Shown one piece after another: positions 1 to 64,000 of a DNA stretch of 64,000 nucleotides (position 1 is the first letter of the stretch; every line of letters starts with the position of its first letter). The DNA lies in NCBI RefSeq assembly GCF_005771405.1, contig NZ_VAUA01000011.1:62001-126000 (forward strand), given 5' to 3'. A program made the translations under genes and the position numbers. Source of the stretch: Parasedimentitalea maritima (lineage in GTDB: Bacteria > Pseudomonadota > Alphaproteobacteria > Rhodobacterales > Rhodobacteraceae). The notes beneath the pieces were generated by a model. That model was not told where the DNA came from. It did not search any database and saw only the letters and a list, made by a program, of their open reading frames with translations.

Positions 1-300
1 ATGCAGGTGATCGCCTCCCCCTGGCCTATCTTCGACATCTGGCGCTACAATACTCAAGATGGCGCGGCCAAGCCTGATGCCGTGGCCCAGGATGTAATGA
101 TCACCCGACCCGAATTCGATCCAGCTCCACATCTCCTGCCCCCAGGAGGCGCAGCTTTCATTGTGGCTTTGCAACGGGGCCAAAACATTGGCTCCGCTCA
201 TGAGGCCGCACTGGCTAAAACCCCTGAGTTCGATCTTGGGGCAACCTTCACCCTGCTGTTACAAGGCGGCGTAATACTCAAATTAGATACGAAAGGATAA
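1..300 (+). CDS. BufC/HvfC-type DNA-binding domain protein, C-terminal part
   Basis: This is the last 99 residues of a DUF2063 (HvfC/BufC) family protein; the 5' part lies outside the window, so the ATG at position 1 is probably an internal methionine. The tail ASPWPIFDIWRY, then ITRPEFD, then LLPPGGAAF and FDLGATFTLLLQGG is the usual C-terminus of this family. Its stop is 4 nt before a DoxX gene. As known from the family, BufC acts with the DUF692 maturase BufB on a DUF2282 precursor peptide (BufA) to make a metal-binding modified peptide, and DoxX often closes the operon. BufA and BufB would be expected just upstream, which cannot be seen here. Confidence 0.8.
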   Translation: MQVIASPWPIFDIWRYNTQDGAAKPDAVAQDVMITRPEFDPAPHLLPPGGAAFIVALQRGQNIGSAHEAALAKTPEFDLGATFTLLLQGGVILKLDTKG

Positions 301-304
301 GGCG

Positions 305-868
305 ATGCATGCACTTGTCTCGGTTCACAATGCACTCTTCGGCCTGATCGAACGAGTTGGTGACTGGCTCATGCCTATGGCTGGTCGGTTGATTTTTGCT
401 TCAACTTTGCTGATCTACTACTGGAACTCAGGCCTGACCAAACTGGGGGATGGTATCTTTGGTATCTTCAGCCCTTCGGTCGGCGCCTATGCACAAATTT
501 TCCCCAAGCAGCTTGAAGCCGTGGGCTACGACGCGTCGCAGCTTTCCGCTTTTCACTGGGCTGTGGTTGTCGCTGGCACCTGGGCCGAATTCATTCTACC
601 GCTACTGATCATCATCGGGCTCGCCACTCGCCTGGCTGCGCTGGGAATGATCGGGTTTGTGGTGATGCAGTCCCTTACTGATGTCTACGGCCACGGCCAA
701 ACTGACATCAAAACACTAGGTTCAATGTTTGACCGTTTCCCAGACGGCATCATTCTCGACCAGCGCCTGTTCTGGGCCTTTCTGCTAACCTATCTTGTTG
801 TCAAAGGCGCCGGTGCAATATCTGTCGATGCCGTCCTGCGCCGTCGGGCAATGCCAGCGATCGCCTAA
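305..868 (+). CDS. DoxX family membrane protein
   Basis: A 187-residue integral membrane protein of the DoxX family, with about four hydrophobic segments (roughly 27-45, 80-105, 110-130 and 155-175) and the family-typical stretches TLLIYYWNSGLTKL and AEFILPLLIIIGLATRLAALG. DoxX proteins are small quinone-linked or redox-associated membrane proteins. The ATG follows the upstream stop by 4 nt, and the AAGGATAAGG run just before it serves as the ribosome site, so it is co-transcribed with the BufC gene. In bufferin loci DoxX is a common last gene. Its exact reaction is not known. Confidence 0.85.
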   Translation: MHALVSVHNALFGLIERVGDWLMPMAGRLIFASTLLIYYWNSGLTKLGDGIFGIFSPSVGAYAQIFPKQLEAVGYDASQLSAFHWAVVVAGTWAEFILPLLIIIGLATRLAALGMIGFVVMQSLTDVYGHGQTDIKTLGSMFDRFPDGIILDQRLFWAFLLTYLVVKGAGAISVDAVLRRRAMPAIA

Positions 869-889
869 CCGAGGTTTTTAATGAGTACC

Positions 890-915
890 GGGGCGCCTTT
901 TGGCGTCCTTTTTTT
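890..915 (+). terminator. Intrinsic terminator after doxX
   Basis: GGGCGCC (891-897), a short T-rich loop, then GGCGTCC (902-908), directly followed by seven T residues. The arms pair with one G-U. It lies 20 nt after the doxX stop and before the ATG of the next gene, so it ends the bufferin-type operon. Confidence 0.8.
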
Positions 916-933
916 GTTGAGAAAAGTTCATTC

Positions 934-1476
934 ATGCCAATTCTGGAAGTCAGACGCCACACAATGCGCGCCAAACCCGGACAACATCTTTCGCAGGATG
1001 GCGTTTCCCTTGAGCAGCACATTGGCCGCGCTCTCGGGCCATTTGATCTGGTTGTGACCAGTGAGCTGCCACGCGCAATTGAAACGGCGATTGCCATGGG
1101 CTTTGCGGTTGATCGCTACGTTGCGGACTTGGGTATCCTACCCGACATAGTCTTGGCGGCCCTTGCCTGGCCAAATTCCCTGACCGCAATTTCAAAGATA
1201 CTGGAGGAGGATCAAAACTGTCTCCGATTTGCCCAGCAGCAGGCAGAACTTTGGCGAGATATTTTTGATCAACTTTCCGACGATCAATCGGCGTTGATCA
1301 TTACTCACGGAGGCATCATCGAATTGGGCGCTCTTGGTTTCCTGCCCGATGGCACCCCCAACAATTTAGGGGATGCCATCGGTTACTGCGAAGGATTTAG
1401 GTTCACCAAACAGGGAGAGACATTCACCTGTGAAGCCCTCCAAGTTGATGAAAACCTTCGCTTAGTCCACAACTAG
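934..1476 (+). CDS. Histidine phosphatase family protein
   Basis: A 180-residue member of the phosphoglycerate-mutase-like histidine phosphatases. The N-terminal RRHTMR supplies the catalytic Arg-His pair (R8, H9), R47 sits in TSELPRAIET, and ITHGG near residue 123 carries the second histidine. The first motif is RHT rather than the more common RHG. The substrate cannot be told from sequence; relatives act on phosphosugars, phosphoserine or phosphohistidine. It stands alone behind the doxX terminator. Confidence 0.8.
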   Translation: MPILEVRRHTMRAKPGQHLSQDGVSLEQHIGRALGPFDLVVTSELPRAIETAIAMGFAVDRYVADLGILPDIVLAALAWPNSLTAISKILEEDQNCLRFAQQQAELWRDIFDQLSDDQSALIITHGGIIELGALGFLPDGTPNNLGDAIGYCEGFRFTKQGETFTCEALQVDENLRLVHN

Positions 1477-1514
1477 ATCTGCGTAAACACCGGCTTCATA
1501 TGCCAATGTTCAAC

Positions 1515-1883
1515 TTAAAAATGCGCCTTCGGTTCGTCCGGTTTGCCAGCAGCAATCGCCAAAACTCCAGCCAAGCCAGCAAAACAGATTGGAAATAGCG
1601 TAAAGACGTTGAACCCAAATCCAACATACATCCCCGCTGATGACGCCAACAGTAACACGCCGCCCCAAAGCGCCCGCGACCGAGCCATCGCACCTCCGGC
1701 AATTGCTAACATCGGAGACAGCACCGCCAAAATACGCAATTGGGTCACGTGCTGAACCTGCTCGGCGACACCATTGATCTCACCGAAATGCTCAACTGCA
1801 GTCGAATAGCCGTAACCAAAAAATCCAACGATCATACCAAATAGTCCAGCAATAATCCCCAACACGAGGGCTGCGTTGCGCAT
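1515..1883 (-). CDS. Small four-helix membrane protein, function unknown
   Basis: A 122-residue protein with an N-terminal hydrophobic segment (about 4-25) and further segments at about 52-67, 71-88 and 93-112, ending in a short charged tail. The spacing resembles small DUF4064-like membrane proteins, but I do not recognise a specific family. It lies convergent to the histidine phosphatase gene and 45 nt downstream of the arsC-like gene on the same strand, so the two may be co-transcribed. Confidence 0.6.
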   Translation of the reverse strand: MRNAALVLGIIAGLFGMIVGFFGYGYSTAVEHFGEINGVAEQVQHVTQLRILAVLSPMLAIAGGAMARSRALWGGVLLLASSAGMYVGFGFNVFTLFPICFAGLAGVLAIAAGKPDEPKAHF

Positions 1884-1928
1884 CTGTTATCTCCATGCAA
1901 TGTCACCACTTAGATAGGTGGTCAAAGC

Positions 1929-2243
1929 TCAAACGCCAAGAGCCGCTTGCGTCTCCTTGCTCCACCCCAAATATAGAACGCCATCGCGCTCAATCAGCGG
2001 GCGCTTCATCAGCGCAGGATGCGTTTTTATTAGCTCTAACGGGGGGTTTAGACGCTCTTCCTGGGTCAAGGCTCGCCATGTGGTTGATCGTATATTCAAC
2101 AAACTGTCGCCAAATTGCCCCAATGCCCGTTCAAGAACCGCATCAGGCACCCCACCCCTTCGGACATCCACAAGATGAAGATCAGGCAATAATTTCAATG
2201 CCTTCCGGCAATTGTCGCAGTTTTTTAGACCGAATAACTTCAA
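1929..2243 (-). CDS. ArsC/Spx (YffB-like) family protein
   Basis: A thioredoxin-fold ArsC-family protein of 104 residues. The N-terminus reads KLFGLKNCDNCRKAL, with the CxxC of the family, and LMKRPLIERDG matches the conserved RP region near the C-terminus. Relatives are arsenate reductases, Spx-like RNA polymerase regulators and YffB-type glutathione-dependent proteins; the lack of arsenic genes nearby makes real arsenate reduction unlikely. I choose a TTG start at 2243-2241 because GGAAAG lies 5 nt before it and homology begins there; a longer reading from a TTG at 2276 adds 11 basic residues with no family match. Confidence 0.75.
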   Translation of the reverse strand: MKLFGLKNCDNCRKALKLLPDLHLVDVRRGGVPDAVLERALGQFGDSLLNIRSTTWRALTQEERLNPPLELIKTHPALMKRPLIERDGVLYLGWSKETQAALGV

Positions 2244-2282
2244 TTTAGCTTTCCATTTCTTTCGTTGGCCACACAATTTATA

Positions 2283-2334
2283 GTAGAGTTTCTTTGTTTT
2301 ACTTGATTTTTTTCATAGCCATGTAAAACTCTAC
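2283..2334 (+). promoter_or_regulatory. Inverted repeat in the leader region of the cold-shock gene
   Basis: GTAGAGTTT (2283-2291) and AAACTCTAC (2326-2334) are perfect 9-nt inverted arms around a T-rich 34-nt stretch. The element lies about 130 nt upstream of the cold-shock protein ATG, in the gap shared with the divergent arsC-like gene. It could be part of a long structured cold-shock leader or an operator; nothing in the sequence decides between them. Confidence 0.35.
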
Positions 2335-2464
2335 CTTGGCTCACTAGCCTGCTGAACATTGCATTGATTGCCTTGGCATCACTTCAATATTCGGCCTGCT
2401 GGCTGTGCCAGAACCACTTTGAAATTACTCAAAGTGACGCGCAAGGTAGAAGGAGACACGGGGC

Positions 2465-2671
2465 ATGCCAAGCGGAACCGTGAAATGGTTTAATACGACT
2501 AAAGGCTTTGGGTTCATTGAACCTGATGAAGGCGGAAAAGATGTGTTTGTGCATATCTCAGCCGTCGAGCGGTCAGGAATGACCGGGCTCGCCGACAACC
2601 AGAAGATCAGTTACGAGCTTCAGGAAGGACGCGACGGACGCCAAATGGCAGGCGAATTGACGTCTTTATAG
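2465..2671 (+). CDS. Cold-shock domain protein (CspA family)
   Basis: A complete 68-residue single cold-shock domain: GTVKWFNTTKGFGFIEPD carries RNP1 (KGFGFI), and DVFVHISAVE carries RNP2. It binds single-stranded nucleic acid as an RNA chaperone in the cytoplasm. AGAAGGAGACACGGGGC upstream of the ATG gives a strong ribosome site. The gene has a long noncoding leader (about 190 nt to the divergent gene), as many cold-shock genes do. It stands alone. Confidence 0.95.
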   Translation: MPSGTVKWFNTTKGFGFIEPDEGGKDVFVHISAVERSGMTGLADNQKISYELQEGRDGRQMAGELTSL

Positions 2672-2741
2672 TTGAGCATTGCTGCGCCTAGAGCCACTCC
2701 GGGCGCAGCACAACACCAGACGGCTTACTTCCGCACTCGCT

Positions 2742-3224
2742 TTAGCCTCTGCGTCGCATATACTCCATCATCACACAGGCCGGATCAGCAGATCGCAACT
2801 GAGTTTCGCCGGTGATTTCCCAATCCTTAAGGTCAAACTTGGGGAAAAAAGTGTCGGCGCCTTCAACCGTTAAATCTACTTCGGTAAGCAGCATACGGTC
2901 TGCCATTGGCAGCATCCCTTGATAGATACCAAAACCGCCAATTCCATAAATCCGCTGATATCCCTGAACACGCGCCTGCGCCACAGCTGCCTCCAAGGAT
3001 GGGCACACAAGCTCTGCTGCCTCGGGGTTCGACGACACAACCAAATTTAGCCGGTTCTTTAGTGGTTTGAACGGCAGACTATCCCAGGTGCTTCGCCCCA
3101 TGATAATCGCCCCACCCAGCGTTTCGCGCTGAAACGCTTTCAAATCCTCTGGCGCATACCAGGGAATTGTATTGTCTTTGCCTATGGCGCCATTGCGGGC
3201 CCGTGCCGCGATCAGAGTAATCAT
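2742..3224 (-). CDS. folA: Dihydrofolate reductase
   Basis: A 160-residue dihydrofolate reductase, which reduces dihydrofolate with NADPH. Motifs in order are ARNGAIGKDNTIPWYAPEDL (active-site Trp and the acidic residue in PEDL), IIMGRSTWDSLP (NADPH binding), NRLNLVVSS, and YGIGGFGIYQGMLP (GG dinucleotide). The length is normal for the bacterial family. It begins 2 nt after the thyA stop on the same strand. This is the standard pairing, because thymidylate synthase produces the dihydrofolate this enzyme recycles. Confidence 0.97.
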   Translation of the reverse strand: MITLIAARARNGAIGKDNTIPWYAPEDLKAFQRETLGGAIIMGRSTWDSLPFKPLKNRLNLVVSSNPEAAELVCPSLEAAVAQARVQGYQRIYGIGGFGIYQGMLPMADRMLLTEVDLTVEGADTFFPKFDLKDWEITGETQLRSADPACVMMEYMRRRG

Positions 3225-3226
3225 AT

Positions 3227-4060
3227 TTATACTGCCACTGGTGCGCGAATAGCGGGATCTGGGTCATATCCCAGAACCTCGAAATCGTCGTATTTGAAAT
3301 CAAAAATGGAGCTAACCTGCCGCTTGATCCGGATCTGCGGCAATGGCTTGGGACTGCGAGACAACTGAAGCTGCACCTGATCCAAATGGTTGCTGTAGAT
3401 ATGTGCATCACCCAGCGTATGCACAAAATCCCCCACCTCATGGCCGGTCACATGCGCCAGCATCAGTTGCAACAGCGCATATGAGGCAATATTGAACGGG
3501 ACCCCAAGGAACATATCAGCCGAGCGCTGATACAGCTGCAGGTGCAGTTTTCCATTCAGAACCCGCACTTGCCATAGGGTATGACACGGGGGCAGCGCCA
3601 TCTGCGGCACATCAGCAGGGTTCCAGGCGGAAACGATCAATCGGCGACTATCCGGGGAGGTGCGGATGTTTTCAACCAGCTCTGCGATCTGATCTACGCT
3701 GCCTGCCCGATACATTGGCTCATCACCGGTGGTGCCCTCAATCAGATCCAGCCGAGGAAAATGCCGCCATTGATAGCCATATACCGGCCCCAAATCTCCA
3801 TTTTCATCAGCCCATTCGTCCCAGATCGACACGCCGTTTGCCTTGAGGTAGCCGATATTGGTGTCGCCAGACAGGAACCACAGCAATTCGTGAATGATCG
3901 ATTTCAGGTGTACTTTCTTTGTTGTAACCAAAGGAAATCCGTCAGCCAGTGGGTACCGTGTTTGCAGTCCAAAGCTGGACAATGTCCCTGTCCCGGTTCT
4001 GTCCGCCGAGGGTTCACCCTCTTCCAAAATCTGCCTTAACGCATCATGGTATTGCTGCAC
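3227..4060 (-). CDS. thyA: Thymidylate synthase
   Basis: Thymidylate synthase, 277 residues, methylating dUMP with methylene-tetrahydrofolate. Visible family motifs are [12 protein letters not shown] near the N-terminus, the [20 protein letters not shown] segment, the catalytic cysteine in [31 protein letters not shown], and the [10 protein letters not shown] region. I choose the GTG start at 4060-4058 because GGAGGG lies 7 nt before it and the protein then begins [12 protein letters not shown], as in homologues; an upstream reading to 4141 adds 27 unmatched residues. It forms an operon with folA. Confidence 0.95.
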
Positions 4061-4230
4061 GGAACGGCCCTCCAAACTGCTGATATTCCTGTATTGGACA
4101 TAACCGCTACAAAGGCCAAGGCCAAGCACTGCTGTACGCAAGTTAAATATTCAGCCACCACACCTCTTTGTCACTGGCGCCCAGCAACAGGCACAGTAAG
4201 CTGCGCCGCGAAACCAAGCTGGAGACCGTC

Positions 4231-4659
4231 ATGTCGCTCACCTATCTGCACACAATGATTCGCGTAAAAGACCTCGAAAAAACAATCGCCTTTTTCGAAC
4301 TTTTGGGACTAAAAGAAACCAAACGATATGACAGCGAGGCCGGCCGATTTTCACTGATTTTTCTCGCCCCTCCGGGACAGGAGGAGTGCCCGGTCGAGCT
4401 GACATATAACTGGGACGGCGACGACGAGCTGCCCAGCGACAGCCGTCACTTTGGCCATCTGGCCTACGGTGTCGACGACATTTACGCCACTTGTGCCCAC
4501 CTGCAGGCCAATGGCATCACTATCAACCGCCCACCACGCGACGGCCACATGGCCTTTGTGCGCTCACCTGACAATATTTCTGTGGAGTTGCTGCAGAATG
4601 GTGATCGTTTGGCCCCAGCCGAACCCTGGGCCAGCATGGAAAACAGCGGTCATTGGTGA
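4231..4659 (+). CDS. gloA: Lactoylglutathione lyase (glyoxalase I)
   Basis: A 142-residue VOC-fold glyoxalase I that converts the methylglyoxal-glutathione adduct to lactoylglutathione. It starts MSLTYLHTMIRVKDLEKTI, with the metal-ligand histidine in LHTMIRV. VELTYNWD carries the glutamate ligand, FGHLAYGV the second histidine, and ISVELLQ the final glutamate. The ATG at 4231 is preceded by CTGGAGACC; the open frame extends further upstream but without homology. It is divergent from thyA. Confidence 0.93.
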   Translation: MSLTYLHTMIRVKDLEKTIAFFELLGLKETKRYDSEAGRFSLIFLAPPGQEECPVELTYNWDGDDELPSDSRHFGHLAYGVDDIYATCAHLQANGITINRPPRDGHMAFVRSPDNISVELLQNGDRLAPAEPWASMENSGHW

Positions 4660-4675
4660 TGTAGCGCGAACCCGC

Positions 4676-4714
4676 GCCGCGCCGTCTCCGTTTACCGGAG
4701 CGGCGTGGCGCGGC
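4676..4714 (+). terminator. GC-rich hairpin after gloA
   Basis: GCCGCGCC (4676-4683) pairs with GGCGCGGC (4707-4714), and CTCCG (4686-4690) pairs with CGGAG (4696-4700) in the inner stem; an unpaired bulge lies on the 3' side. It starts 16 nt after the gloA stop. There is no T run after it, so termination is likely but not certain. The following 200 nt up to ldtR hold no gene I can support. Confidence 0.5.
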
Positions 4715-4921
4715 TAAAAGCTCGGGAAATCTGTGGTATGGCCATGGTCCGGTCGCTTCTGCAACCGTATCCACCTGCTTGTCCATCCTAGAAATCGGAG
4801 GCATGCCTGCGGTGATTGGCCCGGACAAATATCTTGTTCTCATTTTGCCCGTATGCGGTGTTATCTGGCAGATCAAACTGCCAACCGCGCCTTTGGGAAC
4901 CTTGGCCCCCACCGGAATGAT

Positions 4922-5419
4922 TTAGTAGATGTAACGGATCTGATCTGTCCAATACCGTTCAACACGCTTCAACGCGGTCGAGATATCTGCGATTCCTTCG
5001 ATGTCGATAACACCTTTGCCTTCCAGGCCCTCAGCATGACGCGAGAACAACGACGCAACGATGTCACGCACTTCGCGACCACGGGGTGTCAGACGGACAC
5101 GCACTGAACGACGATCGATTTCACAACGCTGATGGTGCATATAGCCCATTTCAACCAGCTTCTTCAGGTTGTAGCTGACGTTGCTACCCTGATAGTAGCC
5201 ACGGGTTTTTAATTCCCCGGCGGTTACTTCGTTGTCACCGATGTTGAACAGCAAAAGCGCCTGCACTGCGTTGATCTCCAACACACCGACTCGCTCGAAC
5301 TCGTCCTTGATTACATCCAATAGCAACCGGTGCAGGCGTTCGACCAGCGCCAGTGCTTCTAGATAGCCAGTCATGAACCCTTTTTGGTCCTGCTGGCCGA
5401 TTGGCATTTCCATACTCAT
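4922..5419 (-). CDS. ldtR: MarR-family regulator, LdtR type
   Basis: A 165-residue winged-helix regulator. The wing-helix core is INAVQALLLFNIGDNEVTAGELKTRGYYQGSNVSYNL, followed by KKLVEMGYMHHQRCEIDRRSVRVRLTPRG. This matches the LdtR group of alphaproteobacterial MarR proteins, known in relatives to control an L,D-transpeptidase and stress or osmotic responses. I use the ATG at 5419 because GGAG precedes it by 6 nt; the open frame reaches 5470. No L,D-transpeptidase gene lies next to it. Confidence 0.85.
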   Translation of the reverse strand: MSMEMPIGQQDQKGFMTGYLEALALVERLHRLLLDVIKDEFERVGVLEINAVQALLLFNIGDNEVTAGELKTRGYYQGSNVSYNLKKLVEMGYMHHQRCEIDRRSVRVRLTPRGREVRDIVASLFSRHAEGLEGKGVIDIEGIADISTALKRVERYWTDQIRYIY

Positions 5420-5493
5420 TCGTTTCTCCGACTCGAATATCTGAGACAGAGTTTGACGAAAATTTCCCAATAATCAGTTAAGTCGTTTTAGGG

Positions 5494-5747
5494 TTATTTT
5501 TGAAAAGTTTGCGATATCTCGTTAATCAAGTTCTGCAGGTTGTCTGGCCCGGCCGCTTGACCCGTCACCCACTGGTACAGATCCTGATCATTCTCGTCTA
5601 ACAACGCGTCATACAGATCCAGCTGTACGCCATCCATCTGTGGTAGATTACGTTGCGCGTATGCTGACAGGATTATGTCCATTTCCTTGATACCGCGGCG
5701 CATCGACCGCATCTGCATCCGTTTCAGGCGGTGTTCATATGTCTCGC

Positions 5748-5751
<4 letters not shown>
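5494..5751 (-). CDS. sdhE: FAD assembly factor SdhE
   Basis: An 85-residue SdhE/Sdh5 protein that helps attach FAD covalently to succinate dehydrogenase. The conserved RGIKEMD motif, carrying the functional RGxxE signature, is at about residues 19-25, followed by the acidic DLYDALLDENDQDLYQWVTG helix. The length is typical. Its ATG overlaps the stop of the upstream HTH gene by 4 nt (ATGA), so the two are translationally coupled. No sdh genes are in the window. Confidence 0.93.
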
Positions 5752-7445
<1,694 letters not shown>

Positions 7446-7447
7446 CT

Positions 7448-7828
7448 ATGACGGACCAGGGGAAAATCACCGCCAACCTACCCAGCCGCGACTTTGACAA
7501 GACCGAAGCATTTTACCAAGATCTCGGTTTTGAAACAGTGTATCGCGGTGAGGGCTGGATGATCCTGTCGCGAGACAGCATGATGGTTGAGTTTTTCCCC
7601 CATCCGGACCTGAACCCCAGTGAGAGCTATTTCTCAGCCAGCATGCGTCTACCCGATATCGACCTCATGCACGGTGAGTGGGCCAACCTCAATCTGCCCA
7701 GCGCCCAGGGCAACGTCCCGCGCCTTTCCGCCCCTTTTGAATTGGGCGGGGATGCTCCACGCATGTTTGCGCTTGTCGATCCAGATGGTAGCCTGTGGCG
7801 AGTCATGGAAGGCACGACAAACACATGA
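7448..7828 (+). CDS. VOC family protein, bleomycin-resistance-like
   Basis: A 126-residue single VOC-fold unit: the N-terminal ITANLPSRDFDKTEAFYQDLGFETVYRGEGWMIL, a middle VEFFPHPDLNP, and the C-terminal FALVDPDGSLWRVME. Relatives bind bleomycin-type glycopeptides, but most chromosomal copies have unknown ligands. The ATG lies 2 nt after the aatA stop and the stop overlaps the next ATG by 4 nt, so all three genes form one transcript. Confidence 0.85.
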   Translation: MTDQGKITANLPSRDFDKTEAFYQDLGFETVYRGEGWMILSRDSMMVEFFPHPDLNPSESYFSASMRLPDIDLMHGEWANLNLPSAQGNVPRLSAPFELGGDAPRMFALVDPDGSLWRVMEGTTNT

Positions 7829-8238
7829 GTGCAGAATTACCCGACTACTATTTCCGCGTGCGCGACAACGGTGCCTTTGTGTACCGCGTCGACACCGAAA
7901 ACCGTCAACGCCGTATTGAAATGGATCAGATCGCCGTTGTGAACATCCGCAACGGCGACATCAAACCCCATGGTGGCCGCACCCTGTCAGATCAGGATCT
8001 GGACGAGATCAAAACCTGGATGGCAGATCGCACTGCGCTGCTGGCTTCCCGCGACATCGACGACATTCACCGCGCTGTGGATTATCTCAACACCACCGCC
8101 CATTGGGCCCAGTCCAAGGCCAGTCCTGAACAACTCGAGATGGTTACCGACGATCTGCTGCTTGCCATGCACGACCTACGCACCGTTTTGGTGCGCAAAA
8201 AGGCGGATCGTTTGATAAAGGCGCGCGACGCGACATAG
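7825..8238 (+). CDS. Hypothetical protein coupled to aatA operon
   Basis: A 137-residue soluble protein I do not recognise by family. It begins MSAELPDYYFRVRDNGAFVYRVDTENRQRR and has two charged helical stretches (about 55-85 and 90-130). It has no signal peptide or membrane segment and no metal motif. The ATG overlaps the VOC stop as ATGA, so translation is coupled. Normal codon use and overlap with neighbours support a real gene. Confidence 0.75.
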   Translation: MSAELPDYYFRVRDNGAFVYRVDTENRQRRIEMDQIAVVNIRNGDIKPHGGRTLSDQDLDEIKTWMADRTALLASRDIDDIHRAVDYLNTTAHWAQSKASPEQLEMVTDDLLLAMHDLRTVLVRKKADRLIKARDAT

Positions 8239-8293
8239 TCAGTGCCCTGCCCCGTTTCAGTGAATAAGTCACATGGCGCAGTCATCATAGAAC

Positions 8294-8307
8294 CTGACCT
8301 GCATCAA
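8294..8307 (+). promoter_or_regulatory. Possible FnrL/FNR-type site upstream of cytochrome c
   Basis: CTGAC-CTGC-ATCAA matches the FNR consensus TTGAT-N4-ATCAA at 8 of 10 positions, with a perfect right half and correct spacing. Its centre lies about 68 nt before the cytochrome c start codon, a usable distance for activation. FnrL control of cytochromes is established in Rhodobacteraceae; binding here is inference. Confidence 0.4.
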
Positions 8308-8367
8308 AGCCCTCAACGCCTTTGACTGCTAACCTTCAACTATGTTCTGCAAGTTTGGAGGTTAGTG

Positions 8368-8760
8368 ATGCGTATGGTTTTAGCGGCAGTTCTGTCTGTT
8401 TTGGCATCCGGAAGTTTGGCTCAAGATGTCGACGCTGGAGCGGATATCTTCCAACATTTCTGTGCTGGTTGCCACGGAGCGACCGCAGAGGGAGACGGCC
8501 CAATGGCACCAGTTTTGCTGGTACAACCCGCAAATCTGACAACACTCAGCGCGCGTAATGATGGAGAGTTCCCAATTGAACGTGTCGCCGCGCGTATTGA
8601 CGGGCGCGATCCTTTGGTCAGCCACGGCAGCGATATGCCAGTCTTTGGCTGGTTGTTCGAGGACGAGCCTGTTGCTCTGAAGCTCCCGACTGGTCAACCC
8701 ATGCTAACCAACCGCCCGGTTGTGGATCTCCTCAGCTGGCTGCAGACCATTCAAGAATAA
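8368..8760 (+). CDS. Periplasmic mono-heme cytochrome c
   Basis: A 130-residue exported c-type cytochrome. A signal peptide (about 1-19, ending SLAQ) is followed by CAGCHG, the single CxxCH heme site, at about residues 33-37, and by a likely methionine ligand in SHGSDMPVFGWLF near residue 90. The final LLSWLQTIQE is typical of class I cytochrome c. I use ATG 8368, 6 nt after GGAGG; a GTG overlaps it directly upstream. It stands alone, so its redox partner is unknown. Confidence 0.85.
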   Translation: MRMVLAAVLSVLASGSLAQDVDAGADIFQHFCAGCHGATAEGDGPMAPVLLVQPANLTTLSARNDGEFPIERVAARIDGRDPLVSHGSDMPVFGWLFEDEPVALKLPTGQPMLTNRPVVDLLSWLQTIQE

Positions 8761-8765
8761 GCGGT

Positions 8766-8820
8766 CGGCTCCACCCGTCAACGCAAGCACCGCTGCTTTG
8801 CGCGGTGACGGGTGGAGCCG
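8766..8820. terminator. Long inverted repeat between convergent genes
   Basis: CGGCTCCACCCGTCA (8766-8780) and TGACGGGTGGAGCCG (8806-8820) are perfect 15-nt inverted arms around a 25-nt centre that can itself partly pair (CGCAAGC with GCTTTGCG). It fills the gap between the cytochrome c stop and the tmpB stop, so it most likely ends transcription from both sides, although no T run follows on either strand. Confidence 0.6.
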
Positions 8821-8822
8821 TG

Positions 8823-10594
<1,772 letters not shown>

Positions 10595-10667
10595 CTACAA
10601 GACAACATCCCGGAACCATGCCATAAGGTCAAATTACCAATAGACCACCTGAGCATCGGATCTCCTA

Positions 10668-11540
10668 ATGACAGACCGTAATTTCAAGATGCCGCCGCTG
10701 GAATGGATCCGCGCATTCGAAGCAACCGCAAGACTGGGCAGTTTTACCGCAGCAGCAGCTGAAGCGGGGCTGACACAGTCAGCAATCAGCCAACGGATTG
10801 GGCATCTGGAAAAACTGTTGAACACCGCTCTGTTCCACCGCCGCTCGCGTACAATCGCGCTAACACTAGAAGGCGAAGCCTGGTTGCCACATGTACGCGC
10901 CTCTCTGAACAGCCTGCGGGACAGCTCTGAGGCGCTGTTTGGGGCCGTCCGGGGCAGCCTGACCTTTTCAGCCAGCCAGTCGATAATTGACCTTTGGCTG
11001 CAACCCCGGCTTCATCTTCTGCGCGATCTTTCCACGGCCTCAATATCTGTGCAGACCATGGTTCTGGGGGCGCATAGCGCGCCCCAGGATGACGTCATTC
11101 GCATTCGATACGGATCTGGCGACTGGCCCCATGACTACAAACTAAAGCTGTTTGATGAGAAAATTATGCCCGTTGCCTCTCCCAAACTGTTGAAGGGGCA
11201 GGACCACTGGACCCAATGGCCACGTATCGCTTGCTCCGGTCCCCGACCTGGATGGAATGACTGGGCATCACGGTTTGATACGCCAACAACACCACTGCCG
11301 AAATGGCGGTTTGATACTCTTTTGCCAGCCCTTGGCGCCGCGCGGGTGGGCATGGGGGTCCTGCTGACCTCACAGGCGCTCTGCAAAGCTGATCTGGCAT
11401 CTGGGCGTTTGGTCCAACTGGGCAGCGACATCTTGCAACACCACGAAAGCTATTGGCTCCTTGCCAGCCGCGATGCCGTTTCGCGCGCACAGTGGGAAAA
11501 ACTGGCGGCTGCCATGCGGCATCCCCTAGGTGACGATTAA
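10668..11540 (+). CDS. LysR-family regulator divergent from tmpAB
   Basis: A 290-residue LysR-type regulator of the GcvA-like group. The N-terminal winged HTH is PPLEWIRAFEATARLGSFTAAAAEAGLTQSAISQRIGHLEKLL, and a ligand-binding domain follows from about residue 95. It is divergent from tmpA with 97 nt between start codons, so it probably controls tmpAB, with the phosphonate or glycine betaine as a plausible ligand; that is inference. The gap holds GGTC-N12-GACC (10627-10646) as one candidate operator. Its stop overlaps the convergent MATE stop by 4 nt. Confidence 0.85.
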   Translation: MTDRNFKMPPLEWIRAFEATARLGSFTAAAAEAGLTQSAISQRIGHLEKLLNTALFHRRSRTIALTLEGEAWLPHVRASLNSLRDSSEALFGAVRGSLTFSASQSIIDLWLQPRLHLLRDLSTASISVQTMVLGAHSAPQDDVIRIRYGSGDWPHDYKLKLFDEKIMPVASPKLLKGQDHWTQWPRIACSGPRPGWNDWASRFDTPTTPLPKWRFDTLLPALGAARVGMGVLLTSQALCKADLASGRLVQLGSDILQHHESYWLLASRDAVSRAQWEKLAAAMRHPLGDD

Positions 11541-12934
11541 CGCGGGTCCGCGTTTTCTTTTGCCACGCCAACCGTGCCAATTACCCGCCCCCAAAACCGC
11601 AGCATCAAGAAAACCGAGGCACAGCCCAGACCAAGCACCAGCCCCGACCAAACCCCAATACCGCCAAATCCCAACACAAAGCCCAGCACATAAGACGCGG
11701 TAATACCAACACCCCAATAGCTGAACACCCCGATCAACATCGGCACTGTGGTGTCCTGCACGCCGCGCAGCAGTCCCAGTGCGATGGCCTGCAAACCATC
11801 AACCAACTGGAACAAGGCCGCCATCGCCAGTAACCCAACTCCAACAGCCAGAATTTCAGGTTTCTGCGGATCATCCCCATTCATGAACAGGGACATCAGC
11901 AACTCGGGCGTCGCCAGAAAAAACACTGTCGCGATCACCGACATCAGCAGAGACATTACCGTCACCACCTTGGCCCCTCGCGCCATATGCTCCCTGTCAC
12001 CTCGCCCAAAAGCATTCCCAGCCCGGATGGTCGAGGCATTGCTCAGCCCCAGATGCACCATGAAGGTCAGCCCAGCCAGCGACGAGGCAATCCCATGTGC
12101 CGCCAGTGCCACGGTGCCCAACCAGCCCATCATCATTGCCGAGGCCGCAAACAGGCTGACCTCGCTCAGAGTGGTCAGTCCGATGGGGATGCCCAACCGG
12201 AACACTTCCCGCAGCATCTCCCAGTCGGGACGTTGAAAGTTTTTCAGCAAGGCATGCTCTGGCAACACCTTCAGCGCGTAGATGATGATTGCTACAAAAG
12301 ACACGACCTGCGTGCTAAACGAGGCAATAGCTGCGCCACGCACGCCCAGTTCGGGCGCGCCGAAATTACCAAAGATCAGTATGTAATTGACCAGCGCGTT
12401 CATCAGCGCAGCCCCTAAGGTGACCCAAAGCACGATCTGTGTCCGCTCCAGCGCGGCCAGGTAAGATTTCAACACCATCACCAAGAGGGCAGGAAAAATA
12501 CCCCAACCCGCAACCCGCAGGTAATCGGCCGCCATTTCCGCGATCACCGGGTCTTGCCCCAACAGATCAAGAATCGGCCGCGAAAAGATCAAGGCAGGCA
12601 TGGCAACCACACCATACCCCAGTGACAACCACAGTCCCATGCGGGTACAGCGACGAATCTGCCGGTCTTCCCCCGACCCTGCTGCTGCCGCCACCATTGG
12701 CATCACCGCAAAGCCAAAACCTGATCCAAACAGGAACAATACAAAGAAGTAGGTCGAGGCCAGTGTCACCGCCGCCAAGGCTTCCACACCATACCAACCC
12801 AACATCACCGTGTCGGTCAGGCCAATGGCAAACTGCGCCACATGACCACCGACCAGCGGCAGTCCAAGCGTGGCAATAGCGCGCGTATGACCAGCAATAG
12901 TCATCGGCGAATTTGGTTGTATTATCTTGTTCAT
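11537..12934 (-). CDS. MATE family efflux transporter
   Basis: A 465-residue multidrug and toxin extrusion antiporter with twelve hydrophobic segments in two similar halves. The first half begins TLGLPLVGGHVAQFAIGLTDTVMLGWYG and the second RLGIPIGLTTLSEVSLFAASAMMMGWLG, the usual MATE repeat. It exports organic cations or drugs using the sodium or proton gradient. ATG 12934 (MNKIIQ) has AAGG 7 nt upstream; a TTG two codons earlier is possible. Its specificity is not predictable. Confidence 0.92.
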   Translation of the reverse strand: MNKIIQPNSPMTIAGHTRAIATLGLPLVGGHVAQFAIGLTDTVMLGWYGVEALAAVTLASTYFFVLFLFGSGFGFAVMPMVAAAAGSGEDRQIRRCTRMGLWLSLGYGVVAMPALIFSRPILDLLGQDPVIAEMAADYLRVAGWGIFPALLVMVLKSYLAALERTQIVLWVTLGAALMNALVNYILIFGNFGAPELGVRGAAIASFSTQVVSFVAIIIYALKVLPEHALLKNFQRPDWEMLREVFRLGIPIGLTTLSEVSLFAASAMMMGWLGTVALAAHGIASSLAGLTFMVHLGLSNASTIRAGNAFGRGDREHMARGAKVVTVMSLLMSVIATVFFLATPELLMSLFMNGDDPQKPEILAVGVGLLAMAALFQLVDGLQAIALGLLRGVQDTTVPMLIGVFSYWGVGITASYVLGFVLGFGGIGVWSGLVLGLGCASVFLMLRFWGRVIGTVGVAKENADPR

Positions 12935-13038
12935 ACCCAAGCCTTAGCAGAGCGCTGGATTGGGGCAAGTCAAACTGTTCCCCCTTGGGCTGAGACAGGA
13001 CTGTGCTAGATTGCACAGGTTCAGACCCGGAGCTTTAA

Positions 13039-13689
13039 ATGACCGACCCCTTTGCCCTGCTTATCCCCGAGGCCAAGACCTTTTTGACCCAACTCGCAGC
13101 CAACAACACCCGCGATTGGTTCACCGCCCATAAACCACAATATGAAGCCCAGCTGAAAAACCCGGCATTGTTGCTGCAAGAGCAACTGCTGGCGGACCTG
13201 GCCAAAACCACAGATGTTTCGGTGACGTCTAAACTGTTTCGCCCGCACCGCGACGTTCGTTTCTCCAAAGACAAAACACCCTATCACACCCATCTTCACA
13301 TGTTCTGGATGCTCCACGGCCCCGTGAAAACGGCTTTCTTCCTTGGCATTTCCCCCAGCTATTGCCGGATCGGCGGCGGCGTAATGGGGTTTGAAAAAGA
13401 TCAGCTCACTCACTGGCGCGCTGCAGTCGATGGCAAAGCAGGCGGCACAATCTCCGCGCTATTGGACAACCTCTCTCAGGATCAGTTCAATGCAGAAGAT
13501 CCCGAGTTAAAGCGCGTTCCGGCCCCCTTTGCAAAGGACCACCCACAGGCCTCACTGCTCCGCCGCAAATCCTTGTCGGTTTGGCGTGACCTGCCTCAGA
13601 CAGAGTGGTCACAGCCCCTTGCCGCTCTGAACACTGGGTTTTCGAAAGTATCGCCGCTTTGCAAAGCCCTGTCCCAAATGCTCACGTAA
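13039..13689 (+). CDS. DUF2461 (TIGR02453) family protein
   Basis: A 216-residue protein of the DUF2461 family. Typical stretches are FLTQLAANNTRDWFTAHKPQYE, SKLFRPHRDVRFSKDKTPYHTHLH and FFLGISPSYCRIGGGVMGFE. The family is widespread but has no firm biochemical role. It is cytoplasmic, stands alone, and is followed by a dispersed repeat that may act as its transcription end. Confidence 0.85.
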   Translation: MTDPFALLIPEAKTFLTQLAANNTRDWFTAHKPQYEAQLKNPALLLQEQLLADLAKTTDVSVTSKLFRPHRDVRFSKDKTPYHTHLHMFWMLHGPVKTAFFLGISPSYCRIGGGVMGFEKDQLTHWRAAVDGKAGGTISALLDNLSQDQFNAEDPELKRVPAPFAKDHPQASLLRRKSLSVWRDLPQTEWSQPLAALNTGFSKVSPLCKALSQMLT

Positions 13690-13725
13690 GGCACAACATC
13701 ACCCCAACAGCGACCTGACCGCTCG

Positions 13726-13780
13726 CTTCATCTAGCCATAAATATCCTGGGGGAGGCCGCAGGCCGGGGGCAAAGCCCCA
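13726..13780 (-). repeat. Dispersed intergenic repeat, copy A
   Basis: On the minus strand this 55-nt segment reads GGGGCTTTGCCCCC, a GCGGCCTCCCCCAGGATATTT part, then TGGCTAGATGAAG. The same string, with few changes, occurs at 20029-20084 in opposite orientation. Both copies lie in intergenic gaps directly after a stop codon. GC-rich elements of this look are common in Roseobacter genomes and may act as terminators. Confidence 0.85.
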
Positions 13781-13800
13781 ATAACCCACCCCAGCCAACC

Positions 13801-15234
13801 TCACCCGGCTTGTGCCAGACGCGCCACCGCCGCAATAGCCTCATGGATGTCCTCCGCCCGACTGCGATGATTGGTGATCGCGGCCCGCAACATCACCATT
13901 CCATCCGCGCGCGTGGTTGAAAACACTGCCTCACCACTTTCTTGCAGGGTCTGGGCAATCTCGCTGTTCAGCAGAGATTGCGCCTCCGGTGCAAGATCAG
14001 TACGCGCGGTGAACACACAGACATTTGACACCACCGGCGCCGCCAGCCGCATGTTGGGGTGTGCCGTCACCTCATCCGCCATTAAGGCCGCCAAACGGCA
14101 ATTGTCGGTGATCGCAGCCCCCAGCGCTGCCTCGCCATACATTTCCAGCGCAGTCCAGACTTTCAAAGCGCGATTGCCGCGCGACAGATCGATCCCATAG
14201 TCACAGAACCACGGATCCCCCCCCGCCAGCCCGCGCTCCGCTGCTTCCAAATAGCTGGGGCGCGCCGCAAATGCCGACCGATGCGCGGCTTCATCCGCAA
14301 TCAGAACCAGCCCGCAGTCATAGCCAACATACATCCATTTGTGGAAATCCAACGCGAGACTGTCAGCTCTTCCGATGCCGTCGCTCAATCCTCGCCAGGG
14401 GGCATCCGCAATCCGCGTCCAGGCGCCAAAGGCACCGTCCACATGCAGCCAGAGATCCTCGTCGGCTGCCACCTCCGCCAAGCCGTTCAGATCATCATAG
14501 GTGCCCAGGTCCACCGAACCGGCCATCCCCACCAGCAAAAACGGCAGTGCCCCTGCGGCCCTGTCCTTTGCAATATGCGCCCGCAACGCAGCCAAATCCA
14601 TTTGCCCATCAACCAGCGGCACCAATCGGAGGTTCTCAAACCCTATCCCCAGCAACTCCAGCGCCTTGCGGGTGGCATTGTGGATCCCCTGCCCCGCATA
14701 GACCGTCAACCGGGTAGTCCCCTGTCCGCTTTTGCGTACCTGTGGCATCACCCGCACCCGCGCCGCCTGAAAGGCAATCACCGTCGCCTGCGAGGTCCCG
14801 GCCACCAGCACTCCACTGGTGCCTTCGGGCATGCCCATCTTTTGACGCGTCCAGTCAATCACTGCGCGTTCCATGTAATTGGCCCCGTGGTCACGGCCGC
14901 CAGTATTGGCATTGATGACCGCCCCAGCCATGCCCGCAATCAGATCCGACGCCAGCCCAGTGCCCTGCACCCAGCCCCAGAACCGAGGATGGATATTTCC
15001 GCCGTGAGAGGGCAGAACCTCATCCGTGATCCGGTCAACGATCTCAGCAGTACTTGATCCAGACGCCTCAACTGCATAGCGCTCCTTCACCGCCTCAGGC
15101 ACCTCCTGCCAAGGGCGCTCAGCAACCTGCTGCAATTGATCGATGCTCATCTCCAGCATGCGATGGGCCTCAGCCCGGAAATCCTCCCAGTTGTCAGGAT
15201 CCAATCCGCAATTCTTCGCGCTGTCATTTGCCAT
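13801..15234 (-). CDS. Group II PLP-dependent decarboxylase (aromatic-L-amino-acid decarboxylase-like)
   Basis: A 477-residue PLP decarboxylase. Family features are HPRFWGWVQGTGLASDLIAGMAGAVIN, the substrate-side GTSQATV, LWLHVDGAFGAW (Asp contacting PLP) and the Schiff-base lysine in DSLALDFHKWMYVGYDCG near residue 300. Relatives decarboxylate aromatic amino acids, glutamate or diaminobutyrate; the substrate here cannot be assigned. ATG 15234 has AAGGGAA before it, and the frame upstream shows no homology. It stands alone on its strand. Confidence 0.9.
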   Translation of the reverse strand: MANDSAKNCGLDPDNWEDFRAEAHRMLEMSIDQLQQVAERPWQEVPEAVKERYAVEASGSSTAEIVDRITDEVLPSHGGNIHPRFWGWVQGTGLASDLIAGMAGAVINANTGGRDHGANYMERAVIDWTRQKMGMPEGTSGVLVAGTSQATVIAFQAARVRVMPQVRKSGQGTTRLTVYAGQGIHNATRKALELLGIGFENLRLVPLVDGQMDLAALRAHIAKDRAAGALPFLLVGMAGSVDLGTYDDLNGLAEVAADEDLWLHVDGAFGAWTRIADAPWRGLSDGIGRADSLALDFHKWMYVGYDCGLVLIADEAAHRSAFAARPSYLEAAERGLAGGDPWFCDYGIDLSRGNRALKVWTALEMYGEAALGAAITDNCRLAALMADEVTAHPNMRLAAPVVSNVCVFTARTDLAPEAQSLLNSEIAQTLQESGEAVFSTTRADGMVMLRAAITNHRSRAEDIHEAIAAVARLAQAG

Positions 15235-15425
15235 GCTAATTCCCTTCTTTGGACCTGATAGTGTTGTTCTATCTCTGCACAGACAAGGCAACAGCCACAT
15301 CCCGTCTATGATAGCGCCAGCCTCTCAGAAGTCGTTTATCCACAACACCCTGCCTGCCCCTTCCCCCACACCGCGACACCTGCCATACTGCCCTTAACCA
15401 AGACCATCAAAGAGCAGCTCCCAAA

Positions 15426-17384
15426 ATGGCCAATGACCTCCTCTCCGAAACCGTAACGGAAACCTATGATGCATCCTCAATCGAGGTGTTGGAGGGGCTC
15501 GAACCCGTCCGTCAGCGTCCGGGCATGTATATCGGCGGCACGGATGAGCGGGCGCTGCATCACCTGGTGGCTGAAATCCTCGACAATTCCATGGATGAAG
15601 CGGTGGCCGGCCATGCCACCCGCATCGAAGTCACCTTGAATGCTGATTATTCGGTCACCATCACCGACAACGGCCGTGGCATCCCAATTGATCCGCATCC
15701 CAAATTCCCCGACAAAAGCGCGCTCGAGGTGATCCTGTGTACCCTGCACTCGGGCGGCAAATTCTCGGGCAAGGCCTATCAAACATCCGGCGGCTTGCAT
15801 GGCGTGGGGTCCTCCGTCGTCAACGCGCTGTCCGATAGCCTGGTGGTCCAGGTCGCCAAAAACAAAGAGCTGTTCGAACAACGCTTTTCGCGCGGCATCC
15901 CTTTGGGGCCGGTCGAAAAGGTCGGCGCAGCGCCAAACAAACGCGGCACCTTTATCACCTTCCACGCGGACGAACAGATCTTTGGCCACCACCGGTTCAA
16001 ACCCAAGCGCCTGTTCACCCTGGTGCGCTCCAAGGCCTATCTCTACTCCGGCGTTGAAATCCGCTGGAAAACGGAGATCGACGATGGCGAGACCGCAACC
16101 AGCGCCACCTTCCACTTCCCCGGCGGGCTCAAGGACTATCTAACCGAAGTGCTGGGCAAGTCCTCGGTCTATGCCGAGGCGCCATTTGCGGGCAAGGTTG
16201 AGTTCCGCGAGAAATTTGGCGAGGCGGGCTATGTGGAATGGGCGATCAACTGGACCCCATCGCGCGACGGCTTTACCCAATCCTACTGTAACACCGTCCC
16301 CACCCCTGAGGGCGGCACCCATGTTGCCGGGTTCTGGTCTGCGATACTAAAAGGCATCAAGGCCTACGGTGAATTGGTTGGCAACAAAAAAGCCGCAAGT
16401 ATCAACCGCGACGACCTTATGGCCGGAGGCTGCGCGCTGGTCTCCTGCTTCATTGCGGATCCGGCTTTTGTCGGCCAGACCAAAGACCGGCTATCCTCGG
16501 AATCCGCCTCCAAAATGGTGGAAAACTCGGTCCGTGACCACTTTGACAACTGGTTGGCCGCCGATACCAAATCAGCCGGGGCCATTCTGGATTTCCTTAT
16601 CCTGCGCGCCGAAGAACGGCTGCGCCGCCGTCAGGAAAAAGAAACTCAGCGTAAATCTGCCACCAAGAAGCTGCGCCTGCCCGGCAAACTGACCGATTGC
16701 ACCGCCAAAAACCGCAAAGGCACCGAGCTGTTCATCGTGGAGGGCGACTCGGCCGGTGGATCCGGCAAAGGCGCACGCAATCGGACCAATCAGGCACTGC
16801 TGCCACTCAAAGGTAAGATCCTCAACGTGCTGGGCGCGGCCTCCAACAAGATCGGCACCAATGCTGAAATCCGCGACCTGTGTGAGGCGCTGGGGGTTGG
16901 TGTGGGCACCAAATTCAACCTCGACGATCTGCGTTATGACAAAATCATCATCATGACCGATGCGGACGTCGACGGCGCCCATATTGCGTCGTTGCTGATG
17001 ACCTTTTTCTTCACCCAAATGCGGCCGCTGATCGACCATGGCCACCTGTATCTGGCCTGCCCACCGCTGTTCCGCCTCACCCAAGGCGCGCGCCGTGTGT
17101 ATTGCCTCGACGAAGAAGAACGCGACTCCTGGCTGGACAAAGGTCTAGGCGGCAAGGGTAAAATCGACATCTCCCGGTTCAAGGGTCTAGGCGAGATGGA
17201 CGCCAAGGATCTGAAAGAGACCACCATGGACCCCACCACCCGCAAACTTATCCGCATCACCATTGACGAGGATGAACCGGGTGAGACTGGGGAATTGGTC
17301 GAGCAGCTGATGGGGAAGAAGCCCGAGCTGCGTTTCCAGTATATCCAAGAGAACGCGCGGTTTGTGGAGGAGTTGGATGTTTGA
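15426..17384 (+). CDS. parE: DNA topoisomerase IV subunit B
   Basis: A 652-residue type IIA topoisomerase ATPase subunit. The GHKL ATPase part shows EILDNSMDEA, ITDNGRGIPID and TSGGLHGVGSSVVNALSD. The transducer domain follows, then the TOPRIM region FIVEGDSAGGSGKGARNR and IMTDADVDGAHI near residues 440-520. The QRPGMYIGGTDERALHHLV opening and the length are ParE-like rather than GyrB-like (no 170-residue insertion). With ParC it unlinks daughter chromosomes. Its stop overlaps the next gene's TTG start. Confidence 0.96.
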   Translation: MANDLLSETVTETYDASSIEVLEGLEPVRQRPGMYIGGTDERALHHLVAEILDNSMDEAVAGHATRIEVTLNADYSVTITDNGRGIPIDPHPKFPDKSALEVILCTLHSGGKFSGKAYQTSGGLHGVGSSVVNALSDSLVVQVAKNKELFEQRFSRGIPLGPVEKVGAAPNKRGTFITFHADEQIFGHHRFKPKRLFTLVRSKAYLYSGVEIRWKTEIDDGETATSATFHFPGGLKDYLTEVLGKSSVYAEAPFAGKVEFREKFGEAGYVEWAINWTPSRDGFTQSYCNTVPTPEGGTHVAGFWSAILKGIKAYGELVGNKKAASINRDDLMAGGCALVSCFIADPAFVGQTKDRLSSESASKMVENSVRDHFDNWLAADTKSAGAILDFLILRAEERLRRRQEKETQRKSATKKLRLPGKLTDCTAKNRKGTELFIVEGDSAGGSGKGARNRTNQALLPLKGKILNVLGAASNKIGTNAEIRDLCEALGVGVGTKFNLDDLRYDKIIIMTDADVDGAHIASLLMTFFFTQMRPLIDHGHLYLACPPLFRLTQGARRVYCLDEEERDSWLDKGLGGKGKIDISRFKGLGEMDAKDLKETTMDPTTRKLIRITIDEDEPGETGELVEQLMGKKPELRFQYIQENARFVEELDV

Positions 17385-17830
17385 TTAAGAGGTTTGCGAC
17401 CAGCCTTTTTGTGCTTTTTGCCGCCACAAGTGCTCTTGCAGGCGAATTGATTTTCGAACATTTTGCACGCGTGTCGGATGGGAGCATTTCAACGAAAATT
17501 TCGGTTGAAGATGGGTATCTGGTAGTGAAAGAGGACTTTGATCGTCGGTGCTATACAAGGGGACAAGCGCGCCACATAAAGGTTAAAATCGAACTGCAAA
17601 GTATTGGTTCGATTGAAGCATCAGTGCAGAATGGGACCGGAACTCTGTCGATCCATCCAAAGCAAAGCATACTTAGCCGCGGTAAACTTATTCGTGTCAT
17701 AAACGGCAAGGACTGTGGGGGACGTAGCTACACCCCATACTCTGGAAGATCTGAACTGATCTTGTGGCCCACTTTGGAAATTTCAAAAGACGCAGCCGAA
17801 GCCATCAGAAGCAAATTGGATAGTTTGTGA
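17381..17830 (+). CDS. Small secreted protein, function unknown
   Basis: A 149-residue protein with a clear Sec signal peptide (MIKRFATSLFVLFAATSALA, cleavage after ALA). The mature part is beta-rich by appearance and contains two cysteines (in RRCYTRG and KDCGGRS) that could form a disulfide. I do not recognise a family. The start is a TTG that overlaps the parE stop (TTGA), with GGAGGAG upstream. Its codon use is visibly less GC-rich than parE, so it may be a more recent addition. Confidence 0.65.
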   Translation: MIKRFATSLFVLFAATSALAGELIFEHFARVSDGSISTKISVEDGYLVVKEDFDRRCYTRGQARHIKVKIELQSIGSIEASVQNGTGTLSIHPKQSILSRGKLIRVINGKDCGGRSYTPYSGRSELILWPTLEISKDAAEAIRSKLDSL

Positions 17831-17899
17831 TAGGATTGGTCCACGCCAGTCCATTGTAAAGCGGTTAGAAACTTCTCTTACGGAGCGAAAACCACCTTG

Positions 17900-17943
17900 G
17901 AAACGCTCTCGAAGAGCGTTTCAGGCATGAACGGGTGGAGCCC
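17900..17943 (-). repeat. Box-hairpin element L (inverted orientation)
   Basis: Read on the minus strand: box GGGCTCCACCCG (17943-17932), a 9-nt spacer, then a hairpin with arms GAAACGCTC and GAGCGTTTC around TTCGA (17922-17900). The arms pair perfectly over 9 bp. This is the first of four elements with the same geometry, oriented opposite to copies 1 and 2. Confidence 0.85.
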
Positions 17944-18064
17944 AAGGCGCGTTCTCCTGTCCTCTCCCACAACACAAGGTCAGGCGCGGCCCGTGCGGCT
18001 ATGCCTTACGCCCCAAGAAGATATCTTGCTAACGGCGCTCATTGAATTAAACTGTTGGTGCGCA

Positions 18065-18108
18065 GGGCTCCGCCCGTTTAAACTTCAAACAATCCCCCAG
18101 ATTGTTTG
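18065..18108 (+). repeat. Box-hairpin element 1
   Basis: Box GGGCTCCGCCCG (18065-18076), 9-nt spacer, then a hairpin with arms CAAACAATC and GATTGTTTG around CCCCA (18086-18108). The 9-bp stem is perfect. Its geometry is identical to elements L, 2 and R, but the stem sequence differs. Confidence 0.85.
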
Positions 18109-18231
18109 CCGCTTCGCGGACCAGTTCAAACTCCACGGGGGGAAGGTCAGGCGCGGGCCGTGCGGCTATGCCTTACGTCCCAAGAGGATATCCTGCTATC
18201 GGCGCACTTTGAATTGAGCGGTTGGCGCTCA

Positions 18232-18275
18232 GGGCTCCGCCCGTCCAAATCTCAAACATCGCCCCACGCTGTTTG
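18232..18275 (+). repeat. Box-hairpin element 2
   Basis: Box GGGCTCCGCCCG (18232-18243), 9-nt spacer, then a hairpin with arms CAAACATCG and CGCTGTTTG around CCCCA (18253-18275). Eight of nine stem positions pair, with one T-C mismatch. The loop equals that of element 1, while the inner stem has changed on both sides. Confidence 0.85.
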
Positions 18276-18324
18276 CCCCTGCGGGAACCAGTGTGAACTC
18301 CATGGGGGAGTTGCGGTCGTCTCG

Positions 18325-18368
18325 GAAATGATCCAGGGGATCATTTCAGGCCGAAACGGGCGGAGCCC
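18325..18368 (-). repeat. Box-hairpin element R (inverted orientation)
   Basis: Read on the minus strand: box GGGCTCCGCCCG (18368-18357), 9-nt spacer, hairpin arms GAAATGATC and GATCATTTC around CCCTG (18347-18325). The 9-bp stem is perfect. It is oriented like element L and, like L, is flanked on the plus strand by AAGGCGCG. Confidence 0.85.
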
Positions 18369-18406
18369 AAGGCGCGGGCCAACGGCGGCGAATATCAGCC
18401 CCGCAT

Positions 18407-18919
18407 CTACAACTTCCCAAACGCCACCCCGCGCCAGACCCAGCCCAGCCCAGTCACCGCATCCTGCAACGGCACCTTCATCTCTTTGCTATCAAATCGG
18501 TAATTGTAAATCTCTCCGGGCCGCAGCTCTTCGGTGAACCCATAGGCCTTGCCGAATGACACCTCCTTTTTCTGCCCCCGAAACGCCGAGGCGGAAAAGG
18601 ACAGGGTCGGCACCCCCACCCGCCAGCTGATGCTGTAATCCTCATCCACCGCGCGGACCTCGTGCTTGTCCACATCCAGCCGCATCTTGATCCGCGCCGC
18701 CCGCTCTAGCCCGGCCTTGGCAAAAATTTCCACCCACTTGGCATCGACAATCTGCCACTCGGCGACAAAATCACAGCTGCCATCACTGCATTTGCTGACG
18801 CTATAAGGCGCAGTCTCGCGGTTGACCGCTAAAATGGCAGCTTCAATGTCCTGGGGGGAGGCTGGCGAGGTCCCAGCCTCCGGCTTTTTCGTGCCCGACA
18901 ACCAATCAAAAAGTCCCAT
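18407..18919 (-). CDS. Hypothetical protein, 170 residues
   Basis: I do not recognise this protein. It begins MGLFDWLSGTKKPEAGTSPASPQDIEAAIL, has two cysteines in SKCSDGSCDF near residue 45, and a beta-rich C-terminal half (RIKMRLDVDKHEVRAVDEDYSISWRVG) ending in GWVWRGVAFGKL. There is no signal peptide or membrane segment. ATG 18919 is chosen because the N-terminal LFDWL opening is a normal start, and the upstream extension to 19318 is low-complexity and arginine-rich. Its 3' end lies against the repeat mosaic. Confidence 0.7.
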   Translation of the reverse strand: MGLFDWLSGTKKPEAGTSPASPQDIEAAILAVNRETAPYSVSKCSDGSCDFVAEWQIVDAKWVEIFAKAGLERAARIKMRLDVDKHEVRAVDEDYSISWRVGVPTLSFSASAFRGQKKEVSFGKAYGFTEELRPGEIYNYRFDSKEMKVPLQDAVTGLGWVWRGVAFGKL

Positions 18920-19338
18920 AACCCCACCCTTTAAAAACCACACATCGCCATCAAAACAGTTTGTTGTTGAAATGGCAAAAGACATCAGCTGTTGCCTACC
19001 CGGCGCGCGCCCTGCTTGGCGGACCATAATCCAAGCCTGCGATACACAGGACGTCGCGACACCGGCTGGACCTGACACCCCCGGCCACAGGACATTGGGC
19101 TCCTTTAAAACCGGAGCGATTTGACAGCTATCAGATGCGGGTGAAACGCCCGTCCGCTTCCGCATGGGCGGCGCCGTCCCCCTTATCCTTTTGGTCAGAC
19201 CTTCTGTTGATCTTTTAGGAAAAGGTGCTTTTCTCCTCTGCCCGGACATCCCGCGCGGAGCAATTGTTATGCAAAAAATCACCCTGCACCAGCGGTCGGG
19301 ACTTGCTCCAGCCAGCAAAGCGCGGCTAACCTTACCCT
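18920..19338. other. Noncoding 419-nt gap with several small hairpins
   Basis: No gene is supported between the divergent genes at 18919 and 19339. The stretch has short inverted repeats, for example GGCTCC with GGAGC (about 19099-19117) and ATGCGG with CCGCAT (about 19135-19165). It does not match the tmRNA, signal recognition particle RNA or RNase P RNA signatures I know. It must carry two promoters and has room for a small RNA. Confidence 0.4.
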
Positions 19339-20019
19339 ATGATCTTGCGCCTCTTTTTGATCCTGCTGCTTGTGACCTCTTGCGGGCGCCCCCTGACAGA
19401 GACAGAGCGCGCGTTTATCAGCCAAATTCACGGCGAGGCGCTGGATCTCGATCGCATACGTCTGGTGCGCGGCGCGCCGGTTGGCTCTATTACCTTTCGC
19501 CGCCTTCCCCGCCCGCGCCTGACCTGCCGCGAGCGTATACTGCCGCCAGTACAGGATGAGATTGTCACCGCTTCGCCTGCTGCCGTGGCCCTGTTCAACC
19601 GTATCTTCTTTACCAAGGACTGGTATGCAAATACCTATCTACCGGCCTATCCTGACCGGCTATATCTGGTAGAGGCCATGCTGCTGGCGCATGAGCTGAC
19701 CCATGCTTGGCAGTGGCAGAACCGCAAACAAACCGGCTATCACCCGCTGCGCGCCGCCGCCGAACATGGCACCCGCACCGACCCCTATCTGTTTGAACTA
19801 ACGGCAGACGCCGACTTCCTCAGCTATGGATATGAACAACAGGGTTCCATTGTCGAAGAGTACGTCTGCTGCCGCGCGCTGGCCCCCAGAGCCCGTCGCA
19901 CCAAACGTCTGCATGAAATGCTCGGCGGTGCCATGCCGGTATCCGACCTGCCGCAAAGCCGCGAAAGTGATGTTTACCTGCCGTGGAAAGACGCAGAAGT
20001 GTCCGGGATTTGCGACTAA
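19339..20019 (+). CDS. Lipoprotein with zinc-protease-like HExxH motif
   Basis: A 226-residue protein with a lipoprotein signal (ILRLFLILLLVTSCG, cysteine near residue 15), so probably anchored to a periplasmic membrane face. HELTHAWQWQN near residue 118 fits an HExxH zinc site, and ELTADADFLSYGYEQQG about 38 residues later could supply an acidic third ligand. A paired-cysteine YVCCRAL follows. Similar proteins are annotated as hypothetical in Rhodobacteraceae. Peptidase activity is plausible but not shown. Confidence 0.75.
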   Translation: MILRLFLILLLVTSCGRPLTETERAFISQIHGEALDLDRIRLVRGAPVGSITFRRLPRPRLTCRERILPPVQDEIVTASPAAVALFNRIFFTKDWYANTYLPAYPDRLYLVEAMLLAHELTHAWQWQNRKQTGYHPLRAAAEHGTRTDPYLFELTADADFLSYGYEQQGSIVEEYVCCRALAPRARRTKRLHEMLGGAMPVSDLPQSRESDVYLPWKDAEVSGICD

Positions 20020-20028
20020 TGGGTATAG

Positions 20029-20084
20029 TGGGGGCTTTGCCCTCGACCTGCGGCCTCCCCCAGGATATTTTTGGCTAGATGAAG
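20029..20084 (+). repeat. Dispersed intergenic repeat, copy B
   Basis: TGGGGGCTTTGCCCT, then GCGGCCTCCCCCAGGATATTT, then TTGGCTAGATGAAG: the plus-strand version of the element at 13726-13780. It starts 10 nt after the stop of the HExxH lipoprotein gene and ends 9 nt before the lolD stop, so it sits between convergent genes. Confidence 0.85.
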
Positions 20085-20092
20085 ATCCTAGA

Positions 20093-20773
20093 CTAATCTG
20101 TCAGGATGCCATTTTCCAATCGGATGGTTCGGTCCATCCGGGCCGCCAGGTCCAGGTTATGGGTAGCAATCAGCGCCGTCATGCCTGTGTCCGCCACCAG
20201 ATCCATCAGCGCGGCAAACACCTGATCTGACGTGTCTGGATCGAGGTTTCCGGTGGGTTCATCCGCCAACAGAATGCGGGGTTGATTGGCCAGAGCCCGA
20301 CAAAAAGCCACGCGTTGTTGCTCTCCTCCGGACAGCGCTGCAGGACGGTGATCAGCGCGCGATCCTAGTCCCACGCGCGTCAACAGGTCCAGTGCCCTTG
20401 CGTTGGCCTCGGCCTGAGAGGTGCCATTGGCCAGTTGGGGCAGGACAATGTTTTCCACCGCGCTGAATTCTGGCAGCAAGTGGTGGAACTGATAGATAAA
20501 TCCAATATCCTGCCGCCGAACGCAGGTCCGCCGTCGATCCCCTTTCCCCGTCAGCTTTTGCCCGCCCACTTTGATCTCACCATCATCCGGTGTATCCAGC
20601 AGGCCTGCAATATGCAGCAGGGTAGATTTCCCCCCCCCAGAAGGTGCCAGCAGTGCCACCACCTCACCTGCACGCAAATTCAAATCGGCACCACGCAGCA
20701 CATCCACCTGCCCCGGTTTTCCCCGGCTATATGACTTTGAAATCCCATTTAGTTCCAACATCAGTTCACTCAT
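20093..20773 (-). CDS. lolD: Lipoprotein-releasing ABC transporter ATP-binding protein
   Basis: A 226-residue ABC ATPase of the LolD group. Walker A is APSGGGKST (alanine in the usual first glycine position), the signature is LSGGEQQRVAF, Walker B is ILLADEPTGNLD, and the switch histidine is in IATHN. It powers release of outer-membrane lipoproteins from the inner membrane to LolA. The ATG at 20773 overlaps the lolC stop by 8 nt, so the two are one operon. Confidence 0.94.
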   Translation of the reverse strand: MSELMLELNGISKSYSRGKPGQVDVLRGADLNLRAGEVVALLAPSGGGKSTLLHIAGLLDTPDDGEIKVGGQKLTGKGDRRRTCVRRQDIGFIYQFHHLLPEFSAVENIVLPQLANGTSQAEANARALDLLTRVGLGSRADHRPAALSGGEQQRVAFCRALANQPRILLADEPTGNLDPDTSDQVFAALMDLVADTGMTALIATHNLDLAARMDRTIRLENGILTD

Positions 20774-22052
20774 AGCGCAGCGCCTCAACCGGGTTCATTC
20801 GCGCGGCGCGCCGGGCTGGAAAGAATGTGATCAACCAGCTGAGAGCGAGGCTGAGGCCCGCTGCTGAACTGACATCGCCAAACGTCACAATGGCTGAGGG
20901 GAAGAAGAAGCCGTTGGCTTCCAGGTCACGTACACCACTACCGGTGATCCAGTCGACCAGCCCATAAATGCTGTCGATATTGGCTGCGAACACTACGCCC
21001 AGAAGGACACCAATCAGCGTCCCAACTGTGCCAACCGAGGCGCCACACAGGAAAAATACCCGTAGAATGGACCCCTGACTCAACCCCATTGTGCGCAGGA
21101 TGCCAATGTCACGGCCTTTGTTTTTGACCAGCATGATCAACCCTGAAACGATGTTGAGCGCCGCAATCAGGACCAGTATCGACAGCACAATAAAAATGGC
21201 GTTGTCCTGCATCTTGAGCGCCTGGATCATACCACCTGCCCTGTCTTGCCAAGTGGTTACGTAAGCTCTATCCCCGCTGGACCGCAGTATGGGCAGCACA
21301 AGTGCACCAACCTTTGCCGGGTTTATCAGGCGCAGATCAACCTGATCAACCGCGCCTTCCCGATTGAAGAAGCTCTGCGCCTCAGCCAGTGGCAGGTAGA
21401 GACGGCTTTGGTCGATGAAACCCTGCCCGGAAGAAAAGATAAACACCACCTCATAGGCAGACACCCGTGGCGAGGTTCCCATTGCGGTTTTGACCCCATC
21501 AGGGGAAATCAACTTGATCCGGTCGCCAACCCCTACCCCCAGTTGCCGCGCCATCATTGCGCCAATGGCAACACCCGTTTCAAAATCATCCAGGCTTCCC
21601 AGTGCTTCATTTGGTTTTGCCACCATCGGATAGTTGCGTAGATCCTCAAGTGTGATGCCATAGACATCCACCGGCAGGTTGCGCCCCCTGTAGCTGCCCA
21701 TAACTTGCCCACGCACCAATGGAGAAGCGTGGGTCACCTCTGGCAGGTCCCCAATTTTTTCAACAAGGCTACTATAGTCGCGGATCAAATGATCAACGGG
21801 GATTTCACCGCTAAAGTCGCGCCTGTAATGAACCTCGGCATGGGCATTTGCGCCCAGCATGGTCTGGATAATGTCCGAACGCAGACCTTCGCGCACCGCC
21901 AGTGTCGCGACCAGCGCAAACACCGCCAACGCGATCCCGATCAAACTGATCAATGTCATCACCGACACCCCGCCATCCGCTTTACGGGCACGCAGGTATC
22001 GCCAGGCAATCATCCATTCAAATCTCGAAAACGGTGGTGGTGTACTGGCCAT
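20766..22052 (-). CDS. lolC: Lipoprotein-releasing ABC transporter permease (LolC/LolE family)
   Basis: A 428-residue permease with one N-terminal membrane segment (TLISLIGIALAVFALVATLAV), a large periplasmic domain, and three C-terminal segments (IFIVLSILVLIAALNIVSGL, then two around 320-345 and 385-405). The opening FEWMIAWRYLRARKADGGVSVMTLISLIG is characteristic of LolC/E. Alphaproteobacteria often have a single permease that pairs with itself, called LolC or LolF. It overlaps lolD. Confidence 0.93.
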   Translation of the reverse strand: MASTPPPFSRFEWMIAWRYLRARKADGGVSVMTLISLIGIALAVFALVATLAVREGLRSDIIQTMLGANAHAEVHYRRDFSGEIPVDHLIRDYSSLVEKIGDLPEVTHASPLVRGQVMGSYRGRNLPVDVYGITLEDLRNYPMVAKPNEALGSLDDFETGVAIGAMMARQLGVGVGDRIKLISPDGVKTAMGTSPRVSAYEVVFIFSSGQGFIDQSRLYLPLAEAQSFFNREGAVDQVDLRLINPAKVGALVLPILRSSGDRAYVTTWQDRAGGMIQALKMQDNAIFIVLSILVLIAALNIVSGLIMLVKNKGRDIGILRTMGLSQGSILRVFFLCGASVGTVGTLIGVLLGVVFAANIDSIYGLVDWITGSGVRDLEANGFFFPSAIVTFGDVSSAAGLSLALSWLITFFPARRAARMNPVEALRYE

Positions 22053-22314
22053 TTTGGCTCCTGCTCGGAATTTCCGCCAAAATGGGCTGTGACACGCCCG
22101 GGGTCAAGCAGGGGGCTTTGTCTGCGCGACAATCCCCGCCCAGTGTTATGTCCAGGTCTGCAGCTAAACGGGCCTCTCCCATACGACTTGGGAGCATCGA
22201 CGCAAACACGCCCCGGTGAAAATATCACCGAGGCCGCAAGCCAGTTTGGAAACCAACGAACAAAACGCAGGAAATGCTACGTCACTGCAATTGTGTCCAG
22301 GGCCGATCTATTGG

Positions 22315-22644
22315 CTATCTGGTTGTTGTGGTGGTTGTGGTGGTTCCGTCGCTGCTGTCTCCGATAACAACCGCCAATATAACTAGTGCCGCAAGCCCAG
22401 CAGCCCCAGCCCCGCCAGCCAACGCCGTTCCCTCCAATACATTGTTGGTCACAGGTCCGCCGCGGCAATATACTTGCAGAACACCGCTTTCAAGATACTT
22501 AGCCCGTACGAGTTCACCGGTGCCACAAACTTGACGGTTTCGCGCATCAGTCAGGGCATCCCCTGTGACCTGAGGCAAGGCAGCATTAGGCATTGAGGAC
22601 ACAATTACCCCAAGAGAAAGCATTTTTAACCACGCAAACGACAT
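22315..22644 (-). CDS. Small exported or membrane protein with polythreonine tail
   Basis: About 109 residues: an N-terminal signal-like segment (AWLKMLSLGVIVSSMPNAALP), two cysteines (RQVCGTG and QVYCRGG), a glycine- and alanine-rich hydrophobic helix (GGAGAAGLAALVILAVVIG) and a tail of eight threonines before the final arginine. I know no function. The ACC/ACA repeat encoding the tail is prone to slippage. The start at 22644 (MSFAWL) is preferred over 22665. Confidence 0.5.
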   Translation of the reverse strand: MSFAWLKMLSLGVIVSSMPNAALPQVTGDALTDARNRQVCGTGELVRAKYLESGVLQVYCRGGPVTNNVLEGTALAGGAGAAGLAALVILAVVIGDSSDGTTTTTTTTR

Positions 22645-22836
22645 TAGATTATCCCCATTTTCCAAAAATGATCTGCTTATAGTAGCGCAGGGTTTACGTA
22701 TTTCTACATTCTTTTGACGACTTTGATTGGCTAAGTCATCAATAGTTGCGACACGGCAACCACCAGAGGTGGATTTTCCACCGCAAAAACAATCTAAAAG
22801 TGCATTTACACCTCTGGTAGCCCAATTGACTCGCCG

Positions 22837-23217
22837 TCACGCAATCAGACGTTCCAAAAACCAAATTTTGGATACAATCTTCCAACCGTCTGATCCTTTC
22901 ACAAAGCCCAGATGATCCTGATACACTTTTTCTCGTGCGCGGATACGGATTTTGACGGTAGCGCATTTGGGGGACAGCCAGTCAATCATCAGGATTTCAC
23001 TTTCGGGTGCCTGACCAAGGTTGGCCGGAGAGTTTGGTTCATTTAGCCCAACGTCGCGAATAAACGGTGCGATCGGCTCCGCAAAAATCTCACCAGTTTC
23101 CGCATCAAACAGACTCGAGCTTTCATGAAACACTGCATTCAGTTTATCAGTGTCGCAGTGAAATAAGCCGTCAAAGTAAACCTGTACGGCTTCAAAGAGT
23201 TCGGGGTTCTGAACCAT
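22837..23217 (-). CDS. Nuclear transport factor 2 / putative lumazine-binding family protein
   Basis: A 126-residue cone-shaped NTF2-fold protein, of the kind annotated as putative lumazine-binding. Conserved features are the N-terminal AVQVYFDGLFHCDTDKLNAVFHESSSLFDAETGEI and the C-terminal YQDHLGFVKGSDGWKIVSKIWF. It may bind or convert a small molecule. It is divergent from the GlxA-type regulator with 50 nt between start codons, so that regulator is its likely controller. Confidence 0.82.
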   Translation of the reverse strand: MVQNPELFEAVQVYFDGLFHCDTDKLNAVFHESSSLFDAETGEIFAEPIAPFIRDVGLNEPNSPANLGQAPESEILMIDWLSPKCATVKIRIRAREKVYQDHLGFVKGSDGWKIVSKIWFLERLIA

Positions 23218-23267
23218 GATGTGTTTCCTTATGTTGATTTGTCATAATTTGGCAGTACAGTGAAATA

Positions 23268-24293
23268 ATGCCACATCAGAAAATGCCAAAACTGGCGGAA
23301 ATTGCGCCAAGTTCAAAGTCTCTGTCGCCAGAAGCACTGCCACCTCGGGTGGCTGCGCTGATCTACGATGGGCTGTGCACATTCGAGTACGGTATTGTTG
23401 CCGAAGTTTTTGGGCTTAGCCGCCCGGAACTTGGCGGAAGCCTGTTCACATTTTCATCCGTGCAAACCGAGGGGAAGCAAAACGTTGCGGCGGGCGGATT
23501 GATTGTGCAGGCTACCGGAACGGCGCAGGATCTGGAGCGGGCTGATATCATTGTGGTCCCGGGATGGCGTGGAAAGGACGAACCCGTTCCGGAAAAACTG
23601 TGCGCCCTCATCCAAGACTGCTACGCCCGTGGCGCGCTGCTTTTCTCAATCTGCTCGGGCATCTATGTGCTGGCGGCTGCCGGCGTTCTGAACGGGCGGA
23701 GCGCCACCACACATTGGCGCTATATTGATGATTTTGCGCAGAAATACCCCGATGTTACCCTACGCCCAAACGAGCTATACGTGGACAAAGACAACATCAT
23801 CACATCGGCCGGCAGTTCGGCCGGGATTGACGCCTCTGTCCACATCGTGCGCAACTATTATGGAGCGGAGATCGCCAATTCGGTGGCTCGACGTTTGGTC
23901 ATGCATGGCCACCGACATGGTGGACAGGCGCAGTTCATTGAACAGCCCGTGGCCAAACCCGGGGGGTCACATCGCCTGTCAGATATGATGGATCAGGTTC
24001 GCAGCACACTGGCCGAAACCCACCGAGTTGCAACAATGGCAAAGCTGGCCGGCATGTCGCCCCGCACATTTCAACGGCAATTCCAAAACCACGTTGGCCT
24101 GCCCGCCATGCAATGGCTGGCCCACGAACGGGTAACACGCGCCTGCCAACTGTTGGAAACCACAACCCAGTCAATCGAGGGGATCAGCCAAACGGTGGGT
24201 TTTGAATCCCCAGACCGCCTGCGTTATCACTTTCGCAATGTTCTGGCGGTGTCGCCGGCGGATTACAGGAAGAGCTTTCACCGGTCGGTTTAA
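23268..24293 (+). CDS. GlxA/FtrA-type AraC-family regulator with DJ-1/PfpI domain
   Basis: A 341-residue regulator. Residues about 30-195 form a DJ-1/PfpI-like domain with a nucleophile-elbow-like FSICSGIYVLAAAGVL (cysteine present). Residues about 240-335 form the AraC double HTH (VATMAKLAGMSPRTFQRQFQNHVGLPAMQWLAHERV and SIEGISQTVGFESPDRLRYHFR). FtrA-like proteins have this layout. The effector is unknown. The tight divergent spacing to the NTF2-like gene suggests control of that gene and of itself. Confidence 0.9.
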   Translation: MPHQKMPKLAEIAPSSKSLSPEALPPRVAALIYDGLCTFEYGIVAEVFGLSRPELGGSLFTFSSVQTEGKQNVAAGGLIVQATGTAQDLERADIIVVPGWRGKDEPVPEKLCALIQDCYARGALLFSICSGIYVLAAAGVLNGRSATTHWRYIDDFAQKYPDVTLRPNELYVDKDNIITSAGSSAGIDASVHIVRNYYGAEIANSVARRLVMHGHRHGGQAQFIEQPVAKPGGSHRLSDMMDQVRSTLAETHRVATMAKLAGMSPRTFQRQFQNHVGLPAMQWLAHERVTRACQLLETTTQSIEGISQTVGFESPDRLRYHFRNVLAVSPADYRKSFHRSV

Positions 24294-24326
24294 GAATATC
24301 CTCCACCCATAGCGGCGGAAGTTACT

Positions 24327-24842
24327 TCAGCCCCCCCGCTCGCGATAATACTTAGCTGCGCCAGAGTGCAGCTGCGCAACAAGGCTATCGCGGATCATTT
24401 TGGATGGCTGAAGATCGTGCCAGGCCGGGTGTTCACCACGCATTTCTTCAAGGTTCTCAAAGGTCGCCCTTACCAGTTCATAGACAACTTGGTCGGGCAC
24501 GTTGGCATGCGTCAATAGAGTAGATTTATAGCCAAATGTCTCGGTATCAGTATCAACCCCGGGATATGTGCCTCGGGGAATTGTTGTTCTGCTAAACTCG
24601 GGAGACTTGGCAATAAGACGGTCTATCTGTCTGCTCTGCAAGTTTACCAAATTCACGGCGCACTTTTTTGCCGTTGCCCGAATTGCCCCAGACGGATAAC
24701 CGACAACTGCAAACACAGCATCAAACTGACCACGACACAGGGCCTTACCATGATCCTTGGGTTTCAGCGTACCGATGGAGGTAAAATCGTCTTTGCCCAA
24801 CTTGTGTGCACGCAACAACTGAGCAAGGTGTTTCTCTTCCCC
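24327..24842 (-). pseudogene. 5'-truncated TAXI-type TRAP transporter substrate-binding protein
   Basis: About 170 codons match only the C-terminal half of a TAXI-family TRAP substrate-binding protein (LLRAHKLGKDDFTSIGTLKPKDHGKALCRGQFDAVFAVVGYPSGAI, and the C-terminal THANVPDQVVYELVRATFENLEEM). Whole proteins have about 320 residues with a signal peptide. The frame opens right at the homology edge, after an in-frame TGA at 24845-24843, with no signal peptide and no good start. No TRAP permease is nearby. It is best read as a remnant left by a deletion. Confidence 0.75.
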
Positions 24843-24893
24843 TCAATACACGGTTTGACATCCAGTCTCTGTGTATTCAGAGCCAAATAAATA

Positions 24894-24915
24894 GGGCAGG
24901 CCTTTCGACCTGCCC
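24894..24915 (-). terminator. Terminator of proS
   Basis: GGGCAGG (24894-24900) and CCTGCCC (24909-24915) form a 7-bp GC-rich stem with an 8-nt loop. Read on the minus strand it is followed by the T-rich TATTTATTTGG. It lies 27 nt after the proS stop. Confidence 0.75.
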
Positions 24916-24941
24916 TTTGCTCTTCAAGCTGTCCTTAGGCT

Positions 24942-26297
24942 TCAAAACCCGCGGCTGGTCATGTGTGGGGCGTAGATCTCGGCGACCTTTTTCACCGCCT
25001 CTTCCGGGCTTAGCTCGACGCTTTCACCGGTGCGGCGCGAGGTCAGTTCGACCACACCGTTTTTCAACCCACGTGGGCCAACAGTGATGCGCCAGGGCAG
25101 ACCAATCAGATCCATAGTGGCAAACTTACCGCCAGCGCGTTCTTTACGGTCGTCATACAGTGGCTCTAGCCCCGCAGCGGTCAGTGCAGCGTAGAGCTGG
25201 TTACAGGCCGCATCCGCCTCGTCATCGCCCTGTTTCAGGTTGACGATACCACAGTGGAACGGAGTGACACCTTCGGGCCAGATGATGCCTTTGTCGTCGT
25301 GGCTCGCCTCGATGATCGCACCCAGCAGGCGCGATACGCCAATACCATGTGAGCCCATGTGAACCGGGGTTGGCTTGCCATTCGGGCCCTGAACCTTGGC
25401 ACCCAGTGCCTCAGAATACTTGGTGCCAAAGTAGAAGATCTGGCCGACTTCGATACCACGTGCGGTGCGGCGACGTTCTTCTGGAACGTCGTTGAACGCA
25501 GCTTCGTCGTGAGTTTCGTCGGTGCGGGCATATTTGGTGGTGAACTCTTCCAGCACACCCTGACACTGCTCGACACTGTCATAATCGATCTCACGATCGC
25601 CAAAGCTCAGGTCGGTGACGTCGCTGTCATAGAACACCTCGGACTCGCCCGTTTCCGCCAGCACCAGGAACTCGTGGGTATAGTCGCCACCAATTGGGCC
25701 ACCATCGGCGCGCATTGGGATCGCCTGTAGGCCCATACGTTCGTAGGAGCGCAGATAGCTGACCAGGTGACGGTTATAGGCGTGCAGCGCATCCTCTTTG
25801 GTGAGGTCGAAGTTGTAGCCGTCCTTCATATAGAATTCGCGGCCCCGCATGACGCCGAAACGCGGGCGGACTTCGTCGCGGAATTTCCACTGGATGTGGT
25901 ACAGCGTCAGCGGCAGGTCTTTGTAGCTGTTGACGTGGCTGCGGAAGATGTCAGTGATCAGCTCTTCGTTGGTGGGACCATAAAGCATATCGCGACCATG
26001 CCGGTCAGAAATGCGCAGCATTTCCTTGCCATAGTCGTCATAGCGACCGGACTCTTTCCACAGATCCGCCGACTGCAACGTCGGCATCAGCATTGGGATG
26101 TGACCCGCCCGCATTTGTTCGTCATGCACGATGGTTTCAATCTTCTTCAGGACCTTGAAGCCCATTGGCAGCCAGGAATAGATCCCAGCAGAAGATTGTT
26201 TGATCATGCCGGCACGCAGCATAAGACGGTGACTGGCGATCTGCGCCTCAGATGGCGTCTCTTTCAGAACGGGCAAAAAATAGCGGGACAGGCGCAT
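24942..26297 (-). CDS. proS: Prolyl-tRNA synthetase (short alphaproteobacterial type)
   Basis: A 451-residue class II aminoacyl-tRNA synthetase charging tRNA-Pro. Motif 1 is in [30 protein letters not shown], motif 2 in [29 protein letters not shown], and motif 3 in [16 protein letters not shown]. The anticodon-binding domain closes the protein. The editing insertion of long bacterial forms is absent, as usual in alphaproteobacteria. ATG 26297 has GGAG 5 nt upstream; a GTG two codons earlier overlaps that site and is less likely. Confidence 0.96.
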
Positions 26298-26492
26298 GGG
26301 CACTCCGGTGCGTGATGAAATCTTGAACTTTAGCCCGGTTTAGAGCGTGTGACCAAGCTGGGCAAGTGTGCAGATGGCCCCTGTGTGACAGTCGGCACGG
26401 AACAGATACCTAAACCTTCAGGCGTAATTACGACCCCTATGCCATGTGTAGGAAACCAGCTGGCTTGACGTTTGCCAACTGCACTTTTGCCG

Positions 26493-28124
26493 CTAAGCCT
26501 GAACCTGTGCCAATAGCTCTGCTTTGCGAAACGGTTTAGTCATGAAACTGTTCATACCGGCCGAAAGACAGGCCTCGGCGTCACTGGGCTGGGCATTGGC
26601 GGTCAATGCAATGATCCGGCACTCGGGATACTGGGTTTCTTTTTCGTAATTGCGGATCAAGCGTGTCGCTTCAAGCCCGCCTAAAACCGGCATGGAAAGA
26701 TCCATCAGAATCAAATCCCATTCCCCACTTTTATAAGCTTCAAACGCCTGCAGCCCGTTAGAAACAAAGTGCAAATTTGCCCCGGTTAGTTTGAGCATCT
26801 TTTTAACAACCAACTGATTGGTTTTGTTGTCCTCGGCAACAAGAATTTTCAGCCCATCAAGGATCCCAAAGGCCTCACCAAACTCCGCATCTACGCTTTG
26901 CTGTGGTTCAGCCAAAGAACCTAAAGAGTTGTCCGAGGTGATCGCGTTTTCCGGTGCAGGCGACCCGATAGCTTGCTCTGATATCGGCAAATCAAGCAGT
27001 ACCGAAAAGGTGGTTCCATCGCCCAATGCGGAATCGACACGCACCGCCCCCCCCATAAGCTCAACCAGCGCCTGTGTGATCGCAAGGCCCAGGCCTGTTC
27101 CTTCCACTTCGCGGGTTGCAGTGCTGTCAACCTGTTCAAATGCCGAAAAAATGGTATCTTTACGACTGTCGTCGATCCCTATTCCTGTGTCAGAAACGGT
27201 AATACAAAGGGGATAGTTCTGGTTACTTGGATCGAAAAGAACGCCGAGTGTAATATGGCCTTCTTCTGTAAACTTGATGGCGTTACCAATTAAGTTCAGC
27301 AAAACCTGACGCAGTTTGTTCACATCACCTACAAAGTTCTGAGGTTCGGTTTCTGGATAATCTATGCGTAGGTCTATGCCCTTATAAGCCGCGCGTGCCC
27401 ATAACAGGTCGCCAATCTCGCGAACCATTCCATTCAGGGAAAACGGTTCATCACGAAGTGAAACCCTTTGCGCCTGGATCGTCGAAAAATCTAATATATC
27501 GTTGATGATTTCAAGCAGTGAATCCGCCGAGTTATGGATGGTATTTGCAAACACTACTTGCTGTTCGTCGAGCTCACTTTCCAACAACAGCTCGCTCATT
27601 CCCAATATACCGTTCATGGGGGTTCTGATCTCGTGGCTCATATTGGCCAGAAACCGTTCTTTTATTCGACCGGCCTCCTCGGCCTTTTCCTTCGCTATTT
27701 TTGCAAGCTCCAGAGCCGTGTCCAATTCCCGCTCTGAGGTCACATCCATTGATGATCCGATCAGATGTGTTAACCTGCCATCTGCACCAAAAATGGGCTT
27801 CATTGTCGTCCGCAAATGAAAGGTTCGCTGAACTTTGGGCATAGTGATTTCATAGGTGATTTCTTTTCTAGCATGAACGACTTCGAGCTGTTTAGCCAAA
27901 GCCCGTTCACCCATCGCGCCACCATAAATTTCTAACGCAGTTTTACCCAAATAGTCGTCACGCGTCAGATCTGCTATGCTGCGGGAAACTGCATTCATCA
28001 TAACATATCGCGGCAAACCATCCATTCCAACTTCAAGAACGATGACAGCGAGATTCATGGCCTCGAATAGCTCAAACTGATTGGATGATCCGTCTAGAAG
28101 CACTAATAATTCTCGCAAGGCCAA
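26493..28124 (-). CDS. Hybrid sensor histidine kinase/response regulator
   Basis: A 543-residue soluble hybrid kinase. An N-terminal PAS domain (about 15-130) is followed by a HisKA dimerisation domain with the phospho-accepting histidine in FLANMSHEIRTPMNGILGMSE near residue 168. The HATPase domain shows NLIGNAIKFTEEG, DTGIGID and GTGLGLAI, and the C-terminal receiver has its aspartate in LILMDLSMPVLGG. There is no membrane segment, so the input is cytoplasmic. No ATG fits the 5' end; a TTG at 28124, another at 28118, or a GTG at 28103 are candidates. Codon use is more AT-rich than the neighbours. No partner regulator is adjacent. Confidence 0.9.
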   Translation of the reverse strand: MALRELLVLLDGSSNQFELFEAMNLAVIVLEVGMDGLPRYVMMNAVSRSIADLTRDDYLGKTALEIYGGAMGERALAKQLEVVHARKEITYEITMPKVQRTFHLRTTMKPIFGADGRLTHLIGSSMDVTSERELDTALELAKIAKEKAEEAGRIKERFLANMSHEIRTPMNGILGMSELLLESELDEQQVVFANTIHNSADSLLEIINDILDFSTIQAQRVSLRDEPFSLNGMVREIGDLLWARAAYKGIDLRIDYPETEPQNFVGDVNKLRQVLLNLIGNAIKFTEEGHITLGVLFDPSNQNYPLCITVSDTGIGIDDSRKDTIFSAFEQVDSTATREVEGTGLGLAITQALVELMGGAVRVDSALGDGTTFSVLLDLPISEQAIGSPAPENAITSDNSLGSLAEPQQSVDAEFGEAFGILDGLKILVAEDNKTNQLVVKKMLKLTGANLHFVSNGLQAFEAYKSGEWDLILMDLSMPVLGGLEATRLIRNYEKETQYPECRIIALTANAQPSDAEACLSAGMNSFMTKPFRKAELLAQVQA

Positions 28125-28510
28125 GGGTACGCGGGCTTATATCGCTCAATTTCATACAGAATTGACTAATAAATAAATGTTAGCAAATCATTTCATGACC
28201 CATGATGTGCTACAAAACGAAAAGCGCGGGTGGGTACCAAAGAGTACATTTTGGTTTCACTCAGACCGTCAGAGGCACCGTCCCCCCAAGTAAGGCCATG
28301 TCACCAACAGCTGCGAAGCGCGCATCCGTTACGGTGGGATAAAATGGATTTGGTAACAGTCCCCGTCTTTTGCGGAAGCTCGGTTCTTTGCTCAATTGTA
28401 TTGCGGCAATACTTATGTTGGGTGTCGGTTTTGACGACCCGTGTCGCGAACTTTCTAGAATGCTCATTCAAGTTTCGTATGTTGCCCGAAATTTAGGTGG
28501 AGCAGCCCCC
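28125..28510. other. Noncoding gap of 386 nt between kinase and FAD oxidoreductase
   Basis: No gene is supported here. Two overlapping short frames (28230-28496 plus and 28261-28467 minus) have no recognisable family match or good ribosome site. One short dyad, ACCAAA-N8-TTTGGT (28237-28256), is visible. The stretch should hold the promoters of both divergent genes. Confidence 0.4.
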
Positions 28511-29875
28511 GTGACCAAGACCATAACCGAACCCTCCCGCGAAATACCCGTCATTCATGAAACCGAAGTCCTGGTGATCGGATCAGGCCCCGGTGGGTTG
28601 GCGGCTGCACTTGCAGCAGCGCGGGCTGGTGTGCAGGTGGCCTTGCTGGACCGGTTTGGCTGTTTTGGCGGCAATATCACCACCGTCGGGGTCGAGGGTT
28701 TTGCCTGGTATCGCCACGAACAAACGGTTGAGGCAGGCGGCATCGGCTGGGAGTTCGAAGAGCGTGCCAAGGCAATGGGGGCTGCGGTGCCAGAGAGCCA
28801 GTCTTTAAGCTATGAGCTGGACAGCGAAGGCTTCAAACTGGTGGCGGACAAGCTGGTGGAAGAGGCCGGCATTCACCCGATGTTACACCGCCAGTTTGTG
28901 GCGCCGATCCGTGAAGACGATACTGTCACTGGGGTGATCGTAGAATCCAAGGCCGGGCGCGAAGCGATTTTGGCCAAGCGGGTGATTGATGCCACAGGCG
29001 ATGCAGACATTGCCTACATGATGGGCGCCCCCTGTATCAAAACCCCGATTGAGGACATGCAGGCGGCATCGGTGATGTTCCACATAGCTGGCGTGGATAA
29101 GCAAAAGTTCATGGACGGGGTAAAGGCGGACCCGCAGACCTATGCCGACTGGTCGACCGGTGAATGGCAGGTGGAAACCGATGGCAAAGAGGACGAGATG
29201 TTCTCGCCCTTTCTGGCCAAACCCTTTGGTCAGGCGATCCGTGACGGGGTTATCCCGGCGCATCTGAACACCATTGGCGGCACCTGGGGCGCGGTGCATG
29301 ACAGTGGTGAGATGACCTATATGAACCTGGTGCATCTGGCCGAGATTGATGGCACCGACCCAGACAGCATGACCAAAGGCGAGATCGAAGGCCGCAAACA
29401 GGCGATGTTGGCGATTGAAGCATTGAAAGCCTACACACCGGGCTGCGAGGCGGCGCGGTTGCGTAATTTTGGCATGACGCTTGGCATCCGCGACACCCGC
29501 AAGATCGATGCCATGCACAACATCACCGAGGACGAGACCCGCAATCAGGGCCGGTTTGACGATAGCATCGGCATCTATCCTGAATTCATCGACGGCTACG
29601 GCATCCTGATTCTGCCCACCACTGGCCGGTACATGCAGATCCCTTATCGCTGTATGCTGCCCAAGGGTGTGAAGAACCTGCTGGTGACCGGGCGCGCCAT
29701 TGGTGGGGACAAAGTGGCCCATGCCGCCACCCGCAACATGGCCTGCTGCGCGGTGGCTGGTCAGGGAGCAGGCATCGCAGCTGCGCAGTCGATCCGCAGT
29801 GACACCCCATTGGATCAAATTGACATTACTGCCGTTCAGACTGAGCTGAAACGACAGGGTGTGCGGATCCGTTGA
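28511..29875 (+). CDS. FAD-dependent oxidoreductase
   Basis: A 454-residue flavoprotein with a Rossmann FAD site at the N-terminus (EVLVIGSGPGGLAAALAAARAGVQVALLDRFG) and a second FAD contact near the C-terminus (NLLVTGRAIGGDKVAHAATRNMACCAVAGQGAGIAAA). CFGGNITTVGVEGF after the FAD site is typical of the PF12831-type family. The substrate is unknown. I choose GTG 28511 because GGTGGAG lies about 9 nt upstream and the protein then begins MTKTITEPSRE; the open frame reaches 28370 without homology. It stands alone. Confidence 0.85.
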   Translation: MTKTITEPSREIPVIHETEVLVIGSGPGGLAAALAAARAGVQVALLDRFGCFGGNITTVGVEGFAWYRHEQTVEAGGIGWEFEERAKAMGAAVPESQSLSYELDSEGFKLVADKLVEEAGIHPMLHRQFVAPIREDDTVTGVIVESKAGREAILAKRVIDATGDADIAYMMGAPCIKTPIEDMQAASVMFHIAGVDKQKFMDGVKADPQTYADWSTGEWQVETDGKEDEMFSPFLAKPFGQAIRDGVIPAHLNTIGGTWGAVHDSGEMTYMNLVHLAEIDGTDPDSMTKGEIEGRKQAMLAIEALKAYTPGCEAARLRNFGMTLGIRDTRKIDAMHNITEDETRNQGRFDDSIGIYPEFIDGYGILILPTTGRYMQIPYRCMLPKGVKNLLVTGRAIGGDKVAHAATRNMACCAVAGQGAGIAAAQSIRSDTPLDQIDITAVQTELKRQGVRIR

Positions 29876-29910
29876 GAAATCTGAAAAATCGTTGATGAGC
29901 TTGATCTGAC

Positions 29911-30210
29911 GTGGCAGTACATCAGGCCTTCGAATTTTCGGAATGGTATCTTTGGGAGTGCATCAATTTGACTGAATGTTTTGACCACTATGAGGAAGCC
30001 CGGGAACTTGCTCGGCTGCTTGCCAAAACTAAACTTGATCATCATGGCGCGGCACTGATTTCGGCTATAGCCGAAGCGGCGACCGGAACCGAGGTTTTCT
30101 TTGGGCTGAAGTCAAATTTGCACGCCCTTCTACGGGAAAGAGAGTTCACTGGAGACACAAGGCTGAAAGCTGAAAGGCTTCTTAAAATGATAGTAAAATC
30201 GCTCTCCTAA
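29911..30210 (+). CDS. Hypothetical protein, 99 residues
   Basis: An all-helical-looking, charged protein (ECFDHYEEARELARLLAKTKLDHHGAALISAIAEAATGTEVFFGLKSNLHALL) that I do not recognise. It has no signal peptide. The start is a GTG at 29911 without a strong ribosome site, 35 nt after the oxidoreductase stop; a TTG at 29968 is an alternative. The open frame and amino-acid make-up look coding, but support is modest. Confidence 0.5.
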   Translation: MAVHQAFEFSEWYLWECINLTECFDHYEEARELARLLAKTKLDHHGAALISAIAEAATGTEVFFGLKSNLHALLREREFTGDTRLKAERLLKMIVKSLS

Positions 30211-30261
30211 ATTGCCTCTTAAGGTTAGGGATTTTCGGCGACCGGTGGCTGATCTCAGTTC

Positions 30262-30305
30262 GGATCGATTTATGCATTTCTGACGTTCAATGCATAAATC
30301 GATCC
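30262..30305. repeat. Perfect 17-bp inverted repeat
   Basis: GGATCGATTTATGCATT (30262-30278) and AATGCATAAATCGATCC (30289-30305) are exact inverted arms around a 10-nt loop. The stem is AT-rich, carries ATCGAT and ATGCAT, and has no T run after it on either strand, so it is not a normal intrinsic terminator. It lies 127 nt upstream of the PerM gene. Confidence 0.9.
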
Positions 30306-30432
30306 ACAACAAAACTGCAGAAGTCCCCGGCTTACCCACCGGGGATTGACACCTGCCCCTTGCATGCAACCAGCCCTTGGGTGAAAACTGCCCAAACGAC
30401 GATTGCCCCGGACCAAAGTGGACAGAGAAATC

Positions 30433-31500
30433 ATGACACTACCTGTAAAGAAACAGATGAGTTATTGGGGCATCGTCGCCCTTGCCATCGCGGTATTGCT
30501 GTGGACTCTGGGGGATGTGCTGCTGCCTTTTGTACTGGGTGGCGCTGTGGCCTATCTGATCGACCCTATCGCTGACCGTCTGGAGAACATGGGCCTGAGC
30601 CGAGCCGGTGCCACTGCGGTGATCACCGTGGGGGCCATACTGGTGTTTCTGGTGTTGCTTCTGGTGGTTGTGCCAACGCTGATTTTTCAGATGATCGAAC
30701 TGGTGCAGGTCCTGCCTGAACTGTTTCGCGATGCCCGATCATTTGCCTTTGACCGCTTCCCGTCCCTGTTTGATGAAACCAGCCAGATGCACCAGACCAT
30801 TGCATCCCTGGCGGAATCCCTGAAAAGCCATTGGGTTGGCGTTCTGGAAACCGTCCTTGGCTCTGCTGTTTCACTTCTAAATATAGTGGTGTTGATCGTC
30901 ATTGTGCCGGTGGTCTCCATCTACCTGCTGCTGGACTGGGACCGGATGACAAACCGCATTGGCGAGCTACTGCCGCGTGATCATGCGCCCGTCATTCATC
31001 GCCTTGCCGGTGAGATCGATGCCGTATTGGCCTCCTTCATTCGCGGTATGGGCACTGTTTGCCTGATCCTTGGCTCTTACTACGCGGTTTCGCTGATGCT
31101 GGTGGGGTTGAACTTTGGCTTGGCCGTCGGATTTATTGCCGGGTTGGTGACCTTTATCCCCTATCTTGGTGCGCTGATTGGCGGCGCTCTTGCCATCGGA
31201 CTCGCCTTGTTTCAGTTCTGGGGCGACTGGTGGTCAATTGGGATGGTGGGTGTCATCTTTGTCATTGGCCAAGTGATCGAAGGCAATTACCTGACCCCAA
31301 AACTTGTGGGTAATTCTGTCGGCCTGCATCCGGTTTGGTTGCTACTGGCGCTGTCGGTGTTTGGGTCGCTGTTTGGCTTCGTTGGGATGCTGGTGGCGGT
31401 TCCCGTCGCTGCAGCGCTTGGTGTGATTGCGCGATTTGCAGTAGAGCAATATCTCGATAGTCGGCTATATCAGGGCGAAAGCCATCAGGACGCCGACTAA
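30433..31500 (+). CDS. AI-2E family (PerM-like) transporter
   Basis: A 355-residue membrane protein with about eight segments. It starts YWGIVALAIAVLLWTLGDVLLPFVLGGAVAYLIDPIADRLE, the family signature, and ends in FVIGQVIEGNYLTPKLVGNSVGLHPVWLLLALSVFGSLFGFVGMLVAVPVAA, also typical. Members export small molecules or exchange sodium for protons; the substrate here is unknown. ATG 30433 is used; the frame begins at 30403 without homology. hdaA follows after 1 nt, so they form an operon. Confidence 0.9.
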   Translation: MTLPVKKQMSYWGIVALAIAVLLWTLGDVLLPFVLGGAVAYLIDPIADRLENMGLSRAGATAVITVGAILVFLVLLLVVVPTLIFQMIELVQVLPELFRDARSFAFDRFPSLFDETSQMHQTIASLAESLKSHWVGVLETVLGSAVSLLNIVVLIVIVPVVSIYLLLDWDRMTNRIGELLPRDHAPVIHRLAGEIDAVLASFIRGMGTVCLILGSYYAVSLMLVGLNFGLAVGFIAGLVTFIPYLGALIGGALAIGLALFQFWGDWWSIGMVGVIFVIGQVIEGNYLTPKLVGNSVGLHPVWLLLALSVFGSLFGFVGMLVAVPVAAALGVIARFAVEQYLDSRLYQGESHQDAD

Positions 31501-31501
31501 T

Positions 31502-32209
31502 ATGCACAGACAGCTTAGCTTTGATCTTCCCGCCAAGCCGGCGTTAGGAAGGGATGACTTTTTTGTAGCGCCATCGAATGCAATGGCAGTGGCGATGTTG
31601 GATGCAAGTTTCAGCTGGCCAAGCGGAAAGCTGGTGCTGAGCGGTCCTCGCGGCGCTGGCAAAACCCATCTGGTGCATGTCTGGGCCAGCCAGTCCGGCG
31701 CGCGCATCATTGCCGCCACTGACCTGACCGAAGATAAGGTTCCCAATTTGGCCAGCGGTCCGGTGGCTGTTGAAGACGTGCCCAACATTGCCCGTGACCC
31801 GCAGGCCCAAGAGGCGCTGTTTCACCTGCACAATATGGTACTGGCAAATGGCCATGCGCTGATGCTCACAGGGCAGCCCGCACCGAACCTATGGGGGCTG
31901 ACATTGGCGGACTTGCAAAGCCGGGTGCAGGCTGCAACCCATGTCGCGCTTGAAGCACCAGACGACGCATTGCTGGCTGTAGTGCTGGCAAAACTATTCA
32001 ATGATCGCCAGATCATGCCCAAGCCCGATGTCATCCCTTATCTGGTTGCCCATATGGATCGTTCTTTTGAAGCCGCCGCGCAGATTGTTGAACAGATGGA
32101 CGAAATATCGCTCTCGGAGGGCCACACTTTGTCGCGCCCATTGGCGATCCGATTACTGTCACAAAATCAATACGAAATGAGTCTAGAATCGGACCCAAAG
32201 GATGATTGA
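31502..32209 (+). CDS. hdaA: DnaA regulatory inactivator HdaA
   Basis: A 235-residue DnaA-like AAA+ protein. The first residues MHRQLSFDLP contain the beta-clamp-binding motif (QLSFDL) used by Hda proteins, and GPRGAGKTH near residue 48 is the Walker A loop. A sensor and lid part follows, but the DnaA DNA-binding domain is absent, as expected. With the sliding clamp it promotes hydrolysis of DnaA-ATP after initiation and so limits replication restarts. It follows the PerM gene by 1 nt. Confidence 0.9.
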   Translation: MHRQLSFDLPAKPALGRDDFFVAPSNAMAVAMLDASFSWPSGKLVLSGPRGAGKTHLVHVWASQSGARIIAATDLTEDKVPNLASGPVAVEDVPNIARDPQAQEALFHLHNMVLANGHALMLTGQPAPNLWGLTLADLQSRVQAATHVALEAPDDALLAVVLAKLFNDRQIMPKPDVIPYLVAHMDRSFEAAAQIVEQMDEISLSEGHTLSRPLAIRLLSQNQYEMSLESDPKDD

Positions 32210-32260
32210 CCCGCGACAGCTGATTTCGCATCCTATGCCCACGACGACCTGGGGAAGATC

Positions 32261-33802
32261 ATGAACGTGTCACCGGATCCTGCTGCTGAGTGGGGGCCAT
32301 TTGAGCGCCCGCTGTTTGAAGACCCTGGTGCCCGTGCCTTGTCACGGGTTGGCGTGGTGGATGTTGGGTCCAACTCGGTCCGTCTTGTAGTCTTTGATGG
32401 GGCTGCCCGCAGCCCGGCCTATTTCTACAACGAAAAAATCATGTGTGCCTTGGGGTCTGGCCTGTCGGAAACCGGTGTGTTGAACCCAAAGGGGCGCATT
32501 CGGGCTCTATCGGCACTGCGGCGGTTTCAGAACCTGGCACAGGGCATGGGTCTGCCGCCGCTATCTGTGGTGGCAACCGCCGCTGTCCGGGACGCAAGTG
32601 ATGGACCCGATTTCTGCAACGATGTTTTACGCGAAACCGGGCTGAAAATCTGGGTCATCGATGGCCGTGAAGAGGCCCGTCTGTCAGCCCAGGGTGTTTT
32701 GCTGGGATGGCCCGGCTCGTATGGTTTGGTCTGTGATATCGGCGGTTCGTCGATGGAACTGGCTGAAATTCAGGAGGGGCGCGTTGGCAAGCGGGTGACC
32801 TCTTCGCTGGGACCGCTGAAGCTGCGCGAACTGCCTGGTGGGCGAAAGGGCCGCAAGGATCACATCAAGCAGGTGATCCATGACCTGAAGGAAAAGATGG
32901 GGCCGCAAAAGGACCGCCTGTTCCTTGTTGGGGGCAGCTGGCGCGCCATCGCCCGCATCGATATGGCCCGGCGCGGATATTCGCTGAAGGTTCTGCATGA
33001 ATACCGGATGACGGCGCAGAGTGTGCGCGACACCATCAAGTATATCGACTCACAGGATTTGGAAACTCTGCGCAACGCCTGTGGCCTCTCCTCCGCCCGA
33101 ATGTCGCTGGTGCCTTATGCTGTGGATGTGTTGGCGCGGCTGGTACGCACCTTTAAGCCCAAGGACATCGCGATCTCCAGCTATGGCATCCGTGAAGGTC
33201 TGCTGTACGAACAAATGCCACAGCGCCTGCGCAAACGGGATCCGCTGGTTGAATCCTGCCGCTTCGCCGAGGCCAAAGATGCGCGCATGCCCGGCTTTGG
33301 CAAAACCCTGTATAATTTTGTACTGCCGCTGTTCAAATCCAGCCCAGACACAACCAAGCGACTGATCAAAGCCGCCTGTTTGCTGCACGACGTCAGCTGG
33401 CGCGCCCACCCTGATTACCGGGCTGAAGTCTGCTTCGATAATGCGACCCGCGCCAATCTGGGCGGGCTAAAACATTCCGAGCGGGTTTTTCTGGGGCTGG
33501 CACTGCTTCATCGCTATCGCAACAAACGTGAAGGCACGCCGTTCCAGGATCTGTATGAGCTTCTGGATGAAAAAGGCCGCCAAGAGGCCGAAATACTAGG
33601 TAAAGCGATGCGGTTTGGCGCGATGCTGATGGTGTCTCAGGATGGAGATATAGGCAAGTTGAAGTGGCAACCCCGCAAAAGGTTACTGTCCCTGACCCTG
33701 CCACGCGACATGGAGCCCCTGTTTGGAGAGGTGGCCGAAGCGCGGCTCAAATCGCTGGTGAGTACATTGGGGGCCAAGGTTACGGTTCAGGTCCGCGACT
33801 GA
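32261..33802 (+). CDS. ppx: Ppx/GppA family phosphatase (exopolyphosphatase)
   Basis: A 513-residue ASKHA-fold phosphatase. The N-terminal domain shows GVVDVGSNSVRLVVFDG (phosphate loop), ATAAVRDASDG, GREEARLSAQG and CDIGGSSMELAEI; the C-terminal HD-like part has ACLLHDVSW. It releases phosphate from polyphosphate or hydrolyses pppGpp. It starts 51 nt after hdaA. In related genomes, as I recall, a polyphosphate kinase gene lies between these two; it is missing here. Confidence 0.93.
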   Translation: MNVSPDPAAEWGPFERPLFEDPGARALSRVGVVDVGSNSVRLVVFDGAARSPAYFYNEKIMCALGSGLSETGVLNPKGRIRALSALRRFQNLAQGMGLPPLSVVATAAVRDASDGPDFCNDVLRETGLKIWVIDGREEARLSAQGVLLGWPGSYGLVCDIGGSSMELAEIQEGRVGKRVTSSLGPLKLRELPGGRKGRKDHIKQVIHDLKEKMGPQKDRLFLVGGSWRAIARIDMARRGYSLKVLHEYRMTAQSVRDTIKYIDSQDLETLRNACGLSSARMSLVPYAVDVLARLVRTFKPKDIAISSYGIREGLLYEQMPQRLRKRDPLVESCRFAEAKDARMPGFGKTLYNFVLPLFKSSPDTTKRLIKAACLLHDVSWRAHPDYRAEVCFDNATRANLGGLKHSERVFLGLALLHRYRNKREGTPFQDLYELLDEKGRQEAEILGKAMRFGAMLMVSQDGDIGKLKWQPRKRLLSLTLPRDMEPLFGEVAEARLKSLVSTLGAKVTVQVRD

Positions 33803-34165
33803 TCAGATATCAGTTTGCCCGTCGGTCTGCGGCTGCTGTTGCGGTTGTTCTTGATCAGGTTTCTTACGAATGATGATATCCCCATTTGGCAGGATCTCGG
33901 GCATCTCGTAAACGCTCCAATCTTCAACCTGATTGGCAATTTCCGCCAGCGCGGGCCCCATCTCGCTCAGGAAACCCTGCATCGAGGGCCCCAGCGTTTC
34001 GGCCAGTTGGCGCATGTCATCCAGTGTTGGCGCCATTTCCTGCCGCAGCCCTTCCCAGAACAGCTCTAACCCCTGTTCCATCAAGCTGGGATCCTGATCC
34101 TGGTCCTGGGCAACCGCGGGCAGTGCAATAAATGCGGCAAAGGTGAGAGGTAAAATCTGTTTCAT
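33803..34165 (-). CDS. Small periplasmic protein, function unknown
   Basis: A 120-residue exported protein with a signal peptide (MKQILPLTFAAFIALPAVAQ), an acidic glutamine- and aspartate-rich segment, a helical middle (LELFWEGLRQEMAPTLDDMRQLAETL) and a glutamine-rich tail. Homologues in the family Rhodobacteraceae have been labelled AAA+ ATPase by error transfer; no Walker motif is present. Its stop abuts the ppx stop, so the genes are convergent. Confidence 0.7.
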   Translation of the reverse strand: MKQILPLTFAAFIALPAVAQDQDQDPSLMEQGLELFWEGLRQEMAPTLDDMRQLAETLGPSMQGFLSEMGPALAEIANQVEDWSVYEMPEILPNGDIIIRKKPDQEQPQQQPQTDGQTDI

Positions 34166-34196
34166 GTGCTCAATATAGGCTGGTTGGTTGGTGATT

Positions 34197-35192
34197 TTAA
34201 GTCAGATCAATGTCTAAACAGACAGGAAAATGATCTGACGCCGCCAGTAATGCTTCGCGCAGGTCGGCGTCGTTATAACAGTCTCCGTCCTCAAACGGGT
34301 GCCAGATCCGCCAGCTGGGTGCAGAGTTCATCAATCCTGGCGACACCATTACATAGTCCAGCAGCGCACGGAAATACCGCTTGTTGGTAGCGTTATAGAA
34401 CCGCGATGTGCTGGGTTGAACACTGGCTCGGGGCTTCATCACCTGACGGGCGTGTGGATCCATCATGTCATCGCCGATCACAATCTCCACCGTTGAGCGA
34501 CCAAACAGCAACTCGTATTCATCAAGGCCGGGGCCGTCGTTCAGATCTCCCATCACAATCAAATCATCACCTGCGCGCAGGTGTTGATCCACACGCCCAC
34601 GTAACCAGATCGCCTGCGCCAATTGTTTACGCCTGTTGGCAATTGAAAGCCGGGTCACCGCATCCGCATTGCGCGCACCATGTGGCGCCTTTGATTTCAG
34701 ATGCGCGCCAATCAGACGAACGGCACGCCCAGAGGCAGTGGTTACTGACAGCTCCAATGGCGGTTTGGAGAACGTCACATGATCCAGCTTGGCGTCGACA
34801 TCGAGATCAATTTTAAATGTTCCATCAAAGCGCGGCGCCTCGCTGCTTTCCAACGGATCATGTCGCGCCTGCAGTGCATCGGGGTCATACAACAGGGCAA
34901 TTTCCTGCTGAGTATCATTGGTAAACCCCATAATGGCGCGGCGCGCCCTAATCCCTGCCCTCTCAGCAAAGTTCTCCAACGCCTTTACCGTGCTTTGCTG
35001 GCGGCCAGAATTGGGGGCCTCGATGACCATGACAGCATCCGCATCAAAGGCCTGAAACACATGTGTCAGCGCATGTCCCTGAGAGTATCGATCGACCCCA
35101 TGTCGCCCTGACGGCGCCTGATCAAGGATCAATTGATCCTTCTCATCAAACAGCGATGCAAACCACTCGACGTTATAGCTGACAAGCCGCAT
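34197..35192 (-). CDS. Endonuclease/exonuclease/phosphatase family protein
   Basis: A 331-residue member of the DNase I-like metal phosphoesterase superfamily. MRLVSYNVEWF at the start gives the asparagine, VMVIEAPNSG is an altered form of the usual catalytic-glutamate strand, IGAHLKSK supplies a histidine, IVMGDLNDGPG the Asp-x-Asn pair, and ASDHFPVCLDI the final Asp-His. It may cleave nucleic acid or a phospholipid. The ATG at 35192 lies inside the end of the upstream J-domain gene (20-nt overlap), so the two are co-translated. Confidence 0.85.
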   Translation of the reverse strand: MRLVSYNVEWFASLFDEKDQLILDQAPSGRHGVDRYSQGHALTHVFQAFDADAVMVIEAPNSGRQQSTVKALENFAERAGIRARRAIMGFTNDTQQEIALLYDPDALQARHDPLESSEAPRFDGTFKIDLDVDAKLDHVTFSKPPLELSVTTASGRAVRLIGAHLKSKAPHGARNADAVTRLSIANRRKQLAQAIWLRGRVDQHLRAGDDLIVMGDLNDGPGLDEYELLFGRSTVEIVIGDDMMDPHARQVMKPRASVQPSTSRFYNATNKRYFRALLDYVMVSPGLMNSAPSWRIWHPFEDGDCYNDADLREALLAASDHFPVCLDIDLT

Positions 35193-35871
35193 ATTTTGCA
35201 CATCCGTTGATTTGATCCCAGGCGCGGTTGATATCGATCATTCGCTTTTCAGCCAGACGGACCGCCTCTTCCGGCACCCCTCGCGCCATCATGGCATCGG
35301 GGTGGGTTTCGCGGACCAACTTGCGCCAATGTTTGCGGATCTCGTCGCGCGGCATGTCAGGGCTCACCCCTAATATGGTAAAGGGATCCTGAGGTGCATC
35401 AGGTACAAACCGCGCCCGCAGCGCCCGGAACTGGGTAATATCCAAACCAAAGATCAGCGACACCTCGCGCAGGAATTCATTTTCATTGGGGTGATAAAAC
35501 CCATCTGCCATAGCAATGTGAAACAGCCCCTCCATCAGGTCAGACAGGGTCGTGGGATCTTCAGCAAACATTGCCTGGATCCGTTGGGCATATTCGCGGT
35601 AGCCCGCCACATCAGTACGCGCCATGTTAAACACCTTTGCGGCGCCTGCTTCATCGCCGCTGGCAATCTGGAAGACTTCGCGAAAGGCGGTCACCTCGTC
35701 GCGCGTAACCTGTCCATCCGCCTTGGCCATCTTGGCCCCCAGTGCAATCACCGCAATGGCAAAGCCAACGGTTTTTTCCGGCGATCCGCGCAGGTGTTCA
35801 AACACCTGAGACAGGTTCTCGCCCTTAGCAAGGGCGGCAATGGCTTCTGATATTCGGGCCCAGAGTGACAT
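35173..35871 (-). CDS. TerB/DjlA-like co-chaperone with C-terminal J domain
   Basis: A 232-residue protein. Residues about 30-150 form a TerB-like helical domain (KTVGFAIAVIALGAKMAKADGQVTRDEVTAFREVF). Residues about 165-225 form a J domain (DPFTILGVSPDMPRDEIRKHWRKLVRETHPDAMMARGVPEEAV) with the essential HPD. Unlike Escherichia coli DjlA there is no N-terminal membrane anchor. It should stimulate DnaK. It overlaps the nuclease gene. Confidence 0.9.
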   Translation of the reverse strand: MSLWARISEAIAALAKGENLSQVFEHLRGSPEKTVGFAIAVIALGAKMAKADGQVTRDEVTAFREVFQIASGDEAGAAKVFNMARTDVAGYREYAQRIQAMFAEDPTTLSDLMEGLFHIAMADGFYHPNENEFLREVSLIFGLDITQFRALRARFVPDAPQDPFTILGVSPDMPRDEIRKHWRKLVRETHPDAMMARGVPEEAVRLAEKRMIDINRAWDQINGCAKYAACQL

Positions 35872-35880
35872 GTGTTTACT

Positions 35881-36405
35881 CTAATCCTTTTTGTCAAAAC
35901 TGTCAGGTTCGGCTTGCGAGCTGGGAGGCAGGATTTTCTGCATCAGGACAGTCCCCAGCCACTGGCCATTTTTGCGTCCAACTTCGGGCAGATGACCCAC
36001 TTCACTGTATCCCATCGCAGCGTGAAATTTCAAACCAGCAGGATTAGCACTGCTGATGCCAGCCACCAGAACATGTATCCCAGCCTGAGCGGCGACATCT
36101 TCAAGAGCCAGCAGCAGTGCGCGCCCAATACCACTCCCCTTTGCGGCGGGGACCAAATGAATGGTGTGTTCCGCCGTATGGCGATACCCAGGCCCCCCGC
36201 GAAACGCACCGTAGTTGGCATGCCCAACCACTTGTCCATCCAACTCGGCGACAAGATACCCGCCCGCTTTCTCAGCAATGTCTGCGCACACCTGAGAGGT
36301 GGTCTTTTCGAGTGTGGTGAAAGTCACCAGTGTATCGCGCACCAATGCATTGATGATATCGCAGATTGCACCGGCATCTTCGGGCTGTGCCGGCCGGATG
36401 ATCAT
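35881..36405 (-). CDS. GNAT family N-acetyltransferase (phosphinothricin acetyltransferase-like)
   Basis: A 174-residue GNAT enzyme of the Pat/Bar-like branch: IIRPAQPEDAGAICDIINALVRDTLVTF at the start, the acetyl-CoA loop in VPAAKGSGIGRALLLALED, and SSANPAGLKFHAAMGYSEVGHLPEVGRKNGQW near the C-terminus. The natural substrate is often an amino acid or amino-acid analogue such as methionine sulfoximine. The start overlaps the stop of the upstream VOC gene by 4 nt. Confidence 0.88.
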   Translation of the reverse strand: MIIRPAQPEDAGAICDIINALVRDTLVTFTTLEKTTSQVCADIAEKAGGYLVAELDGQVVGHANYGAFRGGPGYRHTAEHTIHLVPAAKGSGIGRALLLALEDVAAQAGIHVLVAGISSANPAGLKFHAAMGYSEVGHLPEVGRKNGQWLGTVLMQKILPPSSQAEPDSFDKKD

Positions 36406-37004
36406 TGCAGGATCCTCTCCCCGTGAGGGGTATCAAAGGTAGCTTCAAATCCAGCCTCACCGCGTTCATAGGCGACCCGGTCATCGCCCAGTGGCAATTG
36501 GGTTTGCAGTTGGTCCGCTTTAGGGTGGGATATGGTCAGTCGCTTCAACTGACATCCCTGCTGTGTCAGGTTTGGAGCCGGATGCGGACTGTGCCATTCA
36601 ATCAGAGCTGGGAACATATTGTCATAAGGCAGAATTCCATCGTCAGGCACCGCCATATCCCAGCGCAAGCTACCACGGGTCAAGGCAACAGGTGCCCCTA
36701 CCCCATTTGGCAATTCAGCTAACTCTTGTGCCATATCAGTGCAGCGGCAGATCCAGTTACTGATGCGGGGCGCGCCAGAAAACCGGTCCAGATCAAACCA
36801 ACAAGGACTGCGTTGCGGCGTTGCATCAGGATTGATGGCGATCGCCTCCAGATATAACCCGTCAGCAAGACCCAGAAGATAGTTATGAGTGCCAAACATG
36901 GCGTGTTGGCCTCCCATCTGCAACGGAACGCCAAGCGCCTCTTCCACATGGGCCTTCGCCGCCTCAAGGCTTTCGCCCGCCACTGCCAGATGATCCAGTT
37001 CCAT
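36402..37004 (-). CDS. VOC family (glyoxalase-like) protein
   Basis: A 200-residue protein of the Glyoxalase_3-like type: MELDHLAVAGESLEAAKAHVEEALGVPLQMGGQHAMFGTHNYLLGLADGLYLEAIAINPD at the start is the family pattern, with the metal-type histidine in DHLAV and the glutamate in YLEAI. The second half is diverged. Ligand unknown. It is coupled to the GNAT gene by an ATGA overlap. Confidence 0.85.
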   Translation of the reverse strand: MELDHLAVAGESLEAAKAHVEEALGVPLQMGGQHAMFGTHNYLLGLADGLYLEAIAINPDATPQRSPCWFDLDRFSGAPRISNWICRCTDMAQELAELPNGVGAPVALTRGSLRWDMAVPDDGILPYDNMFPALIEWHSPHPAPNLTQQGCQLKRLTISHPKADQLQTQLPLGDDRVAYERGEAGFEATFDTPHGERILQ

Positions 37005-37116
37005 TGCACGCTCCTGTTATTGGCGTCACCTTAGCCGCGAAAAGACCGGGGGCAAGGTGATAGTTCAGGTGAGCGAAGGGACGCCAATATGCCGAACTTT
37101 GGGGCAATTATGCGGG

Positions 37117-38043
37117 TTACAGCGCCCGCATGAAAATCTGACTGGCCAAAACGACAACCACAGTCCCGGCGAAAATCTCAAGAGCCGCAGCGGCCCGCAG
37201 CGCACCGGTTCCCTGCATCTGTGCCAATGTCCCTTTTCGCAGGGTAACCACGGCCACCGCCATAACAACTGTAACCAAAGCCGTTCCCAGCCCCATGGCA
37301 AAAGCTCCGGCAATACCAGCCCACAATATCCCCATACGCCAGGTGAGCAGCAGTAGAAACACCGCCCCAGTACAGGGTCGGATCGCCACCGCACCTACAA
37401 TCGCCACTGCATCGCGCCAAGAGGACATGTTGGCCGCTTCTTCTAGCGTTGGTCCATGCCGGTGCCCGCAGGTCGGGCACTCTCCCCCGTCTTCCGGAGC
37501 ATCATGATCGTGATGATGGCCATGGGGTTCGGCTTGCCAGGTCCGGAGCAAGCGGCGCCCCCCCCGCAACAAAATCCAAAGGCCAACGAGGGCAATCAGC
37601 CCATAAGAAACCGGCGCCAACACATCCTCTGCGGCACTTGTCAGCTGCTCGCGGCGCCAATCAAACAGGGACAGACCGCCTGCCACCAACAGTACCGCTG
37701 TTGCGGCCTGTGCCAGCGACGCTGTGATTGCCAGCCCGGCCAACCGTAACATTGGGACCGGCTTACCCAGACCATAGCCGCCGATCACCAGTTTTCCGTG
37801 GCCTGGTCCGGCTGCGTGAAAGAAACCGTAGCTGAAACAGAATGTTAGCAGCGCCATAAGCGCCCCGGGCTCCCCTGCGCGCAGAGACCGCAAACCGCGT
37901 GCCATTGCGTTTTGCACCTGTCTTTGGCTCTCGGCTGCCCAAGCAAGGAACGGCTCAGCACCTCCCATGAACCAAAAATAAACAGCGGCAATGGCAAGAC
38001 TTATCGCAGCGACCAAAGCAATCCAGCGCATAGATTTACTCAC
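37117..38043 (-). CDS. NicO/RcnA-type nickel-cobalt efflux permease
   Basis: A 308-residue membrane protein of the NicO family with about six to seven segments. [12 protein letters not shown] carries the HxxxD-like metal motif region, and a histidine- and cysteine-rich cytoplasmic loop ([14 protein letters not shown], then [10 protein letters not shown], about 170-195) probably binds metal. [20 protein letters not shown] follows. A GTG start at 38043 overlaps the DUF1007 stop by 8 nt; an ATG at 38031 is an alternative. The two form an operon common for nickel, cobalt or zinc handling. Confidence 0.88.
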
Positions 38044-38668
38044 AGCTCAGCCGCACAACATCCGCAAAGGCTTCGCCAACTTCCGGATAGGCATCATTTG
38101 TCTGGCTGGCTGGCATTGAGTAGAGCAGCTCTTCAACCATGCTATACGCAGCATTCAGATCCGGTGGTGTGATTTCACCCTTGCAGTCACCACTGACCTC
38201 CAACCCTTGGTTCAAAGTATAGGCCGTGTAATAAGTCGGGTCATAAGCTCTGAACACAACGCCATCCGCCGAAACCGGCTGCGCCAGTTCTCTGCGGTGA
38301 CGGGTGGTGATCTGACCATTGGAGACTTCTGTCAGCAAATGTTCACCTGCCCCGAGGGCCAGCTTCACACCGTTGCTGGTCAAATAGCTGTCTCCTTCAT
38401 AACCTTCGCTCCACTGCAGATCGAACCCTTGTAGTTTATCAAGTTCTTGCTGCGTCAGCTCGCCGTCGAAATCCGCATCCAGCGCCAGATCTTCAAAGAT
38501 CAGCAAGGAATAAAATTCATCATAGGCCCAGGTGATTTCCACCGCTTCCAACTGCCCTGCAGTTGAGATGATCACCGTTAGCCCGGTGTTGACAAAAATA
38601 TGCGGGTGCGCGTTGGCCCCTACGGGGACCAGTGAAAAAGCGGTAGCAATGGGTAAAGCGATTTTCAT
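38036..38668 (-). CDS. DUF1007 family periplasmic protein
   Basis: A 210-residue exported protein with a signal peptide ([20 protein letters not shown]) directly followed by [10 protein letters not shown], the histidine-rich mature N-terminus seen across DUF1007. The rest includes [17 protein letters not shown] and [14 protein letters not shown]. The family is found next to NicO permeases and probably binds the metal in the periplasm. ATG 38668 is chosen because the signal peptide starts there; a 23-residue upstream extension has no match. Confidence 0.88.
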
Positions 38669-38787
38669 ATTTAATTCTGTAAAGCGCAGCCAAACCGGCA
38701 GCAAGTGCGGCGCGTTACAGGAGCCCGTTTTGCGCAAGCATATGCCTGTTCAGTATTGATTTTTGATCCCCGGTTACGGCTTCAGCG

Positions 38788-39270
38788 TCAAACCCAAATC
38801 AAGATTGACCAGACAGCAGCAACCAGAGTCGGATAGAAAGTTCCAGCAAACCCCAGCGCGCGCAAAGGTGGAGATATCAGGTAACCAAGCCAGAAAACTA
38901 CTCGCATCAGGGTAAAGCCAAGGCCCAATGAAATGGCGACGGCTCCACCCAATGTAAGGGCAACAAAAGGCCATATCGCCAGTGCCAGAACAAGCTGCTC
39001 AACTGTGTTAGCCAGCACCCGCTGCGCGATCTCTTCCGGCGAGCCATGGGCAAATGGCTCGCCATCTATAATTGTGTCGTCAAAAAATCGCCGCTGTGCC
39101 AGAAACCCGATCACTGCGACCAGAAACAGACCCGGCACCAGCAAGGCAGCAGGTAGTGCAAGCGGCGCTGGAATGTAACCAAAGCCCAACCATTGTGGCC
39201 CGCCGACCAGCAGCAGCCCCCAAAGGCCACCGCCGATCATTCCCAGTGCAATCTTACCGCGTTTCCCCAT
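38788..39270 (-). CDS. MAPEG family membrane protein
   Basis: A 160-residue four-helix membrane protein of the MAPEG superfamily (membrane-associated eicosanoid and glutathione metabolism proteins). AQRVLANTVEQLVLALAIWPF and GFTLMRVVFWLGYLISPPLRALGF match the conserved helices 2 and 4. Its ATG overlaps the scpA stop by 1 nt (TGATG), so it is translated with scpA; a link to methylmalonyl-CoA chemistry is not obvious. Confidence 0.85.
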   Translation of the reverse strand: MGKRGKIALGMIGGGLWGLLLVGGPQWLGFGYIPAPLALPAALLVPGLFLVAVIGFLAQRRFFDDTIIDGEPFAHGSPEEIAQRVLANTVEQLVLALAIWPFVALTLGGAVAISLGLGFTLMRVVFWLGYLISPPLRALGFAGTFYPTLVAAVWSILIWV

Positions 39271-41399
39271 CAGGTACGGGTGGCGCGGATCAGTTGCAGT
39301 ATGTCCTGTGCCGCCTCGGGAATATTGGTGCCGGGGCCAAAGATCGCCTTTACGCCAGCATCATACAGGAACTGATAATCCTGCTGCGGAATGACCCCAC
39401 CGCAGATCACCAGAATGTCGCCCGCGCCTGCGTCTTTCAACGCTTGCACCAATTGAGGGGCCAATGTCTTGTGACCAGCAGCCTGACTTGAAATGCCAAT
39501 CACATGCACATCATTGTCGATGGCATCCTGTGCCGCCTCAGCAGGCGTTTGGAACAACGGCCCCACGTCGACGTCAAAGCCGATGTCTGCAAAAGCAGTG
39601 GCGATGACTTTGGCGCCACGGTCATGACCGTCCTGACCCATCTTGACCACAAGAAGACGTGGGCGTCGGCCCTCTTCCTCGGCAAAGTTTTCGATGTCTT
39701 TTTGAATGGCAGCAAAGCCTTCGTCGCCCTCGTAAGCGGCGCCATAAACACCGGCCAAAGTTTTCACCTCTGCGCGGTGACGTCCAAACTCTTTCTCCAT
39801 TGCCATCGAAATCTCCCCCACTGTGGCCCGTGCACGTGCCGCCTCAACCGCGGCGGCCAACAGGTTGCCCCCCTCATTGGCACAGGTGGTTACGGCCTCC
39901 AGAGCCGCCTCACAGGCGGCAGTGTCACGTGTGGCACGGATTTGTTCCAGACGCGCAATCTGACTGTCACGTACAGCCATGTTGTCCACATCCAGAATTT
40001 CGATTGGGTCCTGTTTATCCAGACGGTACTTGTTGACACCAACAACCACTTCGTCGCCACGATCCACCATCGCCTGCCGTTTGGCCGCACTCTCTTCGAT
40101 GCGCAGCTTTGGCATCCCCGAGGCCACGGCCTTGGTCATGCCGCCCATATCCTCGACCTCTTTGATCAACTCCCAGGCTTTGTCGGCCAGCTCAGCCGTC
40201 AGGCTTTCGACGTAGTAAGACCCGGCCAGTGGATCGACCACATTGGTAATGCCAGTTTCTTCCTGCAGGATCAGCTGAGTGTTGCGAGCCACACGCGCCG
40301 AGAAGTCTGTCGGCAGGGCAATCGCCTCGTCCAGGGCATTGGTGTGCAGCGACTGGGTGCCGCCAAGAGCTGCCGCCATCGCCTCATACGCGGTGCGCAC
40401 GACGTTGTTATAAGGGTCTTGCTCCTGCAACGACACGCCGGATGTCTGGCAATGGGTGCGCAGCATTTTGGAGCGTTCCGATTTGGCGCCGAATTCGGTC
40501 ATGATGCGATGCCACAGCAGACGCGCAGCACGCAGCTTGGCAGCCTCCATGAAGAAATTCATGCCAATGGCAAAGAAAAAGCTGAGACGGCCAGCGAATT
40601 TATCGACGTCCATTCCGGCCTCGATCGCGGCGCGCACATATTCGCGGCCATCAGCCAAAGTATAGGCGAGTTCCTGCACCAAATTGGCGCCGGCCTCTTG
40701 CATGTGGTAGCCGGAGATTGAGATCGAGTTGAACTTGGGCATCTCGCTCGAGGTGTATTCGATGATGTCGGACACAATCCGCATCGAGGGTTCCGGTGGG
40801 TAGATGTAGGTGTTGCGGACCATGAATTCTTTGAGCACGTCATTCTGAATGGTGCCGGCCAGTAGCGATTTGTCATGGCCTTGCTCCTCACCAGCCACGA
40901 TGAAACTGGCCAGAATTGGGATCACTGCGCCGTTCATGGTCATCGATACTGAGACCTTATCCAGCGGGATACCATCGAACAGAATTTTCATATCTTCGAC
41001 AGAGTCGATGGCCACACCGGCCTTGCCAACATCGCCTTCTACCCGCGGGTGGTCACTGTCATAGCCACGGTGTGTCGCCAGATCAAACGCAACCGAGACC
41101 CCCTGCTGGCCTGCGGCCAGATTGCGGCGATAAAAGGCGTTGCTCTCTTCGGCGGTGGAGAAACCGGCATATTGCCGGATGGTCCAAGGGCGGCCAGCAT
41201 ACATCGTGGCCTTGACGCCACGCGTAAAGGGGCCGGTGCCGGGCATTGATCCCATATGGGGCAGATCAGCCGTGTCTTCTTCGGTATAAAGCGGCTTGAC
41301 CTCGATCCCTTCGAGGGTCTGCCAGTTCAGATCATCAACGGCACGTCCGCGAAGCTCTTTTTCAGCCAGTGCCCGCCATTCGTCTGTCTTGGTCGTCAT
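39270..41399 (-). CDS. scpA: Methylmalonyl-CoA mutase
   Basis: A 709-residue adenosylcobalamin enzyme interconverting methylmalonyl-CoA and succinyl-CoA. The barrel domain opens [41 protein letters not shown] and includes [21 protein letters not shown]. The C-terminal cobalamin-binding domain carries [30 protein letters not shown], with the histidine that binds cobalt. Length is that of the single-subunit homodimer type. It completes the route from propionyl-CoA made usable by pccAB in the same block. The epimerase is not in the window. Confidence 0.97.
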
Positions 41400-42297
41400 G
41401 GGGTCTTCCTCTTGTCAGGTCTGTCTGGGTCGGGTTCATGCCCTGCCCTATTTTGTTTGGATCTTGTTTCAGCTGCACTAGGCCATCGCCGCCAGCGGCC
41501 AACCACATCAGGTCGTCTGCATAGGTTTCGCGAAGGGCCGCAATCTGTGCGTCGTCAAAGGGTTGCCAGCGTCCCTGCCCTGTGGGCAATTGATCAGCCA
41601 CCGAAGACTGAAGCTGCGTGCGCAGTTCCTCCAGATGCGGTGTGGCATTCAGGCGGATACGGGCATGAGCACGTGGCATGTCCTGACCTATCATCGCAGA
41701 AAGCTGCGCCTCAGGGCGGCCACCAAAAGTTTCAAACGGCATCGCCCAGATACGGGCGCCGGGAACAGCACAGGCCACATCGGTCAGCACATCCCGCCAA
41801 CTGCGGGGGCTGTCTACCAGCCGGTCCAGCATTGCCGCACTGGGCACCCGGTGACCACGCGAGACGCCATAGGCAAGCGCAGAGGCCCAATAGGTTTCCA
41901 AGCTGCGTAAGTTCACAACCACATCCGTGACGCGCCCATCAAACGCCTGAGCAAACCGCGCCATCCGTTCGCCGACACCACAATAGAGCGCACCAAGGCG
42001 CAGATTTTCGCGCACAGTTCCCATCATGTTCTCATCGGTGATCAGCAGGTGATCCAACCCAAGATCCATGCTGCGGGTCATATGCATCTGCACCCGCCCA
42101 ATGGCACGACGGTGCTGGTCGCGACCTGTGGCAGCCGAAGGTGTTGGCAAAATACCGTTGAACAACCCATTACGTGTGCGATGTGGGCCCCAGAAGCCAA
42201 TATTCTGCTCGTCCAGTGCCTCAGCATTTTGGCGCAGATATTCCTGAAAGCTGGTGGTGGCGCAGCGATGTGCCCCAATATGCAAGAAAACGTACAT
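41362..42297 (-). CDS. Sulfotransferase-fold-like protein overlapping scpA
   Basis: About 311 residues. The N-terminal [27 protein letters not shown] resembles the P-loop (PAPS-binding) strand-loop-helix of sulfotransferases (HIGxxKxxTT pattern, with R for K), and [16 protein letters not shown] fits the 3'-phosphate motif. The rest is not recognised. I choose ATG 42297, where the P-loop strand starts; the frame reaches 42363. Its last 38 nt lie inside the scpA 5' end in another frame, an unusually long overlap. Function unknown; a link to propionate metabolism is positional only. Confidence 0.65.
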
Positions 42298-42477
42298 TGC
42301 TTTGCCCGTCCTATGGCCACTGGCCACGCGGTGCAGCCGATTTGAAGAAAACTGCATGCACATTACCTGCAGCCCCTCTCAAACCGATTAACGAAGATTG
42401 AGTTTTTCCAAGATCGGGTCATTTCCCCCATCGCATTCTGCGCAGGGACGCATATATTCAACAGGACAGGAGACATT

Positions 42478-42921
42478 ATGAAACCATTCCTTGCCCTTGT
42501 TCTGGCGACCTTTCTTCCGGCCACTTTAGTGGCGCAAGATGCCGCAGAGACTGTGACCCCGGCGTTGATCCAGCCCGGAAGTGATAGCGACCTTAGCGAG
42601 TTTCTGTGGAAGAATCGCCCCGTCGTCGTCTTTGCCGACAGTCCGGATGATCCACGGTTCCACGAACAAATAGAGCGTCTGTCGCAAGGCGCCGAGGCGC
42701 TGTTTGATCGCGACGTGGTGGTCTTAGTGGATACAGACCCGGCCGCCGATTCAGTGTTGCGCCAGAAACTGCGGCCACGTGGATTTATGCTGGTGCTAGT
42801 GGGTAAAGATGGAGGCGTAAAATTGCGCAAGCCAAGCCCATGGACCGTGCGCGAGCTGAGCCGCACCATCGACAAATTTCCGTCGCGCATGCGCGAGGTT
42901 GAAGAACGGCGCGGCAGCTGA
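42478..42921 (+). CDS. DUF4174 domain protein, exported
   Basis: A 147-residue protein with a signal peptide (MKPFLALVLATFLPATLVAQ) and a DUF4174 domain: LSEFLWKNRPVVVFADSPDDPRFHEQIERL, then VVLVDTDPAADS and LRPRGFMLVLVGKDGGVKLRKPSPWTVRELSRTIDKFPSRMRE. The fold is thioredoxin-like without the CxxC. Role unknown. ACAGGAGACATT precedes the ATG. It is the only plus-strand gene inside the propionyl-CoA block, convergent to the lipoprotein that follows. Confidence 0.88.
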   Translation: MKPFLALVLATFLPATLVAQDAAETVTPALIQPGSDSDLSEFLWKNRPVVVFADSPDDPRFHEQIERLSQGAEALFDRDVVVLVDTDPAADSVLRQKLRPRGFMLVLVGKDGGVKLRKPSPWTVRELSRTIDKFPSRMREVEERRGS

Positions 42922-42925
42922 ACCA

Positions 42926-43450
42926 TCAGACTGTTCCCCGCGAGAAGAACAGCCGTTCGTTGCGCCGGTCCAGCACAGCCATCACATTGCCGTTCGGGTC
43001 GAACATCAACACGGCCTCTGGATCTAAGAGCGCCCGAAGATAGGCGTTTTTGGTCGTTTCATCCATGCAACCCTTGCCCGCTACGCCAGACGACAGCACC
43101 CCTAGCCCCTGTGGCAGATCCTTCGTCATGATCTGTTCTGACACCGCATTCGGCGACAGGCCTTTGACATCAAACGCCACAGCCTCACCGCTTTTTAGCA
43201 ACGTCATACCAGTGGCCACCGACCGGGCCTTGGATATCAGTGAAGTGATCCGGACGCCTTCGACTTCAAACACACCAGCGGTGCAGCTCATCGAGGATTT
43301 GAAATAGCTGGTATCGCCCAAAGAGACCCAATCGCCAATTTGGGCGCGCACCTCATCTTCTTTGTCCATGGCGCAACCAGCCAGTCCGGTCAGGGCCAGC
43401 GACACCAAAACCGCTTTTGCAGTTCGGCGATATGATTGCGCCAAGGTCAT
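42926..43450 (-). CDS. Hypothetical lipoprotein downstream of pccA
   Basis: A 174-residue protein with a lipoprotein signal (AVLVSLALTGLAGCAMD, cysteine near residue 26). The mature part has a cysteine in SSMSCTAGVFEVEGVRITSLIS, another in GKGCMDETT, and ends VLDRRNERLFFSRGTV. I do not recognise a family. It starts 3 nt after the pccA stop, so it is transcribed with pccA. Confidence 0.75.
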   Translation of the reverse strand: MTLAQSYRRTAKAVLVSLALTGLAGCAMDKEDEVRAQIGDWVSLGDTSYFKSSMSCTAGVFEVEGVRITSLISKARSVATGMTLLKSGEAVAFDVKGLSPNAVSEQIMTKDLPQGLGVLSSGVAGKGCMDETTKNAYLRALLDPEAVLMFDPNGNVMAVLDRRNERLFFSRGTV

Positions 43451-43453
43451 ATC

Positions 43454-45454
43454 TTATTCGAACTCCATGATCACGTCGTCCACTGCCAAACTGTCACCAG
43501 CGGAGGCATTAACCTTGGAAACGGTGCCCTTCTTCTCGGCCTTCAGGATGTTTTCCATCTTCATTGCTTCGACGGTGCAGAGGGCTTGGCCTTCTTGGAC
43601 TTCATCCCCCACCTGAACCGCCACATTGACGATCAGGCCGGGCATCGGGCAGAGCAACAGTTTCGAGGTATCAGGTGCGACTTTCTCGGGCATTAGCTTG
43701 GCCAGCTCAGCCTGACGCGGGGTGCGCACATGCACCTTCATATCTGCGCCGCGAGACCGGATGCGGAAGCCACCGGGGATTTTGCCAACCTTGAGCACCA
43801 GCTTTTCGCCGTCCACGTCAAGATCAGCCAGTTGATCACCGGGGGTCCAGCTGCTGGTGACCCGTTTCTCGGTGCCGTCGGCAAAGACAATGGTTGACCC
43901 ATCGTGGTCTGCGTCAATTGTCATCGCATAGTCTTCCCCCTGCAATGACACCACCCACTCAACACCAACACGGCGTTCGTGGTTGTCCATGCGGCCTGAC
44001 ACGCGGGTGCGACGAATTTCAGCAACACGGTGCATGGCGGCACTAGCAGCTGCAATGCGCTGCAGTGCCTCCGCTGGCAGTTCAACACCTTCGAATCCAT
44101 CGGGATACTGCTCTTCGATAAAGGCAGTGGTCATTTCACCGGCGATAAAGATCGGATGGTCCATCACTGCTGACAAAAATGGCAGGTTGTGGCCAATGCC
44201 CTCGACCTCGAACCCGTCCAGCGCATTGCGCATGTGTTCGATTGCCTCACCCCGGGTCGGCGCCCAGGTACAGAGCTTGGCAATCATCGGGTCATAATAC
44301 ATCGAAATCTCGCCGCCTTCATAGACGCCGGTGTCGTTACGTACGACGTGGCTTTCTTCGACCACCTCAAATGGTGGGCGATAGCGGGTCAGGCGTCCGA
44401 TAGAAGGCAGGAAGCCGCGATAAGGATCTTCGGCGTACAAGCGGTTTTCGATCGACCAGCCGTTTAGCTTTACGTCAGCTTGCGCAATAGTCAGCTTTTC
44501 GCCATTGGCAACGCGGATCATCTGTTCAACCAGATCGACGCCGGTGATCAACTCGGTCACCGGGTGTTCCACCTGCAGGCGGGTGTTCATTTCCAGGAAG
44601 TAGAAGTTTTTGTCGCCATCGACAATGAATTCCACGGTGCCTGCGCTGGCGTAGTCGACCGCCTGGGCCAGTGCCACAGCCTGTTCGCCCATCGCCTTGC
44701 GGGTGGCCTCGTCCAGGAACGGGCTTGGCGCTTCTTCCACCACTTTTTGTTGGCGACGCTGGATCGAGCATTCGCGCTCGCCCAGATAAATGCCGTTGCC
44801 ATGGCTGTCACAGAGCACCTGAATTTCGATGTGGCGCGGTTGGGTGATGAATTTCTCGATGAAAATCCGATCATCGCCAAACGAGTTGGCTGCCTCATTC
44901 TTGGACGACTGAAACCCTTCGCGGGCCTCTTCGTCGTTCCAGGCAATCCGCATGCCTTTACCACCGCCACCAGCCGATGCCTTGAGCATCACCGGATAGC
45001 CGATCTCTTTTGAGATTTTCACCGCTTCGTCCGCGTCGGCGATCAGCCCCATGTGGCCCGGAACCGTCGAGACGCCAGCCTCTTGGGCGATTTTCTTCGA
45101 GGTGATCTTGTCACCCATTTTCTCAATTGCCCCAACTGGGGGCCCCACAAAGGCGACGCCTTCAGCGGCCAGTGCCTCGGCGAATTTTGCGTTCTCAGAG
45201 AGGAAACCATAGCCGGGGTGCACCGCCTGCGCGCCGGTTTTACGGATGGCATCCATCACCTTATCGATCACGATGTAAGATTGGTTGGCTGGGGGGGGGC
45301 CGATATGCACCGCCTCATCCGCCATTTGCACATGCAGCGCCTGTCGGTCTGCATCCGAATAGATGGCGACGGTCTGGATACCCATCTTGCGCGCGGATTT
45401 GATAACGCGGCAGGCGATCTCGCCCCGGTTGGCGATCAGGATCTTGTTAAACAT
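43454..45454 (-). CDS. pccA: Propionyl-CoA carboxylase alpha subunit (biotin carboxylase and carrier)
   Basis: A 666-residue biotin-dependent carboxylase subunit. Biotin carboxylase runs from FNKILIANRGEIACRVI through the ATP-grasp loop LKASAGGGGKGMRI, the catalytic EMNTRLQVEHPVTE and the domain end near 450. A linker/BT domain follows, and the C-terminal carrier domain has the biotinylated lysine in TVEAMKMENIL. With PccB it carboxylates propionyl-CoA to (S)-methylmalonyl-CoA. Its assignment to propionyl rather than methylcrotonyl-CoA rests on the adjacent pccB, scpA and pccR. Confidence 0.94.
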   Translation of the reverse strand: MFNKILIANRGEIACRVIKSARKMGIQTVAIYSDADRQALHVQMADEAVHIGPPPANQSYIVIDKVMDAIRKTGAQAVHPGYGFLSENAKFAEALAAEGVAFVGPPVGAIEKMGDKITSKKIAQEAGVSTVPGHMGLIADADEAVKISKEIGYPVMLKASAGGGGKGMRIAWNDEEAREGFQSSKNEAANSFGDDRIFIEKFITQPRHIEIQVLCDSHGNGIYLGERECSIQRRQQKVVEEAPSPFLDEATRKAMGEQAVALAQAVDYASAGTVEFIVDGDKNFYFLEMNTRLQVEHPVTELITGVDLVEQMIRVANGEKLTIAQADVKLNGWSIENRLYAEDPYRGFLPSIGRLTRYRPPFEVVEESHVVRNDTGVYEGGEISMYYDPMIAKLCTWAPTRGEAIEHMRNALDGFEVEGIGHNLPFLSAVMDHPIFIAGEMTTAFIEEQYPDGFEGVELPAEALQRIAAASAAMHRVAEIRRTRVSGRMDNHERRVGVEWVVSLQGEDYAMTIDADHDGSTIVFADGTEKRVTSSWTPGDQLADLDVDGEKLVLKVGKIPGGFRIRSRGADMKVHVRTPRQAELAKLMPEKVAPDTSKLLLCPMPGLIVNVAVQVGDEVQEGQALCTVEAMKMENILKAEKKGTVSKVNASAGDSLAVDDVIMEFE

Positions 45455-45588
45455 GGGCAGTCCTTTGTCTTCGGGATGTCGTAACGCAATTCACCGCGTT
45501 CCAGCGAAGGGCCGGACGCGGTGAATGCGAGGTGTTCGTAACAGCGATAAGAGGCTGGTGGGTCAGCCAGGCAAAGCAAGCAAAAGGG

Positions 45589-45792
45589 CTAGCAGTTGCG
45601 AGTTTTGGTGTTGCAATAGATAAGGTTTGAAGCCACGCCAACGGCGGCGCCGGTAAGCGGGTTTGTATTGAGCAGCACCGAGCCAAGAGCCCCTGCGCCT
45701 GCGCCAATTGCAACCTGTTCCCCGGTTGTGCTGCCACAGGCCGCCAAGCCTGCACAAAGCCCAAAAACGAGCGTGATTTTACCTGCCTGCAT
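45589..45792 (-). CDS. Small glycine-zipper lipoprotein
   Basis: A 67-residue lipoprotein: signal ITLVFGLCAGLAAC with the lipid-bearing cysteine near residue 19, then a glycine-rich hydrophobic stretch (GAGAGALGSVLLNTNPLTGAAVGVAS) and two further cysteines at the end (YCNTKTRNC). Resembles small 17-kDa-antigen-like or glycine-zipper outer-membrane proteins. ATG 45792 has GGGAATTC before it. It sits between pccA and the next small gene on the same strand. Confidence 0.75.
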   Translation of the reverse strand: MQAGKITLVFGLCAGLAACGSTTGEQVAIGAGAGALGSVLLNTNPLTGAAVGVASNLIYCNTKTRNC

Positions 45793-46048
45793 TGTTGAAT
45801 TCCCTTCTGCTGAGGTTTTGCTTTGACCGTTGTCAAAGCGCCTCGCACGGGGGCATTCAAGGCTAGCACGTTCACGCCATTTTTTTGCGCAAATAGATGC
45901 CGAAACAGTGGCTTGACCCGGCGACATCCCGCCGCCCACTGCTGAGAGATATAGGCAGACACAGCAGTGGCCCCAATCACACAGGATCTGGCCACCTGCG
46001 TGACCGCTCCGCGTTGATTTATGAGCCGTGCCTGCAACATCTTACTGT

Positions 46049-46396
46049 TTACTCTCCAAACACGTCGGGAAAGGACAATTGCGCTACGCGCAGGTCCAGA
46101 ACCAGTAGAGCGTCATAGCTTTCGGGATCAAAAGGGTCTTCAGCAGCCAGGATTTCACGTTCGAACAGCCAGCTGATACGTCCGGCGTCCAAGTTGCCGC
46201 GTTCAAAAGGCTGGTCGCCAAAGTGTTCCCACAGGGCCTTGATAAACCCGGCATCCGCACGCCGGTCAGCCGGGCGGCGGTCATGATAACGTTCACGACG
46301 GGAAAGTGCCGTCACCCCTTTGGGATTAGGACGTCGAATGGTGAATTGGAAATCTGTGCCTGGCAGTCGGCCAGGGAATCCGCGATGTTTTAGCAT
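46049..46396 (-). CDS. Hypothetical protein between pccB and pccA
   Basis: A 114-residue soluble protein I do not recognise by family: MLKHRGFPGRLPGTDFQFTIRRPNPKGVTALSRRERYHDRR, then a conserved-looking helical part (AGFIKALWEHFGDQPFERGNLDAGRISWLFEREIL) and an acidic end. No signal peptide. ATG 46396 is chosen because the upstream extension to 46459 is low-complexity. Its repeated association with pcc genes in the family is from memory and should be checked. Confidence 0.65.
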   Translation of the reverse strand: MLKHRGFPGRLPGTDFQFTIRRPNPKGVTALSRRERYHDRRPADRRADAGFIKALWEHFGDQPFERGNLDAGRISWLFEREILAAEDPFDPESYDALLVLDLRVAQLSFPDVFGE

Positions 46397-46465
46397 TGGA
46401 GCGCCTCCAGCCCGGCGCCGCGCGGATGATTGGGGACCGACCGCAGGGCCGGGCCCCAAGTTTTG

Positions 46466-46606
46466 TTATTTGTATTTGCCAGTATAAGCCGGCTCAACCG
46501 AGATGGGCTCTGGGTCGACGATGACAAATTCTTCTTCTTGCTGCGTACAAGCAGCGATGGCGGCCAGCAGGCCAACCATTGCGAATAGTTTGATGCTCTT
46601 GGACAT
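46466..46606 (-). CDS. Very small lipoprotein, 46 residues
   Basis: The translation opens MSKSIKLFAMVGLLAAIAAC and continues TQQEEEFVIVDPEPISVEPA to end YTGKYK. The lipobox LAAIAAC puts the lipid-bearing cysteine at residue 20. CAGGAGACAGAA immediately before the ATG at 46606 is a strong ribosome site, which supports a real gene in spite of the size. Function unknown; it lies in the pcc block on the same strand. Confidence 0.75.
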   Translation of the reverse strand: MSKSIKLFAMVGLLAAIAACTQQEEEFVIVDPEPISVEPAYTGKYK

Positions 46607-46820
46607 TTCTGTCTCCTGTTTGAACAATTGAAACCAGCACGGCGTTGAGCCATTACCAGTTTCGACCTCATAGAATGGACAGCAAAATTGCAGCCCGCGC
46701 CAATGATAGCCGGAATTTCAACCAGATTACATCCAAATAGGGGCATCACCGGGGCATGTGACCGCAAAGCCGCAACATTCCGGCGAGACAGGACCTGCAT
46801 CGCAAGATATTGAGGAGACA

Positions 46821-47300
46821 TCAGAACTCCTCCCATATGCAGCGATTGCCATCAGGGGTGTAGCTCTCGAAAAACTGGGTGGCATCTGCATCCAGCGCTC
46901 CAAAGGCCACCGGACGGTCCATCAGCGATATGACCACCCGCGCCGGGGTGATCTCATGGCTGGTTAAATAGGGCAAGGCCAGCGCGTCACAGAGATAGTC
47001 CATATCCGGTCCGGCCAGATCATAGCTGACACTGCCCGTGTCACGGGTGATCGCAGGCGCAACAAAACGGAACCGCACCCACAACTCACCCGGATCACTG
47101 TCAAGCAGCACCTCGGTTAGGGTAACGTCCTGACCTGATGGTACGGGAAAGACTTCAACCGCATGGGCAGGATTGGTGGTGAGCAGCAGGGCAACCAGAT
47201 ATCCGCAGCCCCACCCCCCAAATTGGCGGGCTCCTCCGGGTGGGGCTACTGGCGCAGCACCATCGGCGCGCGCTGTTCTATCTTGGCTGAAGCGGATCAT
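46821..47300 (-). CDS. DUF6497-like exported protein
   Basis: A 159-residue protein with a late signal-like segment (CGYLVALLLTTNPAHA) and a mature part EVFPVPSGQDVTLTEVLLDSDPGELWVRFRFVAPAI, MDYLCDALALPYL and RCIWEEF with a likely disulfide pair. It resembles a small family seen mainly in Rhodobacteraceae (DUF6497, from memory). The first 35 residues look unlike a signal peptide, so the real start may be internal. It lies downstream of pccB on the same strand. Confidence 0.65.
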   Translation of the reverse strand: MIRFSQDRTARADGAAPVAPPGGARQFGGWGCGYLVALLLTTNPAHAVEVFPVPSGQDVTLTEVLLDSDPGELWVRFRFVAPAITRDTGSVSYDLAGPDMDYLCDALALPYLTSHEITPARVVISLMDRPVAFGALDADATQFFESYTPDGNRCIWEEF

Positions 47301-47341
47301 GGTGTAGGTGTGTGGCTCATGTCAATTGTTTATGGATGAAC

Positions 47342-47374
47342 CTCGCCAAAATGCCTTAGTAAGCTTTTGGCGAG
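47342..47374 (-). terminator. Perfect inverted repeat downstream of pccB
   Basis: CTCGCCAAAA (47342-47351) and TTTTGGCGAG (47365-47374) are exact 10-nt inverted arms with a 13-nt loop. It lies 26 nt after the pccB stop and probably ends or attenuates transcription before the DUF6497-like gene. There is no separate T tail; four T residues are inside the stem. Confidence 0.6.
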
Positions 47375-47399
47375 ATAGAACAGCAAATCTGGACCACGC

Positions 47400-48932
47400 T
47401 TACAACGGAATATTATCGTGTTTCTTCCACGGGTTTTCTAGCGACTTGCCCCTAAGCGAAGCAAAAGCGCGAGAGACGCGGCGGCGGGTGGAGTGCGGTT
47501 GGATCACTTCGTCGATGAACCCACGCTCAGCCGCGACAAATGGATTGGCAAAGCGATCTTCATAGTCGGCGACGTGCTCAGCGATTTTGTCGGCGTCATC
47601 CAGATCAGTACGATGGATGATCTCGGTGGCCCCCTTGGCGCCCATCACCGCAATTTCAGCAGTGGGCCAAGCATAGTTGAAATCACCACGCAAATGCTTG
47701 GACGACATCACATCATAGGCTCCGCCGTAAGCTTTGCGGGTGATCACGGTGACCTTGGGCACGGTGGCTTCGCCATAAGCAAACAGCAGCTTTGCGCCGT
47801 GTTTGATGACGCCGCCGTATTCTTGCGAGGTGCCGGGCAAGAAGCCGGGCACATCCACCAGCGTCAGGATCGGGATCTCAAAGCAGTCACAGAAGCGGAC
47901 AAAGCGGGCCGCCTTGCGTGAGCTGTCAATGTCGAGACAACCGGCAAGAACCGTAGGTTGGTTGGCAACAACGCCAACGGTCTGGCCCTCGAGACGGATA
48001 AATCCGGTCAGGATGTTCTTGGCAAAGTCTTCCTGAATTTCGTAGAAATCGCCTTCATCCGCGACCTTGTGGATCAGCTCTTTCATATCGTATGGGGTGT
48101 TTGGATTGTCCGGGATCAGGGTGTCCAGACTGTCCTCGATCCGGCCCGGTTCATCAAAGAACGGACGCACCGGAGGCTTTTCACGGTTGTTCAGCGGCAG
48201 GAAGTCGACCAGACGGCGGACCTCGGCCAGCGCCTCCACGTCGTTTTCAAACGCGCCATCCGCCACCGAAGACTTCTTGGTGTGGGTCGAAGCGCCGCCC
48301 AATTCTTCGGCTGTGACCGTTTCGTTGGTGACCGTTTTGACCACGTCGGGGCCGGTCACAAACATGTAAGATGTGTCTTTGACCATGAAGATGAAGTCGG
48401 TCATCGCTGGGGAATAGACCGCACCACCGGCACAGGGCCCCATGATCACCGAGATCTGCGGCACCACACCCGAGGCCATGACATTGCGCTGGAACACTTC
48501 GGCATAGCCAGCCAACGAGGCAACACCTTCCTGAATGCGCGCGCCACCAGAATCATTGATGCCAATCACCGGTGCGCCATTTTGCATCGCCATGTCCATG
48601 ATTTTGCAAATCTTTTGCGCATGAGTTTCTGACAAGGAGCCGCCAAAGACTGTGAAGTCCTGAGAATAGAGATAAACCATGCGGCCATTGATTGTGCCCC
48701 AGCCCGTGATCACGCCATCACCGGCAGGGCGTTGTTTTTCCATACCAAAATCGGTGCAGCGATGGGCGACAAACATGTCGAACTCTTCAAAGCTGTCTTC
48801 GTCCAGCAGCAGTTCGATACGTTCACGAGCGGTTAGTTTACCGCGGGCGTGCTGTGCATCGATGCGACGCTGACCGCCGCCCAACCGTGCGTCCTGACGG
48901 CGGTTTTCCAGCTCGGAAAGGATGTCTTTCAT
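47400..48932 (-). CDS. pccB: Propionyl-CoA carboxylase beta subunit (carboxyltransferase)
   Basis: A 510-residue acyl-CoA carboxyltransferase. It begins [52 protein letters not shown], the family opening. [43 protein letters not shown] and [51 protein letters not shown] form the two crotonase-like halves with their glycine-rich oxyanion loops. With PccA it carboxylates propionyl-CoA. PccR-type TTTGCAAA sites lie about 70 nt upstream of its ATG. Confidence 0.96.
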
Positions 48933-48999
48933 GGCCCATGTCCCCTAATGATTTAACGCGACCATATCTTGCGCCACACACGGACCCAAGGTAATAATC

Positions 49000-49012
49000 G
49001 CAAATTTGCAAA
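49000..49012. promoter_or_regulatory. Candidate PccR (ScfR-family) site upstream of pccB
   Basis: GCAAATTTGCAAA contains the perfect palindrome GCAAATTTGC (49000-49009) and TTTGCAAA (49005-49012). A weaker half, ATTTGCAG on the minus strand, lies at 49038-49045. Same motif as before pccR. Short-chain acyl-CoA regulators of this family are reported to bind TTTGCAA-type repeats; binding here is inference. Confidence 0.6.
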
Positions 49013-49121
49013 CTCTATACATCCAACCTCCAGCTAACTGCAAATCAGCTAATAGGCATACTTAAGTTTTGACGCGCCGTTGTCATGGACAATAGTGACC
49101 ATGTGACCTAAGCCAGACCAC

Positions 49122-50336
49122 ATGCAGACTTCATCGCGCCGTTTTTTTAAACGCACCAGCCCACCCCATATCTCGACACTGATCCTGCTGGCAGGCATAT
49201 CCGCGCTGGGGATGAATGTGTTCCTGCCCTCGCTGCCGGGCATGGCGGTGTATTTCGAAGCAGACTATCGCCTGATGCAGCTGTCTGTTGCGCTGTATTT
49301 GGCCGTGAACGCTGTGGTTCAGGTCATCGTTGGGCCGATCTCTGACAAAATTGGGCGTCGCCCCGTCATCCTGGCCGGAATCGTATTCTTCCTGCTGGCG
49401 ACCCTTGGCTGTATCATGTCGCCAACGGCCGAGATCTTTTTGCTGTTTCGCATGGCCCAGGCCGTTGTTGCCGTCGCCATGGTGCTGAGCCGCGCGGCTG
49501 TTCGCGACCTGTACGACGCTGACCAGGCCGCCAGCATGATTGGCTATGTCACTATGGGTATGGCCGTGGTGCCAATGATTGGCCCCGCCATTGGTGGCGC
49601 GCTGGATCAGGCCTTTGGCTGGACCGCCAACTTCTGGCTCTTGTTCGGCATGGGGCTGCTGATCCTCGCCTTCACCTATTTCGATTTTGGCGAAACGGCT
49701 CACAAAAGCGGCAAAACGCTGGTGGCTCAGTTCCGCGAGTACCCCGAACTGCTTCGCTCCCCGCGCTTTTGGGGCTATTCGCTGGCGTCGGGCCTGTCAT
49801 CTGGCGCGTTCTTTGCCTATCTCGGCGGCGCGCCTTTTGTCGGCACCGAGATCTATGGCCTGAACACTGCACAACTGGGCCTTTATTTCTCAGCTCCGGC
49901 CGTGGGTTATTTCGCAGGTAATTTCTTGTCGGGCCGATATTCGATGCGGATTGGCATCAACCGCATGGTGTTCTGGGGCTGTTGGATCAACGGAATTGGC
50001 GTGGCACTGTCGCTGGCGCTGGCCTTTGCTGGGCTCGATAACGTCTACACCTTCTTTGGCTTTATGACCTTTGTCGGAGTTGGCAACGGCATGGCAATTC
50101 CAAACTCAACCGCTGGTGCCCTGTCCGTCCGCCCACATCTGGCCGGTACGGCCTCGGGATTAAGTGGCGCATTGATGCTTGGCCTTGGCGCCGCACTCAG
50201 TGCCTTTGCAGGCTGGGTCCTGGGCGCGGGCTCTACAGCAGTGCCGCTGCTAGTGATCATGCTGGTTACCGCTGTACTGGGCATCACCTCAATCATGATG
50301 GTCATTTCACGCGAGAGACAGTTGGGCTTGCAATAG
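49122..50336 (+). CDS. Bcr/CflA-type multidrug MFS transporter
   Basis: A 404-residue major facilitator with twelve segments. The drug-antiporter motif is GPISDKIGRRPVILAG between segments 2 and 3, and VPMIGPAIGGALDQAFGWTANFWLLFGMG is the segment 5 signature. Bcr/CflA members export bicyclomycin, chloramphenicol or cysteine-like compounds. It lies divergent from pccB and upstream of pccR, separating the two. Confidence 0.9.
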   Translation: MQTSSRRFFKRTSPPHISTLILLAGISALGMNVFLPSLPGMAVYFEADYRLMQLSVALYLAVNAVVQVIVGPISDKIGRRPVILAGIVFFLLATLGCIMSPTAEIFLLFRMAQAVVAVAMVLSRAAVRDLYDADQAASMIGYVTMGMAVVPMIGPAIGGALDQAFGWTANFWLLFGMGLLILAFTYFDFGETAHKSGKTLVAQFREYPELLRSPRFWGYSLASGLSSGAFFAYLGGAPFVGTEIYGLNTAQLGLYFSAPAVGYFAGNFLSGRYSMRIGINRMVFWGCWINGIGVALSLALAFAGLDNVYTFFGFMTFVGVGNGMAIPNSTAGALSVRPHLAGTASGLSGALMLGLGAALSAFAGWVLGAGSTAVPLLVIMLVTAVLGITSIMMVISRERQLGLQ

Positions 50337-50376
50337 CGTAGCACCACTGCGACGCCCTGCCCCTTGCGGCTATGAC

Positions 50377-50414
50377 TTTGCAATTCTACAGTTCCATGAA
50401 CTCGGATTTGCAAA
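50377..50414. promoter_or_regulatory. Candidate PccR operator upstream of pccR
   Basis: TTTGCAA at 50377-50383 and TTTGCAAA at 50407-50414 lie 30 nt apart, the second ending 9 nt before the pccR ATG. The position near the start codon fits autorepression. The match with the pccB upstream site supports a common regulator. Confidence 0.6.
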
Positions 50415-50423
50415 GGCACCCCT

Positions 50424-51812
50424 ATGGCCCCTCAAAAACTCTATGCCGGTGCCAAACTTCGCGAGATGCGAACCCGGCTGACGCTGACGCAAAAGGATTT
50501 TGCCGCCAAGCTTGGGGTGTCTTTGCCCTATCTGAACCAGATGGAGAACAACAACCGCCCTGTCAGTACGACGGTGGTTTTGGCCTTGGCTCAGGAATTT
50601 GGCCTGGATGTCACCGAGCTGAGCAGCGGGGATTCAGAACGTCTGGTCAGTGATATGCGTGAGGCCTTGGCTGATCCGGTGTTTGCCGATGACGCGCCTC
50701 CGCTAGCGGACTTACGTCTCACCGCCTCCAACGCGCCCGCCTTGGCGCGGGCCTTTCTGGAGCTGCACCGGGCCTATCGTCAAACCCACGAAAGGCTTGC
50801 CTCGCTGGATGAGGCATTGGGGCGCGAGGATTCCCGCATTCAGGCCAGCCCCTGGGAGGAAGTCCGAGACTTCTTTCATTACTGCGACAACTACATTGAT
50901 GCCGTAGACCGTGCAGCCGAGCATTTCGCCGGCGACGCTGACAGCCGCAGTGCGGCGATTTCCACGTTGCGGGATCTTGGCGTCACCGTGAAAGAAGTCG
51001 AAATGGATAGTCTGCGCCATTACGATGCCACCAACCGCACGCTGCAACTCTCCAACCGGGCAACGCCACAAACTCAGGTGTTTCAATTGCTGTTGCAGGT
51101 CGCGTTACTGCGCCAGAACAAGTTGCTTGAGGCAACACTGGATTTTGCTCGCTTCAACAGCGCCGAAGCCCGTGCCATCGCCAAGATTGGTTTGGCCAAT
51201 TATTTCGCCGGGGCAGCCCTGATGCCTTACGGCCGATTTCTGGCAGCTGCGCGGGACTGCCGGCATGATCTGGAACTGCTTGCTACCCGGTTTGGGGCCT
51301 CAATCGAGCAGGTCGCGCATCGGCTATCAACGCTGCAACGGCCGGGGTCCAAGGGCATTCCCTTCTTCTTCGTGCGGGTAGATCAGGCAGGCACCATTAC
51401 CAAGCGTCACTCCGCCACGCGGCTGCAGTTTGCCCGTTTTGGTGGGGCATGCCCGCTGTGGAATGTGCACCGGGCGTTTGAAACGCCCGGCCGTTTTCTG
51501 CGTCAGCTGGCAGAAACACCAGATGGGATCCGCTACATTTCACTGGCGCGGGATGTCTCAAAATCTGGTGGGTCGTTTGGCTCTCCAGTGCGCCGCTATG
51601 CTATCGCACTGGGCTGCGAGCTGCGCCATGCCGATGCCATTGTCTATGCAGACAATATGGATGTGGATAACGAAAGTGCCTATGAGCCGATCGGGATTTC
51701 CTGCCGGATCTGCGAGCGCCAGCATTGCCACCAGCGGTCAGTCCCGCCGCTAGAGCGGAAGCTAACCATCAACACTGACACGCGGGGCGTGCTGCCGTAC
51801 GAGGTGAGCTGA
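50424..51812 (+). CDS. pccR: Short-chain fatty acyl-CoA regulator (PccR type)
   Basis: A 462-residue ScfR-family regulator. The N-terminal XRE-type HTH (LREMRTRLTLTQKDFAAKLGVSLPYLNQMENNNRPVS) is followed by the ScfR core, including FARFNSAEARAIAKIGLANYFAGAALMPYGRFLAAARDCRHDLELLATRFGASIEQVAHRLSTLQ (IrrE/ImmA-like) and a cysteine-rich end (GISCRICERQHCHQRSVPPLERKL). PccR in Rhodobacter senses propionyl-CoA and controls pccB and itself. The same motif lies before both genes here. It is separated from pccB by one MFS gene. Confidence 0.9.
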   Translation: MAPQKLYAGAKLREMRTRLTLTQKDFAAKLGVSLPYLNQMENNNRPVSTTVVLALAQEFGLDVTELSSGDSERLVSDMREALADPVFADDAPPLADLRLTASNAPALARAFLELHRAYRQTHERLASLDEALGREDSRIQASPWEEVRDFFHYCDNYIDAVDRAAEHFAGDADSRSAAISTLRDLGVTVKEVEMDSLRHYDATNRTLQLSNRATPQTQVFQLLLQVALLRQNKLLEATLDFARFNSAEARAIAKIGLANYFAGAALMPYGRFLAAARDCRHDLELLATRFGASIEQVAHRLSTLQRPGSKGIPFFFVRVDQAGTITKRHSATRLQFARFGGACPLWNVHRAFETPGRFLRQLAETPDGIRYISLARDVSKSGGSFGSPVRRYAIALGCELRHADAIVYADNMDVDNESAYEPIGISCRICERQHCHQRSVPPLERKLTINTDTRGVLPYEVS

Positions 51813-51915
51813 AAGGCTGACCTTCTGGAAATTCAAGGTGGCCTTCCGCAGAGAAAGCAAAGCGCGGCCCGGCCTGACAGCCGGACCAAACTGTTGTTGA
51901 GTCAATTCCTTGAGC

Positions 51916-52155
51916 TCAGACTTTTGACAAGATGCCCCAGATCTTGTCCTTCAGCGCGGCCCGTGTCTTGCGCAGCTCGGCTTCGGCCTGTTCACTCGCC
52001 GGTTCAACATTGGTTTCCGCCCGATGCACAGCTCGGTTTACCTCGTGGTATTCATCCGCAAGCCGGGCAAAGTGCGCATCAGACTGTTTTAGCGCACTGA
52101 TTACGCCGCTTTTCTCGGGGAATTCCGCCGCCAATTCATGTGGGGTATTTGCCAT
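51916..52155 (-). CDS. YdcH/DUF465 family small protein
   Basis: A 79-residue coiled-coil protein: HELAAEFPEKSGVISALKQSDAHFARLADEYHEVNRAVHRAE is the DUF465 pattern, then a second helix RKTRAALKDKIWGILSKV. Role not established. ATG 52155 (MANTPHELAAEF) is preferred; the frame upstream adds ten unmatched residues. It lies convergent to pccR and downstream of betA on the same strand. Confidence 0.85.
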   Translation of the reverse strand: MANTPHELAAEFPEKSGVISALKQSDAHFARLADEYHEVNRAVHRAETNVEPASEQAEAELRKTRAALKDKIWGILSKV

Positions 52156-52228
52156 GTGTTCGCTCCTAAAATTTGGTTCGAACACAGGCTACTACAGTCT
52201 CAAGACCGACACTTTGACTGGGATCAAA

Positions 52229-53884
52229 TCAACGCTGCGATCCCTGCCAATCCGGATGAAACCATGGCTCGGCATTTGACGATGGCAGGCTACGGTCCAA
52301 AATGTGATCGGCAGCTTTTTCACCTGTCATGATCGATGGCCCATTCAGGTTGCCATTGGTGATGCGCGGGAAGATCGAGCTGTCAGCCACCCGCAATCCC
52401 TCCACTCCGATAACCCGGCATTCCGGATCAACAACCGAGGTCGGATCACTCGCCGCGCCCATGCGACAGGTGCCGCAGGGGTGAAAGGCACTTTCGACGT
52501 GCTCGCGAATAAAGCTGTCCAGCTCATCGTCACTCTGCAGATCTACACCCGGCTGGATTTCACTTTTGACAAAGGGTTTGAAGGCCTCTTGGTCGAAAAT
52601 CTCGCGAGTCAGACGGATGCACCGGCGGAAGTCCTGCCAGTCCTGTTCGCTGGACATATAGTTAAACAGAATATTCGGCGCTTCTTTCGGATCTGCGCTG
52701 GCCAGCGTCACAGCCCCGCGTGAGGGTGAGCGCATAGGGCCGACATGGGCCTGAAACCCGTGCCCCTCGGCAGCGGCCTGCCCGTCGTACCGCACCGCCA
52801 TAGGTAAGAAATGATACTGAATGTCCGGGTAATCCACCCCAGCCTGCGATCGAATGAAGGCTGCAGATTCGAACTGGTTCGACGCACCCAGCCCGGTTTT
52901 GGTGAACAACCACTGCGCCCCAATCATTGCCTTGCTGAACAGGTTCCAGTGCTTGAACAGAGTGATCGGCTGCGAACAGGCCATCTGCAGATACAGTTCA
53001 AGGTGATCCTGCAGGTTTTGCCCAACTCCGGGCCGGTCTGCCACAAGATCAATGCCGTGTTCCGCCAGATGCGCCGCCGGACCAATACCGGACAGCATCA
53101 ACAGCTTGGGTGAATTCAGAGAGCTGGCAGAGAGAATTACCTCGTTGTTGGCGCGGATCACTTCAACTTTGCCGCCACGTTCGACCTCGACCCCGACAGC
53201 CCGGCCTTGTTCGATCATCACCCGGCGCGCAAAAGCACGCGTCAGGGTACAGTTGGGCCGCTGCAAGGCTGGACGCAAGTAGGCATTGGCAGCCGACCAA
53301 CGCCGTCCCTTGTAAACGGTTTGCTCCATGGGGCCAAAGCCCTCTTGCTGGTGACCGTTGTAGTCATCCGTGACCGGATATCCCGCCTGACTGCCCGCGT
53401 CGACAAACGCATTATGTAGCGGATTATTGCGGGGGCCGCGCGAGATATGCAGCGGGCCGTCATTGCCCCGCCATGTCGCATCGCCTCCATGCCCGCCTTC
53501 GTGCCAGGACTCCATTCGCTTGAAATAAGGCAGGACATCCGCATAGCCCCAGCCCTGTGCACCGCTGGCAGCCCAATGGTCGTAGTCCCCTGCATGGCCA
53601 CGCACATAGACCATGCCGTTGATAGAAGAAGACCCGCCAACCACCTTGCCGCGCGGGGTGACCAGTTGACGTCCCCCCAGATGTGGTTCGGGTTGCGATT
53701 TATAGCCCCAGTCATAAAGGCCCATGTTCATTGGGTAGCTCAACGCGGCTGGCATCTGGATCAGCGGACCAGCGTCGGTGCCACCGTGCTCAATCACCAG
53801 AACCTGGTGCCCGGCTTCGCTGAGGCGGTAGGCCAATGCGCAGCCTGCCGATCCTGCACCAACAATCACATAGTCCGCGTTCAT
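52229..53884 (-). CDS. betA: Choline dehydrogenase (GMC oxidoreductase)
   Basis: A 551-residue FAD enzyme of the GMC family oxidising choline to betaine aldehyde. The N-terminal FAD site is [22 protein letters not shown], followed by [20 protein letters not shown]. The catalytic His-His/Asn end reads [12 protein letters not shown] and [32 protein letters not shown]. Length is typical of BetA. CGGAGAAA precedes the ATG. It is divergent from betI with a 157-nt gap. betB is not in the window, so betaine aldehyde must be handled elsewhere. A related alcohol dehydrogenase is possible, but betI supports choline. Confidence 0.9.
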
Positions 53885-54041
53885 TTATTTTCTCCGGTCG
53901 AATGTCCGTGGTTCACGGGTGAAAAATCTTGCCGAATTTCGACTTCTTAACGATCCAAACCATTTTCTGAACAGTCATACAAGTTTTTCTTATCCAAACA
54001 ACAGCAGTTGCAACCCGGCGCTTGCTCGGCAATCATGCGGC

Positions 54042-54617
54042 ATGAACAGAAAACGCATCCGCGACATCCGCAACGAAGAGCTTATTGAAGCCACAATCGT
54101 GGCCGTGCACAATCATGGGTACAGCGTTGTAACCATGGCAGATATTGCCCGTGAGGCCGGGGCTTCAGCCGCTTCGATCAATTATTACTTCGGTTCAAAA
54201 GAAGGCCTGATGGAAGCCACTATGCGCTATTTGCTGCGCAAGCTTCGTACGGCCATGATTACCGGCTACAAAACGTCACACAGCCCAACTGACAGGCTAT
54301 ACGCGGTGATGGATGCCAATTTCTCTGACCAGCTGTTCACCGTAGAGCAGTGCAGCATCTGGATGCAGTTTTGGGCCAATGCGCCCTATTCGCCCCACCT
54401 GGCGCGATTGCACAGATTGAACCGCGCACGGGTCCGCAGCCACTTCCGGGCGGAGCTGCGACACTTGCTCCCCGCTGAAGGTGTTGAGACCGCCCGTCAG
54501 GCGTTGCAGAACTATATGGATGGTGCATGGTTACAGGCTGCTCTTTCGGATCAGCCTCTTGACCCCGTATCTGCGCGGGCGGCAGCGCGTCGAGTTGTGG
54601 ATCTGGTTCTGTCCTAA
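54042..54617 (+). CDS. betI: TetR-family choline-responsive repressor BetI
   Basis: A 191-residue TetR repressor. It opens RKRIRDIRNEELIEATIVAVHNHGYSVVTMADIAREAGASAASINYYFGSKEGLMEATMRYLL (HTH in DIAREAGASAASINYYFGSK), and the body includes QCSIWMQFWANAPYSPHLARLHRLNRARVRSHFRAEL, typical of BetI. In the known system choline lifts repression of bet genes. ATG 54042 is the homology start; the frame begins at 53919. It is divergent from betA and presumably controls it. Confidence 0.9.
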   Translation: MNRKRIRDIRNEELIEATIVAVHNHGYSVVTMADIAREAGASAASINYYFGSKEGLMEATMRYLLRKLRTAMITGYKTSHSPTDRLYAVMDANFSDQLFTVEQCSIWMQFWANAPYSPHLARLHRLNRARVRSHFRAELRHLLPAEGVETARQALQNYMDGAWLQAALSDQPLDPVSARAAARRVVDLVLS

Positions 54618-54630
54618 CGCAGGACCACTT

Positions 54631-55536
54631 CTAGACCTTGGTAGCCATATCTGGTGGCGTGATTGCGCGGCGTTTCAACACCGCTTCACGCCAGGTGATA
54701 AAGCTTACCGCAGCCAGGATCAGTCCGCCACCTGCGACAACCCAGATATCCACCGGCTCGGCAAACATCAATGCGCCCAGCGCAGTGGCCCAAACCAACT
54801 GCAGGAAGGTCACCGGCTGTGTCACCGTCATCGGTGCAGAAGCAAAGGCCAGGGTCATCGCATAGTGACCGCCGGTGGCAAAACAGGCCACTGCAAACAG
54901 GATACCAACCTCAGCCAGAGTTGGGGTCACCCAAACCATCAGAGCAAAAGGTGCCAGCCCCAATGTCACCCAGATCGACAACATCGCCACCACCACAGTG
55001 GGATTGGTGCCATCAACGGTGAATTTAGCCAGAAGATACGACGCACCAAAGGCCATAGCCGTAAACAGCATCGCAATATGGCCGGGTGATACCTCACGAA
55101 ATCCGGGTCGCAGAATAATCAGCGCCCCGATCAGTGCAGCGACAACTGCAGCCACACGCCGCAAGGCCAGTTTTTCACCCAAAAACAGCGCCGCTCCCAG
55201 CGTTACATAAACCGGTGACAGGTAATTCATCGCTGTAACCTCGGCCAATGGGATCTGTGTCATCGCATAAAACCACAGAATCACCCCTCCTGAATGAACC
55301 ACACCACGGGTGGCAAACAATCCCCACATCTTTGCGGTCAGCCGCGCCCGGCGCACCGCACCCAACATCGGCACAAGAAAGACCAACCCCAGCAGATAGC
55401 GCAGAAATGCAGCTTCAGCCGGAGGAATGCGGCCGCCCAAAATTTTCACCAATGCCGTTACGGCCACAAAGCATAGCCCCGTGACCAGCATCCAGATGAC
55501 GCCTTTAATCGGGTTATGGTGGGGGCTTTGGCTCAT
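54631..55536 (-). CDS. DMT family (EamA) transporter
   Basis: A 301-residue permease with ten segments in two EamA halves (GVIWMLVTGLCFVAVTALVKILG and FTAMAFGASYLLAKFTV). ATG 55536 (MSQSPHHNPIKG) is the family-like start. Members export amino acids or other metabolites; substrate unknown. It is convergent to betI, 14 nt apart, with no visible terminator between. Confidence 0.88.
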   Translation of the reverse strand: MSQSPHHNPIKGVIWMLVTGLCFVAVTALVKILGGRIPPAEAAFLRYLLGLVFLVPMLGAVRRARLTAKMWGLFATRGVVHSGGVILWFYAMTQIPLAEVTAMNYLSPVYVTLGAALFLGEKLALRRVAAVVAALIGALIILRPGFREVSPGHIAMLFTAMAFGASYLLAKFTVDGTNPTVVVAMLSIWVTLGLAPFALMVWVTPTLAEVGILFAVACFATGGHYAMTLAFASAPMTVTQPVTFLQLVWATALGALMFAEPVDIWVVAGGGLILAAVSFITWREAVLKRRAITPPDMATKV

Positions 55537-55664
55537 TAGGGGAACCAACACCCAAACTGAGGCAGGCACAACCCTTCACATGGCAATTAATTCTCTCTCG
55601 CATGTTCAAGTTCTTCTCAGCGGGACAGAACTGGGGATGGGCAGTTGCCCCCCCCGATGGGCGC

Positions 55665-56597
55665 CTAAGGAAGCGGAATGAACTCCTGGTCATCGCCGGG
55701 AGGCAATTGAAACCGACCATGTTGCCAGTCACCAGCCGCCCAGGCGGCCTTGGCCTCTTCGATTTTCTCTTTGGAAGAGGCCACAAAATTCCACCAGATG
55801 TGCCGCGGCCCGTTCATCGTCTCACCGCCCAGCGCCATCAACCGCGCGCCTTGTAGGCCCGCAGTGACGGTAATGGCATCACCGGGCCGAAACACCATCA
55901 TGCGCCCCGCTTCAAATGTATCCCCGGCAATTTCAATGGACCCCTGGGTGATATAAAGCCCGCGATCCTCGTGGTCTTCGGGGAGTGGCAGCTTGGCGCC
56001 CGGCTGCAAAACAACATCCGCATAAAAGGTTTCTGAATACATCGTCACAGGCGCCTTTTCGCCCCAGGCAGAGCCAAGGATCAACCTCACCTGTTTGCCT
56101 TCGCCTTCAAGCAAAGGCAGCGCTGCCTTGCCGTGATGTTCGAAGCTAGCGGCTCTGTCTTCGTGGCTTTCCGGCAGCGCCATCCAGGTCTGAATGCCAA
56201 ACAGTTTGCTTTCCCCCCGGCGTGTGGCCGCAGAGGTGCGTTCCGAATGTGTCACCCCCTGCCCAGCCACCATCCAGTTCACTTCACCGGGATAGATCAT
56301 CTGATGGGTACCTAAACTGTCACGGTGTTCAAACTCCCCCTCATACAGGTAGGTAACTGTGCCCAACCCGATATGGGGATGCGGACGCACATCAATGCCC
56401 TGTCCGGTTAAAAACTCAGCCGGTCCGGCCTGATCAAAGAAGATAAACGGTCCAACCATCTGCCGACGCGGTGCGGGCAAGGCCCTTCGCACTTCGAACC
56501 CGCCCAGATCCCGTGCTCGTGGGATAATCACGGTTTCAATGGCATCCAGATTGCCCGCGTCGGGGCAGTGTGGTTCCAGGCTTGGGTTCCAACTCAT
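55665..56597 (-). CDS. Pirin family protein
   Basis: A 310-residue two-cupin pirin. The N-terminal cupin shows VRPHPHIGLGTVTYLYEGEFEHRDSLGTHQMIYPGEVNWMVAGQGVTHSERT with the iron-ligand histidines (HPH, H in EHRD region, and H in THSER); the C-terminal cupin ends GPRHIWWNFVASSKEKIEEAKAAWAAGDW. Bacterial pirins may act as quercetin dioxygenases or redox sensors. ATG 56597 (MSWNPSLEPH) is used; the longer frame reaches into argO. Confidence 0.92.
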   Translation of the reverse strand: MSWNPSLEPHCPDAGNLDAIETVIIPRARDLGGFEVRRALPAPRRQMVGPFIFFDQAGPAEFLTGQGIDVRPHPHIGLGTVTYLYEGEFEHRDSLGTHQMIYPGEVNWMVAGQGVTHSERTSAATRRGESKLFGIQTWMALPESHEDRAASFEHHGKAALPLLEGEGKQVRLILGSAWGEKAPVTMYSETFYADVVLQPGAKLPLPEDHEDRGLYITQGSIEIAGDTFEAGRMMVFRPGDAITVTAGLQGARLMALGGETMNGPRHIWWNFVASSKEKIEEAKAAWAAGDWQHGRFQLPPGDDQEFIPLP

Positions 56598-56680
56598 CTT
56601 TGCCTCCTGTGTTGCTCTGTCTGAAAGGTAGCAACACAGGCTCAAAGGACCAGCCCGGCAAGGCGCACAAGCGCTGTGCG

Positions 56681-57286
56681 TTACATCATCAGCAGTTTTG
56701 CCGCGATCGCCCACATGGTCAGCCCCACCACCACGTCCAGAACCTGCCAGGAGCGAGGGTGGGCAAACAGCGGGGCCAATGCGGCCGCGCCATACCCAAG
56801 GGAAAAGAAAAACGTAAAGCTGGCAATTGCGGCCCCCAGCCCAAACAGCAAGGGCTGCGGATACTGGGCTGAAATTGCCCCCAGCAGCACAACTGTATCA
56901 AGGTAGACATGGGGATTAAGCCAAGTCAAAGCCGCCACCGTCATCAGCACTGGCAGCAAGGCCACCTCAACCAGCGCGCTGCCATTGGTTTGCAAGGCCT
57001 CTCCACCGCGCCAAGCCGCCAGTAGATTACGCGCACCATACCAAAACAGAAACGCTGCCCCTCCCCAGCGCATTGCCTGTTCGAACCAGGGCCAGACCAG
57101 GGTCAACGATCCAAACCCCATCACACCAGCTGTGATCAGCAACGCATCAGACGTGGCACAGGTTAGGCAAATCCAGAACACATGTTGGCGCCGCAACCCC
57201 TGACGCAGGACAAATGCGTTCTGCGAGCCAATGGCCATGATCAGGCTGAACCCAAGGGCAAATCCGGCAAATAGACTGGGCGACAT
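56681..57286 (-). CDS. argO: LysE/ArgO family amino-acid exporter
   Basis: A 201-residue exporter with five to six segments. FALGFSLIMAIGSQNAFVLRQGLRRQHVFWICLTCATSDALLITAGVMGFG is the LysE/ArgO opening, and TVAALTWLNPHVYLDTVVLLGAISAQ the conserved NPHVYLD motif. It exports arginine and/or lysine. It is divergent from an ArgP-like regulator with 87 nt between start codons, the standard argP/argO arrangement. Confidence 0.92.
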   Translation of the reverse strand: MSPSLFAGFALGFSLIMAIGSQNAFVLRQGLRRQHVFWICLTCATSDALLITAGVMGFGSLTLVWPWFEQAMRWGGAAFLFWYGARNLLAAWRGGEALQTNGSALVEVALLPVLMTVAALTWLNPHVYLDTVVLLGAISAQYPQPLLFGLGAAIASFTFFFSLGYGAAALAPLFAHPRSWQVLDVVVGLTMWAIAAKLLMM

Positions 57287-57373
57287 ATGATTTCCTATTC
57301 TGTTTGCAGTTTGACTACAAAGCAGCGACGAAGTAATCAAATTAAAGATGGTTACCCAAATTAAGGCTAGCTA

Positions 57374-58252
57374 ATGCAGTTCGCGCCTCACCACCTTGCC
57401 GCCTTATCGCATGTCTTGCGCTTGGGAAGTTTTGAAGCCGCTGCGTTTGCCCTGTCTGTCACACCATCTGCCATCTCACAGCGTATCAAGACTCTGGAGG
57501 ATCAAACCGGGACAGCCCTGGTGCTGCGCGGTCCACCAAGCACAGGCACCGAAGCCGGGTTGAGGATTGCCAAGCACGCCGAAGATATCGGCTTGCTGGA
57601 GGCCCAACTGACGCGAGAGCTGTCGTTGGATGTGGGCCAGAACACCGCCCGGTTGAAGTTGGCGGTCAATGCCGACAGCCTTGCCACCTGGTTCATCAAG
57701 GCAATGGCGGCAGTAGAGGGTGTGTTGTTTGATCTGGTCATCGATGATCAGGACCATAGTGCCGAATGGCTAAGACGAGGCGAGGTCTCGGCAGCGATTA
57801 CTGCTCATGATAAACCGGTGACAGGGTGCGACGCCTATCCGCTGGGGGAACAACAGTATGTCGCCACAGCCAGTCCATCCTATATGCGCCGATGGTTTAG
57901 CAATGGGGTGACGGCAAAAGCCATAAGCTGCGCGCCATGTTTGGTGTTTGATGCAAAAGACGCTTTGCAACGCCGATGGCTGGAAGCCAATATTGCCCCG
58001 CATCTATCACCTCCCACCCATTTCCTGCCGTCCAGTCAGGGTTTTGTCGAAGCAGCCGTCGCAGGGTTTGGCTGGGGCATGAACCCGCTTCAATTGGTTA
58101 CGCCCTTGATAGATCAGGGGCGATTGCAGCCGCTTGTGGAACAGACTGAGCTGGCTGTCCCCCTAACATGGCAAGTCAGCCGGGTGATGGCGCCTTCCCT
58201 TGCGGATGTCACGCGCTCTGTACTGAACGCAGCCAAATGCAACTTAAAGTAG
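57374..58252 (+). CDS. argP: LysR-family regulator ArgP (LysG)
   Basis: A 292-residue LysR regulator of the ArgP/LysG subgroup. HTH: HHLAALSHVLRLGSFEAAAFALSVTPSAISQRIKTLEDQTGTALVLRG; the effector domain includes LKLAVNADSLATWFIKAMA, characteristic of ArgP. It senses lysine or arginine and controls the divergent argO. The 87-nt gap must hold both promoters and its operator. Confidence 0.92.
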   Translation: MQFAPHHLAALSHVLRLGSFEAAAFALSVTPSAISQRIKTLEDQTGTALVLRGPPSTGTEAGLRIAKHAEDIGLLEAQLTRELSLDVGQNTARLKLAVNADSLATWFIKAMAAVEGVLFDLVIDDQDHSAEWLRRGEVSAAITAHDKPVTGCDAYPLGEQQYVATASPSYMRRWFSNGVTAKAISCAPCLVFDAKDALQRRWLEANIAPHLSPPTHFLPSSQGFVEAAVAGFGWGMNPLQLVTPLIDQGRLQPLVEQTELAVPLTWQVSRVMAPSLADVTRSVLNAAKCNLK

Positions 58253-58306
58253 ATTAAATGGGCGGATGTACTTGATCTAACGCAGTTGATCGCCCAATCT
58301 ATTTGC

Positions 58307-59152
58307 ATGGCAGAGCGCAGCATACCGTCGATATCCCACAGTTTTTGGTTTGACCTTGTATTGCCGCGTGCCGTGATCTTATTGACAGTGATGGGGCTTG
58401 GCAGCGCATTAAGACTGCCCGTCCCCGTTTTATACCTTCTTTTACCTTCTGACGGATTGTTCTTTGTCTGGCAATTCATCCGATTTCAGTCCAGCGCGGA
58501 CGATCATCTGCGGAGCCTGGGCGGCTTGGCGCCGGTTTGGGGTGGTTATCTGGTGTTGCTATTTGCCGCTTTTGCTTCGGCGTCCCTGTGGTGGGGGGCA
58601 TTTTTGTTTACCCAACAACCACAGGCGCCTGAGCTGTTCACCGATCAGATGAATCGCCAACACGCTGCCAAATATGAGCTGATCCTGTCACAGGATGGAT
58701 CGACCCTCCACTTCGACGGCACCATTACCTTTGGCCTCACAAAACACGTCCGTACACTGATGGCTGAAACGCCACAGTTGACCACCATCACCCTAAGCAG
58801 CCCCGGTGGTCATATCTACGAAGCACGCGGATTTGCCAATCTTATCCGTGAACAGGGGCTTAACACACATGCCACCGGGGCATGCAGTTCAGCCTGTACC
58901 CTTTTGTTCATTGCTGGCCATCAACGAAGTCTGGCAGCGGGTGTCAATCTCGGTTTTCATAGCTATGCCTTAGAGTTTGGCACCGCCCTGCCACAGCTTG
59001 ACCTGCAAAAAGAGCAGGCCAAAGATCGCGCCTTTTTCCGCAGCCAGGGTGTTAGCGAAGATTTTCTTATCCGAATGTTTGATACACCCAGCACGGGTCT
59101 GTGGTCGCCCAATCGGTCGGAGGCCCGTCAGGCCGGATTGCTTTCTCCGTAA
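58307..59152 (+). CDS. Membrane-anchored ClpP/crotonase-fold protein, unknown role
   Basis: About 281 residues. The first 110 hold three hydrophobic segments (about 14-35, 38-57 and 75-100). The rest is a ClpP-like periplasmic or cytoplasmic domain: FDGTITFGLTKHVRTLMAETPQLTTITLSSPGGHIYEARGFANLIREQGLNTHATGACSSACTLLFIAGHQRSLAAGVNLGFHSY. SPGG fits the oxyanion loop, ACSSACT the serine site, and GFHSY the histidine, with two cysteines beside the serine. ATG 58307 is preferred over a TTG at 58286. The arrangement recalls NfeD-type or SppA-like membrane serine proteases but is not either. It follows argP on the same strand. Confidence 0.7.
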   Translation: MAERSIPSISHSFWFDLVLPRAVILLTVMGLGSALRLPVPVLYLLLPSDGLFFVWQFIRFQSSADDHLRSLGGLAPVWGGYLVLLFAAFASASLWWGAFLFTQQPQAPELFTDQMNRQHAAKYELILSQDGSTLHFDGTITFGLTKHVRTLMAETPQLTTITLSSPGGHIYEARGFANLIREQGLNTHATGACSSACTLLFIAGHQRSLAAGVNLGFHSYALEFGTALPQLDLQKEQAKDRAFFRSQGVSEDFLIRMFDTPSTGLWSPNRSEARQAGLLSP

Positions 59153-59325
59153 GAGAGCTCAAAAATTTAAGCCAGTGAACGTCGAACCACAATGTTTCGA
59201 CGGCCAACACGGCGTACATGCTTAAAATCTAATAAAATTTCGAAAGACAGAGTTTCGTCTCGGAAACCACTTGTTTGCCTTTCTCTTGCAGCATAAGGAC
59301 CGGTGAATACGTGGGGACGTACAAA

Positions 59326-59535
59326 ATGCTTGATGGAATAGACAGTGAAGAAACCGTGCTGCGACGCCGAATGTTATTTCGTCTGTTGCGCGGATTCAAT
59401 TTTGATAACCCTGAATTTCGCGGGGAAAAAATCACAGAGCTGGTTCCCGACCAACTGATGGCGTCTGACCTGCGTCAGGTCCCTGCGGATAAGTCCAACT
59501 GCCTAATACTTGCCGAAAGCATGCGCCTCTCTTAG
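59326..59535 (+). CDS. Hypothetical protein, 69 residues
   Basis: A small charged protein, MLDGIDSEETVLRRRMLFRLLRGFNFD, continuing EFRGEKITELVPDQLMASDL, that I do not recognise. ATG 59326 is used, with GGGGACG 8 nt upstream; a TTG at 59275 would add 17 residues. Reasonable codon use suggests a real gene, but support is limited. Confidence 0.45.
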   Translation: MLDGIDSEETVLRRRMLFRLLRGFNFDNPEFRGEKITELVPDQLMASDLRQVPADKSNCLILAESMRLS

Positions 59536-59565
59536 CATTGACCACAGGTCATTTAAGAGGTTCTC

Positions 59566-60585
59566 ATGAAGGTATCAATTTTGACAACGACCCTTACACT
59601 GGTTGCATCACCGGTGCTGGCAGGGTTGGAAATATGCAATGATTCAACCCAAAGTCTAAGCGTCGCCGTAGGATATGCCGAGGGCAAGGCCTGGGTCTCT
59701 GAGGGTTGGTGGAATATCGGCGCAGGCGATTGCAAAACCCCATTAGGCGGCGATTTGAAGAACCGGTATTATTACTATCGGGCGACAGCCCAGGGGGATC
59801 CGTTTATCAGCGGCGACTATATGTTCTGCACCACCTCGGACGCCTTTACCATCAAAGGTGACGAAAACTGCCGCAAACGTGGCTATGACGAGGTTGGGTT
59901 CAGCAAAGTCGACACCGGGAAAACCGCTAAGAACTACACCCTGACCCTAGTCGACGCAGCTGGTGCAAAGCGAACTGAAGAGCCACCGGCACCGGCACCG
60001 GCGCCCCGATCCAGCACCGCAGCACCCGGAACCTATGGCGAGCCCTATTCAAACAATGCGACCCATCAGGGCTGTTGGTCACAAAGCGTTGCTGAATGCG
60101 CCTTTCACGCCGAGGGTACAAAGTTCTTTGTCCGCGATGATGGGCGCACCCCCAGTTCGGTGTTTGCCGCGCTGAATGGGCTGTACCCAGGCACACCTAT
60201 ATCAGTCGAAGGTGATCTAGAGGCGATTTATGACCGCACCGCGGATGTAGTTTTGCGCAATGTCAGCGTAAGGCCCAGCACCGAATACGACGCGATTTTG
60301 GACAAGCTGCAGGGCAGTTGGTATTCGACTGAAGATCCACATTTCCAATTCAATGTATTGGGGTCGGAACGGGAAAATACCTATGACGGCGCCCCGTCTG
60401 GCCTTGAGTATATTTCGGTTTCAAACTGGTGCGGACAGTTCGAAGGTGGCGGCCCCTATCTATACGCGATGGAGGAAGAAACCGGTGAAAGCTATTGCTA
60501 TGCAGTGGATTACATCGATGCGCTGGTGCTGAATTTGACCTACCTGCCCCGCGGAAACCCTCTGGAGTTTCGCAAGCTAGACTAG
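59566..60585 (+). CDS. DUF1036 domain exported protein
   Basis: A 339-residue exported protein: signal peptide (VSILTTTLTLVASPVLAG), then a DUF1036 domain (LEICNDSTQSLSVAVGYAEGKAWVSEGWWNIGAGDCKTPLGG to about residue 130, with cysteines in pairs). A short proline-alanine linker (EEPPAPAPAPRSS) leads to a second, unrecognised domain with several tryptophans (GSWYSTEDPHFQFNVLG, SNWCGQFEGG). DUF1036 is widespread in alphaproteobacteria without a known role. AAGAGGTT precedes the ATG. Confidence 0.85.
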   Translation: MKVSILTTTLTLVASPVLAGLEICNDSTQSLSVAVGYAEGKAWVSEGWWNIGAGDCKTPLGGDLKNRYYYYRATAQGDPFISGDYMFCTTSDAFTIKGDENCRKRGYDEVGFSKVDTGKTAKNYTLTLVDAAGAKRTEEPPAPAPAPRSSTAAPGTYGEPYSNNATHQGCWSQSVAECAFHAEGTKFFVRDDGRTPSSVFAALNGLYPGTPISVEGDLEAIYDRTADVVLRNVSVRPSTEYDAILDKLQGSWYSTEDPHFQFNVLGSERENTYDGAPSGLEYISVSNWCGQFEGGGPYLYAMEEETGESYCYAVDYIDALVLNLTYLPRGNPLEFRKLD

Positions 60586-60609
60586 AAGGCACAGTCCTAG
60601 TCTCAATAA

Positions 60610-60633
60610 AAAAGCCCCCAATTTGGGGGCTTT
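60610..60633. terminator. Bidirectional intrinsic terminator
   Basis: AAAGCCCCC (60611-60619) and GGGGGCTTT (60625-60633) are perfect arms around a 5-nt loop, with A-rich sequence on one side giving T runs on both transcribed strands. It serves the DUF1036 gene on the plus strand and yebC on the minus strand. Confidence 0.9.
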
Positions 60634-60657
60634 CAAAACGCTAATTCAGGTCAGCTT

Positions 60658-61398
60658 TTAGAGCTGCGCCATAACCTCATCAGAGGCCTCAAAGTTGGTA
60701 GTGACGCGCTGAATATCGTCGTCATCTTCCAAAGCATCCACCAGCTTCATCAGTTTTTCCATCGCCACCAGATCCATCTCGGTGGTGGTGGTTGGTTTCC
60801 ACACCAGTTTAGTGCTTTCGGATTCGCCCAGGGCTGTTTCCAGCGCGTTTGACACGTCATTCAGATCGGTGTCTTCGCAATAGATGATGTGGCCCTCATC
60901 CGAGCTTTCAACATCTTCGGCACCCGCTTCGATGGCAGCTTCGAACACGGTATCCGCATCGCCGACGGCAACCGGATAGGTCACTTCGCCTTTACGGTCG
61001 AACATGAAGCCAACCGAACCGGTTTCGCCGAGATTGCCGCCGTTTTTAGAAAAGGTCGAGCGCACGGTGGAAGCGGTGCGATTGCGGTTATCGGTCATGG
61101 CCTCGACGATCACCGCCACGCCATTGGGGCCATAGCCCTCATAGCGGATTTCTTCGTATTCGTCCCCTTCACCCGCAACCGATTTCTTGATCGCGCGATC
61201 AATAACGTCTTTAGGCACAGACTGCGATTTGGCTTCTTTTACCGCCATCCGCAGACGCGGGTTTTTATCCGGATCCGGGTCGCCCATTTTGGCGGCTACG
61301 GTGATTTCCTTGGACAGCTTGGAAAACAATTTGGACCGGATGCCATCCTGACGCCCCTTGCGGTGCTGGATGTTTGCCCATTTTGAGTGGCCTGCCAT
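60658..61398 (-). CDS. yebC: YebC/PmpR-family regulator
   Basis: A 246-residue YebC-family protein: [72 protein letters not shown] is the family N-terminus, and [52 protein letters not shown] the central domain. Members bind DNA as regulators; recent work also links the family to ribosome rescue at polyproline. ATG 61398 is the homology start. Confidence 0.95.
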
Positions 61399-61575
61399 GT
61401 CTGCTCTCCGTCTGTATCTATCACCATAGGTTTGGCCGGTTCTATAAGCCACAGCAGGGGTGGAGGGCAAGACCACGAGGCGTGTTGTGCGTGAATGCAG
61501 GGCGCACGCGCATCTGCGCGAGTTTTACCATGCTGAGAAGTGGATAGCTTGATCACAGCAAACAAAGGAAATCCC

Positions 61576-62526
61576 ATGGCTGTGATGATCGACGGCACCT
61601 TTCACATTGATGACCCGGCACCACAGTCCTATCTGCAGGGAGCCTATGAGCGCGCGGCCAGTACACTCCGCAACTGGGTCACCCAAGATGGCCTGTTCCC
61701 CCCCGAGTCCGATCGGTATCATCTGTTTGTGGCCTGGAATTGCCCTTGGGCACACCGAACGCTGCTCGCCCGTGCCTTGTTGGGGTTGGACGGAATAATT
61801 TCAGCGTCTTATGCCATGCCGCGGCGAACGGCTGAGGGTTGGGTGTTTGATACATCGGGTGAGTTTAGCGATGCTGAGTTAGGCGCGACTGCCCTACATC
61901 AGGTTTACGCACGCCAGACCCCAGCCTATACCGGGCGACTAACTGTCCCGGTTCTGTGGGACCGTAAAACCAGCCAAATCGTATCCAACGAAAGCGCCGA
62001 CATCGTGCGGATGTTGGCGACGGAGTTTGATCCTGCACAGCTCCTTTACCCCAGTGAACGCCGCGACGACATTGACCGCTGGAATACGCTGATCCACTCC
62101 CGTGTAAACAATGGTGTCTATCGCGCGGGGTTTGCCCGTAAACAGCAAGCCTATAACTCCGCCGTATTGGAGTTATTTGAGACGCTGGATCAGATCGAAG
62201 ACCATTTGGGGCGCCAGACTTGTTTAGCTGGAGATCATGTCACCGAGGCAGACCTGCGCCTGTTCCCAACATTGGCCCGGTTTGACGTGGCCTACCACTA
62301 TGCGTTCAAGTGCAATATCCGCAAACTCTCGGACTACCCAAACTTGTGGGACTATGCCCGAGCGTTCTATGCCCTGCCCGGTGTCGCAGCAACGGTCTGG
62401 CAAGAGATCTACAAACAGGGCTATTTTTCCCAGTCCGAATTGCGCAATCCACTGGGCATAGTCCCAATGGGACCAGAGGTGGATTGGACCGCACCAAGCC
62501 AAAGACAGCTGTCTCTGCATCGCTGA
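61576..62526 (+). CDS. Glutathionyl-hydroquinone reductase (YqjG/GST omega-like)
   Basis: A 316-residue glutathione transferase of the Xi/omega-like type reducing glutathionyl-hydroquinones. The thioredoxin domain shows HLFVAWNCPWAHRTLLARALLGL with the catalytic cysteine in NCPW, and LTVPVLWDRKTSQIVSNESADIVRML. The C-terminal part has VTEADLRLFPTLARFDVAYHYAFKCNIRKLSDYPNLWDYARAFY. AAAGGAAATCCC precedes ATG 61576. It is divergent from yebC. Confidence 0.92.
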   Translation: MAVMIDGTFHIDDPAPQSYLQGAYERAASTLRNWVTQDGLFPPESDRYHLFVAWNCPWAHRTLLARALLGLDGIISASYAMPRRTAEGWVFDTSGEFSDAELGATALHQVYARQTPAYTGRLTVPVLWDRKTSQIVSNESADIVRMLATEFDPAQLLYPSERRDDIDRWNTLIHSRVNNGVYRAGFARKQQAYNSAVLELFETLDQIEDHLGRQTCLAGDHVTEADLRLFPTLARFDVAYHYAFKCNIRKLSDYPNLWDYARAFYALPGVAATVWQEIYKQGYFSQSELRNPLGIVPMGPEVDWTAPSQRQLSLHR

Positions 62527-62567
62527 TCGCGCTGGCAAAGGTGATGCCAAACGCCTAGGTTGCGCTT

Positions 62568-64000
62568 ATGACATTAGATCAAATCATACTGTTTTCGCTT
62601 TTTGCTGCTGTTTTTTCCCTGCTGGTTTGGGGGCGCTACCGATATGATCTGGTCGCCTTTGCCGCGCTGATGGCAGGTGTTGTCTTGGGCGTGGTGCCCA
62701 CCCAAGATGCGTTTTCAGGCTTTGGCCATCCCGCCACGCTAGTAGTGGCATTGGTGTTGGTCGTCTCAGCTGGATTGGTGCGATCTGGCGCGGTGTTTTT
62801 GATCACCCGCACACTGGTAGACGCCACACGCGGACTGGGCAGTCACATTGCCCTTATGGGCGGCATTGGGGCCGTGTTGTCAGCCTTTATGAACAACGTG
62901 GCGGCATTGGCCCTGCTAATGCCGGTTGATATTCAGACGGCGCGCAAGGCAGGCCGTGCGCCGGGCCTTAGCCTGATGCCCCTGTCCTTTGCCACCATTT
63001 TAGGTGGCATGGTCACCCTGATCGGTACGCCTCCAAACATCATCATTGCCTCAATCCGCGCCGAAACACAGGGGGAGCCTTTTGGCATGTTTGACTTTGC
63101 CCCGGTTGGAGGCATTGCGGCTCTTGCCGGACTGGCCTTTGTAGCGCTTGTTGGATGGCGACTAGTCCCCACCCGCGACGACGCCGGATCATCTGAATCG
63201 CAGCTGGCGCAGTATATCGCCGAACTAACCGTGCCTGAAGGCTCGCCCCATATCGGCAAACTCTTGCGGGATTTGAACGATGAGGCCGAGAAGGCCGATG
63301 TTGCCATACTGGGCCTGATCCGTGACGGTCGTCGCCGCTATGGCCTGGCAGCCGGATCTTTGTTGCAGGCCGGCGACGCAATACTGCTAGAGGCAACACC
63401 CGAAGCACTGGACGAATTTCGCACTGCGCTCTCATTGGATTTTTCGGACCAAGCCCGTCAGGAAAAACTAACAGCAGACGGCGAAGGCCTGGAAGTTATT
63501 GAGGTGGTAGTGCCCGAAACCGCCCGCATCGCTGGCCGCTCGGCACAGTCGATGGGGTTGGCCTGGCGGCAAAGCACGGTGTTGATGGGGCTGTCGCGTC
63601 AAGGTCGCCAGCTGACCAAACATATCCGCCAAACTGAAATTGAAGCTGGCGACATTCTGCTATTGCTCTGTCCACGCGACCGGGCCGCAGACGTGACCGA
63701 CTGGCTGGGATGCCTGCCTTTGGCCACCCGTGGGCTGGCTGTCACCGCCAATGACAAGACCTGGTTGGCGATTGGCATGTTTGCGGCTGCGGTGATGGCA
63801 GCGTCCTTTGGATTACTGTATCTACCAGTGGCGCTTGGATTGGTTGTCGTGGGCTATGTCTTGACCAAGATCCTGCCAGTGGCAGAAATCTATGACCATA
63901 TTGAATGGCCAGTGGTGGTCTTGCTAGGGTCGATGATCCCGCTGGGGTCTGCCTTGGAAAGTTCGGGCGGGACCTCGCTGATTGCTGATGCGCTGCTTTC
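62568..64000 (+). CDS. SLC13-family permease with TrkA-C domains, incomplete
   Basis: An open frame from ATG 62568 to the window end (477 codons) with no stop. The first half has membrane segments and the SLC13/DASS signature MVTLIGTPPNIIIASI; residues about 215-385 form two TrkA-C-like soluble domains; membrane segments resume from about residue 400 (LAIGMFAAAVMAASFGLLYLP, then PVVVLLGSMIPLGSALESSGG). Members take up dicarboxylates or sulfate with sodium. Whole proteins of this type have about 590 residues, so the C-terminus lies beyond the window. Confidence 0.88.
   Translation, partial: MTLDQIILFSLFAAVFSLLVWGRYRYDLVAFAALMAGVVLGVVPTQDAFSGFGHPATLVVALVLVVSAGLVRSGAVFLITRTLVDATRGLGSHIALMGGIGAVLSAFMNNVAALALLMPVDIQTARKAGRAPGLSLMPLSFATILGGMVTLIGTPPNIIIASIRAETQGEPFGMFDFAPVGGIAALAGLAFVALVGWRLVPTRDDAGSSESQLAQYIAELTVPEGSPHIGKLLRDLNDEAEKADVAILGLIRDGRRRYGLAAGSLLQAGDAILLEATPEALDEFRTALSLDFSDQARQEKLTADGEGLEVIEVVVPETARIAGRSAQSMGLAWRQSTVLMGLSRQGRQLTKHIRQTEIEAGDILLLLCPRDRAADVTDWLGCLPLATRGLAVTANDKTWLAIGMFAAAVMAASFGLLYLPVALGLVVVGYVLTKILPVAEIYDHIEWPVVVLLGSMIPLGSALESSGGTSLIADALL

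Follow-up and report, generated by a model that had tools for sequence, protein, structure and literature searches.

A REP-like palindromic repeat of Rhodobacteraceae with covarying stems

The four hairpin elements found in a 64,000-nt stretch of the Parasedimentitalea maritima genome (the window) are copies of a real repeat, widespread in Rhodobacteraceae, that is most likely a REP-like DNA palindrome near the CGTC-REPs while failing parts of their definition as given in the text and Table 1 of Di Nocera et al. 2013 (PMC3733652). We read it as a dispersed, non-autonomous family of REP-like DNA palindromes of Rhodobacteraceae, with a probability of roughly 0.6, in which an enzyme acting in trans on hairpin DNA would have spread the units, and the surviving copies would be those at gene ends, able to act there as a transcript-end hairpin. 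Among the REP-like repeats of Alphaproteobacteria, which are little studied and have no known transposase, such a family contributes a unit of three to four hairpins.

A sequence-only reading of the window had described four elements, each with a box, a 9-nt spacer and a hairpin, and their sequences, coordinates, strands and spacing all proved exact (Table 1). The middle two lie, as it had said, inside a 167-nt tandem (spacing 167 over a repeat of 166 nt, 82% identity), the single box with a one-letter change is that of element 1, and the single stem mismatch is in element 3. At up to one mismatch the box has five matches in the window against 0.64 expected, a number reached in 0 of 100 shuffles. 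ParE is encoded upstream of the elements, its closest named genome being Parasedimentitalea denitrificans CY04 (96%). Neither of the two flanking ORFs gave a match in a Pfam search, an Rfam scan of the window returned 0 families at the gathering score, and the 521-nt element region had no match in 50,697 phage records. Element 4 has four matches in 72,556 plasmid records (Ruegeria twice, Sagittula and Rhodovulum), with no listed feature under any of them in a gene table that is incomplete.

Table 1. Positions of the elements and neighbouring features in the window.
Feature	Positions	Strand	Basis
Element 1, type C, box 3'-terminal, outer stem degenerate	17881-17943	+	model R1, 51 bits
Tip hairpin P2 of element 1	17900-17922	+	sequence check
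Spacer of element 1	17923-17931	+	sequence check
Box hairpin P0 of element 1 (variant by one letter)	17932-17943	+	sequence check
Element 2, type B (P1, P3, P2, box)	18065-18135	-	model R2, 94.5 bits
Box of element 2	18065-18076	-	box scan of window
Spacer of element 2	18077-18085	-	sequence check
Tip hairpin P2 of element 2	18086-18108	-	sequence check
Element 3, type B, with partial stem decay	18232-18302	-	model R2, 80.8 bits
Box of element 3	18232-18243	-	box scan of window
Spacer of element 3	18244-18252	-	sequence check
Tip hairpin P2 of element 3 (one mismatch)	18253-18275	-	sequence check
Element 4, type C, better preserved of the two type C	18306-18368	+	model R1, 86.4 bits
Tip hairpin P2 of element 4	18325-18347	+	sequence check
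Spacer of element 4	18348-18356	+	sequence check
Box of element 4	18357-18368	+	box scan of window
Tandem duplication, 167-nt spacing, carrying elements 2 and 3	17976-18308	.	82% identity
Half of palindrome family A (AAGGTCAGGCGCGGGCC)	18143-18159	.	own-genome matches
Family A half, variant by one letter	17976-17992	.	sequence check
149-aa ORF, upstream of elements	17381-17830	+	ORF call; without Pfam match
Convergent ORF, downstream of elements (start inferred)	18407-18919	-	ORF call; without Pfam match

The apparent spacer is actually half of an outer stem (P1), whose other strand lies beyond the hairpin, and the box, taken at first for a fixed word, is itself a small hairpin (P0). The complete unit is 63 nt long (type C) or 71 nt long (type B, which has one more hairpin, P3). 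Read in gene direction, it starts with GGAGTGAG, followed by the first strand of the variable P1, by either a CGTCTTG bulge (type C) or the small hairpin P3 (type B), and by the tip hairpin P2, with GAAA or CAAAC at its stem base, a variable core and a 5-nt loop; the 3' part consists of the P1 return strand and then P0, whose loop is mostly GGA (77/96 type C copies, with AGA in 8/96).

Forty-one copies were collected, most by similarity to the window, and the alignments took in 16 type C and 20 type B copies, without five unusual ones (those in loci L005, L006 and L001, element 1, and L056:1547). Covariation is seen in P1, P2 and P3 and also, for type C, in the outer pair of the box, which varies with its pairing kept; the box stem is invariant across the 20 type B copies. 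The type B spacer pairs with the far side of the hairpin as GTCCACACT/AGTGTGAAC or GTCCATACT/AGTATGAAC, for example, and type C outer stems pair as GAGCC/GGCTC or GCGCC/GGCGC. In the type C alignment (A3) 95.0% of cells are paired, compared to 84.2% when shuffled and 25-54% when slid, and for 10/20 pairs at least one copy has both partners replaced; the corresponding values for type B (A4) are 94.8%, 87.0% and 35-45%, with 11/26 pairs changed on both sides, although the copies are related by descent and such counts are therefore not independent events. The number of further pair types in type B gives no support, being reached by 497/500 shuffles in alignment A2 and 12/500 in A4. RNAalifold, unaided, recovered four P1 pairs in type C and found no P1 in type B. 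In a larger type C set the P2 core is fully Watson-Crick in 80 of the 92 copies ungapped there, with 14 distinct fully paired P2 cores and 42 distinct arms of P1; alignment A5 was built to fit the structure of the model, which favours pairing. Both the geometry and the change of stems with pairing kept are real, and hold genus-wide.

The P. maritima genome has eight exact boxes, seven of which are accompanied by a hairpin 5-9 nt away; the eighth (C23:44642) is followed by a variant box that precedes the next hairpin. The supposedly exact 9-nt distance is thus the usual one (five of the seven) without being universal, as distances of 8 and 5 nt were seen once each. Searched from the side of the hairpin, the same genome has 15 places matching AAANNNTC-N5-GANNNTTT, compared to 3 for a reversed control pattern; nine of the 15, read by eye, have a complementary NNN, and all nine have a box with 0-2 mismatches. 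The box therefore accompanies the hairpin, and by models R1 and R2 there are about 11 elements in this genome. Extending the search to related Rhodobacteraceae, as the sequence-only reading had advised, revealed copies in 8/8 genomes of the genus (10-24 matches per genome with R1 and 8-16 with R2, at partly shared places) and in at least 79 of 198 genera of the family, each represented by one genome. A sample of the class gave at least 3 in 190 genomes, namely that of P. maritima, another of Rhodobacteraceae and one of another family. The first look scored 150 candidates per genome for the genus and 27-28 for the family and class, so few that all copy and genome counts are lower bounds. The spread is nearly confined to one family, Rhodobacteraceae. 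Copies of equal score occur within single genomes (three in G195, three in G077 and two in G200), and head-to-tail arrays are seen in G156 and G113.

One hundred loci searched with the models yielded 127 matches, or 114 after same-place repeats were removed, around which genes were predicted with a simple codon-based caller and an upstream gene was counted within 300 nt. In the order gene, hairpin, box, the upstream gene is co-directional in 84/114 copies, opposite in 15/114 and absent in 15/114, a preference for positions just 3' of genes. Some copies sit in other palindromes: 11/114 lie in those of family A (GGCCCGCGCCTGACC...GGTCAGGCGCGGGCC), which are about 60 nt long with variable inner hairpins, occupy about 20 places in the P. 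maritima genome, many at weak E-values, and host type C elements in the genus. Copies nested in the tip hairpin of another copy number two by pattern, with two more found by eye. At a RimO/MiaB-type gene the last codons form one arm of the element's P1 (L316, L317, L319, L320, L322 and L323, at about 2.87 kb in gene orientation), so the C-terminus of this protein differs between species with the stem.

Selection at the RNA level would be expected to leave frequent G.U pairs in the transcribed direction and rare A.C mismatches. In type C, 96 distinct copies including fragments give 1706 Watson-Crick, 44 G.U, 35 A.C and 89 other cells, in an alignment that was fitted to the structure and so favours pairing as such but neither strand; these few wobbles, with little strand bias, suggest a DNA palindrome. 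In type B, 20 G.U pairs in gene direction compare with 3 in the opposite direction, a single pair accounting for 8 of the 20; in a separate 16-copy alignment, G.U and A.C number 10 and 1. This suggests that most copies look like DNA palindromes while type B leans towards RNA. Compensatory change thus need not imply selection on an RNA fold: type B shows the wobble bias of an RNA, type C near parity. With most copies favouring DNA by their wobble counts, a covarying repeat is not necessarily a functional RNA. We doubt that the repeat is an RNA structure that selection on the transcript conserves at mRNA 3' ends, as a terminator or as a stabilising hairpin. Besides the type B bias, such an RNA is consistent with the mostly co-directional upstream genes (30 clusters against 9 opposite and 6 without a near gene, when related sites are collapsed to 45), with the gene's stop codon coinciding with element positions 6-8 in 9/45 clusters, with pairing largely kept at orthologous sites, and with the good RNA folds of window elements 2 and 4 (z of -3.05 each against shuffled sequences). 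Element 2 alone folds to the full consensus, all four helices being present in both its minimum-energy RNA and DNA folds. However, the RNA fold of element 3 is hardly distinguishable from those of shuffled sequences (z -0.43) and is not the consensus structure, element 1 is weak (z -1.93), and in element 4 the tip hairpin is formed with a box pairing unlike the consensus; folded as DNA, the same strands of elements 1 to 4 reach z values of -2.64, -4.79, -1.25 and -3.58. Copies inside the transposon gene orfA and nested copies also fit an RNA poorly, as does the lack of an Rfam family in the window. A canonical intrinsic terminator was rejected, since four terminator-like sites lie between positions 17000 and 19400 (3.4 expected) and none of them coincides with an element hairpin followed by a T-run.

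The many orthologous sites within one genus allow stem change, gain and loss to be followed. A radical-SAM/TRAM gene whose domains are of RimO/MiaB type is followed by the element in 6/8 genomes of the genus, the gene end being empty in G004 and G007 and G001 and G003 having a different outer stem. Between G000 and G002, which share P1 and are 97% identical over the 150 nt upstream, 3/9 P2 pairs differ, all by double Watson-Crick changes; between L231 and L232 (a shared gene end, upstream 87% identical) double changes affect 4/7 P1 and 3/9 P2 pairs, and one further P2 pair is changed and broken. Three pairs changed together beside so similar an upstream sequence need not mean selection on an RNA fold, and the change looks more like a whole-stem exchange. 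We consider it unlikely that this reflects a system of hairpin cassettes, in which box, geometry and flanks would stay at a fixed site and self-complementary stems would be swapped whole, in one step, by an activity on hairpin DNA, so that pairing would be inherited and letters not. The stem-swap reading draws on few sites, because single changes are common too and the same change is shared by many comparisons: across 62 comparisons in 19 hand-picked site groups, pairing in P1 survives 26 double and 27 single changes and is broken by 26 single and 8 double ones, the corresponding numbers for P2 being 29, 17, 25 and 12. It is possible instead that the elements are relics in which the cell itself maintains the complementarity of the arms, through templated correction of imperfect palindromes or inter-copy conversion, with neither selection nor present mobility. 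The double changes lacking intermediates at both of these sites, and the decay of window elements 1 and 3, would fit such relics, but single changes match double ones in frequency, the G000 P2 tip occurs once in the P. maritima genome, so that no exact donor is seen there, and the equal high-scoring copies in other genera need dispersal. Dispersal as a passenger of IS3-type transposons, with the element sitting in orfA and spreading with the IS, is very unlikely, even if some copies lie in such transposons. At L280 the element is at the 3' end of an orfA matching HTH_Tnp_1, with an rve orfB next to it in an IS3-type arrangement; at L290 orfB also matches rve, while the short orfA piece there had no match in a Pfam search (elements at L280 3279-3341, L290 3352-3414 and L290 5684-5748). 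A 1366-bp stretch containing the element is shared by L280 and L282 (99.6% identity) and for the most part by L281, the three G195 elements lie in near-identical IS stretches, and the genus copies L203, L209 and L226 adjoin matches to the L280-type orfA. As the 63 nt correspond to 21 codons and two frames are open through the element (by eye), an orfA-orfB frameshift would still be possible. The P. maritima genome, however, has about 11 elements yet no match to the L280-type orfA, and by our own reading only one or two of the 45 site clusters are of the IS kind.

The co-occurring transposase proposed at the outset was sought as the Y1 transposase PF01797, of which there are 0 in the P. maritima genome, control genomes being positive in 5/14 cases; among 27 genomes it is present in 4/14 element-bearing and 1/12 element-free ones and so does not track the element, leaving a Y1/RAYT link unsupported. 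No target-site duplication is readable at the copies. The nested copies suggested general insertion into hairpin loops or tips, an idea we rejected because flanks are little more complementary than shuffled ones: among 112 copies, complementarity scores of 6, 7, 8 or more were observed 39, 19 and 10 times, with 35.8, 12.0 and 4.4 expected, and a score of at least 12 in 0/112. An integron attC-like site, which the location behind genes had brought to mind, was provisionally set aside on the box sequences of such sites.

BIME/RIME-type repeats combine several palindrome families in mosaics, and families A, B and C are combined in mosaics here as well, a likeness at the level of description. No description of this repeat in Rhodobacteraceae is found in the open-licence literature among the matches listed. 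The initial statement that no named repeat family has this layout was nevertheless too strong, as the CGTC-REP superfamily described in the text of PMC3733652 is close, if not a clean fit. CGTC-REPs are, by that text, mostly alphaproteobacterial, with an 8-9-bp stem subject to complementary changes and a 4-5-nt loop, lie mostly downstream of genes with some intragenic, and have no dedicated transposase known; likewise, the present repeat has a 9-bp stem (aligned copies) and a 5-nt loop (nearly all), gene-end and intragenic places, alphaproteobacterial hosts and no known transposase. Their definition (Table 1, PMC3733652) has an unpaired CGTC tag adjoining the stem end without extra bases, whereas the CGTC of type C, though conserved, is 3 nt from the tip stem with its first C paired in P1, and type B has no CGTC. 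The same source gives A-T in stem positions 1 and 2 and a 3-nt tail that is mostly CCA; here, position 2 is A-T but position 1 mostly G-C or C-G, the type C tail is mostly AGG, followed by P1, and the unit has an outer stem and a box hairpin in addition. That source also describes a predominance of head-head dimers, and arrangements seen among the present copies include single units, head-to-tail arrays and mosaics. As the place of the tag, the first stem position and the tail all depart from that description, we do not file the repeat as a CGTC-REP, while regarding it as REP-like. CGTC families are reported there in all alphaproteobacterial orders, so a Rhodobacterales family may be present in its Figure 2, although its text does not name Rhodobacterales, Roseobacter, Rhodobacter, Ruegeria, Paracoccus and others. 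The original guess of a REP-like element was a good one. GTAG REPs, which can supply a stop codon according to the text of PMC3733652, are also short palindromes at gene ends, but there is no GTAG in either consensus and, again, no Y1 transposase in the P. maritima genome. Rickettsia palindromic elements, which can sit in frame inside genes by the accounts in PMC3733652 and PMC2229807, share with this repeat, compared by description only, a palindromic form and in-gene copies.

Some observations concern single genomes or loci. G202, a 2.2-Mb genome in about 340 contigs, has 27 copies, several less than 100 nt from contig ends (L283, L285-L289), as though the element lay at the edge of some longer repeat. 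On contig C1 of G003, six weak matches of equal score (327832, 3349936, 3350058, 3509856, 3509978 and 3893463), including two pairs 122 nt apart, perhaps belong to a related repeat family. Downstream of parE, at a distance of 0.7-1.4 kb, elements are also found in Leisingera, Phaeobacter (two), Epibacterium and an uncultured Roseobacter, which amount to 5/80 named parE loci by pattern (L066, L068, L070 and L071 at 12.8-13.3 kb, L078 at 12.7 kb), suggesting that the place behind parE may be old.
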